Origin: Deltaproteobacteria bacterium
Lineage (GTDB): Bacteria > SAR324 > JACQKK01
Assembly (NCBI GenBank): GCA_029858505.1
Contig: JAOUEW010000003.1
Coordinates: 1-64,000 of the forward strand
Direction of reading: 5' to 3'
DNA length: 64,000 bases
In this document: one piece after another, positions 1 through 64,000 of the stretch
Numbering within the stretch: position 1 is the stretch's first letter
How the letters are laid out: every line of letters starts with the position of its first letter
Program-made: the position numbers and the translations under genes
Notes under the pieces: model-generated
Told to the model about the DNA's origin: nothing
Seen by the model: only the letters and a program-made list of their open reading frames with translations
Database searches by the model: none

Positions 1-138
1 CCTCACACACCACTACAATCCTGTGCGCTCCTGTAAATTCAACCCTAAACAGGGCCTTTTACCGGGTGCCTTGCGGTAATTAACAACGGTACAGACACTA
101 AAAACAAAACGCAAGGGGGAAAGTAAAAGAATATGAAA

Positions 139-540
139 TTATTTCACCCTCTTTAAATTGTGCTCTCGGATGGCCAACTCCAGGGCCGCCAGAAAGAAGT
201 CCTTGGGCAGTTCCACCACGTGTTTTTCTTTCCCCAACAGCCAGCGAATTTCTTCCCGGCTTTTTCCATGCCCCACCACCTCATCAAAATCATACCACTC
301 AAAATGGTAGAGGTACTGCAGGCGGCTCACCCGGATCTCTTCGTCGCCATCCAACAAACGGGCATGGAACCGGCCGCTGTCTTTTTCTTTGTGCCCCAAG
401 GCTCCGCTGTCTAAGTAAATCCGGAAGTCTTTTTTCCCCCAGATAAAATGAACCATATACACCTGACCACGGTGCCAACTTTCAAAAATGGAGTAGTTTT
501 CCGTTCCCAGGGAATAGGATTTCAACGAAAGAGCTTCCAT
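139..540 (-). CDS. Hypothetical protein, 133 aa
   Basis: I do not recognise the family. The product is a soluble, charged protein rich in Trp, Tyr, His and Glu/Asp, with no signal peptide or membrane segment; its C-terminal half looks helical. The frame stays open much further upstream, but that part is antisense-frame shadow of the membrane gene at 627-1457. The ATG at 540 is the first sensible start. A weak GGA lies about 10 bases ahead of it. It follows the membrane gene on the same strand by 86 bases, so the two are probably co-transcribed. The function is unknown. Confidence 0.6.
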   Translation of the reverse strand: MEALSLKSYSLGTENYSIFESWHRGQVYMVHFIWGKKDFRIYLDSGALGHKEKDSGRFHARLLDGDEEIRVSRLQYLYHFEWYDFDEVVGHGKSREEIRWLLGKEKHVVELPKDFFLAALELAIREHNLKRVK

Positions 541-626
541 AGGTTTATTCCAATAGAAAAGGTTAAAAGGGTCATCGGAGATGTATTGAATACCATGGAG
601 CAGCGGGGAGGGAAAGCCGAGAAACC

Positions 627-1457
627 CTAACGAGCGGGCTTCACCATCAACAGCCCCGCTGCCAGCCAGCCAAACACCATCATGCTTACAAAAATTTCCG
701 TAAAATGGGCCATACGGAGCTGGTCCGGAAACACTCCGTTTTTCACCAGCAGACCCGCATCTATCACCATGGTGAGCACCAAAGCCACCCCCAGGCGGGC
801 CTCCCAGGGTTTCCCCCGGAAATCCCGAAGAATGACCCACACCAGAGCCGCCCATCCCAACCCGCGCATCAGTTGAAACGGCAACGCCCACTCTGGGATG
901 CGCAGGTTTCCATACACCTGATTGAAGGCGTCCCCTCCCAGTGGAATGGCAATGTAATATCCCGCCAATACGTAACACAAAAAATACACCACGCTGGTCA
1001 GCGCCATTCTCCCCACCAGGGATTTTCCCTCTCGAGGGGAAACGGTTTGATGGGGGGTTTCCTCCGGCTTGCGGAAAGCCAGGCCCATAAACAAACCAAC
1101 CATCCCCCCAAACACGGTGGCATGCCAAGCGATGATTCCCACCTGCCATCCGGTGATCACCGGATTCCACACAGACAGAAACATCCAGGTCTCAAGTTGA
1201 GTCAACACGGTTCCAATTCCCACATAGACCCCCGCCACCAGCACCCCCAACCGCCAACCCCGGAGCGGGGTGTGCCCCAACCACCAAGCCAGGGCGATCC
1301 CATGCCCCAGAGCCATCAGCAGCAACCCGCCCACGTCTGGTTTTTCAGGCCGGGGAAATATCTCCGCCACCAACTGATTGGTGGGGTTCAACACCGCCGC
1401 CAGCAGCACCAGCAGCGATGAAATCATCCAATATTTGCAAAACAGGGGAAGTGACAT
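627..1457 (-). CDS. Multi-pass membrane protein of unknown function, 276 aa
   Basis: About seven hydrophobic segments run through the whole protein, beginning directly after a short N-terminus (MSLPLFCKYW) and ending in a short basic tail (MVKPAR). A charged cytoplasmic-type loop (RKPEETPHQTVSPREGKS) sits near residues 130-150. The start at 1457 is chosen because AGAGG lies 8 bases upstream; an upstream alternative at 1520 would add 21 residues. It diverges from the hydrolase gene at 1560, leaving about 100 bases for two promoters. I do not recognise the family. Transport or envelope roles are possible but unsupported. Confidence 0.75.
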   Translation of the reverse strand: MSLPLFCKYWMISSLLVLLAAVLNPTNQLVAEIFPRPEKPDVGGLLLMALGHGIALAWWLGHTPLRGWRLGVLVAGVYVGIGTVLTQLETWMFLSVWNPVITGWQVGIIAWHATVFGGMVGLFMGLAFRKPEETPHQTVSPREGKSLVGRMALTSVVYFLCYVLAGYYIAIPLGGDAFNQVYGNLRIPEWALPFQLMRGLGWAALVWVILRDFRGKPWEARLGVALVLTMVIDAGLLVKNGVFPDQLRMAHFTEIFVSMMVFGWLAAGLLMVKPAR

Positions 1458-1559
1458 GGGAAAACCTCTAGGCAATTGAATGTTAATAACGAACTCGAAA
1501 AAGGCGCGTGCCAGGATCAACCCGTGAGTTTGTTCATATATTCATGATATACTATCGTC

Positions 1560-2420
1560 ATGACCGCGACAATTTACAAACCCGATTCGGTGATTTCCCC
1601 CCACCCCAGAGTAACCCGGCTGCTGGGGCAAAATCCCTCTCCCTTTACCGGTGCGGGCACAAATACTTGGTTGGCAGGAGAAAAAACCCCTGTGCTGATA
1701 GACACGGGCTCCGGCTATGCCTCTTACACGGCCCTGCTGGATGAATCCCTATCCTCCAGGGGGGAGGAGCGCCCAAGCCAATGCCTCCTGACCCACGGCC
1801 ACCCCGATCACTCCGGTGGGGTGGCCGTATTGGCCCGGCGGTTTCCTGGGTTGGCATTCCGCAAAATGCCCTGGGTCAAGGTCGATGAAAAAATCGAGAT
1901 CCCCTTCCAACCCATGGCTGATGGAGACCGGATAGAGGTGGAGGGCGGCTTGACTCTGCGTGCCGTTCACACCCCGGGCCATTCCCCGGACCACCTGTGT
2001 TTTCTGTGGGAAGAAGAACACATTCTGTTCACCGGAGACTTGGTATTGGGGGCTGGCACCACATTCATCCCCAGAGAAACCGGCAACATGGGAGAATACA
2101 TGGCCTCCCTGGAGCAGGTGTTGCGCCTGAACCCCCGCCGGATCTTCCCTGGCCATGGCCCGGTGATTGAATCCCCCCAGCCCGCGGTGGAGCAGCTGCT
2201 CAACCACCGCCGAGAGCGAGAAGCCCAAATCTTGGCCTGCATAGCCAAAAGCACCCACACACCACCCACCGTGGAGAACATCGCCACCGAAGTGTACAAA
2301 GGTTACTCCCCTGCCCTGGGCCCCTTAATCATGGAAACCGTGGGAGCCCATGTGGATAAACTGCTGGCGGAGGGCCGGGTATTCGCCCTCCCCGAAGGCC
2401 CCCCCAGATACCATATTTAA
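1560..2420 (+). CDS. Metallo-beta-lactamase-fold hydrolase (LACTB2/glyoxalase II-like), 286 aa
   Basis: The product is a cytoplasmic metal-dependent hydrolase. The metal-binding motif THGHPDHSGG lies near residue 80, followed by HTPGHSPDH (about 137-145), the FTGDLVLG aspartate motif and the late GHGPVI histidine motif. Together these make the complete two-metal site of the superfamily. The C-terminal 80 residues resemble the winged-helix-like tail of human LACTB2-type proteins. Length and order match LACTB2/RNase-type hydrolases, so a thioester or phosphodiester substrate is possible; the substrate cannot be told from sequence. The stop is 3 bases before folP, so the two are likely one transcript. 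Confidence 0.85.
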   Translation: MTATIYKPDSVISPHPRVTRLLGQNPSPFTGAGTNTWLAGEKTPVLIDTGSGYASYTALLDESLSSRGEERPSQCLLTHGHPDHSGGVAVLARRFPGLAFRKMPWVKVDEKIEIPFQPMADGDRIEVEGGLTLRAVHTPGHSPDHLCFLWEEEHILFTGDLVLGAGTTFIPRETGNMGEYMASLEQVLRLNPRRIFPGHGPVIESPQPAVEQLLNHRREREAQILACIAKSTHTPPTVENIATEVYKGYSPALGPLIMETVGAHVDKLLAEGRVFALPEGPPRYHI

Positions 2421-2423
2421 CGG

Positions 2424-3356
2424 ATGACCCAAGCGCCAATCTCCAATTTCTCCTCTCGCCCTCTCCCTTTCAAGCCCTCCACGCCATGGCAGGTGGGCCC
2501 AAGTCCGTGGACATTCCAAGAACCGATGGTTATGGGTGTGCTGAACGTGACTCCGGATAGTTTCTCGGATGGGGGCCGTTGGCCGACCCCCGACCAAGCC
2601 GTGGCCAGAGCATTGGCCATGGCCAGGGAAGGTGCCCAAGTGGTGGATGTGGGAGGGGCCTCCTCACGCCCCGGAGCGGTGATTGTCCCCCCAGAGAAAG
2701 AAATCCAGCGGTCTGTGCCGGTTGTGAGGGCACTCACTCGCCGTTTATCGGAGCAAGATTTATCGGTGGCGGTCTCCATCGACACCTCTCAGGTGGAGGT
2801 GGCGAAGGCCGCCCTGGAAGCCGGAGCCACGGTCATCAACGATGTCAGCGGCTTGGCGGACCCAGCCATGGCCCGCTTGGCGGCAGCCCATCAAGCGGTG
2901 CTGGTGCTCTGTCACAATGGGTTGAATCACCCCCTGCCAGAGGGGCTTGTTCCAGAAGATACCGTGGAATACCTGGTGGGTTGGTTGGGCCAACGGGCAG
3001 AGCAAGCGAGGCAACTGGGTGCCCACCTGTTGGTGATCGACCCAGGATTCGGATTCGGCAAAACCATAGAGCAGAACCTGGCTATCATCACTGGTTTGCG
3101 GCAGTTCAGCCGTTTGGGGTGGCCCGTGCTGGTGGGGGCCTCTCGCAAGGGCAGCCTGGGAAAACTTTTGCTTCGCTCTGGGCTGCCAGACCCCGGCCCC
3201 CAGGGACGCCTGGGGGCCTCACTGGCCATGGCACTGGCCGCGGCGGAAAGGGGAGCCGCCATTTTGCGCGTTCATGATGTGGCGGCCACCTGCCAAGCCC
3301 TGGCGTTGGCCAACCTTCTTTCTTTGCCGCCTACCTCACCGCCTCGGCTCTTTTAA
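2424..3356 (+). CDS. folP: Dihydropteroate synthase
   Basis: The enzyme joins para-aminobenzoate to dihydropterin pyrophosphate in folate synthesis. The two family signatures are present: MGVLNVTPDSFSDGG near residues 35-50 and the IDPGFGFGKT region near 208-217. The late substrate-loop motif GASRKGSLGKL is also present, as is the Asp-Val-Ser-Gly segment (INDVSG). At 310 aa it is somewhat longer than the usual 280, mostly because of a Pro-rich N-terminal extension of about 25 residues, so the true start could be later than 2424. It follows the hydrolase gene after 3 bases. No folate partner such as folK or glmM is adjacent. Confidence 0.95.
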   Translation: MTQAPISNFSSRPLPFKPSTPWQVGPSPWTFQEPMVMGVLNVTPDSFSDGGRWPTPDQAVARALAMAREGAQVVDVGGASSRPGAVIVPPEKEIQRSVPVVRALTRRLSEQDLSVAVSIDTSQVEVAKAALEAGATVINDVSGLADPAMARLAAAHQAVLVLCHNGLNHPLPEGLVPEDTVEYLVGWLGQRAEQARQLGAHLLVIDPGFGFGKTIEQNLAIITGLRQFSRLGWPVLVGASRKGSLGKLLLRSGLPDPGPQGRLGASLAMALAAAERGAAILRVHDVAATCQALALANLLSLPPTSPPRLF

Positions 3357-3368
3357 TTCCCACCCAGA

Positions 3369-3528
3369 AACAGGTAACCTGCAAAAGACAGGTTTGGGAA
3401 TGGGGGTCGAAGTCCCCCCATTCCCTCCCCTTCCCCATTGCTCCATGCTCCCTAGGCTATACTTCCCAAGGATAGGGGGCCGGATGGAGGACGGGGAATA
3501 GGAAAATAGAAAATTTGCAGAGGCCTCG
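3369..3528. repeat. Probable degenerate copy of the dispersed palindromic element
   Basis: The region between folP and gcvT holds a hairpin GAATGGGGGTCGAAGTCCCC near 3398-3417 and a right end TTTGCAGAGGCCTCG at 3514-3528. The right end is the complement of the element end seen at 40681-40706. The left end (AACAGGTAACCTGCAAAAGA) is poorly conserved. It is assigned by resemblance to the better copies at 5630, 18825, 29802, 40618 and 59742. Confidence 0.4.
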
Positions 3529-3561
3529 GAATCCCTTTTTTTTCCAAAGGACATCACGTCA

Positions 3562-4653
3562 ATGAAAAAACTACCATTGCACGAATGGCATGTGGCCCAC
3601 GGCGGTAAAATGGGTGAGTTTGCCGGGCATGAGATGCCCTTGTATTACTCCAAACCCTTAGAGGAACACCAGCAGGTTCGATCCCGTGGAGGGCTGTTCG
3701 ACATTACCCACATGGGGCAATTTCAGTTAACCGGAGAAAAGGCCGGAGACATGCTGGCCCACGCGCTGCCGAACGACGTACTCGGCATGACCGACGGCCA
3801 GGCCCTGTATTCCCCCCTGTGCAAACCAGACGGTGGCGTGCTGGACGACCTGATTATCTACCGCCAGGGAAAAGACCGGTTTTTCATCATCGTGAACGGA
3901 GACACCCTGGAAAAAGATTTGGCCTGGCTGACCGGCCTGGCAGGCATGTTTAACTGCCAGCTAGACAACCTTACCCCCCAGCGCTGCCTGTTCGCCGTGC
4001 AGGGGCCCCAGGTATTTTCCTTGTTGGCCCCCCACCTGGGGGTGAACCCCGCTTCTCTGGGGTACTTTCGTTTCGCCGAGACCACCCTGTTCGGGCAGCT
4101 GGTGTTTTTGGCCCGCACGGGCTACACGGGAGAACCTGGCGTGGAAATCAGCCTGAACCGAGACGGGGCCCAACAGGTGTGGGAAAGCATGGCCACAACC
4201 CTGACCCTGCCCCCCATTGGCCTCGTGGCCCGTGATACCCTGCGGCTGGAAGCCGCCTTACCCCTCTATGGCCACGAATTGGATGAATCCCACACCCCCT
4301 GGGAGTCTGGCATCGGCTGGACAGTGAAACTGGGGAAAACACCCCCGTTTATCGGGCAAGAATCCCTCACCGAGCAGCTTGCCAAAGGGGCCCTGGAACA
4401 ACTGGCGGGATTGGAAATCATGGGGCGGGGCATTCCCCGGGCGGGGTACCCAGTACTGGCCAGCGGCAAGCCAGTGGGGGTGGTAACATCTGGGGGGCAC
4501 GCCCCCACCTTAGACAAACCCATTGCCCTGGCCCGGATCAGCGCCGAATGGGCCGCGGTGGGCCAGGAAGTTCAGGTGGAAATCCGAGGAAAACCGGTGG
4601 AAGCCCGGGTGGTACGGCTGCCCTTTTATAAAAACCCGGCCATCCGAAAGTAA
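3562..4653 (+). CDS. gcvT: Glycine cleavage system T protein (aminomethyltransferase)
   Basis: It transfers the methylene group from the aminomethyl-lipoyl arm of GcvH to tetrahydrofolate, releasing ammonia. Family landmarks are HEWHVAHGGKMGEFAGHEMP at the N-terminus, FDITHMGQ near residue 48, the ARTGYTGEPG segment near 187, and RLEAALPLYGHELDE near 230-245. The 363-residue length is typical. An ATG starts at 3562 with AAAGGA about 12 bases upstream. It is alone: gcvH and gcvP are not next to it. A YgfZ-like folate-binding protein is the main alternative, but the LYGHELDE region and C-terminal barrel favour GcvT. Confidence 0.9.
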   Translation: MKKLPLHEWHVAHGGKMGEFAGHEMPLYYSKPLEEHQQVRSRGGLFDITHMGQFQLTGEKAGDMLAHALPNDVLGMTDGQALYSPLCKPDGGVLDDLIIYRQGKDRFFIIVNGDTLEKDLAWLTGLAGMFNCQLDNLTPQRCLFAVQGPQVFSLLAPHLGVNPASLGYFRFAETTLFGQLVFLARTGYTGEPGVEISLNRDGAQQVWESMATTLTLPPIGLVARDTLRLEAALPLYGHELDESHTPWESGIGWTVKLGKTPPFIGQESLTEQLAKGALEQLAGLEIMGRGIPRAGYPVLASGKPVGVVTSGGHAPTLDKPIALARISAEWAAVGQEVQVEIRGKPVEARVVRLPFYKNPAIRK

Positions 4654-4772
4654 TCCAGGCCCTCTCCATCCCCTACTTTTTGAACGATGGGATGGTAGGC
4701 GGGAGGGTAGCCAAGGGATGGAGGGCAGGGGAAATAGAACAAAACAGAAGGAACAAACCCAAAAACACCAAG

Positions 4773-5465
4773 TTACAAATAAATCACCACGTCTACCCCA
4801 ACCAGGGTTAATTCTTTTTCCGTCATGGGCTCCACCGCCTGGGCCCCAGGCACCATGGTGGCCGCCTTTGCAGCAGCCTGCACAAAACCCGGCCGATAGC
4901 GGATGACATCATGCCGGTCGGCCTTGGGCATGCGAGAGATGTAAGCCACCCTCACCTGCTTATGAAGCAGCTTTTCCAGCCGCTTGTTTTGCAGGTCGCC
5001 CAACAAAATGGCCACCTTGCGGCTTTGAGTTTCTTTTCCTGGGCGGTGCATAATCGCGAAGCGAACCTCCCCAGGATTGATCTCCACGGGCACTGGCGCC
5101 AAGACCAATGGCCCCAAACTTTCCTTCGGCTGTTCGGCCTGGGGAGGGGTTTCGGGGAGGGGCATTTCCAGGGTAGGGTCGCTGCCGGGGCCGATTTGCT
5201 CGGTGGGCCGTTGTTCCGGTGGAATTTCCTCCGGCAGGGCTTCCGGTTTCAGCACCCCCTGCTCAATTTTAAATTCCTTGGTTCGCCACCAGCGGGACTC
5301 TTCATCCTCCTGGGCCGCCTGGGAGGCACGGGTAGGCAGCAACAACAGCCCCAGCCCGACCATCAGACCCATCCCCTTGAAAAACCAAGTGGTTTTTCTG
5401 CTGTTGATGTGGGGGGTTCCCCTGGAATTTCCAGGGGGGCTATGGTGTGAATGGAACGGGTTCAT
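4773..5465 (-). CDS. Exported protein with C-terminal LytR_C-like domain, 230 aa
   Basis: An N-terminal hydrophobic stretch (MGLMVGLGLLLLPTRASQA) looks like a signal peptide or membrane anchor. It is preceded by about 30 polar residues if the ATG at 5465 is used; the internal Met of that stretch is an alternative start. A Pro/Glu-rich linker (about residues 70-130) follows. The last 100 residues resemble the LytR_C fold: EVRFAIMH for strand 1, a helical pair, VRVAYISRM, a HDVIRYRPGF motif, and a final VGVDVVIYL strand. LytR_C domains are linked to cell-wall enzymes, but here the catalytic LCP domain is absent. The cellular role is unknown. Confidence 0.7.
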   Translation of the reverse strand: MNPFHSHHSPPGNSRGTPHINSRKTTWFFKGMGLMVGLGLLLLPTRASQAAQEDEESRWWRTKEFKIEQGVLKPEALPEEIPPEQRPTEQIGPGSDPTLEMPLPETPPQAEQPKESLGPLVLAPVPVEINPGEVRFAIMHRPGKETQSRKVAILLGDLQNKRLEKLLHKQVRVAYISRMPKADRHDVIRYRPGFVQAAAKAATMVPGAQAVEPMTEKELTLVGVDVVIYL

Positions 5466-5629
5466 GATGTAATAATACCTCAATCCGTTGAGGTTTGTAT
5501 CCACCTGGGTGGTGCGCCTGAAAGCCCACGAAACCGGGGCAATCCTAGGCGCTGGTGAAACTTCTTCGTACAGTAATAATGCAACATACGGGCCGGAACA
5601 CCTCTGACCGCTAACTTTTAAAGTCAAAG

Positions 5630-5726
5630 CGAGACCTCTGCATTACCCAGGTGCATTACCCAGGTGCATTACCCAGGTTTTGCCCTGAGCAGGGGGATGG
5701 GAAAGCATCGGTTACGCAAATGTCTC
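5630..5726. repeat. Dispersed palindromic element, copy with 13-bp tandem triplication
   Basis: The left end CGAGACCTCTGCATTACCC starts at 5630. The right end GGTTACGCAAATGTCTC at 5710-5726 is its imperfect reverse complement. Inside, the 13-base unit GCATTACCCAGGT occurs three times in tandem from 5640 to 5678, so the left end is amplified. Further in are the conserved GGTTTTGCC and GGGGGATGGGAAA blocks. It lies between the divergent exported-protein gene and lysA, so it could affect lysA expression. Confidence 0.8.
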
Positions 5727-5765
5727 AACATTTTTCACACAGCTTTTAACACACTGGAATGGCCC

Positions 5766-7022
5766 ATGGACACAGAAAACAACCTATTGATGCTGGGCGG
5801 CACCTCGGCCGAAGAACTGGCCAGCCAATTCGGCACGCCTTTGTACGTGTACGAGGAAGATGTCATCCGCCGCCAATGCCGCACCCTGCGCCATGCCTTC
5901 CGGGAATTAGACCCGGAAATCCATTACGCCATGAAGGCCAACTTTAACCCCGCCATACTGAAAATCATCCTTCAAGAGGGCCTGGGTATCGACGCCGTGT
6001 CGGCCCTGGAGGTGAGAATGGCCCTGGACATTGGTTTTGCCCCAGACATGATCCTGTTCACCGGAAACAATGCGGCCTGGGAGGAAGTGGCGTTTTGTCT
6101 GGTGCGGGGGGTGCCGGTGAACGTGGGCAGCCTGGAAGAACTGGCCCGCTATGGCAAAATGAACCCCGGCGGGGTGGTGTCTATCCGGGTGAACCCCGAC
6201 GTGGGGGCAGGGCATCATCATCACGTCATCACCGGCGGGCCCCGCTCCAAGTTCGGCATTCATTATTCCGAGGTAGACCAAGCCGTAAGCCTGTTGGCCA
6301 AACACAACTTAACCCTGGCGGGTCTGCACAGCCATATCGGCACCGGCATTTTGAAACCAGGGCAAATGCTGAAGGCCATGGAGATCATTCTGGAGCAGGC
6401 CGCTCGCTTTCCGGAGATTTCCTTTGTCGATTTTGGGGGTGGGTTTGGAATTCCCTATCGGGAGGAAGAAGAACCCCTGGACTTGGAGGAACTGGGCCAG
6501 AAGATGTCGCGCCGGTTCCGCGCGTTTCAGCAGGATCAAGGCCGGGAAGTGCGCATGAAACTGGAGCCGGGGCGATTTTTGGTGGCCCAGTCGGGCACCC
6601 TGCTCACCCGGGTCACCAACCTGCACCATACCCCCGAATTTCGATTCGTCGGAACCGATTCCGGGATGAACCACCTGATCCGGCCAGCCCTGTACGGGGC
6701 CTATCACCGGGTGGTGAACGCCACCCGCACCACCGGAAAGAAAGAAGATGTGGTCGTGGCTGGCAACATCTGCGAATCGGGGGATGTGTTCACCCAGGGA
6801 AAATCGGGGATAGAGGCCAGACCCCTCACCGCTCCCCAGGTGGGAGATCTGCTGGCCGTGCTAGACGCGGGGGCTTATGGAATGGCCCTGGCGTCTCACT
6901 ACAATTTACGGCCCAGGCCAGCGGAAGTGATGGTTAGCCGGGGAGAGGCCCGGTTGATCCGCCGCCGGGAGACCTATGAGGAACTGACGCGAGACTTTAT
7001 CGGGTTTGAGCCGGGCCGTTAG
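5766..7022 (+). CDS. lysA: Diaminopimelate decarboxylase
   Basis: This PLP enzyme decarboxylates meso-diaminopimelate to lysine. HYAMKANF carries the PLP-binding Lys57. The HSHIGTG segment, the Gly-rich phosphate loop GGGFGIPY and CESGDVF (Cys of the partner active site) follow in the expected order. The 418 aa from ATG 5766 match the family; an in-frame start at 5664 would read through the repeat element and is rejected. No aspartate-pathway partner (dapF, dapA) is adjacent. An ornithine/arginine decarboxylase of the same fold is less likely given the length and motifs. The stop overlaps the convergent stop of the next gene by 4 bases. Confidence 0.93.
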   Translation: MDTENNLLMLGGTSAEELASQFGTPLYVYEEDVIRRQCRTLRHAFRELDPEIHYAMKANFNPAILKIILQEGLGIDAVSALEVRMALDIGFAPDMILFTGNNAAWEEVAFCLVRGVPVNVGSLEELARYGKMNPGGVVSIRVNPDVGAGHHHHVITGGPRSKFGIHYSEVDQAVSLLAKHNLTLAGLHSHIGTGILKPGQMLKAMEIILEQAARFPEISFVDFGGGFGIPYREEEEPLDLEELGQKMSRRFRAFQQDQGREVRMKLEPGRFLVAQSGTLLTRVTNLHHTPEFRFVGTDSGMNHLIRPALYGAYHRVVNATRTTGKKEDVVVAGNICESGDVFTQGKSGIEARPLTAPQVGDLLAVLDAGAYGMALASHYNLRPRPAEVMVSRGEARLIRRRETYEELTRDFIGFEPGR

Positions 7023-8002
7023 TGATGAAATACCCTGGGCTTGAACTCCTCCAGGGGTTCCTCGGCAGAGGGCAGCCCCTGACTCTTGGGGGGGTGGGGC
7101 TGTTGCCCCAGGCTGTCCAGCATAGACTGCACCCCGTGGAAGGGATCCCCTGGTTTCAGGCCACCTGGGGCTGCTGGTTTGGCCCCAGGTTTGCCCATGG
7201 GGTGAGCAACCGGGCGGGTAACCGGATGGGATGTTGGGTTGGATGACGCTTGGGCTGCCGGGCGGGCCGAAGGTTGAGCCGTAGGAGCGGCATTTTTAGA
7301 GTCGTTGCTCATCATGTGCAGGATGGTCTTCAGCCCCACGGCCTGGGGGCTGCCCCGGTGACCATACAGCGCCCCTAACTGGTGGTTCCAACCCGTCAAC
7401 GTGCGGGCCAAACTGCGGCCCGTGCGGTAATAGTACACCAGCATTTCCTGGGGGTCGTCGGTACGCTTTGGCTGGGGGGGAATGTTTTCCTCGTGGTCCA
7501 CGGCAAATTCGGGATACACCGTGGAAAACTGCGTGAGGCGGCTTTGGATGGTTTCTACGATGGCTTGGTAGAACACCAATTTGGTGGCCAGGCTAATCCG
7601 CCGCATGTCGGTCAACTCCCCAAAGGGGGAAAAATCGGTGCGGATGAGCAGAATGCTGCGGCTGTTCACGTCTCCCCGCACGGTGGAGGTGCGTTCCAAC
7701 CCTTGAATCATGGCCACTTCCCCAAACATTTCACCGGGGGCCATGTGCGATACCGGGTAGGGAGAGTTGTTGTCGGGGAACACCGCTAGGTTGCCCATCA
7801 GCAGAAAATATATGGCGTTGTCGAAATCGCCCTTGCGAATCACCACTTCTCCTGGCGCCACCCGCTGCAACACCGAGTTGTCTACGATAAACTTAATTTG
7901 TTCCGGGTCGCGGCTGAGCACCTTGCGGAAAAACGGAATGCCTTGCAGCACGGGTTGAAGCGCGAACAAGGGCACCCGAGGAAGTTTGAGAAATTTTTCC
8001 AT
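7019..8002 (-). CDS. Cyclic-nucleotide-binding-domain protein CNB1, 327 aa
   Basis: A CNB (CAP_ED) domain spans about residues 20-135. The phosphate-binding cassette reads FGEVAMIQGLERTSTVRG (FGE at 93-95, Arg104), keeping the glycine-glutamate and arginine that hold the nucleotide phosphate. Next is a helical domain of about 100 residues (FYQAIVETI..., VDHEENIPP..., MLVYYYRTGRSLA) that I cannot name, and then a low-complexity Pro/Ala/Lys tail. There is no HTH, kinase or channel domain. The start at 8002 has GGAG 7 bases upstream. CNB2 lies just upstream on the same strand and is clearly paralogous. It is likely a soluble cNMP-responsive adaptor; the function is unknown. Confidence 0.8.
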   Translation of the reverse strand: MEKFLKLPRVPLFALQPVLQGIPFFRKVLSRDPEQIKFIVDNSVLQRVAPGEVVIRKGDFDNAIYFLLMGNLAVFPDNNSPYPVSHMAPGEMFGEVAMIQGLERTSTVRGDVNSRSILLIRTDFSPFGELTDMRRISLATKLVFYQAIVETIQSRLTQFSTVYPEFAVDHEENIPPQPKRTDDPQEMLVYYYRTGRSLARTLTGWNHQLGALYGHRGSPQAVGLKTILHMMSNDSKNAAPTAQPSARPAAQASSNPTSHPVTRPVAHPMGKPGAKPAAPGGLKPGDPFHGVQSMLDSLGQQPHPPKSQGLPSAEEPLEEFKPRVFHH

Positions 8003-8249
8003 GGTGTTTCTCCGGTCTTCCGTTTTCTTAGCGAGCAATGGCTTTGCCTACACCATCTAAGAATCCGGCTTTGGAATTCATCCGTTTCCAGGTTTGAATT
8101 TCGTTTGGAGGTCTTTCATCAGGGAAGCCTCGCTTTGATCTTTACACTCTGTCAGACAGCTTAGCACACTTTCCCTTTTTATTCCAGTTAGCCTCCATCC
8201 ACATGGGGCATTCCCCCCGGGTGTGGTTTCACCCGGGGATTGGCCAGTT

Positions 8250-9035
8250 TCACGCATGCTTGGCCGCCAGCCCAGTGGCCACCGCACTTTTGCGCATGTG
8301 CATGGCCAGCCTTAAGCGAGACTGCCGCTCAGTTTCTTGATCGAGCATGGTGAGCAGGGTGTTTAGCCCCATGTCGTGGGGGCTGCCCCGGCGGCCGAAC
8401 AGGTCTCCCAATTGGTCGTTCCAGCGGGCCAGTACCTGGGCCAGCCGCTGGCCAGTGCGGTAATGGTACACCAGCATCTCCTTGGCATCGGATGCGTTTT
8501 GCGGAAGGGGCGGCAGGGCAATGTCATGATCCACGGCAAATTCCGGGTACATTTCACAAAAGCGGTCCAGGCGGTGGCGAATGGTTTCAACGATGGCCTG
8601 GTAGAACACCATCTTGGTGGCCAGGCTGATCCGCCGCATGTCGTTTAACTCTCCAAACGGAGAGAAGTCCGTCCGAATCAGCACGATTCGGCGGCTGTTC
8701 AGGTCGCCCCGCACCGTGGTGGTTCGCTCCAGCCGTTGAATCATGGCCATCTCGCCAAACATTTCGTCTGGGTTAATCTTGGCCACGGGCATCACCGAGT
8801 CGTTGTCTGGATAGACCGCCAAAAATCCCATCACCAAGAAGTAGATCGAGTTGTCCAGCTCTCCCTTCTTGATCACCGTTTCCCCCGGCTGAATTTCTTG
8901 CAGCACAGAGTTTTCCACAATGTAGCGGATTTGATCCGGGTCGCGGCTGAGCACCTTGCGAAAGAAGGGGATGGTTTGCAGCACCGGCTGCAACACGAAC
9001 ATCGGTACTTTGGAAAGTTTTAACATCTTGTCCAT
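8250..9035 (-). CDS. Cyclic-nucleotide-binding-domain protein CNB2, 261 aa
   Basis: It is a close paralogue of CNB1 over its first 230 residues, starting MDKMLKLSKVPMFVLQP. The phosphate-binding cassette FGEMAMIQRLERTTTVRG is intact. The shared helical domain follows (FYQAIVETIRHRL, AVDHDIALPP, MLVYHYRTGQRLA), but the long Pro/Ala tail of CNB1 is missing. AGGAG lies about 7 bases before the ATG at 9035. CNB1 begins 247 bases downstream on the same strand, so the pair is a tandem duplication that may be co-transcribed. The promoter should lie in the AT-rich spacer shared with chemoreceptor 1. Confidence 0.8.
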   Translation of the reverse strand: MDKMLKLSKVPMFVLQPVLQTIPFFRKVLSRDPDQIRYIVENSVLQEIQPGETVIKKGELDNSIYFLVMGFLAVYPDNDSVMPVAKINPDEMFGEMAMIQRLERTTTVRGDLNSRRIVLIRTDFSPFGELNDMRRISLATKMVFYQAIVETIRHRLDRFCEMYPEFAVDHDIALPPLPQNASDAKEMLVYHYRTGQRLAQVLARWNDQLGDLFGRRGSPHDMGLNTLLTMLDQETERQSRLRLAMHMRKSAVATGLAAKHA

Positions 9036-10091
9036 GGTGGTCTCCTTGATTCAGCGCCTTGCCACGCCGAATACCGCCCGTTTCCCATCGGCCCGATTCC
9101 CCAATTCTCAGGGAACTCCCATTTGATGTTCTGGAGGAACGCTTTCCCCCAATCTGTATTCAACTCTACACCCTTTTCCGGAAAATGTAAAATAGAATAT
9201 ATATTTTCCTTACAACCTTACGGATGCCTTACTTATGTTTTATGATGTTTAATTATATTTTAAATTGTTATATTTTGTTATTATTTGTTATTTATATGAT
9301 TTATATTATGTTTTATTTTATTTTGTGCCTGTTGTGTATTTTTTTACCCATACGAGAACACCCTTCTTCTTTCAATGACGAAAATCAGTTGGACTTTGTT
9401 ATATAACTGTTTTTATGTGTTTTTTTCCTTGTGCATGATATTCATCATATGGCCTTCTTTGTCGTATGCAAACCTACTTATATGTTTTATGACATTATTA
9501 TCTTAGTTATATTATATTTTTGATGTTTAATCTAGTTAGACATGGTTAATTTCTTGCATTTATTTGTTCTTTGGTTATGATTCGTTATCTTAGTTAATTT
9601 TGTTTTCATGTTTATCAAAACCCCAGGGCAACCGGTGGGGCCGTACAGTGAGCTAAATACAGAGAACCTTCACGAGTGAATAACGCTGGATGCACAGGCA
9701 GGGGCGAGGGAAGAGGGGAAAAATGATGCTGGCAAATAGGACGAGTAGGCGATTTCAGTTTGGTCTCAAATTTTTCTGTTACCCCCTTCGAAATCTGTAA
9801 AGTTCATTGCTCTATGATATTGTTTGTGTATTATGTTAAATGTTGTTTAGCATGTGAATTTATGTTGCATTGATAAACTTATGAATATCTCTTGATCTTT
9901 CGGTTTTATGTTTGTTATGGTTACACGCTGTACACAAAACTCCCTCTTTTTTCCGACGAAATTGGCTGCTTAGGGGCAGGGGAGTACGCTTCAACGGGTT
10001 GTCATATAAATACTTAAATTAGGTCAAGATTTCTCGGGAATCCACTCCCGGAGGAATAAATTCATTAAACTTCGCTAAAGAGATTTACACT
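9036..10091. other. AT-rich intergenic region with a GC-richer island
   Basis: About 1,050 bases separate the divergent CNB2 and chemoreceptor 1 genes. From about 9180 to 9610 and 9790 to 10020 the DNA is very AT-rich, far from its surroundings, with many TTATAT/TGTTAT words. A GC-richer island at about 9615-9750 includes a possible CCCCA/TGGGG hairpin (9622-9641) and a 23-codon open frame at 9608-9679 (MFIKTPGQPVGPYSELN...), which might be a remnant of a former gene. I see no transposase, tRNA or known riboswitch. Confidence 0.6.
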
Positions 10092-12239
10092 ATGGAACAA
10101 CATAAACAAAACACCATGTCCGCCCGGATCACTGGCAAGCTGGGCAACCGCCTGATGGCGGCGTTCCTGGGGGTGGGGTTGTTGCCCTTCGCCATTCTGG
10201 CGGGGCTGGCCTATTGGCAGGCCTCCAGCGCCTTGGAAAAGGAGATTGGTAACAAATTCGAAGCCATCCGCGACGACCGCAAGGCGGCCCTGGAGCAAAA
10301 CTTCAAACGTATGATGAGCGATGTAAAGGACTTGCAAAAGAATGCCCGCATTACAAACGGGGTCAAAACGTTTTCGTCATTGTTCCGCCAGGGGGTGACC
10401 AGCGGAGCCTTTCAGGCCCAGCACGCCCAAACCCTGGCTGGCTTGAAAAGCCTACAAGAAGCCCAGGGGGTTTACGATATTTTCTTTATCGACCCCTCAG
10501 GGAACGTGGTGTACACCCTGGCCAAGGAATCTGACCTGGGGCAAAACGTGGTGACGGGCCCGCTGAAAAACAGCGGCCTGGGGCGGTTGTTCCAGCAGGC
10601 CAAAAAGGAAGTTCACTTCGAGGACTTTGCCTATTACGAACCCTCCAAGGCCCCGGCGGCCTTCGCCGGAACCCCTATCTACGACAACGGAAAATTCCTG
10701 GGGGTGGCGGCGGTGCAGGTGTCGTTGGACAACATCAACGCCATCACCCAGATCCGCACCGGCATGGGGGAGTCAGGTGAAGTGTATTTGGTGGGGCCAG
10801 ACCACCACCTGCGAAGTGACTCCACCTTAACCCAGGAGATGAACGTCACCAACTCCTTCAACAAAGACAAAAAGGTGGAAACGGATTCGGCGGTTCAGGC
10901 TTTGGCCGGTAAAAGCGGCGTATGGAGCACCACCGATTACCGCGGCGTAGAAACGTACACCGCCTACGGCCCGGTGAAAGCCGGAGATTACACATGGGCC
11001 TTGATGGCTGAAATTGACTTGGCGGAAGCCTTTAGTCCCATCACCATGATGATGTGGACTATTTTGGCAGTTGCCCTGGTGGGAACGGTATTGATTATCC
11101 TGGCCGGGTTGATTTTGGCCCGCTCCATCACCACCCCCATTTTGCAGGTGAGCGACACCATGAAAGTGGTGGCCGGAGGCGACTTTACCGCACGGGTGAA
11201 CGTAAACCGGGAAGATGAAATTGGCCAACTGGCCAACGCCATCAATTCCACGGTGGGCAACCTTCAAGACCTGTTCCGCCAGTTCACCGACAACGCCAAG
11301 AGCCTGGCCAGCAACTCCGAAGAACTCTCCGCCGTGGCCACCCAGCTGGCGGCCAGCACCGACGAGATGACCCACCAAGCCCAAAACGTGGCCAGCTCCA
11401 CCGAGGAGATGTCGGCCAACATCAACTCCATGGCCACCGGGGTGGAGGAAATGAGCGTGAACGTGAACTCGGTGTCTACCGGCGCCGAGCAGATGACCAG
11501 CAACGTGTCCAGCGTGGCCAGCAGCGTGGAGGAAATGAGCTCTAGCTTTGAGCATATTTCTCAGGCCGCCAACGAGGCCTCCAACGTGGCGGGCAAGGCC
11601 CAAAGCCTGTCCAACAACGCCTCCGACACCATGAACTCCCTGGGTGTGGCGGCCAAGGAAATCGGCGAAGTGACGGAAGTCATCAAGCGCATTGCCGAGC
11701 AGACCAACCTGCTGGCCCTGAACGCCACCATCGAGGCGGCCTCGGCGGGAGACGCGGGTAAGGGCTTCGCCGTGGTGGCCAACGAAATTAAAGAGCTGGC
11801 CAACCAATCCGCTGGCGCCGCCGAGAACATCGCCAAGAAAATCGGCGATATTCAAAAGCGCACCGATGACGCCGTGAAGGTCATCTCCAACGTCACGGGC
11901 ATCATCGGCACCATCAACGACTCGGTGGGGCTCATCACCAAGTCGGTGAACGAGCAATCCCAGGCCGCCGGAGAAATTGCCAACAATGTGGGAGAAGCTT
12001 CCAGAGTGGTGTCTAACGTGGCGGCCTCCATTGCCGAGGTCTCCAAAGGCTCCAACGATATGTCCCGCAACGCGGGGGAAGCCGCCCGTGGGGCCAACGA
12101 GATTTCCAACAACATTCAGGGAATCAACCAGGCGGTGGGCGGGGCTTCCAGCGGCATCCAGCAAATTTCCGCTTCGGCCAACACCCTGGCCCAAATGGCC
12201 GGAGACCTGGAAAAAGCCGTGCAGCGGTTTCGAGTGTAA
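10092..12239 (+). CDS. Methyl-accepting chemotaxis protein, receptor 1 (715 aa)
   Basis: It is a membrane chemoreceptor feeding CheA/CheW. Domain order: TM1 about 23-45; a periplasmic Cache-like sensor about 46-315 ([13 protein letters not shown], then [16 protein letters not shown]); TM2 about 317-343; HAMP about 344-398; a long Ser/Ala/Asn-rich coiled coil; and the signalling hairpin tip about 529-575 ([17 protein letters not shown]). The tail ends AVQRFRV, with no NWETF-type CheR tether. It is a near copy of receptor 2 at 55840, with the largest differences in the sensor. A second in-frame Met follows 11 codons later. A terminator follows directly. Confidence 0.95.
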
Positions 12240-12269
12240 GATCTCTGCGCCCGTGTGTTATCTTTCCCC

Positions 12270-12310
12270 ATCCCCCTTCTCCTATTTCTTGGAGAAGGGG
12301 GATTTTTTTT
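12270..12310 (+). terminator. Rho-independent terminator after receptor 1
   Basis: A perfect 13-bp stem, ATCCCCCTTCTCC (12270-12282) with GGAGAAGGGGGAT (12291-12303), has an 8-base loop and runs into eight T residues. It lies 30 bases past the receptor stop codon and separates it from the convergent holA gene. Confidence 0.93.
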
Positions 12311-12361
12311 GGAGAATGACACAGGGCTTCAAAGCAAATGGCAGGCAGGGAAGATCGGCTG

Positions 12362-13747
12362 TCAGGTGATTCGGTAATGGGGAAGGGCCTGGTGGAAGCG
12401 CCCCCGGCACACGGCCTCGGCCAGGTCTTGAAACAACACCGGGGCCAAATGGCTGTGAAGCTTGGTGGTGCGGTCCAACTGGGCCAGGGCTTGCAGAATG
12501 CGCTCCAGTTCCAACGGGGTGAACCGGTGGGCCTGCCGCTTCATTTTCTGGGCAATGAACGGATGAATTTTCAGCCGGGCAGCCACGCCCGCCTCCGATC
12601 CCTCTCCCAACTGCTCCAGCCCGTGTATCAGGTACAACTGGCGGAAGTGCCGGGCCATCAGGGCCACCAGCATGGGGTGTTCCCCCGGAGAGTGGTTCTG
12701 CACGTGGCGCAGCACCGCCAGGGCCCCCTCCAGGTCCCGCTCTCCCAGTTTTTCATTCAACTGAAAGGCCGACCCCCCATGGTGGTCGTGAAGGGTTTCT
12801 GCCAGCCGCTCGATTGTGGGGGGGCCCTTGGAGCCAAACAGCAGGGCCAGCTTCTCCAGTTCCTGGGCCAAACGGCCCAGGTCATTCCCCACGTAATGAA
12901 TCACCAGGTCGGCCTGGGTGGGGTTCAGCGTCACCCCCCGCCGGGCTCCCTCCTCCACCACCCAGCGGGTGGGGGTGTGGTCCTCGTAGGTAATAAATTT
13001 TTCCAGGGCGCCGTTTTCCTTCACGGCCTTCAGCAGGGCGGCAGAAATATCTTTTTCTCTGGGCACCTGGGCGGTAAGCAGCAAATGGCAGCCTTCGGGG
13101 GGCGTCTTCACCATCCGCAGCAACAACGCATGGAGCTTTCCCGTGCCCTGAATGGGGGGGGCGTCTTCTTCAGGCTCCTCGCCGGGCAGCAGAAACCGGC
13201 CCTTGATCACGCTTTTCAGGAAGGGCCCCAGTTCTAACAGATGTCGGGTGTCTCCCTTGGCCAGCAGAAACAGGGTGTCTCCGGCAGAGGGGGTCAACAC
13301 CCAGCCGTGGGGGCCCTCCTCCGCCATCACCCAGCGGGTTAAGGGAGTGGGGTTGCGGCGAGAGCCAGGGGGCAGGTCTCCCTCGGCGGCCCAAACTTCC
13401 CGCCCCGCCCATTCGGTGCGATACAGCAGGGTTTCCTCCAACTGGCGCAGGATGTTCCCCTGCCCCTTGGACGGCGGACGAACCTTCTCTACCCCGTCCA
13501 GCCGCACCAGGTAGCGCCCCCCCAACATCGGCACCGACTCGCAGGCAATCTGAAATTGTTCCAGCCTGGCTTGGGCAGATTCTCCCCCGCCCGAGCGTAT
13601 CAGCTCCGCCGCGTCGAACCGGTGATAGGCAAAGTCTCGGGGCAAATCTCCCAATATTTTCTGCTCAAAGGCGGCAGAGGCCTGGTCCAACGAATAGGGC
13701 TGGTTGCCATACACCAGCAGCACGGGTTTCAGGGGGGCGCGGGCCAT
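12362..13747 (-). CDS. holA: DNA polymerase III delta subunit
   Basis: This clamp-loader subunit opens the beta sliding clamp. The N-terminus (PVLLVYGNQPYSLDQA) and the AYHRFDAAE segment fit domain I. HLLLTAQVPREKD and the later LALLFGSKGPPTIE and GGSAFQLNEKLGERD segments fit domains II-III, with the HPMLVALMARHFRQLY helix near the end. At 461 aa it is about 120 longer than usual. The extra length lies in about residues 110-215 (WAAEGDLPPGSRRN... to ...GTGKLHALLLR), an insertion into domain I. It starts 4 bases after ptsP ends, so it is probably translated from the same mRNA. It is recognised by family resemblance, with moderate certainty. Confidence 0.8.
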   Translation of the reverse strand: MARAPLKPVLLVYGNQPYSLDQASAAFEQKILGDLPRDFAYHRFDAAELIRSGGGESAQARLEQFQIACESVPMLGGRYLVRLDGVEKVRPPSKGQGNILRQLEETLLYRTEWAGREVWAAEGDLPPGSRRNPTPLTRWVMAEEGPHGWVLTPSAGDTLFLLAKGDTRHLLELGPFLKSVIKGRFLLPGEEPEEDAPPIQGTGKLHALLLRMVKTPPEGCHLLLTAQVPREKDISAALLKAVKENGALEKFITYEDHTPTRWVVEEGARRGVTLNPTQADLVIHYVGNDLGRLAQELEKLALLFGSKGPPTIERLAETLHDHHGGSAFQLNEKLGERDLEGALAVLRHVQNHSPGEHPMLVALMARHFRQLYLIHGLEQLGEGSEAGVAARLKIHPFIAQKMKRQAHRFTPLELERILQALAQLDRTTKLHSHLAPVLFQDLAEAVCRGRFHQALPHYRIT

Positions 13748-13751
13748 GGGT

Positions 13752-16079
13752 TCATCTTCCCAGGGGGTTGATCATCATGCGGATGTTGCGCCGCACCACC
13801 GCGGCCGAGGTGGATGACAGCGCCATTTGGGCCACCTGCTGGGCCTGTTGCATGGTAATCTGAGAGAGCAAATCCTTCACCAACGGGATCAGCGGGGCAT
13901 GCATAGACAACTGGCGCAGGCCCAGCCCCACCAGCACCACGCAGCCCTCGGTGTCCGAAGCCAGCTCTCCGCACAGTTCCACCGGTTTGTCATGGCGGCG
14001 GCCCACATCCACCAGCCATTGAATCAACCGCAGCACCGCTGGCTCCAGCGGGTCATACAGGTGGTTCACGAAAGGATTGTTGCGATCCACCCCCAGGGTG
14101 TACTGGGTTAAATCGTTGGAGCCGATGGACATGAAATCCAGTTCTTCGGCGTACAGGTCGGCCATCATCACCGATGACGGCACCTCGAACAACATGCCCA
14201 GCTTGGGGTTGGGGGCCTCCCGCCCCGTTTCCGCTCGCATCCGCTCTCGCTCTTCCTGAAAGATTCGCTTGGCCAAAAACAGTTCGTCCACCTGACTGAT
14301 CAGGGGGAACATGATCCGGCAGTCTCCTTTTTCGGCGGCCATCAACAGCGCTTGAAACTGGTCTCGCAGCAACTGAACGTTTTGCAACTGGTAGCGAATG
14401 GACCGCAGCCCCAGAAACGGGTTGTCCTCCCGCGGGAAGTTCAGGTACGACGGATAGCGTTCTCCCCCAAAATCCAGGGTGCGGAACACCACGGGTTTTC
14501 CGGCGGAAGACTCCATGGCCCGGATGTAAAACTGGGCCATTTCATCTACTGTGGGCCGCCGGGTGTGCATCAGGTACTGCACCTCGGTGCGAAACAACCC
14601 AATGCCTTCCGCTCCGTAGCGTTGGCAGTCGGCCAGGTCGTTGTCTAGCCCCACGTTGCCCATCAGGGTCACCGGCATGCCGTCCTGGGTGGCGCAGGAT
14701 ACGTTTCGCAGGCCATCCAGGTGATCCAAATATTTTCCCCGGGTATCTTGATAACGGGCATACTCCTTCACCACATGGGCATCCGGGTTAATCAGCACCA
14801 GCCCCTGCTGGCCGTCCACCAACAGAGTTTCGTTGCCCACCAAGCTTAACGGGTTATCCACCCCTGTCACCGCTGGAATGCGCAGAGACCGGGCCAGGAT
14901 GGCCGCGTGAGACACATACCCCCCTAACCGGGTAACAATCCCCTTTACCCTGGTGGGGTCCAACCGGGCGGTGTCGGAGGGTGTCAGCATGTCGGCTACC
15001 AGAATGCCTTCCTGCATCTCTTGCCCCGCAAGGGCCCCTCCGTGCCCCAGGTGCCGCAACAGCCGGTGGCCCACGTCTTCCAGGTCCGCGCCACGCTCTC
15101 GTAAGTAAGGGTCGGAGAGACGCTGGAAGGTGGCCAGATAATCCCTCACCACCCGGTTCACCGCCCAGGGTGCTGAGACGCCTTGGTTGATCCGATCGCT
15201 GATCTTGCGAATAAAGCCCCGGTCTTCCAAGAACAACAGGTGCGAATGGAAAATCGCCGCGTCAGCTTCTCCCAGCCGCTGGGTCACATCCCGAATCAGT
15301 TCTAAAATTTCCTGCTCCGAGGCCCGGATGGCCCGCTCCAAATCTGCCAGTTCCTGCTCCGGGCTGCCTAGGGGGGCCGGGTCAGGCTCACCGGTCATCC
15401 CCCGCCGCAGCAGAATGGGCTTGCCCTGGGCCACCCCTGGGGCCACCGGGCGCCCCTCCCAACGCAGCGATTTCTTTTTCTTTTTGCGGGGGGTCGGACC
15501 TTCCGGTTCCTGGGTTTCCCGCTGCATCCGGTCCACCAGCATGGCCTTGGAAATCAGGCCGGTGATCTGACTGGAAATGGTGACCAGCAGGTTCTCTTCA
15601 TCGGGGGAAAACAACCGGCTTTCTTGATTTTGAATGATAAGAACCCCCAGGATCTTGCGGAATTCAATCAGCGGAACGCCGCACAGCGAGGAGAGTTTCT
15701 CTTCGTCAATGTGGGGGAAATATTTGTACCTGGGGTGCTTGTTTACATCGGTCAGGTTCACTGGTCGGCCGGTTTCAGCCACCAAGCCGATCAACCCCTC
15801 CTTCAGCGGCATACGCACCATTCCCACGGCCGACTGGCTAAGCCCATGGGTGGCCTTCAACACCAGTTCTTGGGTGGTTTCGTCTAGAAGGTACAACGAA
15901 CAAACATCCACCTCCATACGCCGGGCCACCAGCGCCACAATCTGGGCCAGGGTTTCCTCTAAAGAGTGAGAGGTGGTGATAACCTGGCCGATGTCGATGA
16001 GGGTTTGCAGGATTTCCGCCTGGCTGGTGGACCCTCCTAATCCTGGGAACGCGGCATTGGATGCGGGTTTTTCCACCAT
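13752..16079 (-). CDS. ptsP: GAF-domain phosphoenolpyruvate-protein phosphotransferase (nitrogen-PTS EI)
   Basis: It is the first enzyme of the nitrogen-related phosphotransfer chain, passing phosphate from PEP to NPr. A GAF domain covers about residues 20-180 (LEETLAQIVALVARRMEVD..., ending near LISKAMLVDRM). A basic KKKKKS linker near 200 leads to the EI N-terminal and swivelling domains. The phosphohistidine is in GGYVSHAAILARSLRIPAV. The PEP-binding barrel follows (GNVGLDNDL, GIGLFRTEVQYL, RTLDFGGERYPSYLN, FMSIGSNDLTQYTLGVDR, ELCGELASD). At 775 aa it is a full-length PtsP. The ATG at 16079 is preferred over a TTG 6 bases upstream. holA follows; no rpoN, ptsN or NPr gene is present. Confidence 0.94.
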   Translation of the reverse strand: MVEKPASNAAFPGLGGSTSQAEILQTLIDIGQVITTSHSLEETLAQIVALVARRMEVDVCSLYLLDETTQELVLKATHGLSQSAVGMVRMPLKEGLIGLVAETGRPVNLTDVNKHPRYKYFPHIDEEKLSSLCGVPLIEFRKILGVLIIQNQESRLFSPDEENLLVTISSQITGLISKAMLVDRMQRETQEPEGPTPRKKKKKSLRWEGRPVAPGVAQGKPILLRRGMTGEPDPAPLGSPEQELADLERAIRASEQEILELIRDVTQRLGEADAAIFHSHLLFLEDRGFIRKISDRINQGVSAPWAVNRVVRDYLATFQRLSDPYLRERGADLEDVGHRLLRHLGHGGALAGQEMQEGILVADMLTPSDTARLDPTRVKGIVTRLGGYVSHAAILARSLRIPAVTGVDNPLSLVGNETLLVDGQQGLVLINPDAHVVKEYARYQDTRGKYLDHLDGLRNVSCATQDGMPVTLMGNVGLDNDLADCQRYGAEGIGLFRTEVQYLMHTRRPTVDEMAQFYIRAMESSAGKPVVFRTLDFGGERYPSYLNFPREDNPFLGLRSIRYQLQNVQLLRDQFQALLMAAEKGDCRIMFPLISQVDELFLAKRIFQEERERMRAETGREAPNPKLGMLFEVPSSVMMADLYAEELDFMSIGSNDLTQYTLGVDRNNPFVNHLYDPLEPAVLRLIQWLVDVGRRHDKPVELCGELASDTEGCVVLVGLGLRQLSMHAPLIPLVKDLLSQITMQQAQQVAQMALSSTSAAVVRRNIRMMINPLGR

Positions 16080-16191
16080 GAGCAAAGACCGGGGAGAAGA
16101 AGATGTGAAACCGGGTCTTTCAGCCTGTTCAGGGCTGGAGTATGATAATCACCGGAGGACAAACAAATTTAGGTCATTCTAGCGGAACCCC

Positions 16192-17301
16192 TTGATACGA
16201 ACAACAAAAATCAATTTTTCCCGGAACTGGCGTCAGTCGCTGGAGGATTTGATCCAAAGCGCCCTGCGCCAACAGGTGTTTCCGGGAATTGAAGTGCTGG
16301 TGGCCCAGGGAGAAAATATCCTGCTGCACCAGGCCTGGGGTCGGCTAGAGTTGGGGCCGGAGGCCCAGGAGACCCAACCCGGAACCGTGTGGGACATCGC
16401 CTCCATCACCAAACCCGTGGCCACCGCCACCTCTCTGCTCGTATTGGTAGAGCAGGGGAAGGTTTCCCTGGAAGACAAGCTGTTGGATTTCTTTCCCGCC
16501 TTCGACACCCCAGAAAAAGCCGGCATCACCCTGCGCCACCTGCTGACCCACACCTCTGGGTTGCCTGCCTTGGTGAACTTGTTCTCTGAACCCATGAGCC
16601 AAACCGAGGCCGTGGAGCGGCTGATTCACTTGCCGCTAAAAACCCCCACGGGGACCGCCATGCTGTACGGCGACCCTAACTTTCTGCTGTTGGGAGAGGT
16701 CATCCGCCGCACCAGCGGCCAAACGTTAAGCGAATTTTTCCACCAGAACGTGGCCCACCCCCTGGGGCTGACCCGCACGGCCTTTCACCCCCTGGAGCAG
16801 GGGTGGAAAGAACCCATCGCCCCCACCCAGTTCTGCACCCTGCGGGGCCAGTTGTTGCGGGGGGTGGTCCACGATGAAAACAGCTGGGTGCTGGGAGGAG
16901 AAGGCGGGAACGCCGGGTTGTTTTCCACCGCGCCAGACCTGCACCGGTTTGCTCGTCTGATGCTGGAAAAGGGCGCTCTGGACGACGTGCGGATATTGTC
17001 TCGGGCGGCGGTGGAAGCCATGACCGCCAACCAGAACCCCCGCCACCTGGCCCCCCGGGGGCTGGGGTGGGACATGAAGGGTACTGGTTTTGGCTATATG
17101 AGCTGCGGGGAACTGATGGCCACCGGGACCATCGGCCATACGGGGTTCACGGGGACATCCCTGTGGATGGAGCCAGATTCTGGCTTGTTGGTGATTGTGC
17201 TCACCAACCGAGTGCATGTCTCTCGGGAGAAAAACCAGCAAGACATGATCCGCTTCCGCCCCCGCATTCACAACCTGTTGGTTTCCGTCTTCGGAGAATA
17301 A
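16192..17301 (+). CDS. Serine hydrolase of the class C beta-lactamase / penicillin-binding fold, 369 aa
   Basis: The SxxK catalytic motif is SITK (71-74) in the context VWDIASITKPVATA. The second motif region, LYGDPNFLLLGEVI, has Tyr-Gly-Asp in place of the usual Tyr-x-Asn. The third is IGHTGFTGTSLW near 320. No signal peptide is visible, so it is cytoplasmic or exported unconventionally; family members include esterases, D-aminopeptidases and carboxypeptidases. The start is TTG at 16192, the only usable codon after the upstream stop, and its Shine-Dalgarno sequence is weak. It diverges from ptsP. The substrate is unknown, and antibiotic resistance should not be assumed. Confidence 0.85.
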   Translation: MIRTTKINFSRNWRQSLEDLIQSALRQQVFPGIEVLVAQGENILLHQAWGRLELGPEAQETQPGTVWDIASITKPVATATSLLVLVEQGKVSLEDKLLDFFPAFDTPEKAGITLRHLLTHTSGLPALVNLFSEPMSQTEAVERLIHLPLKTPTGTAMLYGDPNFLLLGEVIRRTSGQTLSEFFHQNVAHPLGLTRTAFHPLEQGWKEPIAPTQFCTLRGQLLRGVVHDENSWVLGGEGGNAGLFSTAPDLHRFARLMLEKGALDDVRILSRAAVEAMTANQNPRHLAPRGLGWDMKGTGFGYMSCGELMATGTIGHTGFTGTSLWMEPDSGLLVIVLTNRVHVSREKNQQDMIRFRPRIHNLLVSVFGE

Positions 17302-17404
17302 CCGAAAGACCATCCAGGGGCAGCAGAGCGCCCGCTACGTTTCTATCCTATCTACCCTACTCCTTCTAACCAGACGCCCCCCTTCTCTCTACTCTCTCCG
17401 CTAT

Positions 17405-18676
17405 TTATGGCTGCGGAACCAGATACACCTCCTGAAACAAATAATGGTATTCCTGGAGTTTTTTCTTCAGGGTTTGGGCTTCGGCTTGGGTCAGGTGTTC
17501 GATCCGAATGCGGTGCATGGGTTTGCCCTTCCCATCGGGCTGGGTCTGCACCTTGATTTGAGCGGGAGCCACCCGGCCCTTCAGCAGGGCCAAGTAGCGG
17601 TCGCGGCAGGCATCGGAAGTACAGGCCCCCACTTGCAGGGCATAGGAACCACCTGCCGAAGGATTATACCCCGGTGCTGGCACGGCTGGCTTTGAAGCCG
17701 AAGCTTTTGGCTTGTCTGGGCTGGACGTAGGTTTGGCAGAAGCTTTGGCCGCAGGTTGCGTTTGGGCCACTGGTTCTGCAACCGGGCCAGTGGTGGCCGA
17801 AACAGGTTGAGATGAGCCAGCCGAAGGTTTGCCAGCCGAAGGTTTGGCCGCCGAAGTCAGCACCGGTGCTGGTGCCGCCACCGCATCCGCCCCACTCTCC
17901 ACGGGAGGCAGGTGAGATTCCTCCGGCTTCTCCCCCACGCCTTCCTGGGGGAAGGCCGGGGCATCGGCTAGAAAAAAGGGGTTTTCAGCCGAGGCACCCG
18001 TTCCATCCGTGGCGGGCAAGGCCGTGGCCGACCAGTCGGCCCCCACAGACGGTGCCAGGGGAGAGGCCTCCCAGGGGTTCGGGGCGCCGGGGGGCAGCAG
18101 GGCCAGCATCACTCCCCCCAACCCCAGGCCAAATAGCATGATGCCCAGCATGGCAAACTTCACCAGCCGGGGCAGCCGCAACCCTGGCAGCCCCAGGGCT
18201 TTCTTGTCTCCCCGCCATTTCTTTCCAGGGGGCAGAAACTCCGTCGGGTTTTGAAGAGCAGTGGAAGCCAACGGGGTTATGGCATCTGAAGAAAGCTTGG
18301 GGGGGGAAATATCCGCAACCGCCGGTTCCACAGAAGGAGTGGCGGGACGCATAGCCGACCCGGTCCGTCCCCGCAGGGCCTGCTCCCACCGGCTGGCCAA
18401 ATGTTCCGGATCGGGAATAGGTTCGGCTGCGGCTGAAGATTTAGGCTTTGCCCAGGCTGGCCGCAGGGCGGTCAACTTTTCAAAAAAACCGGTTAATTCA
18501 GATGTTCCAGCCCCAGGGGCTGGTTTGGCTGCTTTTTGGGGGGTACCAGCAGCCTGTTGGGCAGACCCAGAAAGATTTGAGGCTTGACGTTTGGCGGGGG
18601 GAAGCGTTTGTTTGGCGGGCCGCGGCGCGGAATCATCCGGATCACGGTCTTGTTCGGTTAGTTCATGGATGGGCAT
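17405..18676 (-). CDS. SPOR-domain membrane protein, 423 aa
   Basis: The likely role is septal peptidoglycan binding. A long disordered cytoplasmic region (1-170), rich in Pro, Ala, Lys and Ser, precedes one membrane segment (about 172-192, FAMLGIMLFGLGLGGVMLAL). A periplasmic Pro/Ala/Ser/Lys-rich linker follows, with KPSAGKPSAGS-type repeats. The final 78 residues form the SPOR domain, beginning GGSYALQVGACTS and ending EVYLVPQP. The start at 18676 has a strong AGGAGG 4-5 bases upstream; a longer frame from 18745 is rejected. The layout resembles FtsN/DedD, but the remainder shows no specific match. It is convergent with the serine hydrolase gene. Confidence 0.88.
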   Translation of the reverse strand: MPIHELTEQDRDPDDSAPRPAKQTLPPAKRQASNLSGSAQQAAGTPQKAAKPAPGAGTSELTGFFEKLTALRPAWAKPKSSAAAEPIPDPEHLASRWEQALRGRTGSAMRPATPSVEPAVADISPPKLSSDAITPLASTALQNPTEFLPPGKKWRGDKKALGLPGLRLPRLVKFAMLGIMLFGLGLGGVMLALLPPGAPNPWEASPLAPSVGADWSATALPATDGTGASAENPFFLADAPAFPQEGVGEKPEESHLPPVESGADAVAAPAPVLTSAAKPSAGKPSAGSSQPVSATTGPVAEPVAQTQPAAKASAKPTSSPDKPKASASKPAVPAPGYNPSAGGSYALQVGACTSDACRDRYLALLKGRVAPAQIKVQTQPDGKGKPMHRIRIEHLTQAEAQTLKKKLQEYHYLFQEVYLVPQP

Positions 18677-18824
18677 AGGGCCTCCTGGCGGATTCCCGGG
18701 ATTCCATCCCCGGGAAAGGGTCTGGTCAAGCCGAGCACCCTCCATGGCGCTTTACGGCTTATGGCTTTGATCCTGCGTGACTTTCCATGAAAAAGTCAAC
18801 CGAAAAATCTGCCCACGGATCTTA

Positions 18825-18943
18825 GGAGACCACGGCATTCCTTTTTTCCCCATCCCCCAGCCCTTTTCCCTGAGGGGTTAATTTCATTAGGGTGCGAAGC
18901 CCCCCATTTCTCCCCCAACAAAACCGGTTATGCACAGGTCTTA
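18825..18943. repeat. Dispersed palindromic element, copy next to phoU
   Basis: The left end GGAGACCACGGCATTCC (18825-18841) pairs imperfectly with the right end AACCGGTTATGCACAGGTCT (18923-18942). The interior keeps the family blocks TTTTTTCCCCATCCCCC, GGGTGCGAAGCCCCCC and the GTTTTGTT segment next to the right end. It lies 10 bases beyond the phoU stop codon, in the only intergenic space between phoU and the upstream end of the SPOR gene. Confidence 0.78.
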
Positions 18944-18953
18944 TTTCATCTAT

Positions 18954-19619
18954 CTATTTAATTTTTTCTACCCCGTGGCGCACGATTTCACCATCCACCA
19001 TGTAGATCACATCCTCGGCAATGTTGGTGGCATGGTCGGCAATGCGCTCCAGATGGCGCCCCACCGACAGCAGGTTAAACATGGATCCAATGTGATTCGG
19101 GTGCTGCTTGATCCCCGCTTCCACCTGGGCGTACACCTCTCGGTTCAACCGGTCCACTTCATCGTCGGAAGCCAATACCGAACGGGCCAGGGCGGCGTCA
19201 CGATTCACCAGGGCGCGGTGGGCGTCTTTCACCATGGCTTGGGTTTTTTGGGCCATGGCCACAAAATCAAAATCGATGGATACCGGAGAATCCTTGGCCA
19301 GGAACAGCACCCGCTCGGCGATGTTCACCGCCAGGTCGCCCATGCGTTCCAGGTCATTGTTCAGTTTCAGCACGGCAATCACAAACCGCAGGTCGTTGGC
19401 CACGGGCTGGTGCAAGGCCAATATTTTTAGGCACTCTTCCTCCAGTTCCACCTCGCAACGGTTGATGCGTTGATCGGAGACGATCACCTCTTCGGCCAGG
19501 GCCGAGTCTCTCCCCCGTAACGCCTGAACCGCCTTCGCCACGCTGCCCTCCACGTCGGCGCACAGGTTGAACGACATCTCTTTCAGGTGATCCAATTCCG
19601 TTTGCATGTGTCGGGTCAT
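18954..19619 (-). CDS. phoU: Phosphate-specific transport regulator PhoU, 221 aa
   Basis: It is the negative regulator linking the PstSCAB transporter to the PhoR/PhoB two-component system. It consists of two three-helix PhoU repeats with the metal-binding signatures NNDLERMGDLAVNIAE (about residues 90-105) and GRHLERIADHATNIAED (about 192-208). The start at 19619 (MTRHMQTELDHLKEM) fits the family; the longer frame from 19805 covers a pyrimidine-rich spacer and is rejected. It is the last gene of the pst cluster, 228 bases downstream of pstB. Confidence 0.96.
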   Translation of the reverse strand: MTRHMQTELDHLKEMSFNLCADVEGSVAKAVQALRGRDSALAEEVIVSDQRINRCEVELEEECLKILALHQPVANDLRFVIAVLKLNNDLERMGDLAVNIAERVLFLAKDSPVSIDFDFVAMAQKTQAMVKDAHRALVNRDAALARSVLASDDEVDRLNREVYAQVEAGIKQHPNHIGSMFNLLSVGRHLERIADHATNIAEDVIYMVDGEIVRHGVEKIK

Positions 19620-19847
19620 GGTCTTTCTCTTTCTCTTCCTATTTTTTAAGTAACATTTTTTGAAATGGCTTTTTGAATGGTCTGGTTTCAAGTTCTTTTT
19701 TCTGACCACCAGGTGTGCTTCAATGGCGACCAAACCAGTCCCTATTTTCTTTTCCCTGTGCTCCCGTTTTCCCTTTACTCCTAATTCCCTCGATTCCCCC
19801 CCCATTTCTGCCTGTCTCCACCCGGCCTGCCTTCTTTCCTTTCCGGC

Positions 19848-20621
19848 TTATCCAAACCGACCGGTGATGTAATCTTCGGTTTGCTTTTTTTCCGGCGTGG
19901 TAAAAATCACCTTGGTTACATTGTACTCGATCAGCTCGCCCAGGTACAAAAAGGCCGTGTAATCGGAAATGCGGGCGGCCTGCTGCATGTTGTGGGTCAC
20001 AATGACCACCGTGTAGCGTTCCTTCAATTCCAGAATCAAATCCTCAATCCGGGCGGTGGCAATGGGGTCCAGGGCCGAGCAGGGCTCGTCCATCAGGATG
20101 ATCTCTGGATTGACCGCGATGGCCCGAGCGATGCACAACCGCTGCATTTGCCCGCCAGACAACCCCAAGGCCGATTGATGCAAACGATCCTTCACTTCGT
20201 CCCACAGAGCCGCCCCTTTTAGGCTGCGCTCCACGGTTTCATCCAGCAGGGCCCGGTCCTTTACCCCAGCAATGCGAAGGCCGTAAATCACGTTTTCGTA
20301 AATGGTCTTGGGGAAGGGGTTCGACTGCTGGAACACCATGCCCACCCGCCGCCGCAGGCGGATGATATCCACCTCTGGCTGGTTGATTTCCTGGCCGTCC
20401 AGCAGAATCGAGCCAGTCAGCCGGGCGGTGTCGACCAAGTCGTTCATGCGGTTCAGGCAGCGCAACAGGGTAGATTTTCCGCACCCCGACGGCCCAATGA
20501 AAGCCGTAACCATGCGGCGGGGAACCTCTAAGGAAATGTCTTTCAACACTTCCGAATCACCATAGAAAAACTTCAGGTTCCGGATTTGCAGGATAGGGTC
20601 TTGAAAGGTCGGCATCGCCAT
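19848..20621 (-). CDS. pstB: Phosphate ABC transporter ATP-binding protein
   Basis: It hydrolyses ATP to power phosphate import through PstC/PstA. Walker [10 protein letters not shown] is near residues 43-51, then the Q-loop ([17 protein letters not shown]), the signature [14 protein letters not shown], Walker [14 protein letters not shown] and the H-loop [10 protein letters not shown]. The KTIYENV and CSALDP details are diagnostic of PstB. Its 257 aa length is typical. It follows pstA by 72 bases and precedes phoU. Confidence 0.97.
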
Positions 20622-20693
20622 GAACCGGTTTGGATGATCGGGTGAATAAATAAGAAAAAAGATACCTGGATATGAACGGAAATGAAAATGTCC

Positions 20694-22307
20694 TTAGAAC
20701 GTAGACGATCCGTATCGGCGGCGCATCCGGTTCCGCAGCACAATGGCGGTCAGGCTAAGCAGCAACACCATCCCCAACAGCAACAGGGTGGTTACAAACA
20801 CCATGGGTTTGGCGGCCTCTACGTTGGGAGACTGAAACCCCACGTCGAAAATGTGAAACCCCAGGTGCATGAATTTCCGGTCGAGATGCACAAACGGAAA
20901 GGTACCGTCGAGGGGGAGAGACGGCGCCATTTTCACCACCCCAGTAATCATCAGGGGGGCCACTTCTCCGGCGGCCCGGGCCATGGCCAACACAAAGCCG
21001 GTAATAATGCCGGGGGTGGCGGCTGGCAGCAACACCCGGGTCAGGGTTTGAAACCGGGTGGCCCCCAGGGAAATGGAGCCCTCCCGCACGCCTTTGGGAA
21101 TGGAGGCAAAGCCCTCCTCGGTGGAGACGATGACCACCGGAACGGTAAGCAAGGCCAGGGTTAGGCTGGCCCACAAAATGCCGCCGGTTCCAAAGGTGGG
21201 GGTGGGCAGCCGTTCGGGGAAGAACACTTGGTCCATCACCCCCCCCACCCCGTACACAAAAAACCCCAGCCCAAACACACCATACACAATGGAGGGCACC
21301 CCAGCCAAATTATACACCGCCACCCGCACCAAGCGCACCAACATGCCCTGGCGGGCATACTCCGACAAATACACGGCCGCCACCACCCCCAAGGGCAGAG
21401 ACACCAGACTCATGAGAAACACCATCATCACGGTGCCAAACATGGCGGGAAACAACCCCCCTTCGGTGTTGGATTCCCGCGGATTGGCACTAAGCAGTTC
21501 CCACCAGCGCGAGGCATACACCCCCACCCGGCCAAACCAGGAAAGATCGTTGGGGGTCACCACCCTCACCACCTGGGTTAGGGGCAGTAAAACTTCCCGC
21601 CCCATGGCATCGGCCAAAATGGCGTGGCGCTGCTCCAGGCGGGTCATGCCTTCGGCGAATTGATGGTTCAGTTGATCGAAGCGGGTGCGGGTCAGGGCTT
21701 CTTCCTGAGCGAGACGTATCAGTTCGGCTTGGTTCCGCTCTGCCCCCTGGTAGCGCAGCTTGGCCGCCCGGCGGGTCAACCGCTCGGTTTCCCTGGTAAG
21801 GACCATCATATCCTCCCGCAAGGGGTCCAGGGCGGCCAGGCCCTGGCGGGCTTTGGATATTTCCTCGTTCAGCCGCTCCACCGCCATGGGTTCTTGCGTG
21901 TGCTGGCGATTCCCGTTTTCCTCAAACCCGTGAAAAGTGCCAATAAAGTTGCCGTGGGTTTTTCGCTCTAACAACACCACCCGCTCTGGCCGGGTTTGAC
22001 GGGTCACCTGGGCCTGGGAAATCCAACGGAAATCCAGCCCGTACAAATCACGGTTGGCGGTTTTGACCTGAATCCGCTCCCCCCCATCCGGAGACATGTT
22101 CCGGTCGGTCACTTCCCCCATCACCCGCTCTCCCCCGGTCAATTCCAATTGTTCCACCGGGCTTGGCCAAAAGTGCCCCAGGCCATTGGCCATCACCACC
22201 ATCACCAGGGTGAGGGTACAGAGCAAAATCACCGTGAGGGCGCTGCCCGCCGCCCACACCATCATTTCTTGTCGGCCCGCGTGCCGGGGGGGGTTAGAAT
22301 CGGCCAT
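20694..22307 (-). CDS. pstA: Phosphate ABC transporter permease PstA, extended form (537 aa)
   Basis: The C-terminal permease half, from about residue 276 (FGTVMMVFLMSLVSLPLGVV) to the end, has six membrane segments and the cytoplasmic coupling motif EEGFASIPKGVREGSISLGA. Before it are one N-terminal membrane segment (15-40) and a 230-residue periplasmic domain with a helical coiled-coil middle (RLNEEISKARQGLAALD). This extended architecture is known from several gammaproteobacterial PstA proteins. The start overlaps the end of pstC by 14 bases, indicating translational coupling. Confidence 0.94.
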   Translation of the reverse strand: MADSNPPRHAGRQEMMVWAAGSALTVILLCTLTLVMVVMANGLGHFWPSPVEQLELTGGERVMGEVTDRNMSPDGGERIQVKTANRDLYGLDFRWISQAQVTRQTRPERVVLLERKTHGNFIGTFHGFEENGNRQHTQEPMAVERLNEEISKARQGLAALDPLREDMMVLTRETERLTRRAAKLRYQGAERNQAELIRLAQEEALTRTRFDQLNHQFAEGMTRLEQRHAILADAMGREVLLPLTQVVRVVTPNDLSWFGRVGVYASRWWELLSANPRESNTEGGLFPAMFGTVMMVFLMSLVSLPLGVVAAVYLSEYARQGMLVRLVRVAVYNLAGVPSIVYGVFGLGFFVYGVGGVMDQVFFPERLPTPTFGTGGILWASLTLALLTVPVVIVSTEEGFASIPKGVREGSISLGATRFQTLTRVLLPAATPGIITGFVLAMARAAGEVAPLMITGVVKMAPSLPLDGTFPFVHLDRKFMHLGFHIFDVGFQSPNVEAAKPMVFVTTLLLLGMVLLLSLTAIVLRNRMRRRYGSSTF

Positions 22308-24531
22308 ATTTTTTCCTCAGCCGGTGGCGCACCACCTCGGCCACTGAATTGATGATGAAGGTGGTGCTAAACAGCAGCACCGCCGACAAAAACAACACCC
22401 GATACAAGGTGCCATCCACCGGAGCTTCGGGGATTTCCACCGCGATGTTGGCCGACAGGGTACGCATTCCGTTAAACACGCTCACGTCCATGATGGGCGT
22501 GTTGCCAGTGGCCATCAGCACAATCATGGTTTCTCCCACCGCCCGGCCAAACCCCACCATCACCCCGGCAAAAATACCCGGGCTGGCCGAGGGTAAAATC
22601 ACCCGCCACACCGTTTGCCAGCGGCTGGCCCCCAGGGCCAACGACGCCGCCGTGTAGGAGCGGGGCACGCTGGAGATGGCATCTTCGGCCAGGGTGAAAA
22701 TGGTGGGAATGACCGTGAACCCCAAGGCAAAGGCGATAACCACCGAGTTGCGTTGGTCTGCGTTGGTGCCAAAGTTTTGAAACAGCCATTGGCGGAAGTT
22801 TCCCCCAAACACCCACTGGGTCAGCAGATGGTCCAACCCCACCGCCAGAGCCGCCGCCAACAGCACGGCTGGCACACACAGCAAAAATTCCATTCCCCTT
22901 AAGGTGGCCTCCAAAACGGTGCCCCGCCCAAATTTATCCCAGGAAATCATGGTCCCCACCAGCACCACCGGCAAGAACACCAGGAACCAAAAGGGAGCCG
23001 TGAGATGATGTTCTAGCAGGGGGGCCAGCCACAGGGCAGCCAGAAAGCCAATCACCACGCTGGGCATGGCGCTCATAATCTCCACCGTGGGCTTTACAAA
23101 GCGCTGCAGCCGCCGGTTCATTAACTGCCCAGCGTAGGCTGCCCCCAGCACGGCCAGGGGGGTGGCAAACAACAGGGCATAAAAGGTGCCCTTCAGGGTT
23201 CCAAAAATCAGGGGAATCAGCGAAAGCTTGGGTTCAAAGTCATCGCTGGCCGAGGAGGACTGCCACACATAGGCGGGAGCCGGGTAATTTTCGTACCACA
23301 CCTTGCCGAACAGGGTGGAGAAACTGACCTCGGGATGGGGGTTGTGAATGCGGAACAACCGCATCGCCCCCTGGTCGTCCAAAGCCAGCAACCCGTTCTC
23401 CCGGTCGGACAACCCCAACAGGGTCATCGGGCGAGAAGCATCCAGCGTCAACAGGTGCCGCTCGCTGGTGGGGTGGTGCAACCGCACCTGTCCGTCCTTG
23501 TCCAGCACCGCCAGGGTTTTCCCCGCCCTGGAGGGAGCAATGTGCCCCACGGGCGGGTCATCCACCGACAAGGTGTGGATTTTTTGCAGGTGTCGAGCGC
23601 CGGAAGCATCGGCCACCGAGAACCAAGTCGTCAGCCCCCCCGTGGAATCCGCCACCGCCAGGGAGATGTCTCCCAACACCAAGTTCAACGCGGTGATGGC
23701 CCCGCCGCCAGGGGGGGCATGCACCCATTCGGCCAACCGGGGGTTGTCGCTGTCAGACAGGTCGAAATACAACACCGAGCCATCGGCCAGCCCGGCGTAA
23801 CCCCCGTGGCCGTCGCCAGTCAGGGTCAACGCGGTTACCGGAGAGGGCAGCACCGGAGTGAGATAGGCCTTGAACAACGCCGTTTGGGTCATCCCCAAGA
23901 AATTGGTTTGCTGGGCTTTGCGCCAAAAATGCAGGCGGTTTCCCGCCGTGGCCGCCAGCCGAGTGGTTCCCTCCTCCACCGTTCGCGCAGACGCCAGCCG
24001 CAGGGGGTCACCCAGGGCAGGCACCACCGCCAGCCGCTCCAGGCTATGACCAATCACCCGCTGGCCCCCCTCGGCGTATTGGGGTTGAAACCCCACCCGT
24101 TCCACACTGATGGAGCCGTCTTGCCATAGCAACGTATGGATATGAACCAGACGGGTTTCCACCGCCACCACCGTTTTTGCCTGGGGGGTGGGGGGGGCCA
24201 ACCGCACCCGTTCATCGGAGACCGAGGGGGCCGCTGCCCCTGGCCCATTCAAGGGGAAAAATAGGATCTCCCCACCCCGGGTCACCAAGTATCCCCCCTC
24301 CAAATAGGGGCCCACCCCCACCGCCAGAACATCCTGGGGCACCACCCCAGAGGGAAGCCCCCGCTGGGTGATTTCTTCTCCACGGGCCGGAAAGAACAAC
24401 GGCAGGGCCACCTGAACGATCAGCACCAAAATACCCACCACCGCCAAAATAATCAGCAGCCCGCCACCGGTGATCCCCCAACGGGCCCAGCGGTCTACCC
24501 GTTTTGTCCGGTTCAGAATGCGTTGATCCAT
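22294..24531 (-). CDS. pstC: Phosphate ABC transporter permease PstC, extended form (745 aa)
   Basis: The permease domain occupies about residues 435-745, with FGTLKGTFYALLFATPLAVL and the coupling helix AEDAISSVPRSYTAASLALG. An N-terminal membrane segment (about 20-45) is followed by about 385 periplasmic residues that read like a beta-propeller. Repeated strands end in Asp-Gly turns (GDGHGGYAGLADGSVLYFD, AVLDKDGQVRLHHP, LLALDDQGAMRLFR). The large domain is a known PstC variant. No pstS lies upstream, so the phosphate-binding protein must be encoded elsewhere or be replaced. Possible Pho-box sequence before 24531 was looked for by eye and not found. Confidence 0.94.
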   Translation of the reverse strand: MDQRILNRTKRVDRWARWGITGGGLLIILAVVGILVLIVQVALPLFFPARGEEITQRGLPSGVVPQDVLAVGVGPYLEGGYLVTRGGEILFFPLNGPGAAAPSVSDERVRLAPPTPQAKTVVAVETRLVHIHTLLWQDGSISVERVGFQPQYAEGGQRVIGHSLERLAVVPALGDPLRLASARTVEEGTTRLAATAGNRLHFWRKAQQTNFLGMTQTALFKAYLTPVLPSPVTALTLTGDGHGGYAGLADGSVLYFDLSDSDNPRLAEWVHAPPGGGAITALNLVLGDISLAVADSTGGLTTWFSVADASGARHLQKIHTLSVDDPPVGHIAPSRAGKTLAVLDKDGQVRLHHPTSERHLLTLDASRPMTLLGLSDRENGLLALDDQGAMRLFRIHNPHPEVSFSTLFGKVWYENYPAPAYVWQSSSASDDFEPKLSLIPLIFGTLKGTFYALLFATPLAVLGAAYAGQLMNRRLQRFVKPTVEIMSAMPSVVIGFLAALWLAPLLEHHLTAPFWFLVFLPVVLVGTMISWDKFGRGTVLEATLRGMEFLLCVPAVLLAAALAVGLDHLLTQWVFGGNFRQWLFQNFGTNADQRNSVVIAFALGFTVIPTIFTLAEDAISSVPRSYTAASLALGASRWQTVWRVILPSASPGIFAGVMVGFGRAVGETMIVLMATGNTPIMDVSVFNGMRTLSANIAVEIPEAPVDGTLYRVLFLSAVLLFSTTFIINSVAEVVRHRLRKKYGRF

Positions 24532-24824
24532 GGAGTTTCAGCCGAAGAATTACGGAAAACAGGTCACCATCAGGAATCTCCCTGGCGGTCTCGTATTTTC
24601 CAACACCCCCTAATTGCCCCCCACTCTGACCTAGCCCAGGGGGTAAATGAACGGGTTGAATGAATAAGGAGCCATCGTTTTGTATCAGATGAAAGGATGG
24701 ATGGAAAGTGAGAATACCATGAGCCGAATCCCCAAGCCTATCAAATCCATTGATCCCCGCCCGTCAATTCCGGTATGATCGGGCAATCTTATTGTTCGTC
24801 CATCATTTTCCCGTGGAGGCCCTT

Positions 24825-25361
24825 TTGAACCTTGAACGCCTAGATCAGGAACATCGGTTGATTGAGCGGTTTCTCCAGCTATTAAAGGCTTGGGAGGAGC
24901 GCCATTACCGCAAGCTGCCCCTCCCCGACGGGTGGATGTCTCACGCGGTGGACTTCATTAAATTGTTTACCGATGGCATTCACCATGCCAAAGAGGAACA
25001 CGTGTTGTTCCCCTTTATGGAAAACCACGGCATTCCTCGGGAGGGCGGGCCCATCGGGGTGATGCTGGCGGAACATGGGGATGCCCGAACCCTGGCCACC
25101 GCCATGGAAAGCGCGTGGAAGGCTGGCGACCCCGCGGCGTTCTTTCTGGCGGGGAAAAAATACGGACAACTGCTGACCCAGCATATTTTCAAGGAAGATC
25201 ATATTTTGTACCCCATGGCCAAGGGAGCCATTTTCGATGATGGGGCAGTGGCGGTGGAGGAGGCCTTTTTGCAGGTCGAAAAACCCTTGGGGGGGGACCA
25301 AGCACGCAACCAATGGTTCAACTGGATTGACCTAGAAGAGCGGCAATTGAAAAATCAATAG
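24825..25361 (+). CDS. Hemerythrin-family di-iron protein, 178 aa
   Basis: It is a four-helix bundle binding a non-haem di-iron site that senses or carries oxygen or NO. Ligand motifs in order: LDQEHRLIERF, GIHHAKEEHVLFPFM (the HxxxE pair), LAEHGDARTLATAM and LLTQHIFKEDHILYPMA (HxxxxD). It is longer than single-domain bacteriohemerythrins (about 130 aa), more like the hemerythrin HHE cation-binding group. I choose the TTG at 24825 because a strong GGAGG sits 5 bases before it, and the product then begins directly with the first iron-ligand helix; an upstream TTG at 24750 is the alternative. It diverges from pstC. Confidence 0.88.
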   Translation: MNLERLDQEHRLIERFLQLLKAWEERHYRKLPLPDGWMSHAVDFIKLFTDGIHHAKEEHVLFPFMENHGIPREGGPIGVMLAEHGDARTLATAMESAWKAGDPAAFFLAGKKYGQLLTQHIFKEDHILYPMAKGAIFDDGAVAVEEAFLQVEKPLGGDQARNQWFNWIDLEERQLKNQ

Positions 25362-25409
25362 CGCAGGTTCGGAACGGGTTCTTTTCCCCCCAAACCATCG
25401 CCACAATAC

Positions 25410-26225
25410 CTACACCCTGGCCCATAGCACCGACATTTCCACCACTAATGAGGCCGCCACAACCAGAAACCCCGCGATGGACCAGATGGCCATGTAGCGG
25501 CCCTGCTGACGATTGAAAAACCGTTCCACCAAGTAGGCGGCGTAGATTCCCCAGGTCACCATGGGAAGAATCGTCCGCCATTGGGCCATCCGCCGGGGAA
25601 AGGTTTCCACCCCCCCCATGCCAATTCCCAGCATGATCCCCAGAGATAAGAAGAAGAACCCCATCACCACCGCCCGCTCGTTCAGGTGGTCCAGCGCTCC
25701 CAGGGAAGGCACCCGACTCACAATCATCCGCACCAGCTTGGCTTTAATTTGGTGTTCTTCGTACAAAAAGATGATTCCCAGCAGGCAGGCCAGGGCAAAC
25801 AACACGTGCCCGGCCAGAAAACTGACGATATGCACCACCAGCACGGCTTGATAGGTCAGGGCGGGGTCCAGGCCAAGCTCTTGGGCGTTCACCAAGCCCC
25901 GCTCGGTCAGCAAGCCGGTCACCAATAGCAGAGAAATGGAAAAGGGAGGGAAGATAAACCCGAACACCGTGTTGCGAAAGCGGCGTTGGGCCAGAAAATT
26001 GAGTGGAATGGCCGCCCAGGCCAAAACCCCCAGGGCCAGGGCCAAGTTGGCCCCGGCTTCTTGGGCCTGCAAAAACAAGAACAAGGTGTGGGCCCCCCAG
26101 CCCATGGCCATCACCCAGCCCCCCCAGCCAAACACCGAACCGCTCCCCCGCCAAAAGCGAATAAACTCGGCCAGCCACCCCGCCAGATACAGCCCCACCG
26201 GTATCCAGAACAGTGCGCCGATCAT
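25410..26225 (-). CDS. CcsA/HemX-like cytochrome c assembly-family membrane protein, 271 aa
   Basis: About eight membrane helices span the length. The family-typical core HIVSFLAGHVLFALACLLG (about 130-148) and YEEHQIKAK come mid-protein. WRTILPMVTWGIYAAYL lies in the last third, with His/Trp placements like those of cytochrome c assembly (PF01578) proteins. Size and order match YpjD/HemX-type relatives rather than the larger CcmC or CcmF. No haem-lyase partner or hemA is adjacent, so the substrate is not implied. Its upstream neighbour on the same strand is an outer-membrane protein gene 49 bases away, so an operon is possible. Confidence 0.75.
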   Translation of the reverse strand: MIGALFWIPVGLYLAGWLAEFIRFWRGSGSVFGWGGWVMAMGWGAHTLFLFLQAQEAGANLALALGVLAWAAIPLNFLAQRRFRNTVFGFIFPPFSISLLLVTGLLTERGLVNAQELGLDPALTYQAVLVVHIVSFLAGHVLFALACLLGIIFLYEEHQIKAKLVRMIVSRVPSLGALDHLNERAVVMGFFFLSLGIMLGIGMGGVETFPRRMAQWRTILPMVTWGIYAAYLVERFFNRQQGRYMAIWSIAGFLVVAASLVVEMSVLWARV

Positions 26226-26274
26226 CAGGTTCGCCGGAAAAAGAGGAGATGAATAGATTTTGCGTGAGAATAGA

Positions 26275-27162
26275 TTATTCGTCTTTTACGGAATGATGAA
26301 CGGACACGACAAACCACACAATGTCGGGCGGACCGTTGGGCGTGGTCACCGTGGGATACCCCAGGGCGGTCAGGGTCATGTTTGGCCGATGGACCGCGTT
26401 AACGCTCAGGGTCACGCTCTCGTCTACCTCCCACCCCAGGCTGGCGGAGTAATACCGGGGACCGGCCGCCACAAACTCACCTCCCACCTGCCACACCACG
26501 CCCTCACCCCCGCCGAATTGCAGCAGGTCATAGGTTTCCGAGCAGGTACCGGTCGGAGCGGGAACCGCAACCGTAGGGGTGCAAGCCGTGGTGTCTATAA
26601 AGTGGGTCAGAGAAGGAGAAAACCAAGTGGACCAGTCTAGGGCCGCCGACATATAGGTTTCGTGCATCACCGGGGTGTTGGGCAATGGATTGGTCGAGGT
26701 AAGCAACCCCGCTTCGAATTCCCCGTACTTGTTCTTAAACTGGAAACCCAGGGTGTAGTCAATTTGATCCATGGGGCTAAGAATATCGCGCTTCACCAAA
26801 GCAAAGGTGCCCCAGGTGCGAAAGAACATTCCACTTTTGTTGTGATGAAGAGTAAATGAAGGCTGAATGGCCGGAGAGGAGTTAATGGCTCCGTCTGGGT
26901 TGGGGGCAAAGGCAGCCGCGTGAAAATCCATTCCCCGCTGCACGTTGTTGCTGGCCAGGTCCACCCCATACTCAAAAAAATCGGGGGCATCACCATGCTG
27001 GTTGGCTTCCAACCCAGGATGATTGGCGATATTCTGATGGCTGGGTCCTGCCTCTTCCTGCCCCCAGGCCGTGGTACCAGCAACAAACAACAACATCCAG
27101 AATACCGCCAACGGGGCGCCCCAGCGTCCGACTCGTTTGGCGGAAAGATTGCCTTGACCCAT
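26275..27162 (-). CDS. Outer-membrane beta-barrel protein, 295 aa
   Basis: A signal peptide (residues 1 to about 34: basic n-region, APLAVFWMLLFVAGTTAWG) precedes alternating aromatic beta-strands to a C-terminal strand ending VVSVHHSVKDE. An early motif, YGVDLASNNVQRGMDF, resembles the opening strand of the TIGR02001-type proteobacterial barrel family. Two Cys (TTACTPTV, TGTCSETY) around residue 205-220 could form a loop disulfide. The start at 27162 has AGGAGG 6-7 bases upstream. It lies upstream of the CcsA-like gene. Whether it is a porin or a structural barrel cannot be told. Confidence 0.72.
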   Translation of the reverse strand: MGQGNLSAKRVGRWGAPLAVFWMLLFVAGTTAWGQEEAGPSHQNIANHPGLEANQHGDAPDFFEYGVDLASNNVQRGMDFHAAAFAPNPDGAINSSPAIQPSFTLHHNKSGMFFRTWGTFALVKRDILSPMDQIDYTLGFQFKNKYGEFEAGLLTSTNPLPNTPVMHETYMSAALDWSTWFSPSLTHFIDTTACTPTVAVPAPTGTCSETYDLLQFGGGEGVVWQVGGEFVAAGPRYYSASLGWEVDESVTLSVNAVHRPNMTLTALGYPTVTTPNGPPDIVWFVVSVHHSVKDE

Positions 27163-27357
27163 GGATTTCCTCCTTTCAGGTTTCAGATAAATAACTTGCT
27201 CATTATAACCGATGAAACCACGGTTTGGCCAGCCCTTGGATACCCACCCCCCATCCACCCAAGACGGCCCCGCTTCGTTTTATGCTCACCGATTCAGATG
27301 CGCTTGGTCGTGCTGTTCTTCGTTGATCTCCAACCCCCGGATATGTTAGTATTCAAA

Positions 27358-27380
27358 TATTATATAACTTTTATATAGTA
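27358..27380. promoter_or_regulatory. AT-rich palindrome before the RHH gene (possible operator/-10 region)
   Basis: TATTATATAA-CTT-TTATATAGTA is a 10+3+10 inverted repeat with one mismatch, ending 18 bases before the ATG of a ribbon-helix-helix protein. Autoregulation at such a site is typical of that fold. It is a candidate only. Confidence 0.45.
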
Positions 27381-27398
27381 TCTCATTTTCTCGGCCCC

Positions 27399-27626
27399 AT
27401 GACCCTACACAAAAAGAAAGTCCGTACCTTTTCGGCCAGCGACCTAGAGGCCGCCATGCTGGAGGCCCTGGCGGAATACCACGGTTTTTCCAAGAGCGCC
27501 ACCATCACCAATCTGGTGAAGAAGGAGTTCTGGCGGGTGTTCCCTTCCGGCACCGAGGCCATCCGCCCCGATGAACACGCCTGGGTACGGGAAGGCCCCC
27601 CCACTGAAGCCCCAGACACCCCATAA
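27399..27626 (+). CDS. Small ribbon-helix-helix-like DNA-binding protein, 75 aa
   Basis: Residues 6-40 have the RHH pattern: a short strand KKVRTFSASD, then two helices (LEAAMLEALAEYHG, KSATITNLVKKEFWRV). The C-terminal tail is Pro/Glu-rich. A DNA-binding dimer is inferred from the pattern and size. It begins 18 bases after an AT palindrome. No toxin gene follows; the next gene is nadA after 110 bases. It could be a CopG/Arc-type repressor or a relic antitoxin. Confidence 0.6.
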   Translation: MTLHKKKVRTFSASDLEAAMLEALAEYHGFSKSATITNLVKKEFWRVFPSGTEAIRPDEHAWVREGPPTEAPDTP

Positions 27627-27736
27627 CCCTCACATGGCACCCCCATGGGGTTCTTTCCACCTGAGTATTCAATCCATCCTAACCTTTTTTTATCACTACT
27701 CTCCTAACTACATTCCAAGGCAAGGAATCCCCCGTC

Positions 27737-28771
27737 ATGCTGATTTCTAAGAACGGTCCCCAAACCCAGCCCAAGCCCCCAGTTCTCCTCCCCCCGGTAG
27801 AATCTGGGAATGAGATGTGCGGAGAAGATCCCGCTGCCCCAAACACCCAAACGTTGATCCGGGAAATTCGAGAGTTGGCCGCCCAAAAGAAAGCCGTGAT
27901 TCTGGCCCACAATTATCAGCCGGGGGCCATTCAAGAAGCCGCCCACCATGTGGGAGATTCGTTAGCCCTGGCCTTAGCGGCCAACAAGCCAGAATACGAG
28001 CGCATTGTGTTCTGCGGCGTGCACTTCATGGCCGAGGCCGCCAAGGTGCTGAACCCCGACAAAACCGTGCTGTTCCCCCACAAGGCCGCCGGGTGCTCCC
28101 TGGCCGACAGCATCTCGCTGGAAAGCCTGGAAGAATGGAAGGAACGCTACCCGGATCACACCGTGGTCACCTACATTAACTCCCCAGCGGAAGTGAAGGC
28201 GCTGTCTGACATTTGCTGCACCTCGGCCAACGCGGTCAGCGTGGTGCGCTCGGTGAAGAACGATAAAATCTTGTTCACCCCGGACCGAAACCTGGGGGCC
28301 TGGGTGGCCCGCCAAGTGCCAGAAAAACAAGTGGTGATCTACGATGGCGCCTGCCCCAGCCACGACGTGCTGCGGGGGGTAAACGTGAAAAAAACCCAAG
28401 AAGCCCACCCCGATGCCGTGCTGATCGCCCACCCGGAATGCCGGGAGGACATTCTGGCCCTGGCCCACGAAATCTGCTCCACGGCAGCCATGGTGGACCG
28501 GGTGGCCAAGTATCCACACACCAAAACTTTTTTGGTGGCCACCGAGTCGGGCATTTTGCACCAAATGAAGAAGGCTTGGCCAGACCGTCAATTTATTATG
28601 GCCGACGGTTGCGTGGGCTGCCGCCTGCACTGCCCCTACATGAAAATGATTACCCTGGCCGACCTGAAGCGGGCCCTGGTGGAGGATATCCACCAAATTG
28701 AAGTGCCCCCCGACGTGGCCGCCGGGGCCCGCTTGGCCCTGGAACGCATGATGGCCGTGCCGAGGGATTGA
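27737..28771 (+). CDS. nadA: Quinolinate synthase A
   Basis: It condenses iminoaspartate with dihydroxyacetone phosphate to make quinolinate for NAD, using a [4Fe-4S] cluster. Diagnostic stretches are VILAHNYQPGAIQEAA (about 54-69), the Cys-bearing DICCTSANAVSVV (158-170), and the final GCVGCRLHCPYM cysteines near 305-315. At 344 aa it is normal length with an about 35-residue variable N-terminus; the internal Met at 27 (MCGEDP) is an alternative start, but AGGA precedes the ATG at 27737. nadC follows after 4 bases, so the two steps are co-expressed. nadB is absent here. Confidence 0.96.
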   Translation: MLISKNGPQTQPKPPVLLPPVESGNEMCGEDPAAPNTQTLIREIRELAAQKKAVILAHNYQPGAIQEAAHHVGDSLALALAANKPEYERIVFCGVHFMAEAAKVLNPDKTVLFPHKAAGCSLADSISLESLEEWKERYPDHTVVTYINSPAEVKALSDICCTSANAVSVVRSVKNDKILFTPDRNLGAWVARQVPEKQVVIYDGACPSHDVLRGVNVKKTQEAHPDAVLIAHPECREDILALAHEICSTAAMVDRVAKYPHTKTFLVATESGILHQMKKAWPDRQFIMADGCVGCRLHCPYMKMITLADLKRALVEDIHQIEVPPDVAAGARLALERMMAVPRD

Positions 28772-28775
28772 CCCT

Positions 28776-29681
28776 ATGCTCCTATCTCTCCCCCCTCAAG
28801 TCATTCAACAGGCGGCGGCCAGCGCCCTGGCCGAGGACGCCCCCTGGGGTGATGTCACCAGCCAAGCGTTTTTGCCGCCGGGTGCCCGGGGGCGGCTGGC
28901 AGTGCGGTTCCGCCAAGCCGGTGTGGCAGCAGGTCTGCCCGTGGCCAAAGAAGTGTTTGCCCAGGCGGCGCCTGGAATGACATGGCTGGATGGTGATGGC
29001 CAAACGGAAAACCAGGGAGATTGCCGGTGGGAAGGCCAGCCCGTGACCGCTGGGCAGGTGGTGGCCACCGTGGAAGGCCCCCTGGCGGGGTTGCTGCTGG
29101 GGGAGCGCAGCGCCCTTAACTTTATGCAGCGCCTGTCGGGCATTGCCACCCTGACGGCAGAATATGTGAACGCCGTGGGGGAAGTGAGCCCCCACCCACG
29201 GGTGGCGGCTACCCGCAAGACCACCCCTGGTCTGCGGGCCCTGGAAAAATACGCCGTGACGGCGGGCGGGGGGCTGCCTCACCGGTTCGGGTTGTCGGAC
29301 GGGGTGCTGGTGAAAGACAACCACTGGGCAGCCCTGCGGGCGGGGGGAATGACCCTGGCCCAGGCGGTGTCGCGGGCCCAGGAGCAACTGCCCCACGGGC
29401 TGATGATTCAGGTGGAGGTAGAAACCGAAGCGGAGGCCAGGGAAGCCATGGAAGCCGGAGCCCACAGCCTGCTGCTAGACAACATGCCCCCGGAAGAGAT
29501 GCGCCGGGTGGTGGTGATGGTGCGTGACTGGCAGGGGCGGGGGGTGTTGGTGGAGGCCTCGGGCCGGATGACCCTGGACAAGGCCCGAGCGGCGGCGGAA
29601 GCCGGGGTGGATATCATCAGCGTGGGGGCGTTAACCCACTCGGCCCCCGCCCTCGACATTGGCCTGGACTGGGACCTGTGA
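28776..29681 (+). CDS. nadC: Nicotinate-nucleotide pyrophosphorylase (quinolinate phosphoribosyltransferase)
   Basis: It converts quinolinate and PRPP to nicotinate mononucleotide, the step after NadA. Landmarks are AEDAPWGDVTSQAF near 18-31, the GERSALNFMQRLSGIAT core, ATRKTTPGLRALEKYAV (phosphoribosyl/quinolinate contacts), GGGLPHRFGLSDGVLVKDNH, the IQVEVETEAE strand, and LLLDNMPPEEMR. At 301 aa it is full length. The ATG lies 4 bases after the nadA stop, with GAGGG about 10 bases upstream inside nadA. Confidence 0.96.
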   Translation: MLLSLPPQVIQQAAASALAEDAPWGDVTSQAFLPPGARGRLAVRFRQAGVAAGLPVAKEVFAQAAPGMTWLDGDGQTENQGDCRWEGQPVTAGQVVATVEGPLAGLLLGERSALNFMQRLSGIATLTAEYVNAVGEVSPHPRVAATRKTTPGLRALEKYAVTAGGGLPHRFGLSDGVLVKDNHWAALRAGGMTLAQAVSRAQEQLPHGLMIQVEVETEAEAREAMEAGAHSLLLDNMPPEEMRRVVVMVRDWQGRGVLVEASGRMTLDKARAAAEAGVDIISVGALTHSAPALDIGLDWDL

Positions 29682-29801
29682 GATGGCGAATGAAAGGGGA
29701 TTTGGAAACCGTGAGTATGAACCCGCATGAAAGACCACGGAGAGAAAAACAGAACGCAACAAAAATGGGGAGGGATACTGGGGATGGAAAGAAGATAGGG
29801 G

Positions 29802-29938
29802 AAGACCTCTACATAACCCGAGTTTTTGCCGTGAATCAAGGGGGAATGGGGGGCGAAGCCCCCAAAAAATCAACCCCCTTCCCTGGGGGATGGGGGCAGG
29901 GGGATGGGGGATGGGAAAAAGAGGTTATACGGAGGTCA
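29802..29938. repeat. Dispersed palindromic element, copy after nadC
   Basis: The left end AGACCTCTACATAACCCGAG (29803-29822) is continued by the conserved TTTTTGCC (29823-29830) and an internal hairpin GGGGGCGAAGCCCC (29850-29863). The right end GAGGTTATACGGAGGTC is at 29921-29937. It runs in the same order as the reverse-oriented copy at 59742-59860. It lies between nadC and the convergent small coiled-coil gene, near the likely 3' ends of both. Confidence 0.8.
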
Positions 29939-29945
29939 CAGGGGG

Positions 29946-30416
29946 CTATTTGTCTTTCTTTTCGTTGGCTTCTTTTAACTGCGCCCTTAGGTCGTCCAAC
30001 CGGTTGCGGTAGTCGTGCACCATTTCTATTTTTGAGCGCAGGCTGGGGTTATCCAGCAGGGGGGTTTCTTTCTTGGCCCACAGGTCGTAGGTCGTCTTGC
30101 CAATGTCGGGGTACAGGCGGTTCAGGTGGTGCTCAATGTCCAAAATGGCCATCCGCAACTTCATTACCCGGCTCACCTCTTCGGTTTTCTCCATCACGTT
30201 GCCGGTGGCCCGCAGCAGAAAACCCTTGATGGCCTCGCCCCCTGGGGCGTGCTCAATCCCCGTCATTTCCACAATTTTCCGCGCCCCCTCCTTCAGGGAC
30301 CCCAGCAGAATGCCGTCATCCTGGGCGGCTTCCTCCTCAGGGGTCTGCTCTGGCTTGGGGGCCTTGTCTTTGGCCGGGGCGGCCTTGCGGGGCTGCTCAT
30401 CGGGCATCATGCGCAC
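29946..30416 (-). CDS. Small charged helical protein of unknown function, 156 aa
   Basis: A disordered N-terminus rich in Lys, Glu, Pro and Ala (1-35) leads into a helical, likely coiled-coil region (LLGSLKEGARKIVEM..., MEKTEEVSRVMKLRM..., DYRNRLDDLRAQLKEANEKK). There is no signal peptide or membrane segment. I do not recognise the family. Two Mets at residues 1-4 give nearby alternative starts, and no strong Shine-Dalgarno is visible. The gene ends beside the repeat element following nadC. Confidence 0.6.
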   Translation of the reverse strand: MRMMPDEQPRKAAPAKDKAPKPEQTPEEEAAQDDGILLGSLKEGARKIVEMTGIEHAPGGEAIKGFLLRATGNVMEKTEEVSRVMKLRMAILDIEHHLNRLYPDIGKTTYDLWAKKETPLLDNPSLRSKIEMVHDYRNRLDDLRAQLKEANEKKDK

Positions 30417-30662
30417 CAGCAGAAAAAGGGGTGGGGAAACACGGGAGAAACTTCAGGCAACGAAGGAAAGTATAGCAGGTTTGGCGGCAAAAAGGGAGGG
30501 GGATAGCCCAGCTTCTTTTCCTGACGCGCCCGCAGTTGCGCTGTCCCTGGGGGTTTGGAAATAATGACTGAGTTCCAAGTCATCTTTTTGCAACACCCCC
30601 CCTATACCTATTCTCTTTCGGCGACACGAACCAACACGGGCAACCCTTTTTCCTGCGCACCC

Positions 30663-31490
30663 ATGAGCCAAGCACAAAACGTATTATCCGCCATTGAACC
30701 CTGGGATTTGGTGGCGGGCGGCTACGCCGAAACCACCATGCAAATGCTTTCTCATTTTGCCGAGGAAGCCGTCTTGGCGTTGAATGTAAAACCCGAAAGC
30801 ACCCTATTGGATGTGGCCTGCGGCCCTGGAACCCTGTCACTCATGGTGGCTGGACATGCCAAAGCCGTGCATGGCATAGACTTTTCCGAGGCCATGCTCC
30901 ATCAATTTACCCAGAACATTGAACGTTCGGGTCACAAAAACATCTTTCTCCGGCAGGGTGATGCCCAAGAGCTCCCCTATTCAAACGACACCTTCGATGC
31001 CGCATTTTCCATGTTTGGCCTGATGTTTTTTCCTGACCGGATGAAGGGTTTTCGTGAAATCTACCGCACGCTCAAGCCCAGAGGATCCATTGCGGTCACA
31101 AGTTGGGCACCCGTGGATCAATCTCCCGCCATGAAAATTATGTTCGGCGCGATCCGCGCGATGAATCCAGACATGCCAGCGCCACAAAAAGCCATTAACT
31201 CCCTGGAAAATCCGGATGTGTTCAGGAAGGAACTATTGGATGCCGGGTTCCAAAATGTCCAAGTGCAATGCGTGACCAAAGCCGCTTATCCCGTTCCATC
31301 CGTCCAGGAATTCTGGAGCGACATGGTCAAAGGCGGCGCCCCAATTCAAATGATGAAAAAGAACATGAGCGAACAAACTTGGCTAGAGAAAGAATCCATC
31401 GCCATCCGTTATCTTGAAAGCAACCTACCCACAATCCCAACAACACTCACCTCTGACGCTTGGCTTGGGTTGGGCACCAAACCGGAATAA
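30663..31490 (+). CDS. Class I SAM-dependent methyltransferase, 275 aa
   Basis: A Rossmann-fold methyltransferase. Motif I is LLDVACGPGTLSL (48-60). The acidic end of strand 2 is GIDFSEAML, and motif II-like is FDAAFSMFGLMFFPD. YRTLKPRGSIAVTSWAP is the typical UbiE/COQ5-like post-I motif. The start at 30663 (MSQAQNVLSAIEPWDLVAGG) places motif I at the usual distance; a TTG at 30555 would add 36 residues. Codons look less GC-biased than neighbours, hinting at a different origin. The substrate cannot be inferred. Confidence 0.82.
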   Translation: MSQAQNVLSAIEPWDLVAGGYAETTMQMLSHFAEEAVLALNVKPESTLLDVACGPGTLSLMVAGHAKAVHGIDFSEAMLHQFTQNIERSGHKNIFLRQGDAQELPYSNDTFDAAFSMFGLMFFPDRMKGFREIYRTLKPRGSIAVTSWAPVDQSPAMKIMFGAIRAMNPDMPAPQKAINSLENPDVFRKELLDAGFQNVQVQCVTKAAYPVPSVQEFWSDMVKGGAPIQMMKKNMSEQTWLEKESIAIRYLESNLPTIPTTLTSDAWLGLGTKPE

Positions 31491-31614
31491 TTTTTCCAAT
31501 GCATCGAGCACGGTTGGCTTTTCCATGCCTACACAGAGGGGCGGCAGTTGGAGATGGAGGGAATGGAAGAGTGAGGGAAGAGTGAGGAGGGGAGCAGAGG
31601 GAAGTAGACGAAGC

Positions 31615-32592
31615 CTAAACCGAAGGCCCCAGGGCCTGCACCAGGGTGTCCTCGATGATGGCGGGGAGGTCCCGGTGGATTTCCGGAGGCAGGCGGAAGG
31701 CGGTCATGAAGGCCAGCACATGCAGGTCGTGGGGGCGCACCTCGCTGCGGCCGTCGAGCAGGGCGCGGGTTTTCATTAGCTTCACGGCCTTCACCAAAAA
31801 GGCCCGGTCGGAGATAAGCGCCTTGGTGTTGTCGAGTTTGTATTGGTTCACAAAGCGGTTGAGCAGGTGCATCAGCACCAGTTTGGCGGCATCGGGCACT
31901 TCCACCCGGTTCATTTTGTCGTAGGCTTCGTCAAAGTCTGCCCGAGACAGCAGGGTGGGCACGGCAGCCGTTTCTTTGCCATTGGAGGGCTGGCAGAACA
32001 GGTTAATAACCTGCTCCACTTCCCGCCAGCGGTTTTCAAAGATCAGCCCCTCGGCCTGGAGCTGCAAGGTGAACCGGTCCAGGTTGGCCGGGTCTAGGGG
32101 CTCGTTGTAGTAGTCGTCCAGGGCCGGGTTGCTGGTGGCAATGGCGGTCAGCAGCGGAATGCTTTCCGTGTGGTACTTGCGTTCGTTCAGAATGCGCAAC
32201 AGCACGTTCAGGGCTTCTCCCGGCGCGCGGGAGATGTCATCCAGCACGCACACTTCCGCCGTCAGCACCCCGCCCTTGCGGATGGTCTGGCCGATGACCT
32301 CGCTGCCGTCCTCTCCCGCCTCCCGCACAATCACCACGTCGCCCACCATTTCCGCCAGGCGGGTATCACGGTGGAACTGGTAGAAATAGAACCCCAGGTT
32401 GCTGGCTTGGCTGGCCACCTCGGCCAGCATGGTTTTGGCAATGCCGGGGGGGCCTTCAATGTAGATATGCTCCCTCGCCACCAGCCCCATCAGCAGAGCG
32501 TCTTTCACCGGCTCGTGGCCAATGACCCGGCGGTCCATCTCCGCACGCAGGGCGGAAAGTTTTTCAGCAATGGGGCTAGGGGCAGGGGGCAT
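31615..32592 (-). CDS. MoxR-family AAA+ ATPase, 325 aa
   Basis: A chaperone-like ATPase, usually paired with VWA-domain partners. Walker A is GPPGIAKT (47-54). The MoxR-typical FHRDTRLAEMVGD follows, then Walker B VCVLDDISRAPGEALNVLL, sensor 1 IATSNPA and a helical lid (RALLDGRSEVRPHDLHVLAF). The ATG at 32592 is used; a TTG lies 9 bases upstream. On the minus strand it follows the MoxR-VWA fusion gene at 33256-35349 but is separated from it by the opposing DUF4160/DUF2442 pair, suggesting an interrupted operon. Confidence 0.9.
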   Translation of the reverse strand: MPPAPSPIAEKLSALRAEMDRRVIGHEPVKDALLMGLVAREHIYIEGPPGIAKTMLAEVASQASNLGFYFYQFHRDTRLAEMVGDVVIVREAGEDGSEVIGQTIRKGGVLTAEVCVLDDISRAPGEALNVLLRILNERKYHTESIPLLTAIATSNPALDDYYNEPLDPANLDRFTLQLQAEGLIFENRWREVEQVINLFCQPSNGKETAAVPTLLSRADFDEAYDKMNRVEVPDAAKLVLMHLLNRFVNQYKLDNTKALISDRAFLVKAVKLMKTRALLDGRSEVRPHDLHVLAFMTAFRLPPEIHRDLPAIIEDTLVQALGPSV

Positions 32593-32787
32593 GGGTGCCA
32601 AAAGAGAAATAACGACGTGAAGGGGGAAACAAGGATGGGTGAAAAAGGTTGAGAAAAGCCTGCTTGGATTCGACTTACAAAGTAGTTTCCCATAGGGTTG
32701 GGGGTGTATTCAAGGCAAGTCTTGAAGTCCCTTTTCCTCATGGCGGCAAAAAGCGTAAGATAGTCACAGATTCAGGATGTATGACTT

Positions 32788-33027
32788 ATGAGCCCAACTG
32801 TCTTCCGAAAGGACAAATATCGTTTTTTCTTCTTTTCCAGGGAGGAAATACGAATGCATGTGCATGTCAGCCACCCGGATGGTGAAGCCAAATTCTGGCT
32901 AGAACCCCAAATCGCTTTGGAAACGCAATCCGGTCTAAGTTCAAAACAAATCAAAACCATTGAAACCCTGATTCACGAGAATCTACATGACGTCCAAACC
33001 GCTTGGAAAGCCCATTTCCAGAGTTGA
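32788..33027 (+). CDS. DUF4160-family protein, 79 aa
   Basis: The family pattern is clear: YRFFFFSREEIRMHVHVSHP, then GEAKFWLEPQIAL, and a C-terminal helix KTIETLIHENLHDVQTAWKAHF. In known genomes DUF4160 genes commonly sit beside DUF2442, as here, and the pair behaves like a toxin-antitoxin-type cassette of unproved function. The ATG at 32788 starts with no obvious strong Shine-Dalgarno. It overlaps DUF2442 by 41 bases. AT content is higher than in the flanking MoxR genes, consistent with insertion between them. Confidence 0.82.
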   Translation: MSPTVFRKDKYRFFFFSREEIRMHVHVSHPDGEAKFWLEPQIALETQSGLSSKQIKTIETLIHENLHDVQTAWKAHFQS

Positions 33028-33250
33028 AGTCACTCACATTTCACCCCACGGCTTGAGTATCCTGGTCGGCGATCGGGAGTATCACCTGCCCTTTACGAAT
33101 TACCCCTGGTTCCAGCGGGCTTCCACAGCCCAAATTCGCCGGGTAGAAATGTTGCACGGGCATCATCTCCATTGGCCAGAATTGGATATTGACCTGGAAC
33201 TGGAGAGCCTGGAACATCCAGAGGCCTATCCCCTCAAAGCCCGAATGTGA
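32987..33250 (+). CDS. DUF2442-family protein, 87 aa
   Basis: A small protein whose core (ISRVEVTHISPHGLSILVGD, then EYHLPFTNYPWFQRAS and LHWPELDIDLELESL) matches the DUF2442 pattern: a beta-hairpin module whose members often show a helical C-terminal extension, absent here. The start at 32987 overlaps the DUF4160 gene, so translation is probably coupled. The stop lies 5 bases from the convergent stop of the MoxR-VWA gene. If the pair is a toxin-antitoxin module, this one is the likelier DNA/partner-binding member, by inference only. Confidence 0.82.
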   Translation: MTSKPLGKPISRVEVTHISPHGLSILVGDREYHLPFTNYPWFQRASTAQIRRVEMLHGHHLHWPELDIDLELESLEHPEAYPLKARM

Positions 33251-33255
33251 TTCCT

Positions 33256-35349
33256 TCAGCTTGTTTTGGGCACAAACCCTTTGTAGGCCTTCACGCGAGA
33301 GGTCCGGTGATCGAGGGTCAGCCCCCCCCGGGGGTTGGGCCTGGCCACAAACTGCCCGCCGCCGGTTTCTTGGGAAATCGTGTCTAGAATTTCCGGGCAT
33401 TCGCTGGAACCAATGAACAGGGTGTGGATGGGCACCCCCAGCCCCTTGGCCCGCCGCCGTTCTTCCCGCACCAGCCAGTCGCCCTGGGTGGGTTCACCAT
33501 CGGTCAAAAACAAAATGTGGCGGTTGCGGGTGGGTTGGCCCTTCAACTCGTCCAGGGCTTCTTTCAACGCCATTTGGTAGTTGGTCACCCCAGCGCAGCT
33601 AACCCTGGAAGCAATGCGGATAATCTGATCGTAGTCTCGGGTGAAGAACTGACCTTCCAGGGTGTGCTTGCGGCAGCCATGGTTGAACTCAATGTACCCC
33701 AGGCGCAGGCGCTTCGATTTCACCAAGTCCACCAGCCGCACGATGACGGAGGAGGTCCAGCGGGCGAAACGGCCCTCCATGGATTGGGAGATATCACGGA
33801 CAATCACTACTTCGCCCCCCACGTGGCGTTTCTCCCGCTGGTGGGCCCTGGGCAGGCGCGGGTTGGGCCGGTCCATCCACAAGGCCATGTCGGCGGGGTC
33901 CGTGTCTATCACTTCATCCAGGGTGCGCATGGCCCGCCAGCGGCGGGGAGACCCCCCCAGGTGGCGCTCACGCTCTACCCGGTTGCGGTCCATGCGCCCG
34001 CTCAACGAATCAATCAGCACTTCCATCCGCTCCACGTCTTGGGGGTCCTGCTGGGTGGGGCCTAAGGGGTCTCCCAGGTCCGCGCCGTCTCGATAGGGAG
34101 CAGGGGCGGGAGGAATGCCCCGGCTGCCCCCCACCCCCAGGCCAGAAAGCTTGTCCAGGGGGTCATCTCCCTCCGGGCCCTCGGCCTGTTCGCTGCCGTC
34201 TTCTCCCTGCCCTTCCTCGTCGCCATCCTCACCCGGCTGCCCCTCCATGCCGGCTTGGTCGTCGCCACCTTCCCCTGGGTCTTCTTCCTCGCGCCAGTCC
34301 ACCTCTTCGTTGGCGGGGGGAAGTTCCTCGGTCATCTCGCGGAACAGTTCCGCCACCGGCGGCGGCACGCGAAAGGTCAGTACATGATTCAACACGGCGA
34401 GGTCGGCCGGGTGGGCCTTGGCGCTGCCCCGCAAAAAGGCCGCGGCCTGAATCAGCCGGGGAACCTTGGCCAAAAAGGTGCGGTCGGTGAGCAACGAGTT
34501 TTCCGAGGTGCAGGCGTGGTCGGCCAGCAGGCGGCGCAGCATAGCCAAATAGGCCCGCCGCACCAAGGGGGGGATTTCCACCTGGGCCACAGCCCGGCCA
34601 ATGGCGGCCACCCCCGCCTCTCCCAGGGGTTGGGGCGGGGCATCGGCGGTATGGTTCCCATCTGTACCTTGCCGGTTTATACCCTGTCCGTTCATGCCCT
34701 GTTCCCCTGCGCCCTGCCACCCCATACCATGGCGGGCCATCACCGCCCCGGCTTCCTCCCAACGGTTCGACACCACCGCCCCGGTCACCCGCACTTGCAG
34801 CAGAAAACGGTCCATGTGGGCCGGGTCCAAAGCCTCCACCGGAAAATGTTCCGACGGCGGGTTGCTGGTAGCCAAAGCCGTAACCAAGGGCAGGCGCTCT
34901 CCCCCGTACTGCCGCTCGTTCAGCAGCCGCAGCAACACGTTCAGGGCTTCTCCCGGTGCCCGTGTGATGTCATCCAGCACCGCTAGCCGGGCGGTCAGCA
35001 GCCCGCCTCGGCGCAGGCCCTGGGCCACCACCTCACCCTTTGCGCTTTTCTCCCGGCGAATCACGGGGTCGCCCACCAGGTCCGCCAGGCGTGTGTCGCG
35101 GTGAAAGGGATGAAAAAACAGGGGCAGCCCCAGGGCCAGGGCCGCGCTTTCCGCCAGATAGGTCTTGGCCGTGCCTGGCAGGCCCTCCAAATACACATGT
35201 TCCCCCGCCGCCACCGCCAGCCACAGGGCTTCCTTCATGGCGGCTTGGCCCATCACCCGGCTATCCAGCCAAGCCCGGGCCTGGTTCAGCCGGGCCAACA
35301 GTTCCGCTGGAGAGGGGTCTACAGGAGAAGAAGAGGGAGTGGTTACCAT
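33256..35349 (-). CDS. MoxR AAA+ ATPase fused to a VWA domain, 697 aa
   Basis: The N-terminal AAA+ domain has Walker A GLPGTAKT (56-63), FHRDTRLADLVGD, and Walker B VLDDITRAPGEALNVLL (Asp125-Asp126). A Gly/Gln linker and helical lid follow. Then comes a strongly acidic region (about 345-425, Glu/Asp/Gly-rich). The C-terminal VWA domain (about 510-690) keeps the metal site DISQS (Asp519, Ser521, Ser523) plus GVTNYQMAL (Thr) and FLTDGEPTQGD (Asp). MoxR and VWA are normally separate genes, so this single chain resembles magnesium-chelatase subunit D in layout. It lies downstream of fliG on the same strand. Confidence 0.9.
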   Translation of the reverse strand: MVTTPSSSPVDPSPAELLARLNQARAWLDSRVMGQAAMKEALWLAVAAGEHVYLEGLPGTAKTYLAESAALALGLPLFFHPFHRDTRLADLVGDPVIRREKSAKGEVVAQGLRRGGLLTARLAVLDDITRAPGEALNVLLRLLNERQYGGERLPLVTALATSNPPSEHFPVEALDPAHMDRFLLQVRVTGAVVSNRWEEAGAVMARHGMGWQGAGEQGMNGQGINRQGTDGNHTADAPPQPLGEAGVAAIGRAVAQVEIPPLVRRAYLAMLRRLLADHACTSENSLLTDRTFLAKVPRLIQAAAFLRGSAKAHPADLAVLNHVLTFRVPPPVAELFREMTEELPPANEEVDWREEEDPGEGGDDQAGMEGQPGEDGDEEGQGEDGSEQAEGPEGDDPLDKLSGLGVGGSRGIPPAPAPYRDGADLGDPLGPTQQDPQDVERMEVLIDSLSGRMDRNRVERERHLGGSPRRWRAMRTLDEVIDTDPADMALWMDRPNPRLPRAHQREKRHVGGEVVIVRDISQSMEGRFARWTSSVIVRLVDLVKSKRLRLGYIEFNHGCRKHTLEGQFFTRDYDQIIRIASRVSCAGVTNYQMALKEALDELKGQPTRNRHILFLTDGEPTQGDWLVREERRRAKGLGVPIHTLFIGSSECPEILDTISQETGGGQFVARPNPRGGLTLDHRTSRVKAYKGFVPKTS

Positions 35350-35573
35350 GAACGCCTACAAATAAGATTGGGACATTAGATGGGGGATCTGATTTTAGGA
35401 TGCCATATCGCCAGCACGACCAACATCCATGGCGTTTTCTCCGCAAGCGTCTCCCTATCTCCGACCCACTCGCTGGCAAGAACAAGGCCTCACGCCCCCC
35501 TGAAAAATCATAGCCGGATAGTAGGTGGAATTGGCAAAGGATATAAAATTTTGGAAATAGAATGGAATGAACT

Positions 35574-36581
35574 TCAACGGGCGGGGAGGGACTTCCCCAG
35601 GAATCGGATTTCTCCCGCCTCGGCCAAGCGCTGGGCAATCTGGGTTAGGCGCTGGCGGGCGGCGTCCATGTCCCGCACCCGGGCCGGAGCCAAACTGGCC
35701 AGCTCGGTTTGCAGCCGCCGGGCGGTCACCACCGAACAATTTTTCAAGATATGCTCCCGCAGGTCCTCTCCCACCGCCCGCAGGGTTAAGAGAACGTCCT
35801 CCATCGAGGCCAGGTCCAGGATTTTCTGGATGCCCGGACCGTCCAGCAGCAACAGGTCGTCCACCGTCACAATGTTCCGCCGGATGGAGGATGCCAGTTC
35901 CGGGTCTTTTCGCTCCAGACCAGCCAGCATGGCCTGGCCCACCGGGGGGGGTACCACGGCCACCACCTGGGAAATCTGCTTTACCCCATCGGTGGGAGGG
36001 GCTTCTGGGTTTTGCGGCTCGACAAACAGGTCTCCCAAAGCCGACTCCAGCATATCCAGCCATTCCTCCGGCACCCCCTTGATGCCCGCCAACCGTTCCA
36101 TCACCGGCTGCCGCAGGGGCGGGGGCAGGCGGCCAATGACCTTGGCCCCCAGCTCAGGGTCATCAAAGCAGGCCAGCACCACGGCAATGACCTGAGGGTG
36201 CTCCTTGGACAGCACCTGGGCAATGGTGGCGGGGGGATACCATTTTAACTTTTCCAAGGCTCCCCCTTTTTCAGGGGCAATGATTTTACCCAGCAGTTCT
36301 CCGCTTTTTTCCTCTCCCAGGGCCCGGCCCAGGGTTTGGGTGAGAAACCGCAGGCGGGTTTCGGGAGGAGCCGCCGGCGGAGGCTTGTGTTCTTTGCGCA
36401 GGTAAAATTCGTTGGTCACCCGGGTCACATCGGCCGGGGTAAACCGCTGATAGTCGGCCATCAGAGCCGTCACTTGGCGAATTTCTCCCTCGCTCAGGTT
36501 TTTCATCACCTCCGCGGCGCCGTCTTCCCCCATGGTGAGCATGAGAATCGCCGCTTTTTCGGGGCCAGTCAGCCGAGCCAT
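35574..36581 (-). CDS. fliG: Flagellar motor switch protein FliG (variant)
   Basis: FliG forms the switch ring that couples the stator to rotation. The ARLTGPEKAAILML N-terminus, a helical middle domain with KEHPQVIAVVLACFDD (the EHPQ-type motif), and the C-terminal torque domain LRAVGEDLREHILKN...LAEAGEIRFL are all present; 335 aa is normal. Against the remembered E. coli sequence, positions matching Arg281 and Asp288 are Val and Thr, while Lys264 is Arg and Arg297 is kept. The start at 36581 fits the family; an extended start at 36656 would overlap the upstream gene. It ends a fliM...fliG block. Confidence 0.88.
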   Translation of the reverse strand: MARLTGPEKAAILMLTMGEDGAAEVMKNLSEGEIRQVTALMADYQRFTPADVTRVTNEFYLRKEHKPPPAAPPETRLRFLTQTLGRALGEEKSGELLGKIIAPEKGGALEKLKWYPPATIAQVLSKEHPQVIAVVLACFDDPELGAKVIGRLPPPLRQPVMERLAGIKGVPEEWLDMLESALGDLFVEPQNPEAPPTDGVKQISQVVAVVPPPVGQAMLAGLERKDPELASSIRRNIVTVDDLLLLDGPGIQKILDLASMEDVLLTLRAVGEDLREHILKNCSVVTARRLQTELASLAPARVRDMDAARQRLTQIAQRLAEAGEIRFLGKSLPAR

Positions 36582-36618
36582 GGATGTTTTGAGGGAGAGA
36601 AGTGAAAAGAACGGAGGA

Positions 36619-37236
36619 TTACCGGGAGGGTTTCTTCCGTGGGGCTTTCTGGCCATTGGCCAAGTTATCCCAATAGGTATCGAATTCCGATTGATCCTTC
36701 AAGATCTCCTGCCGAATGTTCACCACCACGCCAAAGGGGGTATCGGGAAACACCGACGCGCGGAACGACAGCCATTTGTCGGCACGGTGACGGGCCACCA
36801 CTTCCCGTTTGAAGTCTGCCAGAGAATAGAGCCGCCCCTCGTACAAAATGTTTCCATCGGGGGTGACCTGATAGGCCACGGCCATCACCGTGCGGGCGGC
36901 CTTTCGCTTTCGCCGTCCCTCCTCCAACTGCCTGCGCGCGATCTCCTCTTTTTTCAGCACAATGAATTCTTCCATGAACGGATCCATGGATTTGGCCATT
37001 TTCTCCAAAAGATTTCGCTGGGTGGTGGCGATGTCTAGTTTCTGGCGGGTTTCCTCCACCTGTGCTTTCACCTGCTTGGTTTGCTGTTGATTGAAAAACA
37101 TCACCAAGGTGAGACACCCCACCAACAAAAACAACAGGTCAATAAAAGCGATGATGGCCCCGGTGGAGCGTTGCTCGCTGGGCAGTATTCCCGGGCGAAG
37201 GGAACCGGTACCGGTTTGGGGATGTTCGGAGGACAT
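36619..37236 (-). CDS. ExbD/TolR- and MotB-like single-span proton-channel partner, 205 aa
   Basis: One membrane helix (about 27-48, AIIAFIDLLFLLVGCLTLVM) carries Asp33 at the position of the proton-binding Asp of MotB, ExbD and TolR. A coiled coil (about 48-112) follows. A small periplasmic domain (about 118-190, VTPDGNILYEGRLYSLADF, then WLSFRASVFPDTPFG) resembles the ExbD periplasmic fold. The OmpA-type peptidoglycan-binding domain expected of MotB is missing. It starts 3 bases after the MotA-like gene, with GGGGAAA upstream, and precedes fliG by 37 bases. It is probably the second subunit of an unusual stator or proton channel. Confidence 0.72.
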   Translation of the reverse strand: MSSEHPQTGTGSLRPGILPSEQRSTGAIIAFIDLLFLLVGCLTLVMFFNQQQTKQVKAQVEETRQKLDIATTQRNLLEKMAKSMDPFMEEFIVLKKEEIARRQLEEGRRKRKAARTVMAVAYQVTPDGNILYEGRLYSLADFKREVVARHRADKWLSFRASVFPDTPFGVVVNIRQEILKDQSEFDTYWDNLANGQKAPRKKPSR

Positions 37237-37239
37237 GGG

Positions 37240-38637
37240 CTATTTCCCCTTGGATGGATCATCCTCGTGGAAGACCTGATGGCGGACGCCCTGGTTGGAA
37301 CTGAGCAGGTGTGGATCCCCTTTGGGCGGCGGCGGCAGGCGGTGATGCATCTGCTCCAGCAGCACCAAAATATCGTGGGTCAACACCCGCAATTGCAGCA
37401 TGTCCATCTCGATGGGCGGCTGGGCCCCCTTGCTGGCCCCCAACCCACCCACGGCCAGGGTCAACCCCCGTACCGTCTGCTCGATTTTTTCCAGCAGGGC
37501 CTGTTGTTGCTGCATGGCTTGGGGGTTCAGGGCTTCTTGGAAGGCTTTCAGGGTGAATTGGACTTCCTGGGCCACCTTGGTGGTTTCGCGGATCATCTGA
37601 TCGGAATCCAGGTTGGCCTTGGCCTGGGTAATTTCCCCAGCCATGCGGGAGAGTTCCTCCACCGCTCGGGCCAAGCGGGTTTCCCCCACCGAGGCGGGCA
37701 TCGCAACCCCAGTCGCTCCAGCCGCCGCGTATCCCGACCGCATGCTCATCTGCTGCGTGGGAAGAATAAACATGGCCATCAGGGTTTGCAGGGTGCTCAA
37801 CACCTCCATCACCGACCGTTCGTTTTGCATGTGCAGGGGGCGCAGCACCAGCACAAACAGGTTGGCCAAAATGGTGGTGCCCAAGGCCGTGGCAAACCCG
37901 GCCAAGATCGACACCTCTGGCATGGCCACATTGCGGCCAAAGGCCTGAAACATGGTGGCCAACCCCACCAGGGTCCCCACCAGCCCCAACTGCGGCAGCA
38001 CCTCAATCACCGTCCAAGAGAGTTTCATCCCCCGCTGGGTCAGCAGGGTTTGAATTTCCAGCAGCGACGCGTCCTGGTTCACCCAGGCACGGCGGTTCCC
38101 TTGTTCGTAGGTGCGCAAAATGTTTTGGTAGTGAATTTGAAGCAGCTTGCTGCGAAACACGGTTTTTTTCCTGGCCCGGCCAAACAAGCGCCCCAGCAGC
38201 CCCCGCTCTTTCGGCACCAAAGCCTTGGGGTCCGGGCCGAACCGGTTTTGGTTGATCAAATCCCCGTCGGCCTCTAACCGGGTGCCCTCCAAATGGAAGA
38301 ACAGACTGTCTCTCAAAATATGCAGCAGGGCAATGGAAAACGCGGCAAGGATGGAACCATACAGCAGTACCGTCGCCCAATCCGGCTCGTGGTATCCAAG
38401 CGCCACCACGAATCCGGCGATGAGAATGTACACCACGTTGCGCTGCAAGGGCGACGTGAGGTTGACCTTGTGAGGGGGCAACTCAAACCCACCCACGGTT
38501 TCCATTTTTTTTTGAGAAAACTCCTCCCAGGTGGGGAAGTTGTCCTCCACCAATTGGTCAATAGGCCGGCCGCCAAACAGCCCGGCCACCAATCCGAAGA
38601 CCCCCCGTTTTTTCTTTTTACCGCTGGAGCCTGGCAT
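37240..38637 (-). CDS. MotA/TolQ/ExbB-family proton-channel protein, 465 aa
   Basis: Four membrane helices are placed as in MotA: TM1 about 67-82, TM2 about 87-107, a 100-residue cytoplasmic loop rich in Arg/Lys, TM3 about 207-233 (VIEVLPQLGLVGTLVGLATM) and TM4 about 243-266 (ILAGFATALGTTILANLFVL). The TM3-TM4 sequence is the core of the MotA/TolQ/ExbB family. A long cytoplasmic tail (to 465) is helical. ExbB and TolQ usually have three spans, so the topology points to a stator-like protein. It is larger than MotA (about 290 aa). It lies in a row between fliM and fliG with the partner gene 3 bases downstream. Confidence 0.78.
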   Translation of the reverse strand: MPGSSGKKKKRGVFGLVAGLFGGRPIDQLVEDNFPTWEEFSQKKMETVGGFELPPHKVNLTSPLQRNVVYILIAGFVVALGYHEPDWATVLLYGSILAAFSIALLHILRDSLFFHLEGTRLEADGDLINQNRFGPDPKALVPKERGLLGRLFGRARKKTVFRSKLLQIHYQNILRTYEQGNRRAWVNQDASLLEIQTLLTQRGMKLSWTVIEVLPQLGLVGTLVGLATMFQAFGRNVAMPEVSILAGFATALGTTILANLFVLVLRPLHMQNERSVMEVLSTLQTLMAMFILPTQQMSMRSGYAAAGATGVAMPASVGETRLARAVEELSRMAGEITQAKANLDSDQMIRETTKVAQEVQFTLKAFQEALNPQAMQQQQALLEKIEQTVRGLTLAVGGLGASKGAQPPIEMDMLQLRVLTHDILVLLEQMHHRLPPPPKGDPHLLSSNQGVRHQVFHEDDPSKGK

Positions 38638-38641
38638 AGGA

Positions 38642-38666
38642 GAGGTTCGAGGTTCGAGGTTCGAGG
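38642..38666. repeat. Short 7-bp tandem repeat
   Basis: GAGGTTC occurs three times in a row plus GAGG, immediately upstream of the MotA-like start codon (38637). Slippage here could change the spacing of the 5' leader of that gene. Confidence 0.75.
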
Positions 38667-38733
38667 GTGGAACGACAGACGACGGGATACCTTCTCAGGT
38701 CACAGGTCAGGCTGGCGTTGTATCTGCCCAATC

Positions 38734-39402
38734 TTACAGCGCGGTGGAGGGAGAAATTTGAAACCCGTCTTTTTCCACCAAAGTGCGGGCCAAGTCTTGG
38801 TATTTTTCCCGGAAGGTATAGTGCCGGTCCGGCCGAGTCCGCACCACCCAGTATTCATGAAACCCGTGATCGCTGCATTCTTCGTGGTCCATCACCAGAG
38901 AAAATGGGGCGTCTTCCGGGTGTTTTTGATAGGCCCGCCGCAGACTATCTGGCGGCACATCCAAAAACGTGGCCAGGGTTTCCTCAAAGCGGGCTACCTC
39001 GGAACGGGCATCGGCTTCATCCCCGGCAAACAGTTCCCCTTCCGGGTCATCCCCCTCCACCGGAAAGCGCATTTGTCCCGCGTGAATCAGCTGCAACACC
39101 ATGCGAATTCCATTCACCTGATCCAGGTACTCCGCGTATTCTTCCAGGGCATCCTGCCGAATGGTAATGGAGCGGTTGTGTTCCAACGCGTCGAAAATCA
39201 ATTCTTCTGCTGCGGTAACCTGCCGCTCGGTTTCGCAGGGAAAAATCAACAATGGAGAGGTCAATGGCGCTTGGGCGGCAGTCGAGTCCACCGAATAAAC
39301 CTCTACCTGATATTCAGAAGGCTTAAACACCAAATGGACCCTATCCGCGTTCACCAGGGTGGTGTTGCCGTCATCGGTGTGAAATCGAATCCAGGTGGGC
39401 AT
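38734..39402 (-). CDS. Hypothetical cytoplasmic protein in the fliM-fliG block, 222 aa
   Basis: I do not recognise it. The N-terminal 40 residues look like beta-strands (PTWIRFHTDDGNTTLVNADR, VHLVFKPSEYQVEVYSVD), and the rest is acidic and mostly helical. There is no membrane segment or signal. It starts 50 bases after the fliM stop and precedes the MotA-like gene by 96 bases, so its position suggests an accessory role at the motor switch. No strong Shine-Dalgarno was seen before 39402. It could instead be an unrelated passenger. Confidence 0.65.
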   Translation of the reverse strand: MPTWIRFHTDDGNTTLVNADRVHLVFKPSEYQVEVYSVDSTAAQAPLTSPLLIFPCETERQVTAAEELIFDALEHNRSITIRQDALEEYAEYLDQVNGIRMVLQLIHAGQMRFPVEGDDPEGELFAGDEADARSEVARFEETLATFLDVPPDSLRRAYQKHPEDAPFSLVMDHEECSDHGFHEYWVVRTRPDRHYTFREKYQDLARTLVEKDGFQISPSTAL

Positions 39403-39452
39403 GACTATCGTAACGTAAAGGGTGGCCGGAAAGGTGGAAGGAGGGCCCAGGA

Positions 39453-40463
39453 TTACATCAGGAAGATTTCGTCCACCACCGGAGGGATATACACCAAGTT
39501 AGACACCTTCAGCGCTTGGTGTCCTTTGTAAGAGCCCTGGTACCCCTTGAACTTGGTGATGCCTTCCACGGTCACGTTGAGGGGCTTCTCCACTTCTTGA
39601 TTCAACCCCACAATGTCTCCCGGTTTCAAGGCCAGAAATCGTTTCACGTTCAGGTCGGCCCGGCCCAGTTCCACCACCACGTCAATCTTGGCCATTTTCA
39701 GGTTGGTGCGAAAGCGGTTCAGCCAGGTGGTGTCCACTTCGTTTTGGTCCGACTGAAAGCCCGCGTTCAACTTGGCCCGGATGGGTTCGATCATGGAGTA
39801 GGGAATGCACAGCGTGATCGACATGGGGGCCCGGCCCATTTCCACGTCAAAGGTCACCACCACCACCACCTCCGAGTGGGGCACAATGGCCACGAACTGG
39901 GGGTTCACCTCGGAACGGGTGTAGGTGATTTGCACCGGAAACACCGGCCGCCACGAGGTCTGCAGATCCTCCAGCGCCGAAATCACCACCCGCTTAATCA
40001 TCCGCTGCTCGATGGCCGAAAAGTCCCGGCCTTCGGCTTTGACTTCCAGTTCTCCCGTGCCCCCGAAAAACAGGTCAATCAGGGTAAACACCAGCCGGGT
40101 TTCAATCACCATGATGGCGTTGCCCCGCAGGGGGTTCATGCGGAACAGGTTCAGCGAAGAGGGAACCGGCAGGGTTTTCAAAAACTCCCCAAATTTGATC
40201 AACTCGGTGGAACGCACGGAGATGTCCACCACTTTCCGCAAGGCCGACGACAGGGTGAGGCGGAACATCCGCACGAAGCGGTCGTGGATAATCTCCAGGG
40301 TGGGCATCCGCCCCCGGATGATGCGGTCTTGGCTGGTTAAGTCGTAGGGAATGACTTCGCCGTCTTCACCTCCACCGCCGCCGGAGTCGTCCACCTCAAA
40401 ATCGCCACCGGTAATGCCCCGTAGCAGGGCATCTACCTCGTTTTGTGAAAGAACCGAACTCAT
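39453..40463 (-). CDS. fliM: Flagellar motor switch protein FliM
   Basis: It is the CheY-binding C-ring component. The N-terminal CheY-P binding motif is LSQNEVDALLRGITGG (5-20). The middle domain has the conserved GRAPMSITLCIPYSMIEPI region, and the C-terminal SpoA domain has DVVVELGRADLNVKRFLALKPGDIV. At 336 aa it is normal. A clear AAGGAG lies about 5 bases before the ATG at 40463. It leads the minus-strand block. FliN and the rest of the flagellar genes are elsewhere. Confidence 0.95.
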   Translation of the reverse strand: MSSVLSQNEVDALLRGITGGDFEVDDSGGGGGEDGEVIPYDLTSQDRIIRGRMPTLEIIHDRFVRMFRLTLSSALRKVVDISVRSTELIKFGEFLKTLPVPSSLNLFRMNPLRGNAIMVIETRLVFTLIDLFFGGTGELEVKAEGRDFSAIEQRMIKRVVISALEDLQTSWRPVFPVQITYTRSEVNPQFVAIVPHSEVVVVVTFDVEMGRAPMSITLCIPYSMIEPIRAKLNAGFQSDQNEVDTTWLNRFRTNLKMAKIDVVVELGRADLNVKRFLALKPGDIVGLNQEVEKPLNVTVEGITKFKGYQGSYKGHQALKVSNLVYIPPVVDEIFLM

Positions 40464-40617
40464 GGGGTTCTCCTTCTGTTCATCGGAATCCTTGGATATT
40501 GGGCATCCTTGCCCACTCCATTCTATTCAGGAATCATACCATGTTTATCTGGCGGGAAACAGGAAACCCGGCCTGTTTTCTGCCCGTTAACAGCCCACCG
40601 TCAATAGACGAACGCTT

Positions 40618-40706
40618 CGAGACCTCTGCATCACCTATAATTCCCCCTCCCCCTACCCCCCCATTCCCCTTTTCATGGTTAAAACCTGGGTGATGCAAAG
40701 GCCTCG
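40618..40706. repeat. Dispersed palindromic element, short copy
   Basis: The left end CGAGACCTCTGCATCACC (40618-40635) pairs with the right end AAAACCTGGGTGATGCAAAG plus GCCTCG (40681-40706). The interior is C-rich (CCCCCTACCCCCCCATTCCC) and then TTTTCATGGTTAAAA. It is a clean 89-bp inverted-repeat copy between fliM and the small membrane protein gene. Confidence 0.85.
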
Positions 40707-40732
40707 CTCATCCAAACCATGTGATTCAGTGG

Positions 40733-41131
40733 TTAATGAATCTGGTATTGAACCTGGATATCTTCAATTTTTCTTTCTTGTTTCAATACCTTCACGTCTG
40801 ACCCCCCGTAGGTAACCAGCAACGTTTTGGGGTTCACCCAGGCGGCATCCAAGGCCGCCGCCTCCACCAACACGGTCACATTGCCAGCATCATCGGTGCT
40901 GATTTCCTTTTCCGGGCTGAAAACACCCACGTGGGAATAGAGTTCGGTGGTGGCCCCGCAGCCAGTCTGGAACACCACCATTTTTCTGGTATTGTCTTGA
41001 GATAACACGGTTTTTACAACCGTTGCCGAGCAATACCCCATGGGTAGAACCACCACAAACACCACCACCCCCCCCACCACTCCCACACACAGAGCAATCA
41101 ATAGATAAAAATAAACGTTCATTCGGTTCAT
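40733..41131 (-). CDS. Small membrane-anchored protein, 132 aa
   Basis: An N-terminal hydrophobic segment (about 5-28, FYLLIALCVGVVGGVVVFVV) is followed by about 100 periplasmic-side residues that look like beta-strands, with two Cys (GYCSATVV, QTGCGATTELYS) suited to a disulfide. I do not recognise the family. The start MNRMNVYFY at 41131 has AGGAA upstream; the longer frame to 41200 is rejected. Its stop lies 27 bases from the repeat element. Confidence 0.65.
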   Translation of the reverse strand: MNRMNVYFYLLIALCVGVVGGVVVFVVVLPMGYCSATVVKTVLSQDNTRKMVVFQTGCGATTELYSHVGVFSPEKEISTDDAGNVTVLVEAAALDAAWVNPKTLLVTYGGSDVKVLKQERKIEDIQVQYQIH

Positions 41132-41362
41132 CGGGGTTCCTGGTTTGGGGGGTAACGACAACCTGCGGATTAACCAGTTTTCCCTTTCCCCATAACACAC
41201 CCATCCCTCAACGGAAAGACCAGCAACAGAATAACTATACGTGTGATGAAACTTGGGGTTCGGTTGAAGCGCAAAGCTAGGCGTGAAATACTTTCCCTAA
41301 TGCTCTTTTACCATGACCGTCCACCCAACTCTTTCCCATCCTCTTTCATCCCCACAACCCTC

Positions 41363-41983
41363 ATGAACAAACACCATTCCCCCCTAGCCTTGCTGGCGGC
41401 ATTCTTGTTGTTACTGGCCTGGTCGGGCTTCGCCCCCGCGGACCGCTTCACCTGGTGGATGGAAGTGTTCCCCGCCTTGATCGGGCTGGTTGTTCTGTTG
41501 GCCACCTACCGGAAGTTCCCCCTTACCCCACTGGCCTACACCTTAATTTGGCTTCATGCGGCCATTCTGCTGGTGGGGGGGCATTACACCTATGCCGAGG
41601 TCCCCATTGGGAATTGGGCACGAGACGCCTTTGACCTCTCGCGCAATCACTTTGACCGGCTGGGGCATTTGGCCCAGGGGTTTGTGCCGGCCATTCTGGC
41701 CCGGGAAGTCTTGCTGCGCCGGTCGCCGTTGCGGCCAGGGAAATGGCTGTTCTTCCTCACGGTGTGTTTCAGCCAGACCGTCAGCGCCTGGTACGAGTTC
41801 TTAGAATGGTGGACAGCCCTGGCCACCGGCAGCGCCTCCGATGCATTCATTGGCAGCCAAGGGGACCCCTGGGACACCCAGACCGATATGTTTATGGCCC
41901 TGGTGGGCGCGGTGCTGGCTCAGGTCACCCTGGCGGGGTGGCATCTGCGGCAAATGACCGCCCGGGGGTGGATGAAACCTTAA
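41363..41983 (+). CDS. DUF2238 (YjdF-like) multi-span membrane protein, 206 aa
   Basis: About six hydrophobic segments are present. The family-typical block NHFDRLGHLAQGFVPAILAR (near 95-114) and the acidic-aromatic SAWYEFLEWWTAL (near 140-152) are conserved, followed by QGDPWDTQTDMFMALVGAVL, a pattern diagnostic of DUF2238. The function is unknown. The start at 41363 (MNKHHSPLALLAAF) is chosen because the first hydrophobic helix then begins near residue 8; an earlier in-frame start (41243) reads through a spacer. It stands alone between divergent and convergent units. Confidence 0.85.
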   Translation: MNKHHSPLALLAAFLLLLAWSGFAPADRFTWWMEVFPALIGLVVLLATYRKFPLTPLAYTLIWLHAAILLVGGHYTYAEVPIGNWARDAFDLSRNHFDRLGHLAQGFVPAILAREVLLRRSPLRPGKWLFFLTVCFSQTVSAWYEFLEWWTALATGSASDAFIGSQGDPWDTQTDMFMALVGAVLAQVTLAGWHLRQMTARGWMKP

Positions 41984-42165
41984 CCTTGCCCCCTTTGACC
42001 CTTTTTATTTTTATGATAAACTTTATTGCGATCCTGGGCAGGGATTTGCGTTTGAGACTGTTTTTTTCAGAGCTCCTTCACCCTTCCACCATGGAACCCG
42101 TGACCGCGCGCGCATTCTGTTCACCCTGCCGCCCTATTTTTCCCCGCTAAACCCCCTGTTTTCTC

Positions 42166-42184
42166 CCTGGTTTTATCAACCAGG
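42166..42184. other. Perfect small hairpin in the leader of the transglutaminase-7TM operon
   Basis: CCTGGTT-TTATC-AACCAGG is a 7-bp perfect stem with a 5-base loop, 75 bases before the ATG at 42260. No T-run follows it, so it is not an ordinary terminator. The rest of 41984-42259 shows no gene. Confidence 0.5.
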
Positions 42185-42259
42185 ACGAGGAAACGGGGCA
42201 ACCAGCAAGGACAGGGTCACAAAAGTTCCGCGTCACCATCACTCAGAGCCCCCATTATT

Positions 42260-43879
42260 ATGCGTTTGTTTACAGCCTCTCCCAACCAACGGCGGACGGT
42301 TTACTTTTCATTGGTGGCCTTTTTGGTGTTTTTCCCCCTGGGGATCATGGCCTATAAGTTGTTCGTGCTGGATTACCCCCTGGCGGGGTTGATCCCCGCG
42401 GTGAGTTACTCTACCGATGTCACCATGCAGGTGACTGGCCATGGGGATGACATGATGCTGCGCACCTACCTTCCCCGCAGCGACTTTCGCCAGACCGTGA
42501 CCGAAGAAGCCAACGCCTCGGGAGCCTTTACCCTTACGTTTGAAAACGATGGTTTAAACCGAGTTGGGGTCTGGCGGGGAGAGCGGGTCACGGGCACCCA
42601 CACCTTGCATTACACCTACACCGCTCAAGGGACCCATGTGCGGTATGTCATTCCGGATCACCTGGAGATTCCTCAGGTGTATCCAGCCGGGTTGAAAGAA
42701 TATCTGGCCAGCGAAGAAGGGGTGCCGGTGAGTGACCCCTTGATCGCCCAAACCACGGCCCAGTTGTTCCCCAAGGGAAAGCCCACCATTCTAGAGGCCG
42801 TGACCACTATTCACCGCTTTTTGCAAGATCAGTTTGCCAACCGAGATTTCTCTGGCTATACCGATGCCCTGACCGCCCTGAAACTCCGTGAAGCCAGTTG
42901 CAACGGCAAAAGCCGCCTGTTCGTGGCCTTGGCCCGTAAAATGAACTTGCCCGCGCGGCTGGTGGGGGGGGTGGTGATGGAGTCTGGCTCTAAACGCACC
43001 AGCCACCAATGGGTAGAGGTGTACGTGAACGGCCACTGGGTCCCCTTCGACACCATCAACAATCACTACATGGAACTTCCGGCAAACTTCTTGACCCTGT
43101 ATTACGGAGATCAGGTGCTGTTCCGGCATTCCACCAACGTGAATTTTCAATACCACTTCAACATGAACAAGCGGCTGGTGCCCAAGCGCGAAGTTCAAAA
43201 CAAACTGCGCGATTCGGTGTTGAACATCTTTAACCTGTACGATGTTTTCCAGCGCATCGGCATTTCAGCCAACCTGCTGAAAATCATTCTGATGATCCCC
43301 TTTGGCGCGTTGGTGGTGGTGATTTTTCGCAACGTGGTGGGCATGGAAACCTTCGGCACGTTTCTGCCAGCCCTCATCGCCTCTGCCGCCCGTGAGACCG
43401 GCCTGGTTTGGGGGCTGCTGGCCTTCTTTACCATCATCCTGGTGTGTTCCTTTGTTCGCCGGGCCCTGGATTGGCTGCACCTGCTGCACTCTCCCAAGAT
43501 GGGCATTATGCTCACCCTGGTGGTGTTGATTATTTTAGGTCTGACCGTTTTGGGGGTCAATTTAAGTCTGTTTGACTTGGCCCACGTATCGCTGTTCCCC
43601 ATCGCCATCATGGCCATCACCGCCGAACGGTTTGCCATCATGGAAGCCGAACAGGGGCTGGGAAAAGCCATGAAAATCATGCTGGCCACCCTGGTGGTCA
43701 TCACCGCCTGCTACGTGGTGATGGACTCTTTGTTCCTGCAAAGTCTGGTGTTGGCTTTCCAAGAACTGTTGCTGGTTTTGATCGCCCTGAACCTTTGGCT
43801 GGGGAAATGGGTGGGCATGCGGCTCACCGAATTCCTGCGCTTCCGCTATCTCATTTTGCGTGGAGAGGAGGTTAAGTAA
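42260..43879 (+). CDS. Inactive transglutaminase fused to seven membrane helices, 539 aa
   Basis: One N-terminal membrane segment (about 15-35) is followed by a periplasmic transglutaminase-like domain (about 40-310) and then by seven membrane helices from about 333 (LLKIILMIPFGALVVVIF) to 520. The transglutaminase domain aligns with the known family in which the catalytic Cys is lost: LREASCNGKSRLFVALARKM keeps a Cys but in an inactive-type context, with SHQWVEVYVNGHW and PFDTINNH after it. The 7TM half matches the PF14402 pattern. The next gene is an ATP-grasp ligase relative, the known partner. No Shine-Dalgarno is evident at ATG 42260. Confidence 0.88.
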   Translation: MRLFTASPNQRRTVYFSLVAFLVFFPLGIMAYKLFVLDYPLAGLIPAVSYSTDVTMQVTGHGDDMMLRTYLPRSDFRQTVTEEANASGAFTLTFENDGLNRVGVWRGERVTGTHTLHYTYTAQGTHVRYVIPDHLEIPQVYPAGLKEYLASEEGVPVSDPLIAQTTAQLFPKGKPTILEAVTTIHRFLQDQFANRDFSGYTDALTALKLREASCNGKSRLFVALARKMNLPARLVGGVVMESGSKRTSHQWVEVYVNGHWVPFDTINNHYMELPANFLTLYYGDQVLFRHSTNVNFQYHFNMNKRLVPKREVQNKLRDSVLNIFNLYDVFQRIGISANLLKIILMIPFGALVVVIFRNVVGMETFGTFLPALIASAARETGLVWGLLAFFTIILVCSFVRRALDWLHLLHSPKMGIMLTLVVLIILGLTVLGVNLSLFDLAHVSLFPIAIMAITAERFAIMEAEQGLGKAMKIMLATLVVITACYVVMDSLFLQSLVLAFQELLLVLIALNLWLGKWVGMRLTEFLRFRYLILRGEEVK

Positions 43880-43883
43880 CCCC

Positions 43884-44804
43884 ATGCTGGATTGGAAAGG
43901 CTGGATAGAGGTGGCGAAAAACTGGAGCCGGTTGAAATCCAACACCCATCGGGTGTTGGCCATGAACCGGCGCAACCTGCATTTGATCTACCCCAACAAC
44001 CCCCGGCGGTTCTTTCCCCAGGCCGATGACAAAATTTACACCAAAGAAATCATGGAAAAGGCCGGGGTACCCGTGCCCAAAACCCACCGGGTATATCGTT
44101 ACTTTTACCAACTGGAAAGCCTGGAAAGCGATTTTGAGGGCGTGAAGGATTTTGTGATTAAACCCGCCCACGGCAAACAGGGAGGGGGCATCCGGGTCAT
44201 TTCCGAGCGGCAAGGAAATGATTGGGTGGAAGTCAGCGGAGAACGCCACACCACCGAGGACATCAAAGCCCACATTTACGATATTATTTTCGGCATTTAT
44301 TCCTTCGACCTTCACGACCAAGCCCTGATTGAGGAGCGCCTGATTCAACATGAAGAAGTGAACTGGTTAAGCCCCGGGGGCCTGGCCGATATCCGTGTGA
44401 TTTTGCTGAAAGGCAAACCGGTGATGGCCATGACACGGCTGCCCACCAAGGCCTCTCACGGCAAGGCCAACCTGCACCAAGGCGCCCTGGGGGTAGGAAT
44501 CGACATGGCCACCGGGCGCACCATCCGGGCTATTCACCACGGACGGGAAGTGTTTCACCACCCCGACACTGGCCGGGAGGTGGTGGGAGCAGTTCTGCCC
44601 TATTGGAGCGAGGTGCTCTCCGTGGCCCGCCGAGCGGCAGAAGCGGTGGATCTGGGTTATTTGGGGGTGGATATTTCCCTCACCCCCCAGGGGCCTTCGT
44701 TGCTGGAAATCAACGCCCGGCCTGGGTTGGAAATCCAAAACGCCAACCTCACGGGCATCATGGAACGGCTGGCTGAACCAGCCGAAGGATTATTCGAATA
44801 CTGA
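43884..44804 (+). CDS. ATP-grasp alpha-L-glutamate ligase-like protein (RimK-related), 306 aa
   Basis: It is an ATP-grasp ligase of the group that adds amino acids to proteins or peptides. ATP-grasp landmarks are FVIKPAHGKQGGGIRVI (about 90-106), ERLIQHEEVNW, DIRVILLKGKPVMAMTRLP, and the C-terminal metal/ATP site PSLLEINARPGLEIQNAN. It matches TIGR02291-type RimK relatives. Translation begins 4 bases after the stop of the transglutaminase-7TM gene, with GGAGG 13 bases before the ATG. The companion RimB-like Zn protease that usually completes this set is not in the window. The substrate is unknown. Confidence 0.9.
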   Translation: MLDWKGWIEVAKNWSRLKSNTHRVLAMNRRNLHLIYPNNPRRFFPQADDKIYTKEIMEKAGVPVPKTHRVYRYFYQLESLESDFEGVKDFVIKPAHGKQGGGIRVISERQGNDWVEVSGERHTTEDIKAHIYDIIFGIYSFDLHDQALIEERLIQHEEVNWLSPGGLADIRVILLKGKPVMAMTRLPTKASHGKANLHQGALGVGIDMATGRTIRAIHHGREVFHHPDTGREVVGAVLPYWSEVLSVARRAAEAVDLGYLGVDISLTPQGPSLLEINARPGLEIQNANLTGIMERLAEPAEGLFEY

Positions 44805-44811
44805 GACGAAG

Positions 44812-46722
44812 ATGAATCTCCATAAAGCCCTACGAGAAAGTTTTCTTCCCTTGATTATGTTGATCCTGGGGTTGTTCTTGACGCTGCTGTATGTGCAGTT
44901 CAAGGCCGCCATGGATTCGGAGCAGGCCATTGTTATCGAGGTTACCGCCCAACCGGGAGACGAAGCGGAAGACTCTGGCGCGGATGACACCACCGACTCT
45001 GCCGATTCAGATACCGTGTCTACACGCAGCAACCAAAACCCATTGCTGACCGAAATTCAATCGCTCACCCGTAAAAAGCGCTGGAGAGACGCGGAACGGA
45101 AATATCTGGAACTCCTGCGGACGGAAGATACCTCTGAAAACCTGACCGGGTTGGGCGTGATTTACTGGAAAATGGAGAAAAAAGAGGAAGCCATGGCTCG
45201 GTTGAACGAGGCCATCCATTCTCCGCCGGTGTTTCCCAACGCTTATTTTTATCGGGGGCTCATTCATTCCAACCGAAAAAAATATGACTTGGCCATTCAA
45301 GATTACAAGAAAACGATTTCTTTAATGCCGAACCATGTGAACGCCCATTACAACATGGGGCTGGCCTATATCAAACGAAAAGAACCCGCCAAGGCTGCCG
45401 AGGCATTTCAATCGGCGGCGACCTTGTCTGGCGGAACCCGCAAGGCCAGAGCGCTCTACCACCTGGGGTTGGCCCTGCGCCGCGTGGGCCCGGAAAACAA
45501 CGCCCGGGCCGCTGACGCTTATCGCAAAGCCATCCGTTTAAAGCCCGACTACCTGAACCCCAGGTTCGGCCTGATTGCCATTGGCATTGATGACCCCAGT
45601 CAGCGCGAATCCGCCTTGCAAGAAGCGGAAATGGCCCTCCGGCTGAAACCAAACAGCGGCCAGGCGCACTTGATGAAAGGCCGGGTGCTGGCCGCCATGG
45701 GCCGCCAACAACAAGCCATCGACGCCTTCCTGGATGCCATGCGTTTTCACCCGCAATCCGCAGACATCCGCCAGGAACTGGGAAACAGTTATCTGCAAAT
45801 GAAAAAATGGGAGGATGCCCAGACTCAGTTTCAATGGCTGCAAGGCCGCTACCCCAAAAACCCCCAATATGCCTATGGCCTGGGGCTGGCCAGCCTGGGC
45901 CTGAAAAACCCCAACAAGGCCCTGCAATATTTTCAGCAGGCCCTGGCCCTCAGCCGGGAAGACTTTCCCCAGGCCCGGCAGCGCCGGGTAGAAACGCTGA
46001 TGAGCCTGAACCGGCTGGACGAGGCCGAGAAAACCCTGCGGACCGACCTGGCCAAAGAAAACCCCGCCCCCGATGGGTACTTTTTACTGGGGCGGCTGTA
46101 TCTACGCCGAAACAAACCCCAAGATGCTGAGAAGGCATTTCAGCAAGCGGTGCGGCTGGACGCCAGAAATGCCGGCGCCTGGGCCACCCTGGGAGAAGTG
46201 TATGCCTCGCTGAACCGTCATGAGGACGCCCTGGCGGCCTATCAAGAAGCCACCCGGCTGAACCCAGAAGACCCCAACAGCCGCCTGGGAGAGGGACAAA
46301 CCCTGTTCCATTTAAAAAAACATGTCGAAGCGGAACACATCTTTAAAAAATTGTTGGATACCAATCCCGCCTATGCCCCCGCCTGGGAGGGGTTGGGAAA
46401 AGCCTTCCTGGCCCAAGGAAAAGCCGGAAAAGCCGCCGATGCCCTGCAACATGCATTGGAATTGGAACCGGACAACTTGGATATCTTGCGGAAGCTGGCC
46501 CAAGCCAAGGCCATGGATGGAGACATTCAAGATGGCGTAGAGTTGTTGAAACGAGCGGTAGACGCCCAGCCGGGAGACGCGGAATTGCGGTTGGAATATT
46601 CTAAATTGTTACGAACCCAGGGGAACACCACCGAGGCGGATGCTGAATTGCGTAAAGCCCGGCTGCTGGACCCTGAAAACAAACTCATCCAAAAGGAGAT
46701 CAAATCCCTTGAACGCCACTAA
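44812..46722 (+). CDS. Membrane-anchored TPR protein, 636 aa
   Basis: An N-terminal anchor (about 13-33, LIMLILGLFLTLLYVQF) leads to an acidic Asp/Glu/Ser linker (about 40-70) and then at least a dozen tetratricopeptide repeats to the C-terminus (for example HYNMGLAYIKRKEPAKAAEA, AQFQWLQGRYPKN, GLGKAFLAQGKAGKAADALQ). It is predicted to face the periplasm, where it could hold partner proteins. It follows the ligase gene by 7 bases and overlaps the next barrel gene by 14. Its position links the ligase pair to the outer membrane. The function is inferred only from context. Confidence 0.88.
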   Translation: MNLHKALRESFLPLIMLILGLFLTLLYVQFKAAMDSEQAIVIEVTAQPGDEAEDSGADDTTDSADSDTVSTRSNQNPLLTEIQSLTRKKRWRDAERKYLELLRTEDTSENLTGLGVIYWKMEKKEEAMARLNEAIHSPPVFPNAYFYRGLIHSNRKKYDLAIQDYKKTISLMPNHVNAHYNMGLAYIKRKEPAKAAEAFQSAATLSGGTRKARALYHLGLALRRVGPENNARAADAYRKAIRLKPDYLNPRFGLIAIGIDDPSQRESALQEAEMALRLKPNSGQAHLMKGRVLAAMGRQQQAIDAFLDAMRFHPQSADIRQELGNSYLQMKKWEDAQTQFQWLQGRYPKNPQYAYGLGLASLGLKNPNKALQYFQQALALSREDFPQARQRRVETLMSLNRLDEAEKTLRTDLAKENPAPDGYFLLGRLYLRRNKPQDAEKAFQQAVRLDARNAGAWATLGEVYASLNRHEDALAAYQEATRLNPEDPNSRLGEGQTLFHLKKHVEAEHIFKKLLDTNPAYAPAWEGLGKAFLAQGKAGKAADALQHALELEPDNLDILRKLAQAKAMDGDIQDGVELLKRAVDAQPGDAELRLEYSKLLRTQGNTTEADAELRKARLLDPENKLIQKEIKSLERH

Positions 46723-48019
46723 AACCAACGCACAAGCTAACACGAAATCAAAACGGAACGCACGGTGGGTGGTGCTGGTGTTTTTCATGGGTTTGTTGAT
46801 GCATGGACAGATTGCCCTTGCCCAACAGCCTGCGCTGGAAACCGGCGGAACGCCCCCAAAAAAGAAGGCCAGCGCAGAAAATGGGGATGATAAACAAGAC
46901 CGGGAGGACTCTGCCAAGGAAGGAGACTGGTTGTTTGAGTTCACCAGCGGGTTGGGTTACACCAGCAACGCCTACGAAAGCCCCGGCAAGCCCTATAACG
47001 ACCCCAACGCAGGGCTTGGAATCAATACATACCCTGTGGTGTACTCTGGGCTCTACGTCCCAGTGAAGCTTGACATGAAAACCATTCTTTCCAAGAAAAA
47101 TGACGTCACCAAGTCTCTCAACATCAACACCGATGCCGAACTCGGCTTTGGAAACCTATCCAACGCCACCGTCTTCAAAACAGAATTTTTGTTTAATAGC
47201 CGCACCCTGCTTAACCAAGAGGGCAAAAAGAAGGATATTTTCTCGTGGGGTTTGTTTTTGAGAAACAATCGGAACACCTATGTGGACCATGATTCTGGCC
47301 TGCCTAAGAATGCCGGGGGAAATAATGTTTCCAGCCGGTTTAGTTATACCTCCATAGGCGCCAACCTGTTGTGGAAACAGCGCACCACCTCGACCCGCTA
47401 TAAAATAGATGCTGAGTTTGAAAACCGGGATTACGCCACCATTCAGGGCATGAGCGAATACGACCACACCGTGCTCGACCTCAAAGGAGCCGTGGAGTTT
47501 GAGTTGTCGGATGATAACGATTTGACGTTGGAGTTGGGGCTTGAATCGGATCAATTTACTGTAAAGAGCGCCCGTGATTTGTCCGCCGCATCCAACGGCC
47601 CCCCTTTGCGTTACGATTTCCTGAAATTTAAATCTACCTGGCACAGCAAATGGTCAAAATCCTTCTCCTCCTTTCTGGATCTTGCCCATGAGGACCGGAC
47701 GGACACGTACATGGGGTATTTCAATTACGCCCGAAACGACGCGAAAATCCGGATGATTTTTCAGGCCTCCGATGACCTGAAAATCCGGTTCACCTACTTG
47801 ACGTGGACAAGAAGCTACCCCAATGCCTTTGCCTTCGATGTGCCGGGCAATCCCCACACTCAATACGATGTCCAAGCACTATCCTTGAAAGCGGAATACC
47901 AGGCCAGCGATGACTTTAGCTATGGCGTGGAAATCAAATCTCACGATCAGAAAACAAACGACCTGCGGTACAATTACACAAAATCCAACGTGGAATTGTC
48001 GGCAACGTGGTTGTTCTAA
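46709..48019 (+). CDS. Outer-membrane beta-barrel protein, 436 aa
   Basis: A signal peptide (about 1-35: KRNARWVVLVFFMGLLMHGQIALAQQ) is followed by a charged linker (KKKASAENGDDKQDRED) and many alternating beta-strands ending in the C-terminal aromatic YTKSNVELSATWLF. I choose TTG 46709 because AGGAG lies 10 bases before it and the peptide then starts MNATKTNAQ. The frame overlaps the TPR gene's last codons by 14 bases, which points to translational coupling. The barrel family is not recognised. It is the last gene before a clear terminator. Confidence 0.8.
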   Translation: MNATKTNAQANTKSKRNARWVVLVFFMGLLMHGQIALAQQPALETGGTPPKKKASAENGDDKQDREDSAKEGDWLFEFTSGLGYTSNAYESPGKPYNDPNAGLGINTYPVVYSGLYVPVKLDMKTILSKKNDVTKSLNINTDAELGFGNLSNATVFKTEFLFNSRTLLNQEGKKKDIFSWGLFLRNNRNTYVDHDSGLPKNAGGNNVSSRFSYTSIGANLLWKQRTTSTRYKIDAEFENRDYATIQGMSEYDHTVLDLKGAVEFELSDDNDLTLELGLESDQFTVKSARDLSAASNGPPLRYDFLKFKSTWHSKWSKSFSSFLDLAHEDRTDTYMGYFNYARNDAKIRMIFQASDDLKIRFTYLTWTRSYPNAFAFDVPGNPHTQYDVQALSLKAEYQASDDFSYGVEIKSHDQKTNDLRYNYTKSNVELSATWLF

Positions 48020-48049
48020 GGTGGGGGATCCTCTTACCCACAGCCCTTC

Positions 48050-48079
48050 AAGCCTCCCCTTTGGGGGAGGCTTTTTTTT
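48050..48079 (+). terminator. Rho-independent terminator after the barrel gene
   Basis: A perfect 10-bp stem AAGCCTCCCC (48050-48059) and GGGGAGGCTT (48064-48073), with a four-base loop, runs into a T-run. It ends the transglutaminase-7TM/ligase/TPR/barrel unit. Confidence 0.92.
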
Positions 48080-48168
48080 GGGGGGAATCAAACGGAGAGA
48101 TAAGCAACCCCATGCTTATAATCCAGATCAGCAGAGGGTTTGGAATAGACACAAAGAAAGGAACGGAA

Positions 48169-49041
48169 CTAAACAGGATAATACACGAAGGACGTTCCGG
48201 AGGATTCCCGCCGAAACAGGTGATCGATGTGATAGGTGTTTTCAGAACTACCCAAAAATAATATCCCTCCAGGCACCAATGCCCGGCGCATCCGGTCCAA
48301 TATGCGCATCCGGGTTTCTTCGTTAAAATAGATCAGCACATTCCGGCAAAAGATCACGTCATAGACCTGGGATGGGGGCACCAATTCCGCTAGGTTGACC
48401 CGTTGAAACTGCACCATCTGCCGGATATCTTCTCGCAGGCGCCATCCTCCATTTTCCGGTGTGAAAAACTTGGCTTTCCTCTCTTCGGATAATCCCCGAT
48501 TCATCTCGAAATTCTGGTACACGCCCCCTTTTGCTTTTTCCAGCACCCGAGAACTGATATCGGTGGCACGAATAAAAAAATCCTTCGGTTCTACCCCAGT
48601 CCCGCGATGGGCTTCCAGATAATCCCAAATCATCATGGCAATGCTATAGGGCTCTTGCCCCGTGGAAGACGCGGCACTCCATATCTGAATGGCCGGGCTC
48701 GTCTGGGGAGCCTTGGCTTTTTTCGCCCGTGCTTCCGTTGCTAACCGAGGGATGATTTTTTCTTGAAAGCAGCTAAAGGGATGGCCATCCCTAAAAAAAC
48801 TGGTCTCGTTGGTGGTAATGGCCCCAATCACCTCATCCAGCACCACCTGGTCCCGTGTTTTCCGCAAATGATCGGAAAACGCCAAAAAGTCTCCTCCTGC
48901 GTATTTTACGGCCAATTCTTCCAGACGCTGCTCGATCATGTAAGCTTTTTCTGGGCGGATCTCTATGGCCGTCATCCGCATGATCTCGGCCTGGATGGCT
49001 GAAAAGGCTTCTGGGGTTATTTTCTTTTCCGAAGTGTTCAT
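48169..49041 (-). CDS. cheR: Chemotaxis methyltransferase CheR
   Basis: It methylates receptor glutamates using SAM, opposing CheB. CheR signatures are FSAIQAEIMRMTAIEI at the N-terminal helical domain, TTNETSFFRDGHPFSCF, IQIWSAASSTGQEPYSIAMM, FIRATDISSRVLEKAKGGVY, VYDVIFCRNVLIYFNEETR and PGGILFLGSSENTYH. The start MNTSEKKI at 49041 gives 290 aa, normal length. It is upstream-adjacent on the same strand to no gene but follows cheB by 57 bases on the minus strand, so cheB-cheR is one unit. Confidence 0.95.
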   Translation of the reverse strand: MNTSEKKITPEAFSAIQAEIMRMTAIEIRPEKAYMIEQRLEELAVKYAGGDFLAFSDHLRKTRDQVVLDEVIGAITTNETSFFRDGHPFSCFQEKIIPRLATEARAKKAKAPQTSPAIQIWSAASSTGQEPYSIAMMIWDYLEAHRGTGVEPKDFFIRATDISSRVLEKAKGGVYQNFEMNRGLSEERKAKFFTPENGGWRLREDIRQMVQFQRVNLAELVPPSQVYDVIFCRNVLIYFNEETRMRILDRMRRALVPGGILFLGSSENTYHIDHLFRRESSGTSFVYYPV

Positions 49042-49098
49042 TTCAGCTTTCTTCGTTGAGTGTAGTTTGTGCACTCCGCTAGCCCTGTCGGTCTAACC

Positions 49099-50178
49099 TC
49101 ACAGCATTTGCTTAAGAAAGTCTGGAATATCCATTAACGGAAGCACCACATCGGCCAGCCCCGCTTGCACCACCGAACCGGGCATGCCCCACACCACACT
49201 GGAAGGTTCATCCTGGGCAATGGAAAAGGTTCCCGTTTTCTTCAACTCTTGAAGCCCCTTGGTGCCGTCGGTGCCCATGCCGGTCAACACCATGGCCAGC
49301 AGGCTTCCCCCATAAATGGGGGCTAGTGAACGGAACATCACATCCACCGCCGGCCGGCAGCCGTTTTCTGGCGGGGTTTGAATCAGTTCAATCACCGGAC
49401 GGCTCATGCTGTCTCGGATCACCTGCATGTGAAAATCTCCTGGCGCCAAATAGGCCATGCCTTTTTCCACCAACTGCCCCTGTTGAGCCTCTACCACTTT
49501 GTGGCGGGTGCATTTCTTTGCCAAACTGGTGGCCAAAGACTGGGTAAACACGGGCGGCATGTGCTGAACAATAAAAATAGGCAAATCCGTCAGCTCAGAA
49601 ATCAACGGCAACACTTGGCTTAACGCCTTGGGCCCCCCGGTAGATACCCCAATCGCCAAGGCTTTGGTTCCAGATTTCGGAACCGGCCGGGGTTTTTCGG
49701 CGGGCTTGGGAGCCGCCACCGGCGCCGCGTGAAGGCGGCTCAAGGCCTTGGCATAACGAACCCCGAACATCCGTAGCTTCAATACCAGTTGCCCCCGCAG
49801 CTTCTCCACATTTTCTTCAACGGTTTTTTCCCCAGGCTTGCTCACAAAATCAAAGGCCCCCAACTCCAGGGCTCGAATGGTGGTTTCAGCCCCCTTGTGG
49901 GTATGGGAACTCACCATCAACACCCCGATTTCGGGCCGTTCCGGATGGTGTCGGTTGTATTCCTGAATGGCCGTAAGGGTTTTGAAACCGTCCATCTCCG
50001 GCATTTCCACATCCAGGGTCACCAGGTCTGGCGGGTTGTGAAGCAGGGATTCCATGGCCTTCAGCCCGTTAAAGGCCGAACCAATCACCTCAAATTCTTC
50101 TGATTCCTCTAAAATTTGTTGGATCACCCCCCGGAAAATCCGGGAATCATCCACAATCAGTACTTTCAACTTGTTCAT
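49099..50178 (-). CDS. cheB: Chemotaxis protein-glutamate methylesterase/deamidase CheB
   Basis: It removes receptor methyl groups. The receiver domain is residues 1-125 (IVDDSRIFRGVIQQIL, phospho-acceptor Asp56 in LVTLDVEMPEMDG, Lys in DFVSKPG). A Pro/Ala/Lys linker leads to the methylesterase domain with the catalytic Ser in GVSTGGPKAL, His in VQHMPPVFTQSLA and Asp in GMGTDGTKGL. At 359 aa it is standard. It is transcribed leftward with cheR, back to back with the ATPase-STAS gene. Confidence 0.96.
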   Translation of the reverse strand: MNKLKVLIVDDSRIFRGVIQQILEESEEFEVIGSAFNGLKAMESLLHNPPDLVTLDVEMPEMDGFKTLTAIQEYNRHHPERPEIGVLMVSSHTHKGAETTIRALELGAFDFVSKPGEKTVEENVEKLRGQLVLKLRMFGVRYAKALSRLHAAPVAAPKPAEKPRPVPKSGTKALAIGVSTGGPKALSQVLPLISELTDLPIFIVQHMPPVFTQSLATSLAKKCTRHKVVEAQQGQLVEKGMAYLAPGDFHMQVIRDSMSRPVIELIQTPPENGCRPAVDVMFRSLAPIYGGSLLAMVLTGMGTDGTKGLQELKKTGTFSIAQDEPSSVVWGMPGSVVQAGLADVVLPLMDIPDFLKQML

Positions 50179-50841
50179 GCCTATTGTGTTTAGAAGGGTT
50201 TGTTGAAGGGGGCATATTTACCCCGCCTTAGGCCGTTGGCAGCCCGTGAGAAATCCCCCCAGGAATTCGCTGGTGTATAATGGGTAACTCCCCGGAATTG
50301 GTATTTTAACACAGTTTGTCAGATAAACCAGTTATTTTTATAGCCACTGTATTTTCTACATTCCTTTATCCTAAAGATTCTTTTGGTTAGGTTAATGTAC
50401 CCAGTCCTGCATTGAGTATTTCCGCTAGCAAATTGGAATAAAGGTTAAGGCCTCTAAAAATGTCTTTCCCCCACCCCCAAGAGATTATAGAGGGAATCAG
50501 GAGGAAATAATTTGTGGAATTATGTTTGACATTTTACCCCAAACCCCCCTAAATGAAGCTTAAATATCCATTACCGCAGGAAAAGAAACGCCCCAGAAAA
50601 CCCTGGCAGGCGGATAAATGGGTTTGACGCAAGAACGATTCTCAGATAACATATATTTGCTTTTATTAACGAGTAGATTGACTGAAGGGCATCCTAAAAA
50701 TATCTTTATGTTTTCCAGATTCAAGCGGTATGTTGGGTGAAACCACATCCAAAGGTTTCGGACAGGATCACGGTCAACTTTAATCCATCCTGACCGATAC
50801 TCCTTGGAAACCCCGATCTTCTCACCCAACGGCATGGATTT
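50179..50841. other. AT-leaning intergenic region between cheB and the ATPase-STAS gene
   Basis: 663 bases should hold both divergent promoters. From about 50300 the DNA is AT-leaning. One AGGAGG at 50499-50504 is followed 9 bases on by a GTG with a 12-codon open frame (50514-50552), a possible leader peptide but unsupported. I see no RNA gene, terminator or repeat-element copy. Confidence 0.4.
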
Positions 50842-51558
50842 ATGTTCGAGGTATTTCAGACAGAGCCCGGCTTCGGGTTGCGATTCTCTTCTCAAGAAGA
50901 ACAGGCGGCCAAAGCCCGCCTAGCCTGCGAGGAATATATTCAGACACGGGGGGGAGGAAACCCCGAGTCCTTGTTAACAATTTTTTCAGAGCTGTGTTCC
51001 AACGCCATACGCCATGGGCACGCGGGGAACCCAGAAAAAATCGTAACCGTGGAACTCACCCCCATGGGGAGCCGCCGCTGGACCCTGACGGTAGAAGATG
51101 AAGGCCCCGGGTTCAATGTGTTTCAACTTCAGCAGGAGTTGAACCAGACGGAAAAGGGTTTCGGGCGCATTTCGAAGCTGGCTGAGTTGGTAACGTTTCA
51201 AAAACATGGGGCACGGGTCACGGTGCAATGTACCCTGCCCTTCGTTCCTGGAGCCCCCATTACCCTTACCTGGGAGGGCTCGCTGGCCAGAATCACCCCC
51301 ACGGGAAGTCTGGCAGAAGACCAAGCCGGTCACCTGCGAACGATTTTGCTAGAAGCAAGTCAACGGGCCGAAAGCGTGGTTTTAGATTTCACCCATGTCA
51401 AAGATATAGACGGAACATCCCTGGCGGTGTTGAGCCTGTTTCATAAAAGGGTAAGAGAAACCGGAAAGCCACAGAAGATTAAACTGGAGGGCGCACCTGA
51501 GAGCGTATCCTCCCTGCTGGCAGCCTTTGGGATCAACTTTGAGTCGTTGAAGAAATAA
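50842..51558 (+). CDS. RsbW-like ATPase fused to a STAS domain, 238 aa
   Basis: The N-terminal half is an HATPase_c_2-type kinase: N box ELCSNAIRHG (Glu50, Asn54), G1 DEGPGF (86-91) and G2-like GFGRISKLAELV (107-118). The C-terminal half (about 143-238) is a STAS anti-anti-sigma-like domain with the strand-helix DFTHVKDIDGTSLAVLSL. Thr192 falls where SpoIIAA has its phosphorylated Ser. So a kinase and its usual substrate-type domain share one chain. The start ATG 50842 has a weak Shine-Dalgarno. cheA follows after 33 bases, suggesting a chemotaxis-linked role. The target is unknown. Confidence 0.8.
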   Translation: MFEVFQTEPGFGLRFSSQEEQAAKARLACEEYIQTRGGGNPESLLTIFSELCSNAIRHGHAGNPEKIVTVELTPMGSRRWTLTVEDEGPGFNVFQLQQELNQTEKGFGRISKLAELVTFQKHGARVTVQCTLPFVPGAPITLTWEGSLARITPTGSLAEDQAGHLRTILLEASQRAESVVLDFTHVKDIDGTSLAVLSLFHKRVRETGKPQKIKLEGAPESVSSLLAAFGINFESLKK

Positions 51559-51591
51559 CCCTGGTTAGAAGAAAACACCTGAGGAGGCGTT

Positions 51592-54500
51592 ATGGATATT
51601 GTCGCGGACTACACAGCAGAAAGCCGTGAATTGCTGGAGCAGGCCGAGGGAGATCTCCTGTCGCTCGAGCGAATGGGAGAAAACGCCGATCCGGACATCA
51701 TCCACCGCCTGTTTCGCACCATCCATTCCATCAAGGGTGGGGCGGCATTCTTGGGGTTTCACAACATCAATGAGCTTGCCCATGCCCTGGAAAGCCTGCT
51801 TTCCCAAATGCGCAACCATGAAATTTCTTCCACCCGCGAGGTGATGGATTTGCTGCTGGAAGGCACCGACCGGGTGCGCCACATGATTCATAATATTCAC
51901 GACAGCAACACCGAGAACCTGGGATCCCTGCCCAAACGCATTCTGACCCTGGTTGGAAGCGAAGATACCCCAGCCCAAACACCCGCTCCAACCCAGGCAA
52001 TGACGCAACCACCCGTTCAATCCCCCGCTCAATCAACACAGCCCATAACCCCGCCCGCTAACCAAGGGGCAAGTACCCTGATGCAGATTGCGGGGCTGAG
52101 CGTTTCACGGGAAGCACTGACCCAAGTCAACTCCCGTCACCAGAATATTTATCTACTCACCTACGACCTGACCCACCTGCCGGGTGGAGAAACCCCAGCG
52201 GGCCTGACCGCCAAACTGTCGCGGGAAGGGGTGATTTTGTCTGGAGGGTTGAACCTGGAAGGCCGCCGCCTGGAGGATGGCGTTCCCCAGGGGGCTTTGC
52301 CCGCCCAGGTGCTGGTGGCCTCTTGGCTGCTGCCAGACTTTATGGAAGTGCTGTCTCGCTTGCCTTCGGAAAACATTCAACGGGTCGGCCAACTGGAAGA
52401 CTTGTTGAATCAACCCGCCCAGAGCGTTGCCCAGTCTCCAGCACCCATCGTCCCACCTGCGGTCCAGCCTGTGGCCCCGCCTGTAGCCCCCCCATCTGCG
52501 GCTCCAGCGGGTTACATCCAGGGCCCCGATCAAACCGAAGCCCATATCCGTGCCGATTTCAGCGCCGAGGGCGGGCACATCGCAGCCGCGACTTCTCAAG
52601 AAAACGCCACCCCAACAGCCATCGACGCCGCCACCCACATGATGGCCAAAGCAGAGGCCTCCGACACCATCCGGATTAACATCACGGTGATTGACAAGTT
52701 GATGCGCCTGGCCGCCGAACTGGTGCTGTTGCGCAACCAATTCATCCGCTGGGCCGACCACACCGACCCCGTCTCCCGCCACCTGTCCCATGGACTGGAT
52801 ATCGTTACCAGCGAAATTCAGGAAGGGGTGATGGCCACCCGCATGCAGCCCGTGGGGAACCTGCTGGGCAAGTTCCCTCGGGTGGTGCGGGACCTAAGCC
52901 GCTCGCTGGGAAAAGAAATTGAGATTGAAATGCTGGGCCGTGAAGTGGAGATGGACAAGGCCCTGGTGGATGCCCTGAACGGCCCCATGACGCACCTGGT
53001 GCGAAATGCATGCGACCATGGCCTGGAAACCCCCCAAGAACGGGTTCGGGCGGGCAAGCCCCCGGTGGGGCGGCTGTTGCTGCATGCCTTCCACGAAGGC
53101 GGACAGATTAACCTGGTGATCAAAGACGATGGGCGGGGCATTGACACCGCCGCCGTGCGCCGCCGGGCCCTGGAACGTGGGTTGAAAACCGAGTCCGACC
53201 TGAACGACATGAGCGAGGAGGAAATCCACTCCCTCATTTTCCTGCCGGGTTTTTCCACCGCCCAGCGGGTCACCGATGTGTCGGGCCGGGGGGTGGGGAT
53301 GGATGTGGTCCGCACCACCGTGAACGAATTGGGCGGGCACGTAGAAATTCACAGCGTTCAGGGAAAGGGTTCCACCATCACCCTGAAGCTGCCCCTGACC
53401 CTGGCCATCATCCCCTGCTTAATCGTGAAATCAGGGGAACAGCGTTATGCCGTTCCTCAGGTGAACGTGGAAGAGTTGGTAGCGGTGGGCATTGACGCCA
53501 AATCTCAAAACATTGAGTTTGCCGGAGACCGCGAGGTGTACCGCCTGCGTAACCGGCTGCTGCCCATTGTGCGGCTGAACGACGTGCTGGCCCAGCCCGA
53601 AACTTTTTCTCCTGAAACCCGCCGCCAAATCATGGAGCGCCACCGGTTGGAGGATGGCACCACCCTGGGCGGGCATGTGGTGGTGATGAAGTTTGGCACC
53701 AAGCGCCTGGGCATGATGGTGGACCGCATTCAGGGCATGGAAGAAATTGTGGTGAAGCCGGTTCACCCCGCCCTGAAGCACCTGCCCTGTTATTCTGGGG
53801 CCACGGTGATGGGAGACGGCCAGGTGGCCCTGATTTTGGACGTACCTGGGGTGGCCAAGCACACCGGGGTGTCGGCCCACATGGACGACTTGGTGGACCA
53901 AGCCCAGGCCCAATCCAGCCAAAAAGATCAGCGGGAAAACGTGCTGTTGTTCGCCAACGGCCCCCAAGAGCAGTTCGCCATGCCCTTGTCGCTCATTAAG
54001 CGGGTGGAGCGGATTGAGCGGAAGGACATCGAGCGGGTGGGCGAGCGGGAGTTCATCACCATTGATGGCGTCTCCACCCAGATTATCCGGCTGGATCAAT
54101 ACCTGAACGTCAGCCCCCCCGTTGGGGAAGCGGAGGAACTCTTCCTCATTCTGCCCAAACTCATCCGCCGCTCTTTGGGGGTCTTGGCCACCCAGGTGAT
54201 TGACATTGAGGACGCCAGCCTGAAACTAAACGTAGACAGCCACCTGGAAGACGGCCTGATGGGTTCGTCTATTCTGCGGGGCCGCATGACGCTGTTCCTC
54301 GACATCCACCGCATGGCCGACCGCTCTCAGGCCTCTTTGCAATATTACTCTGGCATTCAGGCCCCCACCAACACTGCCGTGGCCCCCGGCCGCAAGGTGC
54401 TGGTGGTGGAAGACTCCGCCTTCTTCCGCAACATTGTGCGGGACCTGCTGACCCAAAACGGGCTAGAGGTAGAAACCGCCGGAGACGGACAGGATGCCCT

Positions 54501-54816
54501 GCGGGCCATGGACAAAAACCGCTACGATCTCATCGTCTCCGACTTGCAAATGCCGGTGATGAACGGGTTTGACCTGGCCCGCAACGTTCGGGCCCGCAAG
54601 GCCGAGGTGCCCATGATCGCTCTCAGTTCTTTGGATTCTGACCGGGACATTCAGGCCGCCAAAGAAGCCGGGTTCAACCATTATCACGTGAAGCTAGACA
54701 AGAAAGCCCTGCTGGGGCTGGTGAAACAAGTGCTGGAAGCCGCCCATCCAGAAGACTTTTCTGGGGCCCAGGCCTCCTCGGCAGCAGCAGCAACCGCCCC
54801 CCAAGCCTGGATGTAA
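51592..54816 (+). CDS. cheA: Hybrid chemotaxis histidine kinase CheA with receiver domain, 1074 aa
   Basis: Central kinase of the chemotaxis pathway. Hpt domain 1-110 with phospho-His45 in FRTIHSIKGGAAFLGF. A Gln/Ala/Pro-rich linker with an unrecognised middle domain follows (about 160-260). Dimerisation helices are about 350-400 (IDKLMRLAAELVLLRNQFIR). The ATPase has N box LVRNACDHGLETP near 470-480, G1 DDGRGID and G2 VSGRGVGMDVV. A CheW-like domain follows (SGEQRYAVPQVNVEELV), then a second one (NVLLFANGPQEQFAMPLSL). A C-terminal receiver lies at about 935-1045 with Asp984 in LIVSDLQMPVMNG. GAGGAGG precedes the ATG. Confidence 0.96.
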   Translation: MDIVADYTAESRELLEQAEGDLLSLERMGENADPDIIHRLFRTIHSIKGGAAFLGFHNINELAHALESLLSQMRNHEISSTREVMDLLLEGTDRVRHMIHNIHDSNTENLGSLPKRILTLVGSEDTPAQTPAPTQAMTQPPVQSPAQSTQPITPPANQGASTLMQIAGLSVSREALTQVNSRHQNIYLLTYDLTHLPGGETPAGLTAKLSREGVILSGGLNLEGRRLEDGVPQGALPAQVLVASWLLPDFMEVLSRLPSENIQRVGQLEDLLNQPAQSVAQSPAPIVPPAVQPVAPPVAPPSAAPAGYIQGPDQTEAHIRADFSAEGGHIAAATSQENATPTAIDAATHMMAKAEASDTIRINITVIDKLMRLAAELVLLRNQFIRWADHTDPVSRHLSHGLDIVTSEIQEGVMATRMQPVGNLLGKFPRVVRDLSRSLGKEIEIEMLGREVEMDKALVDALNGPMTHLVRNACDHGLETPQERVRAGKPPVGRLLLHAFHEGGQINLVIKDDGRGIDTAAVRRRALERGLKTESDLNDMSEEEIHSLIFLPGFSTAQRVTDVSGRGVGMDVVRTTVNELGGHVEIHSVQGKGSTITLKLPLTLAIIPCLIVKSGEQRYAVPQVNVEELVAVGIDAKSQNIEFAGDREVYRLRNRLLPIVRLNDVLAQPETFSPETRRQIMERHRLEDGTTLGGHVVVMKFGTKRLGMMVDRIQGMEEIVVKPVHPALKHLPCYSGATVMGDGQVALILDVPGVAKHTGVSAHMDDLVDQAQAQSSQKDQRENVLLFANGPQEQFAMPLSLIKRVERIERKDIERVGEREFITIDGVSTQIIRLDQYLNVSPPVGEAEELFLILPKLIRRSLGVLATQVIDIEDASLKLNVDSHLEDGLMGSSILRGRMTLFLDIHRMADRSQASLQYYSGIQAPTNTAVAPGRKVLVVEDSAFFRNIVRDLLTQNGLEVETAGDGQDALRAMDKNRYDLIVSDLQMPVMNGFDLARNVRARKAEVPMIALSSLDSDRDIQAAKEAGFNHYHVKLDKKALLGLVKQVLEAAHPEDFSGAQASSAAAATAPQAWM

Positions 54817-54851
54817 CCCAGGAAAAACAACCCACGATCTGAGCGTGAACC

Positions 54852-55379
54852 ATGGCCAACGCATTGCAAACGACCGAGGGGAAAAAATCCCTCTCTATCC
54901 GCCAAACCGGATCGCTGCTGGCCTCTGGCAGGCCGGTCATTCAATTCTGCACCTTTTGGCTGGCCAACCGGCTGTTCGGGGTGGATATCCTGGACGTGCG
55001 GGAGATTAACCAAGAGCAGAAAGCCACCCCGGTGTTCCACGCCCCGCCAGAAGTGCGGGGATACGTCAACATCCGCGGGCAGGTGCTGCTGGCCCTGGAC
55101 CTGCGGGTGATGCTGGGCTTCCCCCCCAATCAAGACGCGACCAACACCCGGCTGGTGGTGTTCAAGCCAGAGGTGGGAGAATCCTTTGGGGTGGTGGTGG
55201 ACCGGGTGGGCGACATTGTGGAAGCCACCGCCGAGCAAATTGAAGAACGGGAAGTGCTGGGGGAAGAATTCCAGATTTCCCAGGGGAAGGAATTGATTTT
55301 GGGAGAATGCAAACTCACCGATAAGCTGGTCATCCTGCTCAATCCCTCCAAATTTCTGTCCTATCTCGACAAAGAATAA
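54852..55379 (+). CDS. cheW: Chemotaxis coupling protein CheW, 175 aa
   Basis: It links receptors to CheA. The CheW fold begins near FCTFWLANRLFGVDILDVRE (about 35-54) and includes APPEVRGYVNIRGQVLLALDL, VGESFGVVVDRVGDIVE and a C-terminal LNPSKFLSYL. A 30-residue variable N-terminus precedes. It lies 35 bases after cheA in the same direction. A partial inverted repeat (CCATCCTAAGCC ... GGCTTGGGGATGG, about 55447-55486) follows but lacks a T-run. Confidence 0.93.
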   Translation: MANALQTTEGKKSLSIRQTGSLLASGRPVIQFCTFWLANRLFGVDILDVREINQEQKATPVFHAPPEVRGYVNIRGQVLLALDLRVMLGFPPNQDATNTRLVVFKPEVGESFGVVVDRVGDIVEATAEQIEEREVLGEEFQISQGKELILGECKLTDKLVILLNPSKFLSYLDKE

Positions 55380-55839
55380 CCAACCGAGTTTCACCTGCTA
55401 TACAACCATCCCGCCTTCCCATCTTTTGTCACTCTAACCACGTCCATCCTAAGCCCCTGCCCCTTTGGCAAGGCTTGGGGATGGCGTCGTAGTGTCTGTT
55501 TTATTTATTGGGCATGTATATGACATGACTTGATTGATTATATAATTAAACTATTATGCTCATGTTTTATTTATAAAATACTAACTGACAATTCATATTT
55601 CCATAACAATGTGATTAATTTTTAGGCAGATATAGGCTCATTTTATACGCACATGAATATATAAAGAAAATGCCTATATATGTTTGACTCTGAAATCTTT
55701 TTTGATAGGATTGCTTACATTCGATAACCACTTTTTTATCTAAGCCCGGCCATTGTTTTCTTGGGATAATCCAAGAAGGGATGGATAAATTGTGTTGGAA
55801 TGCCATGGGGGCGAATCACCACATTCGTAGGGAGAGGTT
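55380..55839. other. AT-rich spacer between cheW and receptor 2
   Basis: From about 55495 to 55790 the DNA is markedly AT-rich, like the spacer ahead of receptor 1, with runs such as TTATTTATAAAATACTAA. An imperfect inverted repeat occupies 55447-55486. A CGATAA box at about 55724-55729 was noted but has no convincing -35 partner. It probably contains the receptor 2 promoter. No gene is seen. Confidence 0.5.
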
Positions 55840-58017
55840 ATGAATCAAGCATCTTCGCCAGTCCAGTCGGCAGAAGCCGGAAGCCAACGCACCGTCACCA
55901 ACCGCCTGACCGGCAAGCTGGGCAACCGCCTGATGGCGGCGTTCCTGGGGGTGGGGCTGCTGCCTTTTGGGGTGCTGGCGGGGCTGGCCTATTGGCAGGC
56001 TTCCAGCGCCTTGGAAAGTGAGATCATCGCCAAGTTCGAGGCCATCCGCGACGACCGCAAGGCAGCCCTGGACACCACTTTCAAAGGCATGCTAAGCGAC
56101 GTCAAGGATTTACAAAACAATGCCCGCACGAAAAATGGACTTAAAATTTTTACCCCCCTGTTCCGCCAAGGCGTGAACAGCGGGGCCTTTCAGGCCCAAC
56201 ACGCCCAAACCCTGGCTGGGATGAAAAGCTTGCAAGAAGCCCAGGGGGTTTACGATATTTTCCTGATCGACCCCTCGGGGAACGTGGTGTACACCCTGGC
56301 CAAGGAATCTGACCTGGGACAAAACGTGGTGACGGGCCCGCTGAAAAACAGCGGCCTGGGGCGGTTGTTCCAGCAGGCCAAAAAAGGAATTCACTTCGAA
56401 GACTTTGCCTATTACGAACCCTCCAAGGCCCCGGCCTCCTTTGCTGGAACCCCCATCTACGACAACGGAAAATTCCTCGGGGTGGCGGCGGTGCAGGTGT
56501 CGCTGGACAACATCAACGCCATCACCCAGGGCCGCACCGGCATGGGGGAAACGGGAGAAGTGTACTTGGTGGGGCCAGACTTTCACTTCCGCAGCGATTC
56601 GGTGCTGGACAAAGACGTGACCGTCACCAACTCCTTCAGCAAAAACATGAAAGTTGAAAGCGAGGCGGTTACCCAGGCTCTGGCGGGCAAGACTGGCCAA
56701 GTCACCACCATTGATTACCGGGGCATGGAAAACCTGACTGCCTATACCCCCATCACCATTGATGAAGTCACCTGGGCGTTGATCGCCGAGTGTGACACAG
56801 GGGAAGCCTTCCGCCCGATCACCATGATGATGTGGACCATTCTGGCGGTGGCCCTGGTGGGCACGGTGTTGATTATTTTGGCCGGGTTGATTTTGGCCCG
56901 CTCCATCACCACGCCCATTTTGCAGGTGGGCGATGCCATGAAGGTGGTGGCCGGGGGCGACTTCACCGCCCGGGTACACGTGAACCGCCGGGATGAAATT
57001 GGCCAGTTGGCCAACGCCATCAACACCACGGTGGAAACGCTTCAAGACCTGTTCCGCCAATTCACCGACAACGCCAAGGGTCTGGCCAGCGCCTCGGAAG
57101 AATTGTCCTCGGTGGCCACCCAGCTGGCGGCCAGCACCGACGAGATGACCCACCAGGCCCAAAACGTGGCCAGCTCCACCGAGCAGATGTCGGCCAACAT
57201 CAACTCCATGGCCACCGGGGTGGAAGAAATGAGCGTAAACATCAACTCGGTGTCTACCGGCGCCGAGCAGATGACCAACAACGTGTCGAACGTGGCCAGC
57301 AGCGTGGAGGAAATGAGTTCTAGCTTTGAGCATATTTCTCAAGCCGCCAACGAGGCCTCCAACGTGGCGGGCAAGGCCCAAAGCCTGTCCAACAACGCTT
57401 CCGACACCATGAACTCCCTGGGGATTGCCGCCAAGGAAATTGGAGAGGTGACGGAAGTGATCAAGCGCATTGCCGAGCAAACCAACCTGCTGGCCCTTAA
57501 CGCCACCATCGAGGCGGCCTCGGCGGGAGACGCCGGCAAAGGCTTCGCCGTGGTGGCCAACGAGATCAAAGAGCTGGCCAACCAATCCGCTGGCGCCGCC
57601 GAGAACATCGCCAAGAAAATTGGCGATATTCAAAAGCGCACCGATGACGCCGTGAAGGTCATCTCCAACGTCACGGGTATCATCGGCACCATCAACGACT
57701 CGGTGGGGCTCATCACCAAGTCGGTGAACGAGCAATCCCAGGCCACCGGAGAAATTGCCAACAACGTGGGAGAAGCCTCCCGAGTGGTGTCTAACGTGGC
57801 GGCCTCCATCGCCGAGGTCTCCAAAGGCTCCAACGATATGTCTCGCAACGCGGGGGAAGCCGCCCGTGGGGCCAACGAGATTTCCAACAACATTCAGGGA
57901 ATCAACCAAGCGGTGGGCGGGGCTTCCAGCGGCATCCAGCAAATCTCCTCTTCGGCCAACACCCTGGCCCAAATGGCCGGAGACCTGGAAAAAGCCGTGC
58001 AGAGATTTAAAGTGTAA
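55840..58017 (+). CDS. Methyl-accepting chemotaxis protein, receptor 2 (725 aa)
   Basis: It is a paralogue of receptor 1 with the same order: TM1 about 33-55; a Cache-like periplasmic sensor ([26 protein letters not shown]); TM2 about 327-353; HAMP; and a coiled-coil signalling domain with [17 protein letters not shown]. It ends AVQRFKV, again with no CheR-binding pentapeptide. The main differences are in the sensor ([13 protein letters not shown] in receptor 1 against [13 protein letters not shown] here) and in the N-terminal 15 residues. Long tracts are nearly identical at the base level. It lies downstream of cheA-cheW. Confidence 0.95.
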
Positions 58018-58034
58018 CGGTTCCAAGTGCAGCC

Positions 58035-58325
58035 GACCAACACCCCTCCCCTGCCCCCTTGCGGGGGCATCCCCTCCCCTTCGTGGAGGGAAATAACTCG
58101 AAGCCGGTGGGGGATGCGCTTGCTTCCTTCCAGCTTCATCCACTGAACAGTTTCTATTCTCCACTTCTCGGCCTAAACCGTATTGTCCCTCCACGAAGGG
58201 GAGGGACAGCCGCCTGAAAGGCGGCAGGGAGGGGTGTTGTTCGGGAAATGAATCGAAGCCGAAGAGTGATGCGCTTGTTTTCTTCCAGTCTATGTTTTCT
58301 GAACGGCTGAATAGAATAACCGGTG
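58035..58325. repeat. Complex inverted and direct repeat cluster after receptor 2
   Basis: Two copies of a block, AACACCCCTCCCCTGCC...CTCCCCTTCGTGGAGGGA (about 58039-58092) and, reversed, TCCCTCCACGAAGGGGAGGG...AGGGAGGGGTGTT (about 58183-58240), face each other. Each is followed by a related sequence in direct order (AACTCGAAGCCGGTGG...ATGCGCTTGCTTCCTTCC from 58095, and AATCGAAGCCGAAGAG...ATGCGCTTGTTTTCTTCC from about 58251). The sequence could form long hairpins. It lies between convergent receptor 2 and CNB3, where transcripts should end. Confidence 0.7.
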
Positions 58326-58350
58326 GATTCGAGTATAGGGAGGGAGGTTT

Positions 58351-59664
58351 TTAACGGAATAAGTCCTCAATCATATCTTGAGAAGACAGTGTAGCGGCAG
58401 CCCCAGCGCTGGGAGCCTTCTGCCCACGGTTCATTTTTTCCTGCCAGGCCACCATGGGCTCAATCAGGTGCACCTGTATTATGGTGCGGCTAAACACGGG
58501 AATCATTTCCTCCACGGTTTTGCTGTGGAACAACTCCACGACTCCCGCTTCTCCCCCGGCAGTCGCTTGCCCCAGCTTTTGCACAAACGCCAGAGACCTC
58601 ATGCGCCCAATCATGCTCTGAATGGTCGCGTTGATCGCCGCGGTGGTGGCGCAGGCTTCTTGAAACAACAGCCGCAGCAACGCAATCATGTCGCGGTCGT
58701 TCAGACCAAAAGCATATTGCATCCAGCGGGAAAGATTCCCCAAATCCACCTTCATGCCCTCATCCAGCATCAAGTGCTCTCGCCAGTTTTCCTGGCTTAA
58801 GCCTTTTTGTTCCGGCTTCATCCCCAAGGTTTTGGCGAGATAAACCCCAACCTTTTGGCGGGTGCTTTCTAAAAAAGCCTGATAAGAAAAAAACGGCGGC
58901 GCAACGTCTAACCGGCTGTCCTTTCTGCGCGCCAGCAGGTGTTCAGCCAATTGCCATATTTCTCCGTGGCGGCCCTGACTGGTGTACAGCGCTACCAGTT
59001 TGGCCGTGTTCAGGGTAACCCGGTCCTCTCCCATGCTTAAGGCCATGCTCACTCGGTCTGTCCGGGAAAGGTGATCGTACAAAATCATGTTCTGCTCCCG
59101 GTCGGACTGGAACCGGTTTTCCATCAGCCCCACCACGGTGTCGGCCAGGGCATCGGAATGGATAAACATGTGGTGCCGGGCGGCGGTATCGGTTTGGTTA
59201 AACTCTAGTTTGGCCACCCGCTCCACGGCTTCTGCCGTAATCAAGGCAAACAGTTCTTTGTACACATCGGTTTCCGGCGGGGCTTGACCCCGGGGGTTTT
59301 CCAACCAGTCCAAAATGGCCATGTCTATGCCCAGGGCGTTCACCCCGCCAGGGGCGGCCTTCAGGGTGGCCCGCCGGGGTTCACCCAAAATGCAGCGTTC
59401 CCCCACCAGCGAACTCGACACCGTGTCGACGTGTTCTCCCCCCAGGTGAACGGTCAGCACCCCGCTCAGAATCATGTACACCCACTGGTCAAACTCCCCC
59501 TCCCGGATCAACTCCTCCCCTTCCTCCAGGTGCACAATCCGGCCATACCGATACACCAAGCCCAGCAGGCCGTCAGAACAATTGCGGAACATGGGAATTT
59601 CACGAATGGCCAACAGGGCGTTTGGGTTGTCTCCCAAAATGGATTCCAAATAATTGGCAGGCAT
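58351..59664 (-). CDS. Cyclic-nucleotide-binding-domain protein CNB3, 437 aa
   Basis: A CNB domain lies in the N-terminal third (about 20-115). HLEEGEELIREGEFDQWVYM fits the usual early strands, and GERCILGEPRRATLKA is a phosphate-binding cassette with Gly-Glu and PRRAT. After it comes a region (about 130-230) and a helical C-terminal half with many long helices, ending in a short tail. It is more diverged than CNB1 and CNB2, though the same theme recurs next to a chemoreceptor gene. AAGG lies 8 bases before the ATG at 59664. The role is unknown. Confidence 0.75.
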   Translation of the reverse strand: MPANYLESILGDNPNALLAIREIPMFRNCSDGLLGLVYRYGRIVHLEEGEELIREGEFDQWVYMILSGVLTVHLGGEHVDTVSSSLVGERCILGEPRRATLKAAPGGVNALGIDMAILDWLENPRGQAPPETDVYKELFALITAEAVERVAKLEFNQTDTAARHHMFIHSDALADTVVGLMENRFQSDREQNMILYDHLSRTDRVSMALSMGEDRVTLNTAKLVALYTSQGRHGEIWQLAEHLLARRKDSRLDVAPPFFSYQAFLESTRQKVGVYLAKTLGMKPEQKGLSQENWREHLMLDEGMKVDLGNLSRWMQYAFGLNDRDMIALLRLLFQEACATTAAINATIQSMIGRMRSLAFVQKLGQATAGGEAGVVELFHSKTVEEMIPVFSRTIIQVHLIEPMVAWQEKMNRGQKAPSAGAAATLSSQDMIEDLFR

Positions 59665-59741
59665 GGGGCAAACCTTTCTGAAAGGATTTGTTTCTGGAAA
59701 ATATCGTTAGCCCGGTACCCCCTGCAACACTCTCAAATGAA

Positions 59742-59860
59742 AACATCTGCATCACTTTTTTCCATCCCCCTGCCCCCTTCTCTTGGGGAAGGCGGTTTTA
59801 TTGAGGCTTCGCCCCCATTCCCCCTTATCACGGCAAAAACCCGGATTACGCAGATGTCTC
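59742..59860. repeat. Dispersed palindromic element, copy after the Sel1 gene
   Basis: The left end AACATCTGCATCAC (59742-59755) pairs with the right end GGATTACGCAGATGTCTC (59843-59860). On the reverse strand the interior reads GGGTTTTTGCCGTGATAAGG and GGGGGAATGGGGGCGAAGCC, matching the nadC-side copy. It ends 3 bases before the stop codon of the Sel1 gene (59864), a typical place for REP-like elements. Confidence 0.8.
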
Positions 59861-59863
59861 AAA

Positions 59864-62338
59864 TTATCTTCGGCGCTGGCGCTCCAGTTCTTCCTGTGCC
59901 GGCTTGAATCCCTGGCGCGCGGCCAAGCTCCACCACTTCAGCGCCTCGGCGGTATCTTTCTCCACCCCACCAGAACCCTCCAGATAGGCCATCCCCAACT
60001 GAAACTGGGCATCGGGGAACCCTTGCTCCGCCGACAGCCGAAACCAGCGCACGGCAGCCGTTTCATCTTTGGGCAGCATCTGGCCCTCTCGCGAAAACAT
60101 ACCCATTAAAAACTGCGCTTTGGGTTCACCCGCCTCGGCGGCCTTGCTGTACCATTCTAGGGCGCTCTTTTCATTCTTTTCTACACCCTCTCCCAGCATG
60201 TAGGCCACCCCCAGGTTAAACATGGCCGTGGGGTGCCCTTGTTCAGCGGCTTTGCGCATCCACTTAAAGCCCTCCTGCTTATTCTGGGCTACGCCCTCTC
60301 CGCGAAACATAGACGCCCCCAAGTTGGTCATGGCATCCAGGTTCCCTTTGTCGGCAGCTTTCCAATACCAAGAGACAGCTTCTTCTTGATTTTTTTTCAC
60401 CCCATCACCACGGTCATAAGCCAACCCCACCGAGTTCTGTGCCTCTGGCATGCCGCCCTCAGCGGCTTTCATATACCATTGAAAAGCCAAGACTGGATTT
60501 TTCGGTACCCCTTGCCCGGTTTCATAGGCCCGGCCCATGCTGTACATGGATTTTGTGTTTCCCTGCTCAGCCGCAGCGCGAAACCACTTCACAGCCTCCT
60601 GCGGATTCTGCTTCACCCCCTCTCCGATCCGGTAAGAAATGGCCAGATTGTGCATGGCCAGGGGGTGGCCCTGTTGGGCGGCTTTCAGGTACCACACCAC
60701 GGCCTGTTCATGGTTTTGCGGAACCCCCCTGCCATTGTCTAGCATGACCCCATAGGCATATTGCCCATAGGGAAAATTTTGCTCCGCCGCTTTGCGGTAC
60801 CATTCAACCGCCTGGGCAAAATCCTGCTTCACTCCCATTCCGTGCTCGTAGGCCGTCCCCATGTTGAACTGAGCCCGTGGTATTCCTTTTTCGGCGGCCT
60901 TGCGATACCACTCCACCGCCTGGGCTAGGTTTTTATCCACGCCCTTGCCCATGTCATAGGCCACCCCCAGCTGAAACAAAGCGCCTGGGTGCCCCTTGTC
61001 GGCAGCCTTGCGATACCATTCCAACGCCTGCTTGGTGTCCGCCGCTCCTCCCTCCCCCTCCATCAGGGACCAGGCTAGATTATACTGGGCATCCAGGTGG
61101 CCTTCCTCCGCCGCTTTCTGGAACCAAACTCTCGCTTGGGCGGGGTCCTTGGCCACGCCATCTCCCCGGTCGTAACAAACCCCCAGATTAAACATGGCCT
61201 TCACGTGCCCTTTTTCAGCGGCTTGGCGGTAGAGTTCTACCCCTTTCTTTTGGTCTTTCTTCACCCCTTCCCCCAGGAAGTAACTGACCCCCAGGTTATA
61301 GATGGCTTCGGCATACCCCAAATCAGCCGACTTGCGATACCACTCCACCGCCTTGGCCTGATCTTTTTTTACCCCCTCGCCGTTGTCGTAGGCCAGGGCC
61401 AAATAGAACATGGCCTTGGGATGGTTTTTCTGCGCGGCTTTTTCCAGCCAAGAGGCTCCCCGTTTGGCGTCTTTCGTTACCCCTTCCCCAAAAAACAAAT
61501 AGGCCCCCAGGCGGAACTGGGATTCCTCATGGTCTTGCCGGGCCGCCTTTTCCCACCATTCCAACGCCCGGGGAACATCTTGTTTCACCCCTTCTCCCTG
61601 AGACAGCATTTGCCCCAATAAAAATTGCGCGTTCTCATCTTGTTGATCGGCGGCTTTTTGCAACCAGGCCTGGGCTTTCTCCAGGTCTTTTTTCACCCCT
61701 TCACCGTGATAATAAAACAGCCCCAAATAATATTGCGCGGAGGGAAACCCCTGCTCGGCGGCGGAGCGCATCAGGTCTGCCCCCTTCGACTGGTTCTGCT
61801 CCACCCCCTCGCCAAAAAAGTAAGCCAACCCCAAAGACATCAGGGCGGCCGGGTGGTTTTTGTCTGCCCCCTTCCGAAACCAGGGCAGGGCTTTGTCTTG
61901 GTCCTTGGGCAGGTGGCGGCCATATTTGTACATGGCCCCCAGGCAATACGCCGCTTCGGCATCGCCGCCCTCGGCCAGGGCGGGTAGTTTTTGGGCGGCC
62001 TTGGCAAACAGACCCTCGGCCCGCTTTTCATCCTTTTTCACCCCCCGCCCATGCAGGTACATAATGCCCACCCGATACATCGCCACCGGGTCCCCTTTGT
62101 CGGCCAGGGGCACCAACAACTTGGCCGCCTTGGGATAGTTTTTCACGGTGTAGGCCGCAATTCCGTCCTCCCGTTCCCCCGCCAGGGCTCCGCGGGGAAT
62201 GAGCGCAAGTACCATCAGGGCCAGCGTCAGGAAGGGCAGCACCTTCACATGGACAGGTTTTCCCCTGGAGTTTCTTCCCCCCTTTGTTGTCCAATTGCCT
62301 TGGCTCCCCATCCCTCTCATGCGTTCGCTCCCTTTCAT
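59864..62338 (-). CDS. Exported Sel1-repeat protein, 824 aa
   Basis: A signal peptide (hydrophobic about 34-52, LPFLTLALMVLALIPRGALA) precedes about twenty Sel1-like repeats of roughly 36 residues, each with a GxGVxKD-type turn (GRGVKKD, GEGVEQN, GDGVAKD, GKGVDKN, GSGGVEKD). Sel1 solenoids act as scaffolds in signalling or envelope proteins. AAGGA lies 5-6 bases before the ATG at 62338. The long array is regular; the final repeat is followed by a short basic tail. There is no catalytic domain, so the role is inferred as a periplasmic binding scaffold. Confidence 0.9.
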   Translation of the reverse strand: MKGSERMRGMGSQGNWTTKGGRNSRGKPVHVKVLPFLTLALMVLALIPRGALAGEREDGIAAYTVKNYPKAAKLLVPLADKGDPVAMYRVGIMYLHGRGVKKDEKRAEGLFAKAAQKLPALAEGGDAEAAYCLGAMYKYGRHLPKDQDKALPWFRKGADKNHPAALMSLGLAYFFGEGVEQNQSKGADLMRSAAEQGFPSAQYYLGLFYYHGEGVKKDLEKAQAWLQKAADQQDENAQFLLGQMLSQGEGVKQDVPRALEWWEKAARQDHEESQFRLGAYLFFGEGVTKDAKRGASWLEKAAQKNHPKAMFYLALAYDNGEGVKKDQAKAVEWYRKSADLGYAEAIYNLGVSYFLGEGVKKDQKKGVELYRQAAEKGHVKAMFNLGVCYDRGDGVAKDPAQARVWFQKAAEEGHLDAQYNLAWSLMEGEGGAADTKQALEWYRKAADKGHPGALFQLGVAYDMGKGVDKNLAQAVEWYRKAAEKGIPRAQFNMGTAYEHGMGVKQDFAQAVEWYRKAAEQNFPYGQYAYGVMLDNGRGVPQNHEQAVVWYLKAAQQGHPLAMHNLAISYRIGEGVKQNPQEAVKWFRAAAEQGNTKSMYSMGRAYETGQGVPKNPVLAFQWYMKAAEGGMPEAQNSVGLAYDRGDGVKKNQEEAVSWYWKAADKGNLDAMTNLGASMFRGEGVAQNKQEGFKWMRKAAEQGHPTAMFNLGVAYMLGEGVEKNEKSALEWYSKAAEAGEPKAQFLMGMFSREGQMLPKDETAAVRWFRLSAEQGFPDAQFQLGMAYLEGSGGVEKDTAEALKWWSLAARQGFKPAQEELERQRRR

Positions 62339-62575
62339 TATATTCCTTTTAATTTTGGCCCCAGGCTTTGATATGGCCGGGTTTTCTTTAGAAATTCGGC
62401 TGTTGGCTCAATCTATCAGGGGACAGACAGGGAAGACAAGAAAACACCCTTCGGCTGCCAACTTCATCGTTCACCTGATCCCCCGTCAATAAACTTGACC
62501 GCAACCTTCCATGGGGCCTAACGTTTAGTCATCCATCCCCCCATTTCTGGAACCACCCCATTCCCCCGGTCACCC

Positions 62576-63523
62576 ATGCCACCACTGGTTCTCATGATCG
62601 CAGGCGGATCTGGCGTAGTGGGTCGGCACCTCACTGCCAGGGCCCTGGCCCTGGGCTGGCAGGTGCGGCTGCTCACCCGTCAAGCCAAAGGCAAACCCAC
62701 CGCCTCAGGGGTTACCCTGCACCCCTGGAACCCCACCGCCGCCGCCCAGGGGGACCCCCAAGCCCTGTCCGACATCTCTCAGGCCCTCCATGGCGCCGAC
62801 TTTGTGGTGAACTTGGCCGGAGCCACCCTGGGGGAAGGGCGGTTGAACGCCCGCCTGAAGGAACGCATTCTCCACAGCCGCCTGGCCGCCACCGCCGCCC
62901 TGGGCCGGGCCATGGCCCAATGCCCCCAGCCTCCGCTGGTTTGGGGGCAGGCCTCGGCCAGCGGCTATTTTGGCAACACGGGAGACACCCTCATCACCGA
63001 AGACTCCCCCGCCGGAGACCTGTTCTTAAGCGAGGTCTGCCGCCGCTGGGAAGACGAAGCCGCCCGCTGGGCGGAACGTATTCCCAAACTAAGGCTGTTC
63101 ACCGGGCGCATTGGCTTGGTTCTGGCCAAAGATGCCCCGGCCTGGACCATGCTGGCCCTTCCGATCAAACTTGGCCTGGGGGGGCGCCTGGGCTCTGGGC
63201 GGCAATGGTGGCCCTGGGTGGATGCTGATGACTTGGCCCAAATGTTCTTGTTCGTGTATGGCCGGGCCGAAGACAAGGGCGTGTATAACTTTTGTTCGCC
63301 CCAGCCGGTCCGCCAAATCGATCTGGCCCGGCAAGCCGCGCGGGTGCTGGGCCGCCCCTGCTTTTTTCCCACACCCGCCTGGATACTCAAAACGGTGGTG
63401 GGCCCGGGGGCCGATGAATTGATTTTGCCCAGCTGCAGGCAGGTACCCAAACGGCTGCTGGCGGAAGGGTTCCCCTTTCAACGGGGGGGTGTGGAAGAAG
63501 AAATGGCGTTTCTATTGGGGTAA
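62576..63523 (+). CDS. TIGR01777-family NAD(P)-binding epimerase, 315 aa
   Basis: It is an extended short-chain dehydrogenase. The dinucleotide-binding motif AGGSGVVGRHLTARAL is near residues 9-24. The VVNLAGA strand comes at about 80, and the family-specific LKERILHSRLAAT follows. SGYFGNTGD takes the place of the usual catalytic Tyr region, and PWVDADDLAQMFLFVY and FCSPQPVRQIDLAR follow. This is the pattern of TIGR01777 (YfcH-like) proteins, whose substrate is unknown. No operon partner is close; it is convergent with the VWA gene 6 bases away. Confidence 0.9.
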   Translation: MPPLVLMIAGGSGVVGRHLTARALALGWQVRLLTRQAKGKPTASGVTLHPWNPTAAAQGDPQALSDISQALHGADFVVNLAGATLGEGRLNARLKERILHSRLAATAALGRAMAQCPQPPLVWGQASASGYFGNTGDTLITEDSPAGDLFLSEVCRRWEDEAARWAERIPKLRLFTGRIGLVLAKDAPAWTMLALPIKLGLGGRLGSGRQWWPWVDADDLAQMFLFVYGRAEDKGVYNFCSPQPVRQIDLARQAARVLGRPCFFPTPAWILKTVVGPGADELILPSCRQVPKRLLAEGFPFQRGGVEEEMAFLLG

Positions 63524-63529
63524 AGGTGA

Positions 63530-64000
63530 TTAACCGATTTTCTTGCGGCGGTGTTGAATGTAGTCCACCAGCAAGTACTGGCCCAGGTTAGCGGGGAGAG
63601 AATAAAAAGCCCTCCCCCGATTGACGCGGGTGATGTCTTCCACAAAACGGGTGAGCACCGGGTTGTCATCCAACATAAAGGTATTCAGGGTAATGCCCTC
63701 CCTGGTGCAGGCGGTCACCTCTTGCAGGGTGTCTTTGAGAATATCTGGCGGAATGGAGCCCATGAACCCCGGCCATTGGGCGTTGGTTTGCCCCCCCACA
63801 TGGGTGGCGGTGGGCTGGCCGTCGGTAATGATGATGATCTGGCGGTTGGCGCGCTGATGGCGGGTCATCAACCGACGGGCCATGGCCAACCCTTCCTGCA
63901 GGTTGGTGAAGGGGTCGGCGGGGTCCCAACTGGCATCGGTGAGTTCGTGGGGGGCCAGCAGGCGGGCCCGGGTGGAAAACCCGATGGTGTAGAAGTCATC
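63530..64000 (-). CDS. VWA-domain protein, C-terminal part only (cut by window end)
   Basis: 156 residues remain of a gene that starts beyond the right edge. It reads open from DDFYTIGFSTRARLLAPHEL through TNLQEGLAMARRLM (the Thr-Asn of the third metal contact) and IIIITDGQPTATHVGG (Asp of the metal-ion-dependent site) to IQHRRKKIG. The MIDAS DxSxS motif must lie upstream. A MoxR-type partner could be further right. Not a fragment of the fusion at 33256: the sequence differs. Confidence 0.85.
   Translation of the reverse strand, partial: DDFYTIGFSTRARLLAPHELTDASWDPADPFTNLQEGLAMARRLMTRHQRANRQIIIITDGQPTATHVGGQTNAQWPGFMGSIPPDILKDTLQEVTACTREGITLNTFMLDDNPVLTRFVEDITRVNRGRAFYSLPANLGQYLLVDYIQHRRKKIG

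Follow-up and report, generated by a model that had tools for sequence, protein, structure and literature searches.

A published survey separates flagellar ion motors, which are OmpA-anchored and meet FliG, from generic motors of the ExbD/TolR-like kind, whose extra domains were suggested to have roles particular to a lineage instead of contacting a rotor (PMC12505986). In the flagellar group (FIT, with MotAB and PomAB), FliG residues R281, D288 and D289 are those contacted by MotA (PMC12505986). The closest known parallel, a flagellated cell with two FliG homologues, comes from the spirochaetes, where the roles of Borrelia FliG1 and FliG2 are divided and FliG1 works with the flagellar stator units (PMC7225975). 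Flagellar motility genes have also been reported in all SAR324 genomes surveyed (PMC9031357).

We analysed a stretch of 64,000 nucleotides (the window) from a genome of the SAR324 phylum (2.79 Mb, 97% complete). An earlier note on this DNA had described, on one strand, flagellar switch genes that enclose a MotA-like channel with an unusual partner, and we confirmed the five open reading frames at the positions given, all on the minus strand (Table 1). Read along the minus strand, the order is fliM, a gene for a 222-aa protein, motA2, tolR2 and fliG2. The ATG at 36581 is the likely start of fliG2 because the start of the full reading frame would overlap tolR2, and alignment with relatives also favors this ATG. 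Promoter and terminator scans returned nothing above chance. The MoxR and VWA genes further downstream were considered as cassette members and dropped, being unmatched at the locus of every relative. In the open-access literature searched, we found no description of a cassette joining FliG to an ExbD/TolR/MotA-type channel, or of a matching FliG paralogue.

Table 1. Genes of the locus, with positions in the window and supporting matches or features.
Gene	Position	Strand	Match or feature
fliM	39453..40463	minus	TIGR01397 328 bits (cut-off 220); PF02154 228 bits
222-aa gene, partner of fliM	38734..39402	minus	no Pfam or NCBIfam family matched
motA2, MotA/TolQ/ExbB superfamily	37240..38637	minus	PF01618 29.6 bits, above cut-off
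tolR2, one-span protein	36619..37236	minus	Asp33; long periplasmic helix; ExbD/TolR fold
fliG2, FliG paralogue	35574..36581 (ORF opens 36656)	minus	PF14842, PF14841, PF01706

Carriers of the cassette belong to one GTDB family within the uncultured SAR324 ocean bacteria, of which we sampled ten genomes, the window's own (G000) included. The gene order noted in the window recurs in relatives: seven of the ten genomes have motA2, tolR2 and fliG2 contiguously, each gene separated from the next by a small gap or overlapping it slightly, and these seven represent different genera. In G007 the contig stops four bases past tolR2 and fliG2 lies near the start of another contig, so that the triple is probably intact across the break. 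G002 has motA2 and tolR2 but lacks fliG2, and the whole triple is absent from G001, both assemblies being incomplete; as such, the cassette would not be essential and the channel pair may work alone. An orthologue of motA2 occurs in eight of the nine other family genomes (45-57% identical), and nothing comparable turned up in 42 genomes searched from the rest of its order and class. Likewise, a profile built from the nine orthologues and run against 383 genomes revealed nothing comparable outside the family: matches within it have E<1e-219, the next-best match outside reaches about 6e-10, and this and weaker ones are short and centre on TM3-TM4.

Since the order of the triple recurs in genomes whose proteins are just 36-57% identical, it is not due to chance. 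This linkage and co-inheritance bear directly on the idea of decay, in which an orphaned pump and a superfluous copy of fliG, neighbors by chance, drift together. The high divergence of FliG2 and the losses in two of ten genomes would fit such decay, yet the frames are open and stop-free in every carrier, functional positions in MotA2, TolR2 and FliG2 are invariant, and the gene order has persisted over that same range of identities. We consider decay highly improbable.

The enclosure of the channel by switch genes, as the earlier note had described it, holds across the family on its FliG side and fails on its FliM side. Indeed, fliM (84-90% identical across the family) is paired with the 222-aa gene (49-55% identical) in all ten genomes, mostly at a different place from the triple, and this pair adjoins the triple solely in G000 and its nearest relative, G003. 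Hence, the arrangement in which flagellar genes enclose the channel is a lineage-specific adjacency. Judged from gene order across the family, the link that stands is that to FliG, and the conserved unit is motA2-tolR2-fliG2. We also dropped the idea that fliM is a paralogue belonging to the cassette, given that it travels with the 222-aa gene and is the genome's single full-strength FliM (230 bits).

The remaining flagellar inventory bears on where such a unit could act. The window's genome holds an ordinary fliG (C4:488164, 142 bits vs 86 for fliG2) and an ordinary motA (C14:207831) and motB (C14:207409), so that the duplication considered in the earlier note is real for fliG and for the channel genes; it does not extend to fliM, for which the second match reaches only 37.5 bits. 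Across the family there is one FliF per genome and one strong FliM match per genome, the exception being a partial second one in G008, and FliG_N was matched in 51 of 52 genomes searched of the same class. A second complete flagellum was dropped as an explanation in view of the single FliF per genome and the single FlhA in the window's genome.

MotA2 has four hydrophobic spans according to hydropathy and alignment of nine orthologues, TM1 being weak (1.06) in one of them, which agrees with the four-span assignment to the MotA/TolQ/ExbB family made before. The cytoplasmic loop between TM2 and TM3, put earlier at about 100 residues, measures about 93, and a C-terminal tail of about 190 aa follows the spans. 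MotA2 passes PF01618 solely via TM3-TM4, and the best local profile-profile matches to MotA and TolQ (E 1.4e-5 and 3.1e-4) span only this part; because TM3-TM4 alone aligns to both, the branch of MotA2 within the superfamily is not fixed. In a tree of the family's MotA/ExbB proteins MotA2 forms one group, the deep part of this tree being unreliable, with several rows that are misread frames. The AlphaFold model is of low confidence (pLDDT 47), with helices at the four spans. Outside the membrane, conservation is densest in the loop core (residues 160-205), where 26 of 46 residues are invariant. ZorAB is a further MotAB-superfamily channel from a non-flagellar context; its A subunit, like MotA2, has a long tail, and ZorB is MotB/OmpA-like. 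A role in Zorya defence was dropped, as neither MotA2 nor TolR2 matched the PADLOC ZorA/ZorB profiles and no defence genes were recognised.

For TolR2, the channel aspartate pointed out earlier, Asp33, is invariant in all nine orthologues and lies inside an invariant DLLFLL segment. Taken alone, the window's protein has no Pfam match; among the nine orthologues, the most frequent Pfam family at E<=1 is PF02472 (ExbD), matched by seven (best 7.5e-5), whereas MotB_plug is matched weakly by five (best 9e-4) and OmpA is absent from the families listed. An AlphaFold model made with the nine sequences (pLDDT 79) predicts a continuous helix from residue 23 to 114, followed by a small alpha/beta domain. 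In a Foldseek search of the PDB, the six best matches, which include 8p9r, 8vgd, 8vgc, 8pek and 5by4, are all ExbD/TolR periplasmic domains (probability 0.91-1.0, target-normalised TM 0.45-0.66, E 0.02-0.1), a result that is weak by E-value and uniform in kind. Altogether, profiles and predicted folds support a TolR2 that is ExbD/TolR-like, not MotB-like, outside its membrane span, as the earlier note had proposed for this 205-aa protein. Its further premise, that without an OmpA domain a protein is not anchored to the cell wall, goes too far: ExbD-type domains show transient binding to peptidoglycan (PMC10771500), and TolR binds it once its dimer opens (PMC4646322). As ExbD/TolR-type domains can bind peptidoglycan, the missing OmpA domain does not exclude a wall anchor for TolR2.

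The ExbD/TolR fold of TolR2 would also suit a different role, in which MotA2 and TolR2, as a pump of ExbBD/TolQR type, energise envelope or transport work, and FliG2 is a mere adaptor towards the flagellar pole or base that transfers no rotation. The persistence of the pump genes without fliG2 in G002 and the loss of torque charges from FliG2 (see below) fit this picture. However, the window's genome has TolQ/ExbB and ExbD genes of its own elsewhere, no TonB/TolA-type transducer gene was seen among the reading frames inspected in the operon of any relative, and where ExbB and TolQ have three spans, MotA2 has four, with a hairpin like that of MotA. Furthermore, among the soluble regions of MotA2 none is as conserved as the loop, which in MotA is turned towards FliG. 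We regard a pump with an adaptor as rather unlikely, though still a serious alternative.

FliG2 carries FliG_N, FliG_M and FliG_C, which, like the FliM domain of fliM, exceed their Pfam cut-offs by a wide margin, and falls below the cut-off of the NCBIfam equivalog for FliG (TIGR00207, 180 bits vs 226.7). In a tree of 38 FliGs, the eight FliG2 proteins form a single clade (100/100) on long branches, apart from all ordinary SAR324 FliGs; this tree was midpoint-rooted and has long outgroup branches, which leaves the age of FliG2 relative to other phyla uncertain. Mean identity is 44% for FliG2 and 88% for ordinary FliG from the same family, and by this measure FliG2 evolves far faster than ordinary FliG. 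All 30 ordinary FliGs share the pattern of torque charges K264-R281-[DE]288-D289-[RK]297 (Salmonella numbering), which is absent or altered in all eight FliG2. The window's protein reads R-V-T-E-R, with V, T and E at R281, D288 and D289, and R281 is retained in just one of the eight. The change of the interface is not uniform, the FliG2 of G005 being closest to the ordinary form (R-R-D-E-R). On the side of the channel, the MotA2 loop could not be aligned to that of MotA, so that of the torque interface (MotA R90/E98 vs FliG R281/D288-D289) it is the FliG half in which an alteration is seen. Unlike the torque charges, the EHPQ motif, which we take to be the FliM contact of FliG, is retained in all 38 FliGs, the eight FliG2 among them.

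Without the ordinary torque charges and diverging this fast, FliG2 could belong to a machine independent of the flagellum, in which it forms a ring off the flagellar C-ring that either is driven by MotA2-TolR2 or caps it; by analogy with the Agl/Glt gliding motor, such a machine might serve surface motion or envelope work. In most relatives carrying fliG2, the triple is surrounded by non-flagellar genes, and partners of the ExbD/TolR type fall in the non-flagellar GIT group that includes AglRS (PMC12505986). Such a ring is harder to reconcile with the retention of both the FliG_N domain and EHPQ in 8 of 8 FliG2, and with a genome that has neither a second FliF nor a linked second FliM from which to build it; moreover, no recognisable gliding genes adjoin the triple. 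We hold a flagellum-independent machine to be less likely than not, though a serious alternative.

Judged from its protein sequences, the cassette fits neither the canonical MotAB stators nor any known ExbBD/TolQR system. It resembles MotAB and PomAB in the four-span MotA2 with its loop between TM2 and TM3, in the one-span TolR2 with a channel aspartate, and in the genetic link to a FliG. It differs from them in that TolR2 has an ExbD/TolR fold instead of an OmpA-type anchor, in that MotA2 matches in TM3-TM4 only and bears its long tail, and in that a separate ordinary MotAB coexists in the same genome. With ExbBD, TolQR and AglRS it shares the periplasmic fold and a FIDLLFLL-type membrane segment with the aspartate, whereas the fourth span of MotA2, a helical stalk of about 65 residues between the membrane and the domain of TolR2, and the operon with a FliG paralogue in place of a TonB/TolA partner set it apart. 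Compared with the spirochaetes, where two FliG homologues likewise occur in a flagellated cell (PMC7225975), fliG2 here stands in an operon with its own atypical channel pair.

We tentatively favor, at less than even confidence, the interpretation that motA2-tolR2-fliG2 is a dedicated rotor-stator cassette providing the flagellum with a second drive beside ordinary MotAB. Together, MotA2 and TolR2 would be an ion-driven motor in the membrane, belonging to the MotA/ExbB superfamily, in which, by analogy with its relatives, five MotA2 may surround two TolR2 and Asp33 of TolR2 would be the ion-carrying residue. As modelled, TolR2 would span the periplasm on its helix of about 90 residues and grip via the ExbD/TolR-type domain rather than an OmpA-type anchor. 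FliG2 would be the cytoplasmic partner pushed by MotA2, and its most likely place is the switch ring, either alongside FliG or in its stead. We infer this place in the flagellar C-ring because FliG2 still has its FliF-joining domains and the FliM-binding EHPQ motif, and the genomes have one FliF and usually one full-strength FliM; the cassette would then probably reside at the flagellar base. Mutual binding of the three proteins, the torque and the flagellar location are all putative parts of this scheme. Points that sit less well with a rotor-stator cassette are the lack of fliG2 in G002 and of all three genes in G001, the position of the triple, mostly away from flagellar genes, the nearly ordinary FliG2 of G005 and the poor model of MotA2.

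The data suggest that, in addition to the ordinary flagellar motor, these bacteria have a second pair of rotor and stator that had not been studied before. A conserved operon of an ExbD-type motor and a FliG paralogue crosses the divide between flagellar and generic motors drawn in the survey (PMC12505986). If the proteins work together, coupling to a rotor would not be confined to MotAB, the cassette would offer a natural matched rotor-stator pair in which to follow co-evolution of the torque interface, and it would be an example of stator anchoring without OmpA. It is possible, if doubtful, that an ExbD-type motor from outside the MotAB lineage was coupled a second time to a FliG-based rotor, giving two mechanically different drives. 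That these would act on one flagellum, or one of them on a FliG ring of its own, with matched rotor proteins that evolved separately, we regard as similarly doubtful.

Pairwise distances among FliG2 proteins correlate with those of MotA2 (r 0.67), TolR2 (0.74), the 222-aa gene (0.68) and FliM (0.36), with a partial r of 0.54 once the distances of the 222-aa gene are removed. Because the 222-aa gene, a member of another unit, scores almost as high, the correlation largely reflects shared descent, and the distances argue only weakly for co-evolution of FliG2 with MotA2 and TolR2. Finally, the loop of MotA2 in G002, the genome with motA2-tolR2 alone, carries the private changes E178Q, W185R, D189E, A190S and G203S (Fisher p = 0.10), an excess that is suggestive only.

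A protein of about 600 aa, encoded with MotA-like and MotB-like genes in the family genomes G005 and G001, matches FliG_C at 50-58 bits and bears a hydrophobic segment at its N-terminus. It looks like a third FliG-type protein, membrane-bound and having its own stator. Related FliG_C matches also occur in G002, G004, G007, G008 and G009; none of this kind was found in the window's own genome (G000). Elsewhere in the order, frames of 640-660 aa with FliG_N matches suggest relatives of this protein.

Locations of the features (L, fetched locus; C, contig)
Feature	Location	Remark
MotA-like, MotB-like and FliG_C-protein cluster	L107:6481-13444 (G005); L108:1855-9155 (G001)	set apart from the motA2-tolR2-fliG2 cassette
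MotA/ExbB-superfamily gene (386 aa), then two one-span TolR-like genes	L031:8351-13964 = G000:C5 287-293 kb	
Two MoxR-type AAA genes	window 31615-35349	downstream of fliG2, same strand
222-aa gene	window 38734-39402	
Degenerate second FliM-like protein	L106:8180-9139 = G000:C14:259233	FliM match, 37.5 bits

In G000, the 386-aa gene is preceded by fliL-fliN-fliO-fliP, and relatives carry similar genes of 390-460 aa close to motAB. Together with its two TolR-like genes, it would make up a putative second non-MotAB ion motor with flagellar-gene linkage. One of the MoxR-type genes is fused to a VWA domain, and the relatives' loci gave no match to these AAA/VWA genes.

The 222-aa gene adjoins fliM in all ten family genomes, its orthologues being 49-55% identical to the window copy. 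Its product matched no known family and is a candidate for an unrecognised flagellar protein of this lineage. Weak FliM-like copies of 38-66 bits, comparable to that of G000, are present in other family members.
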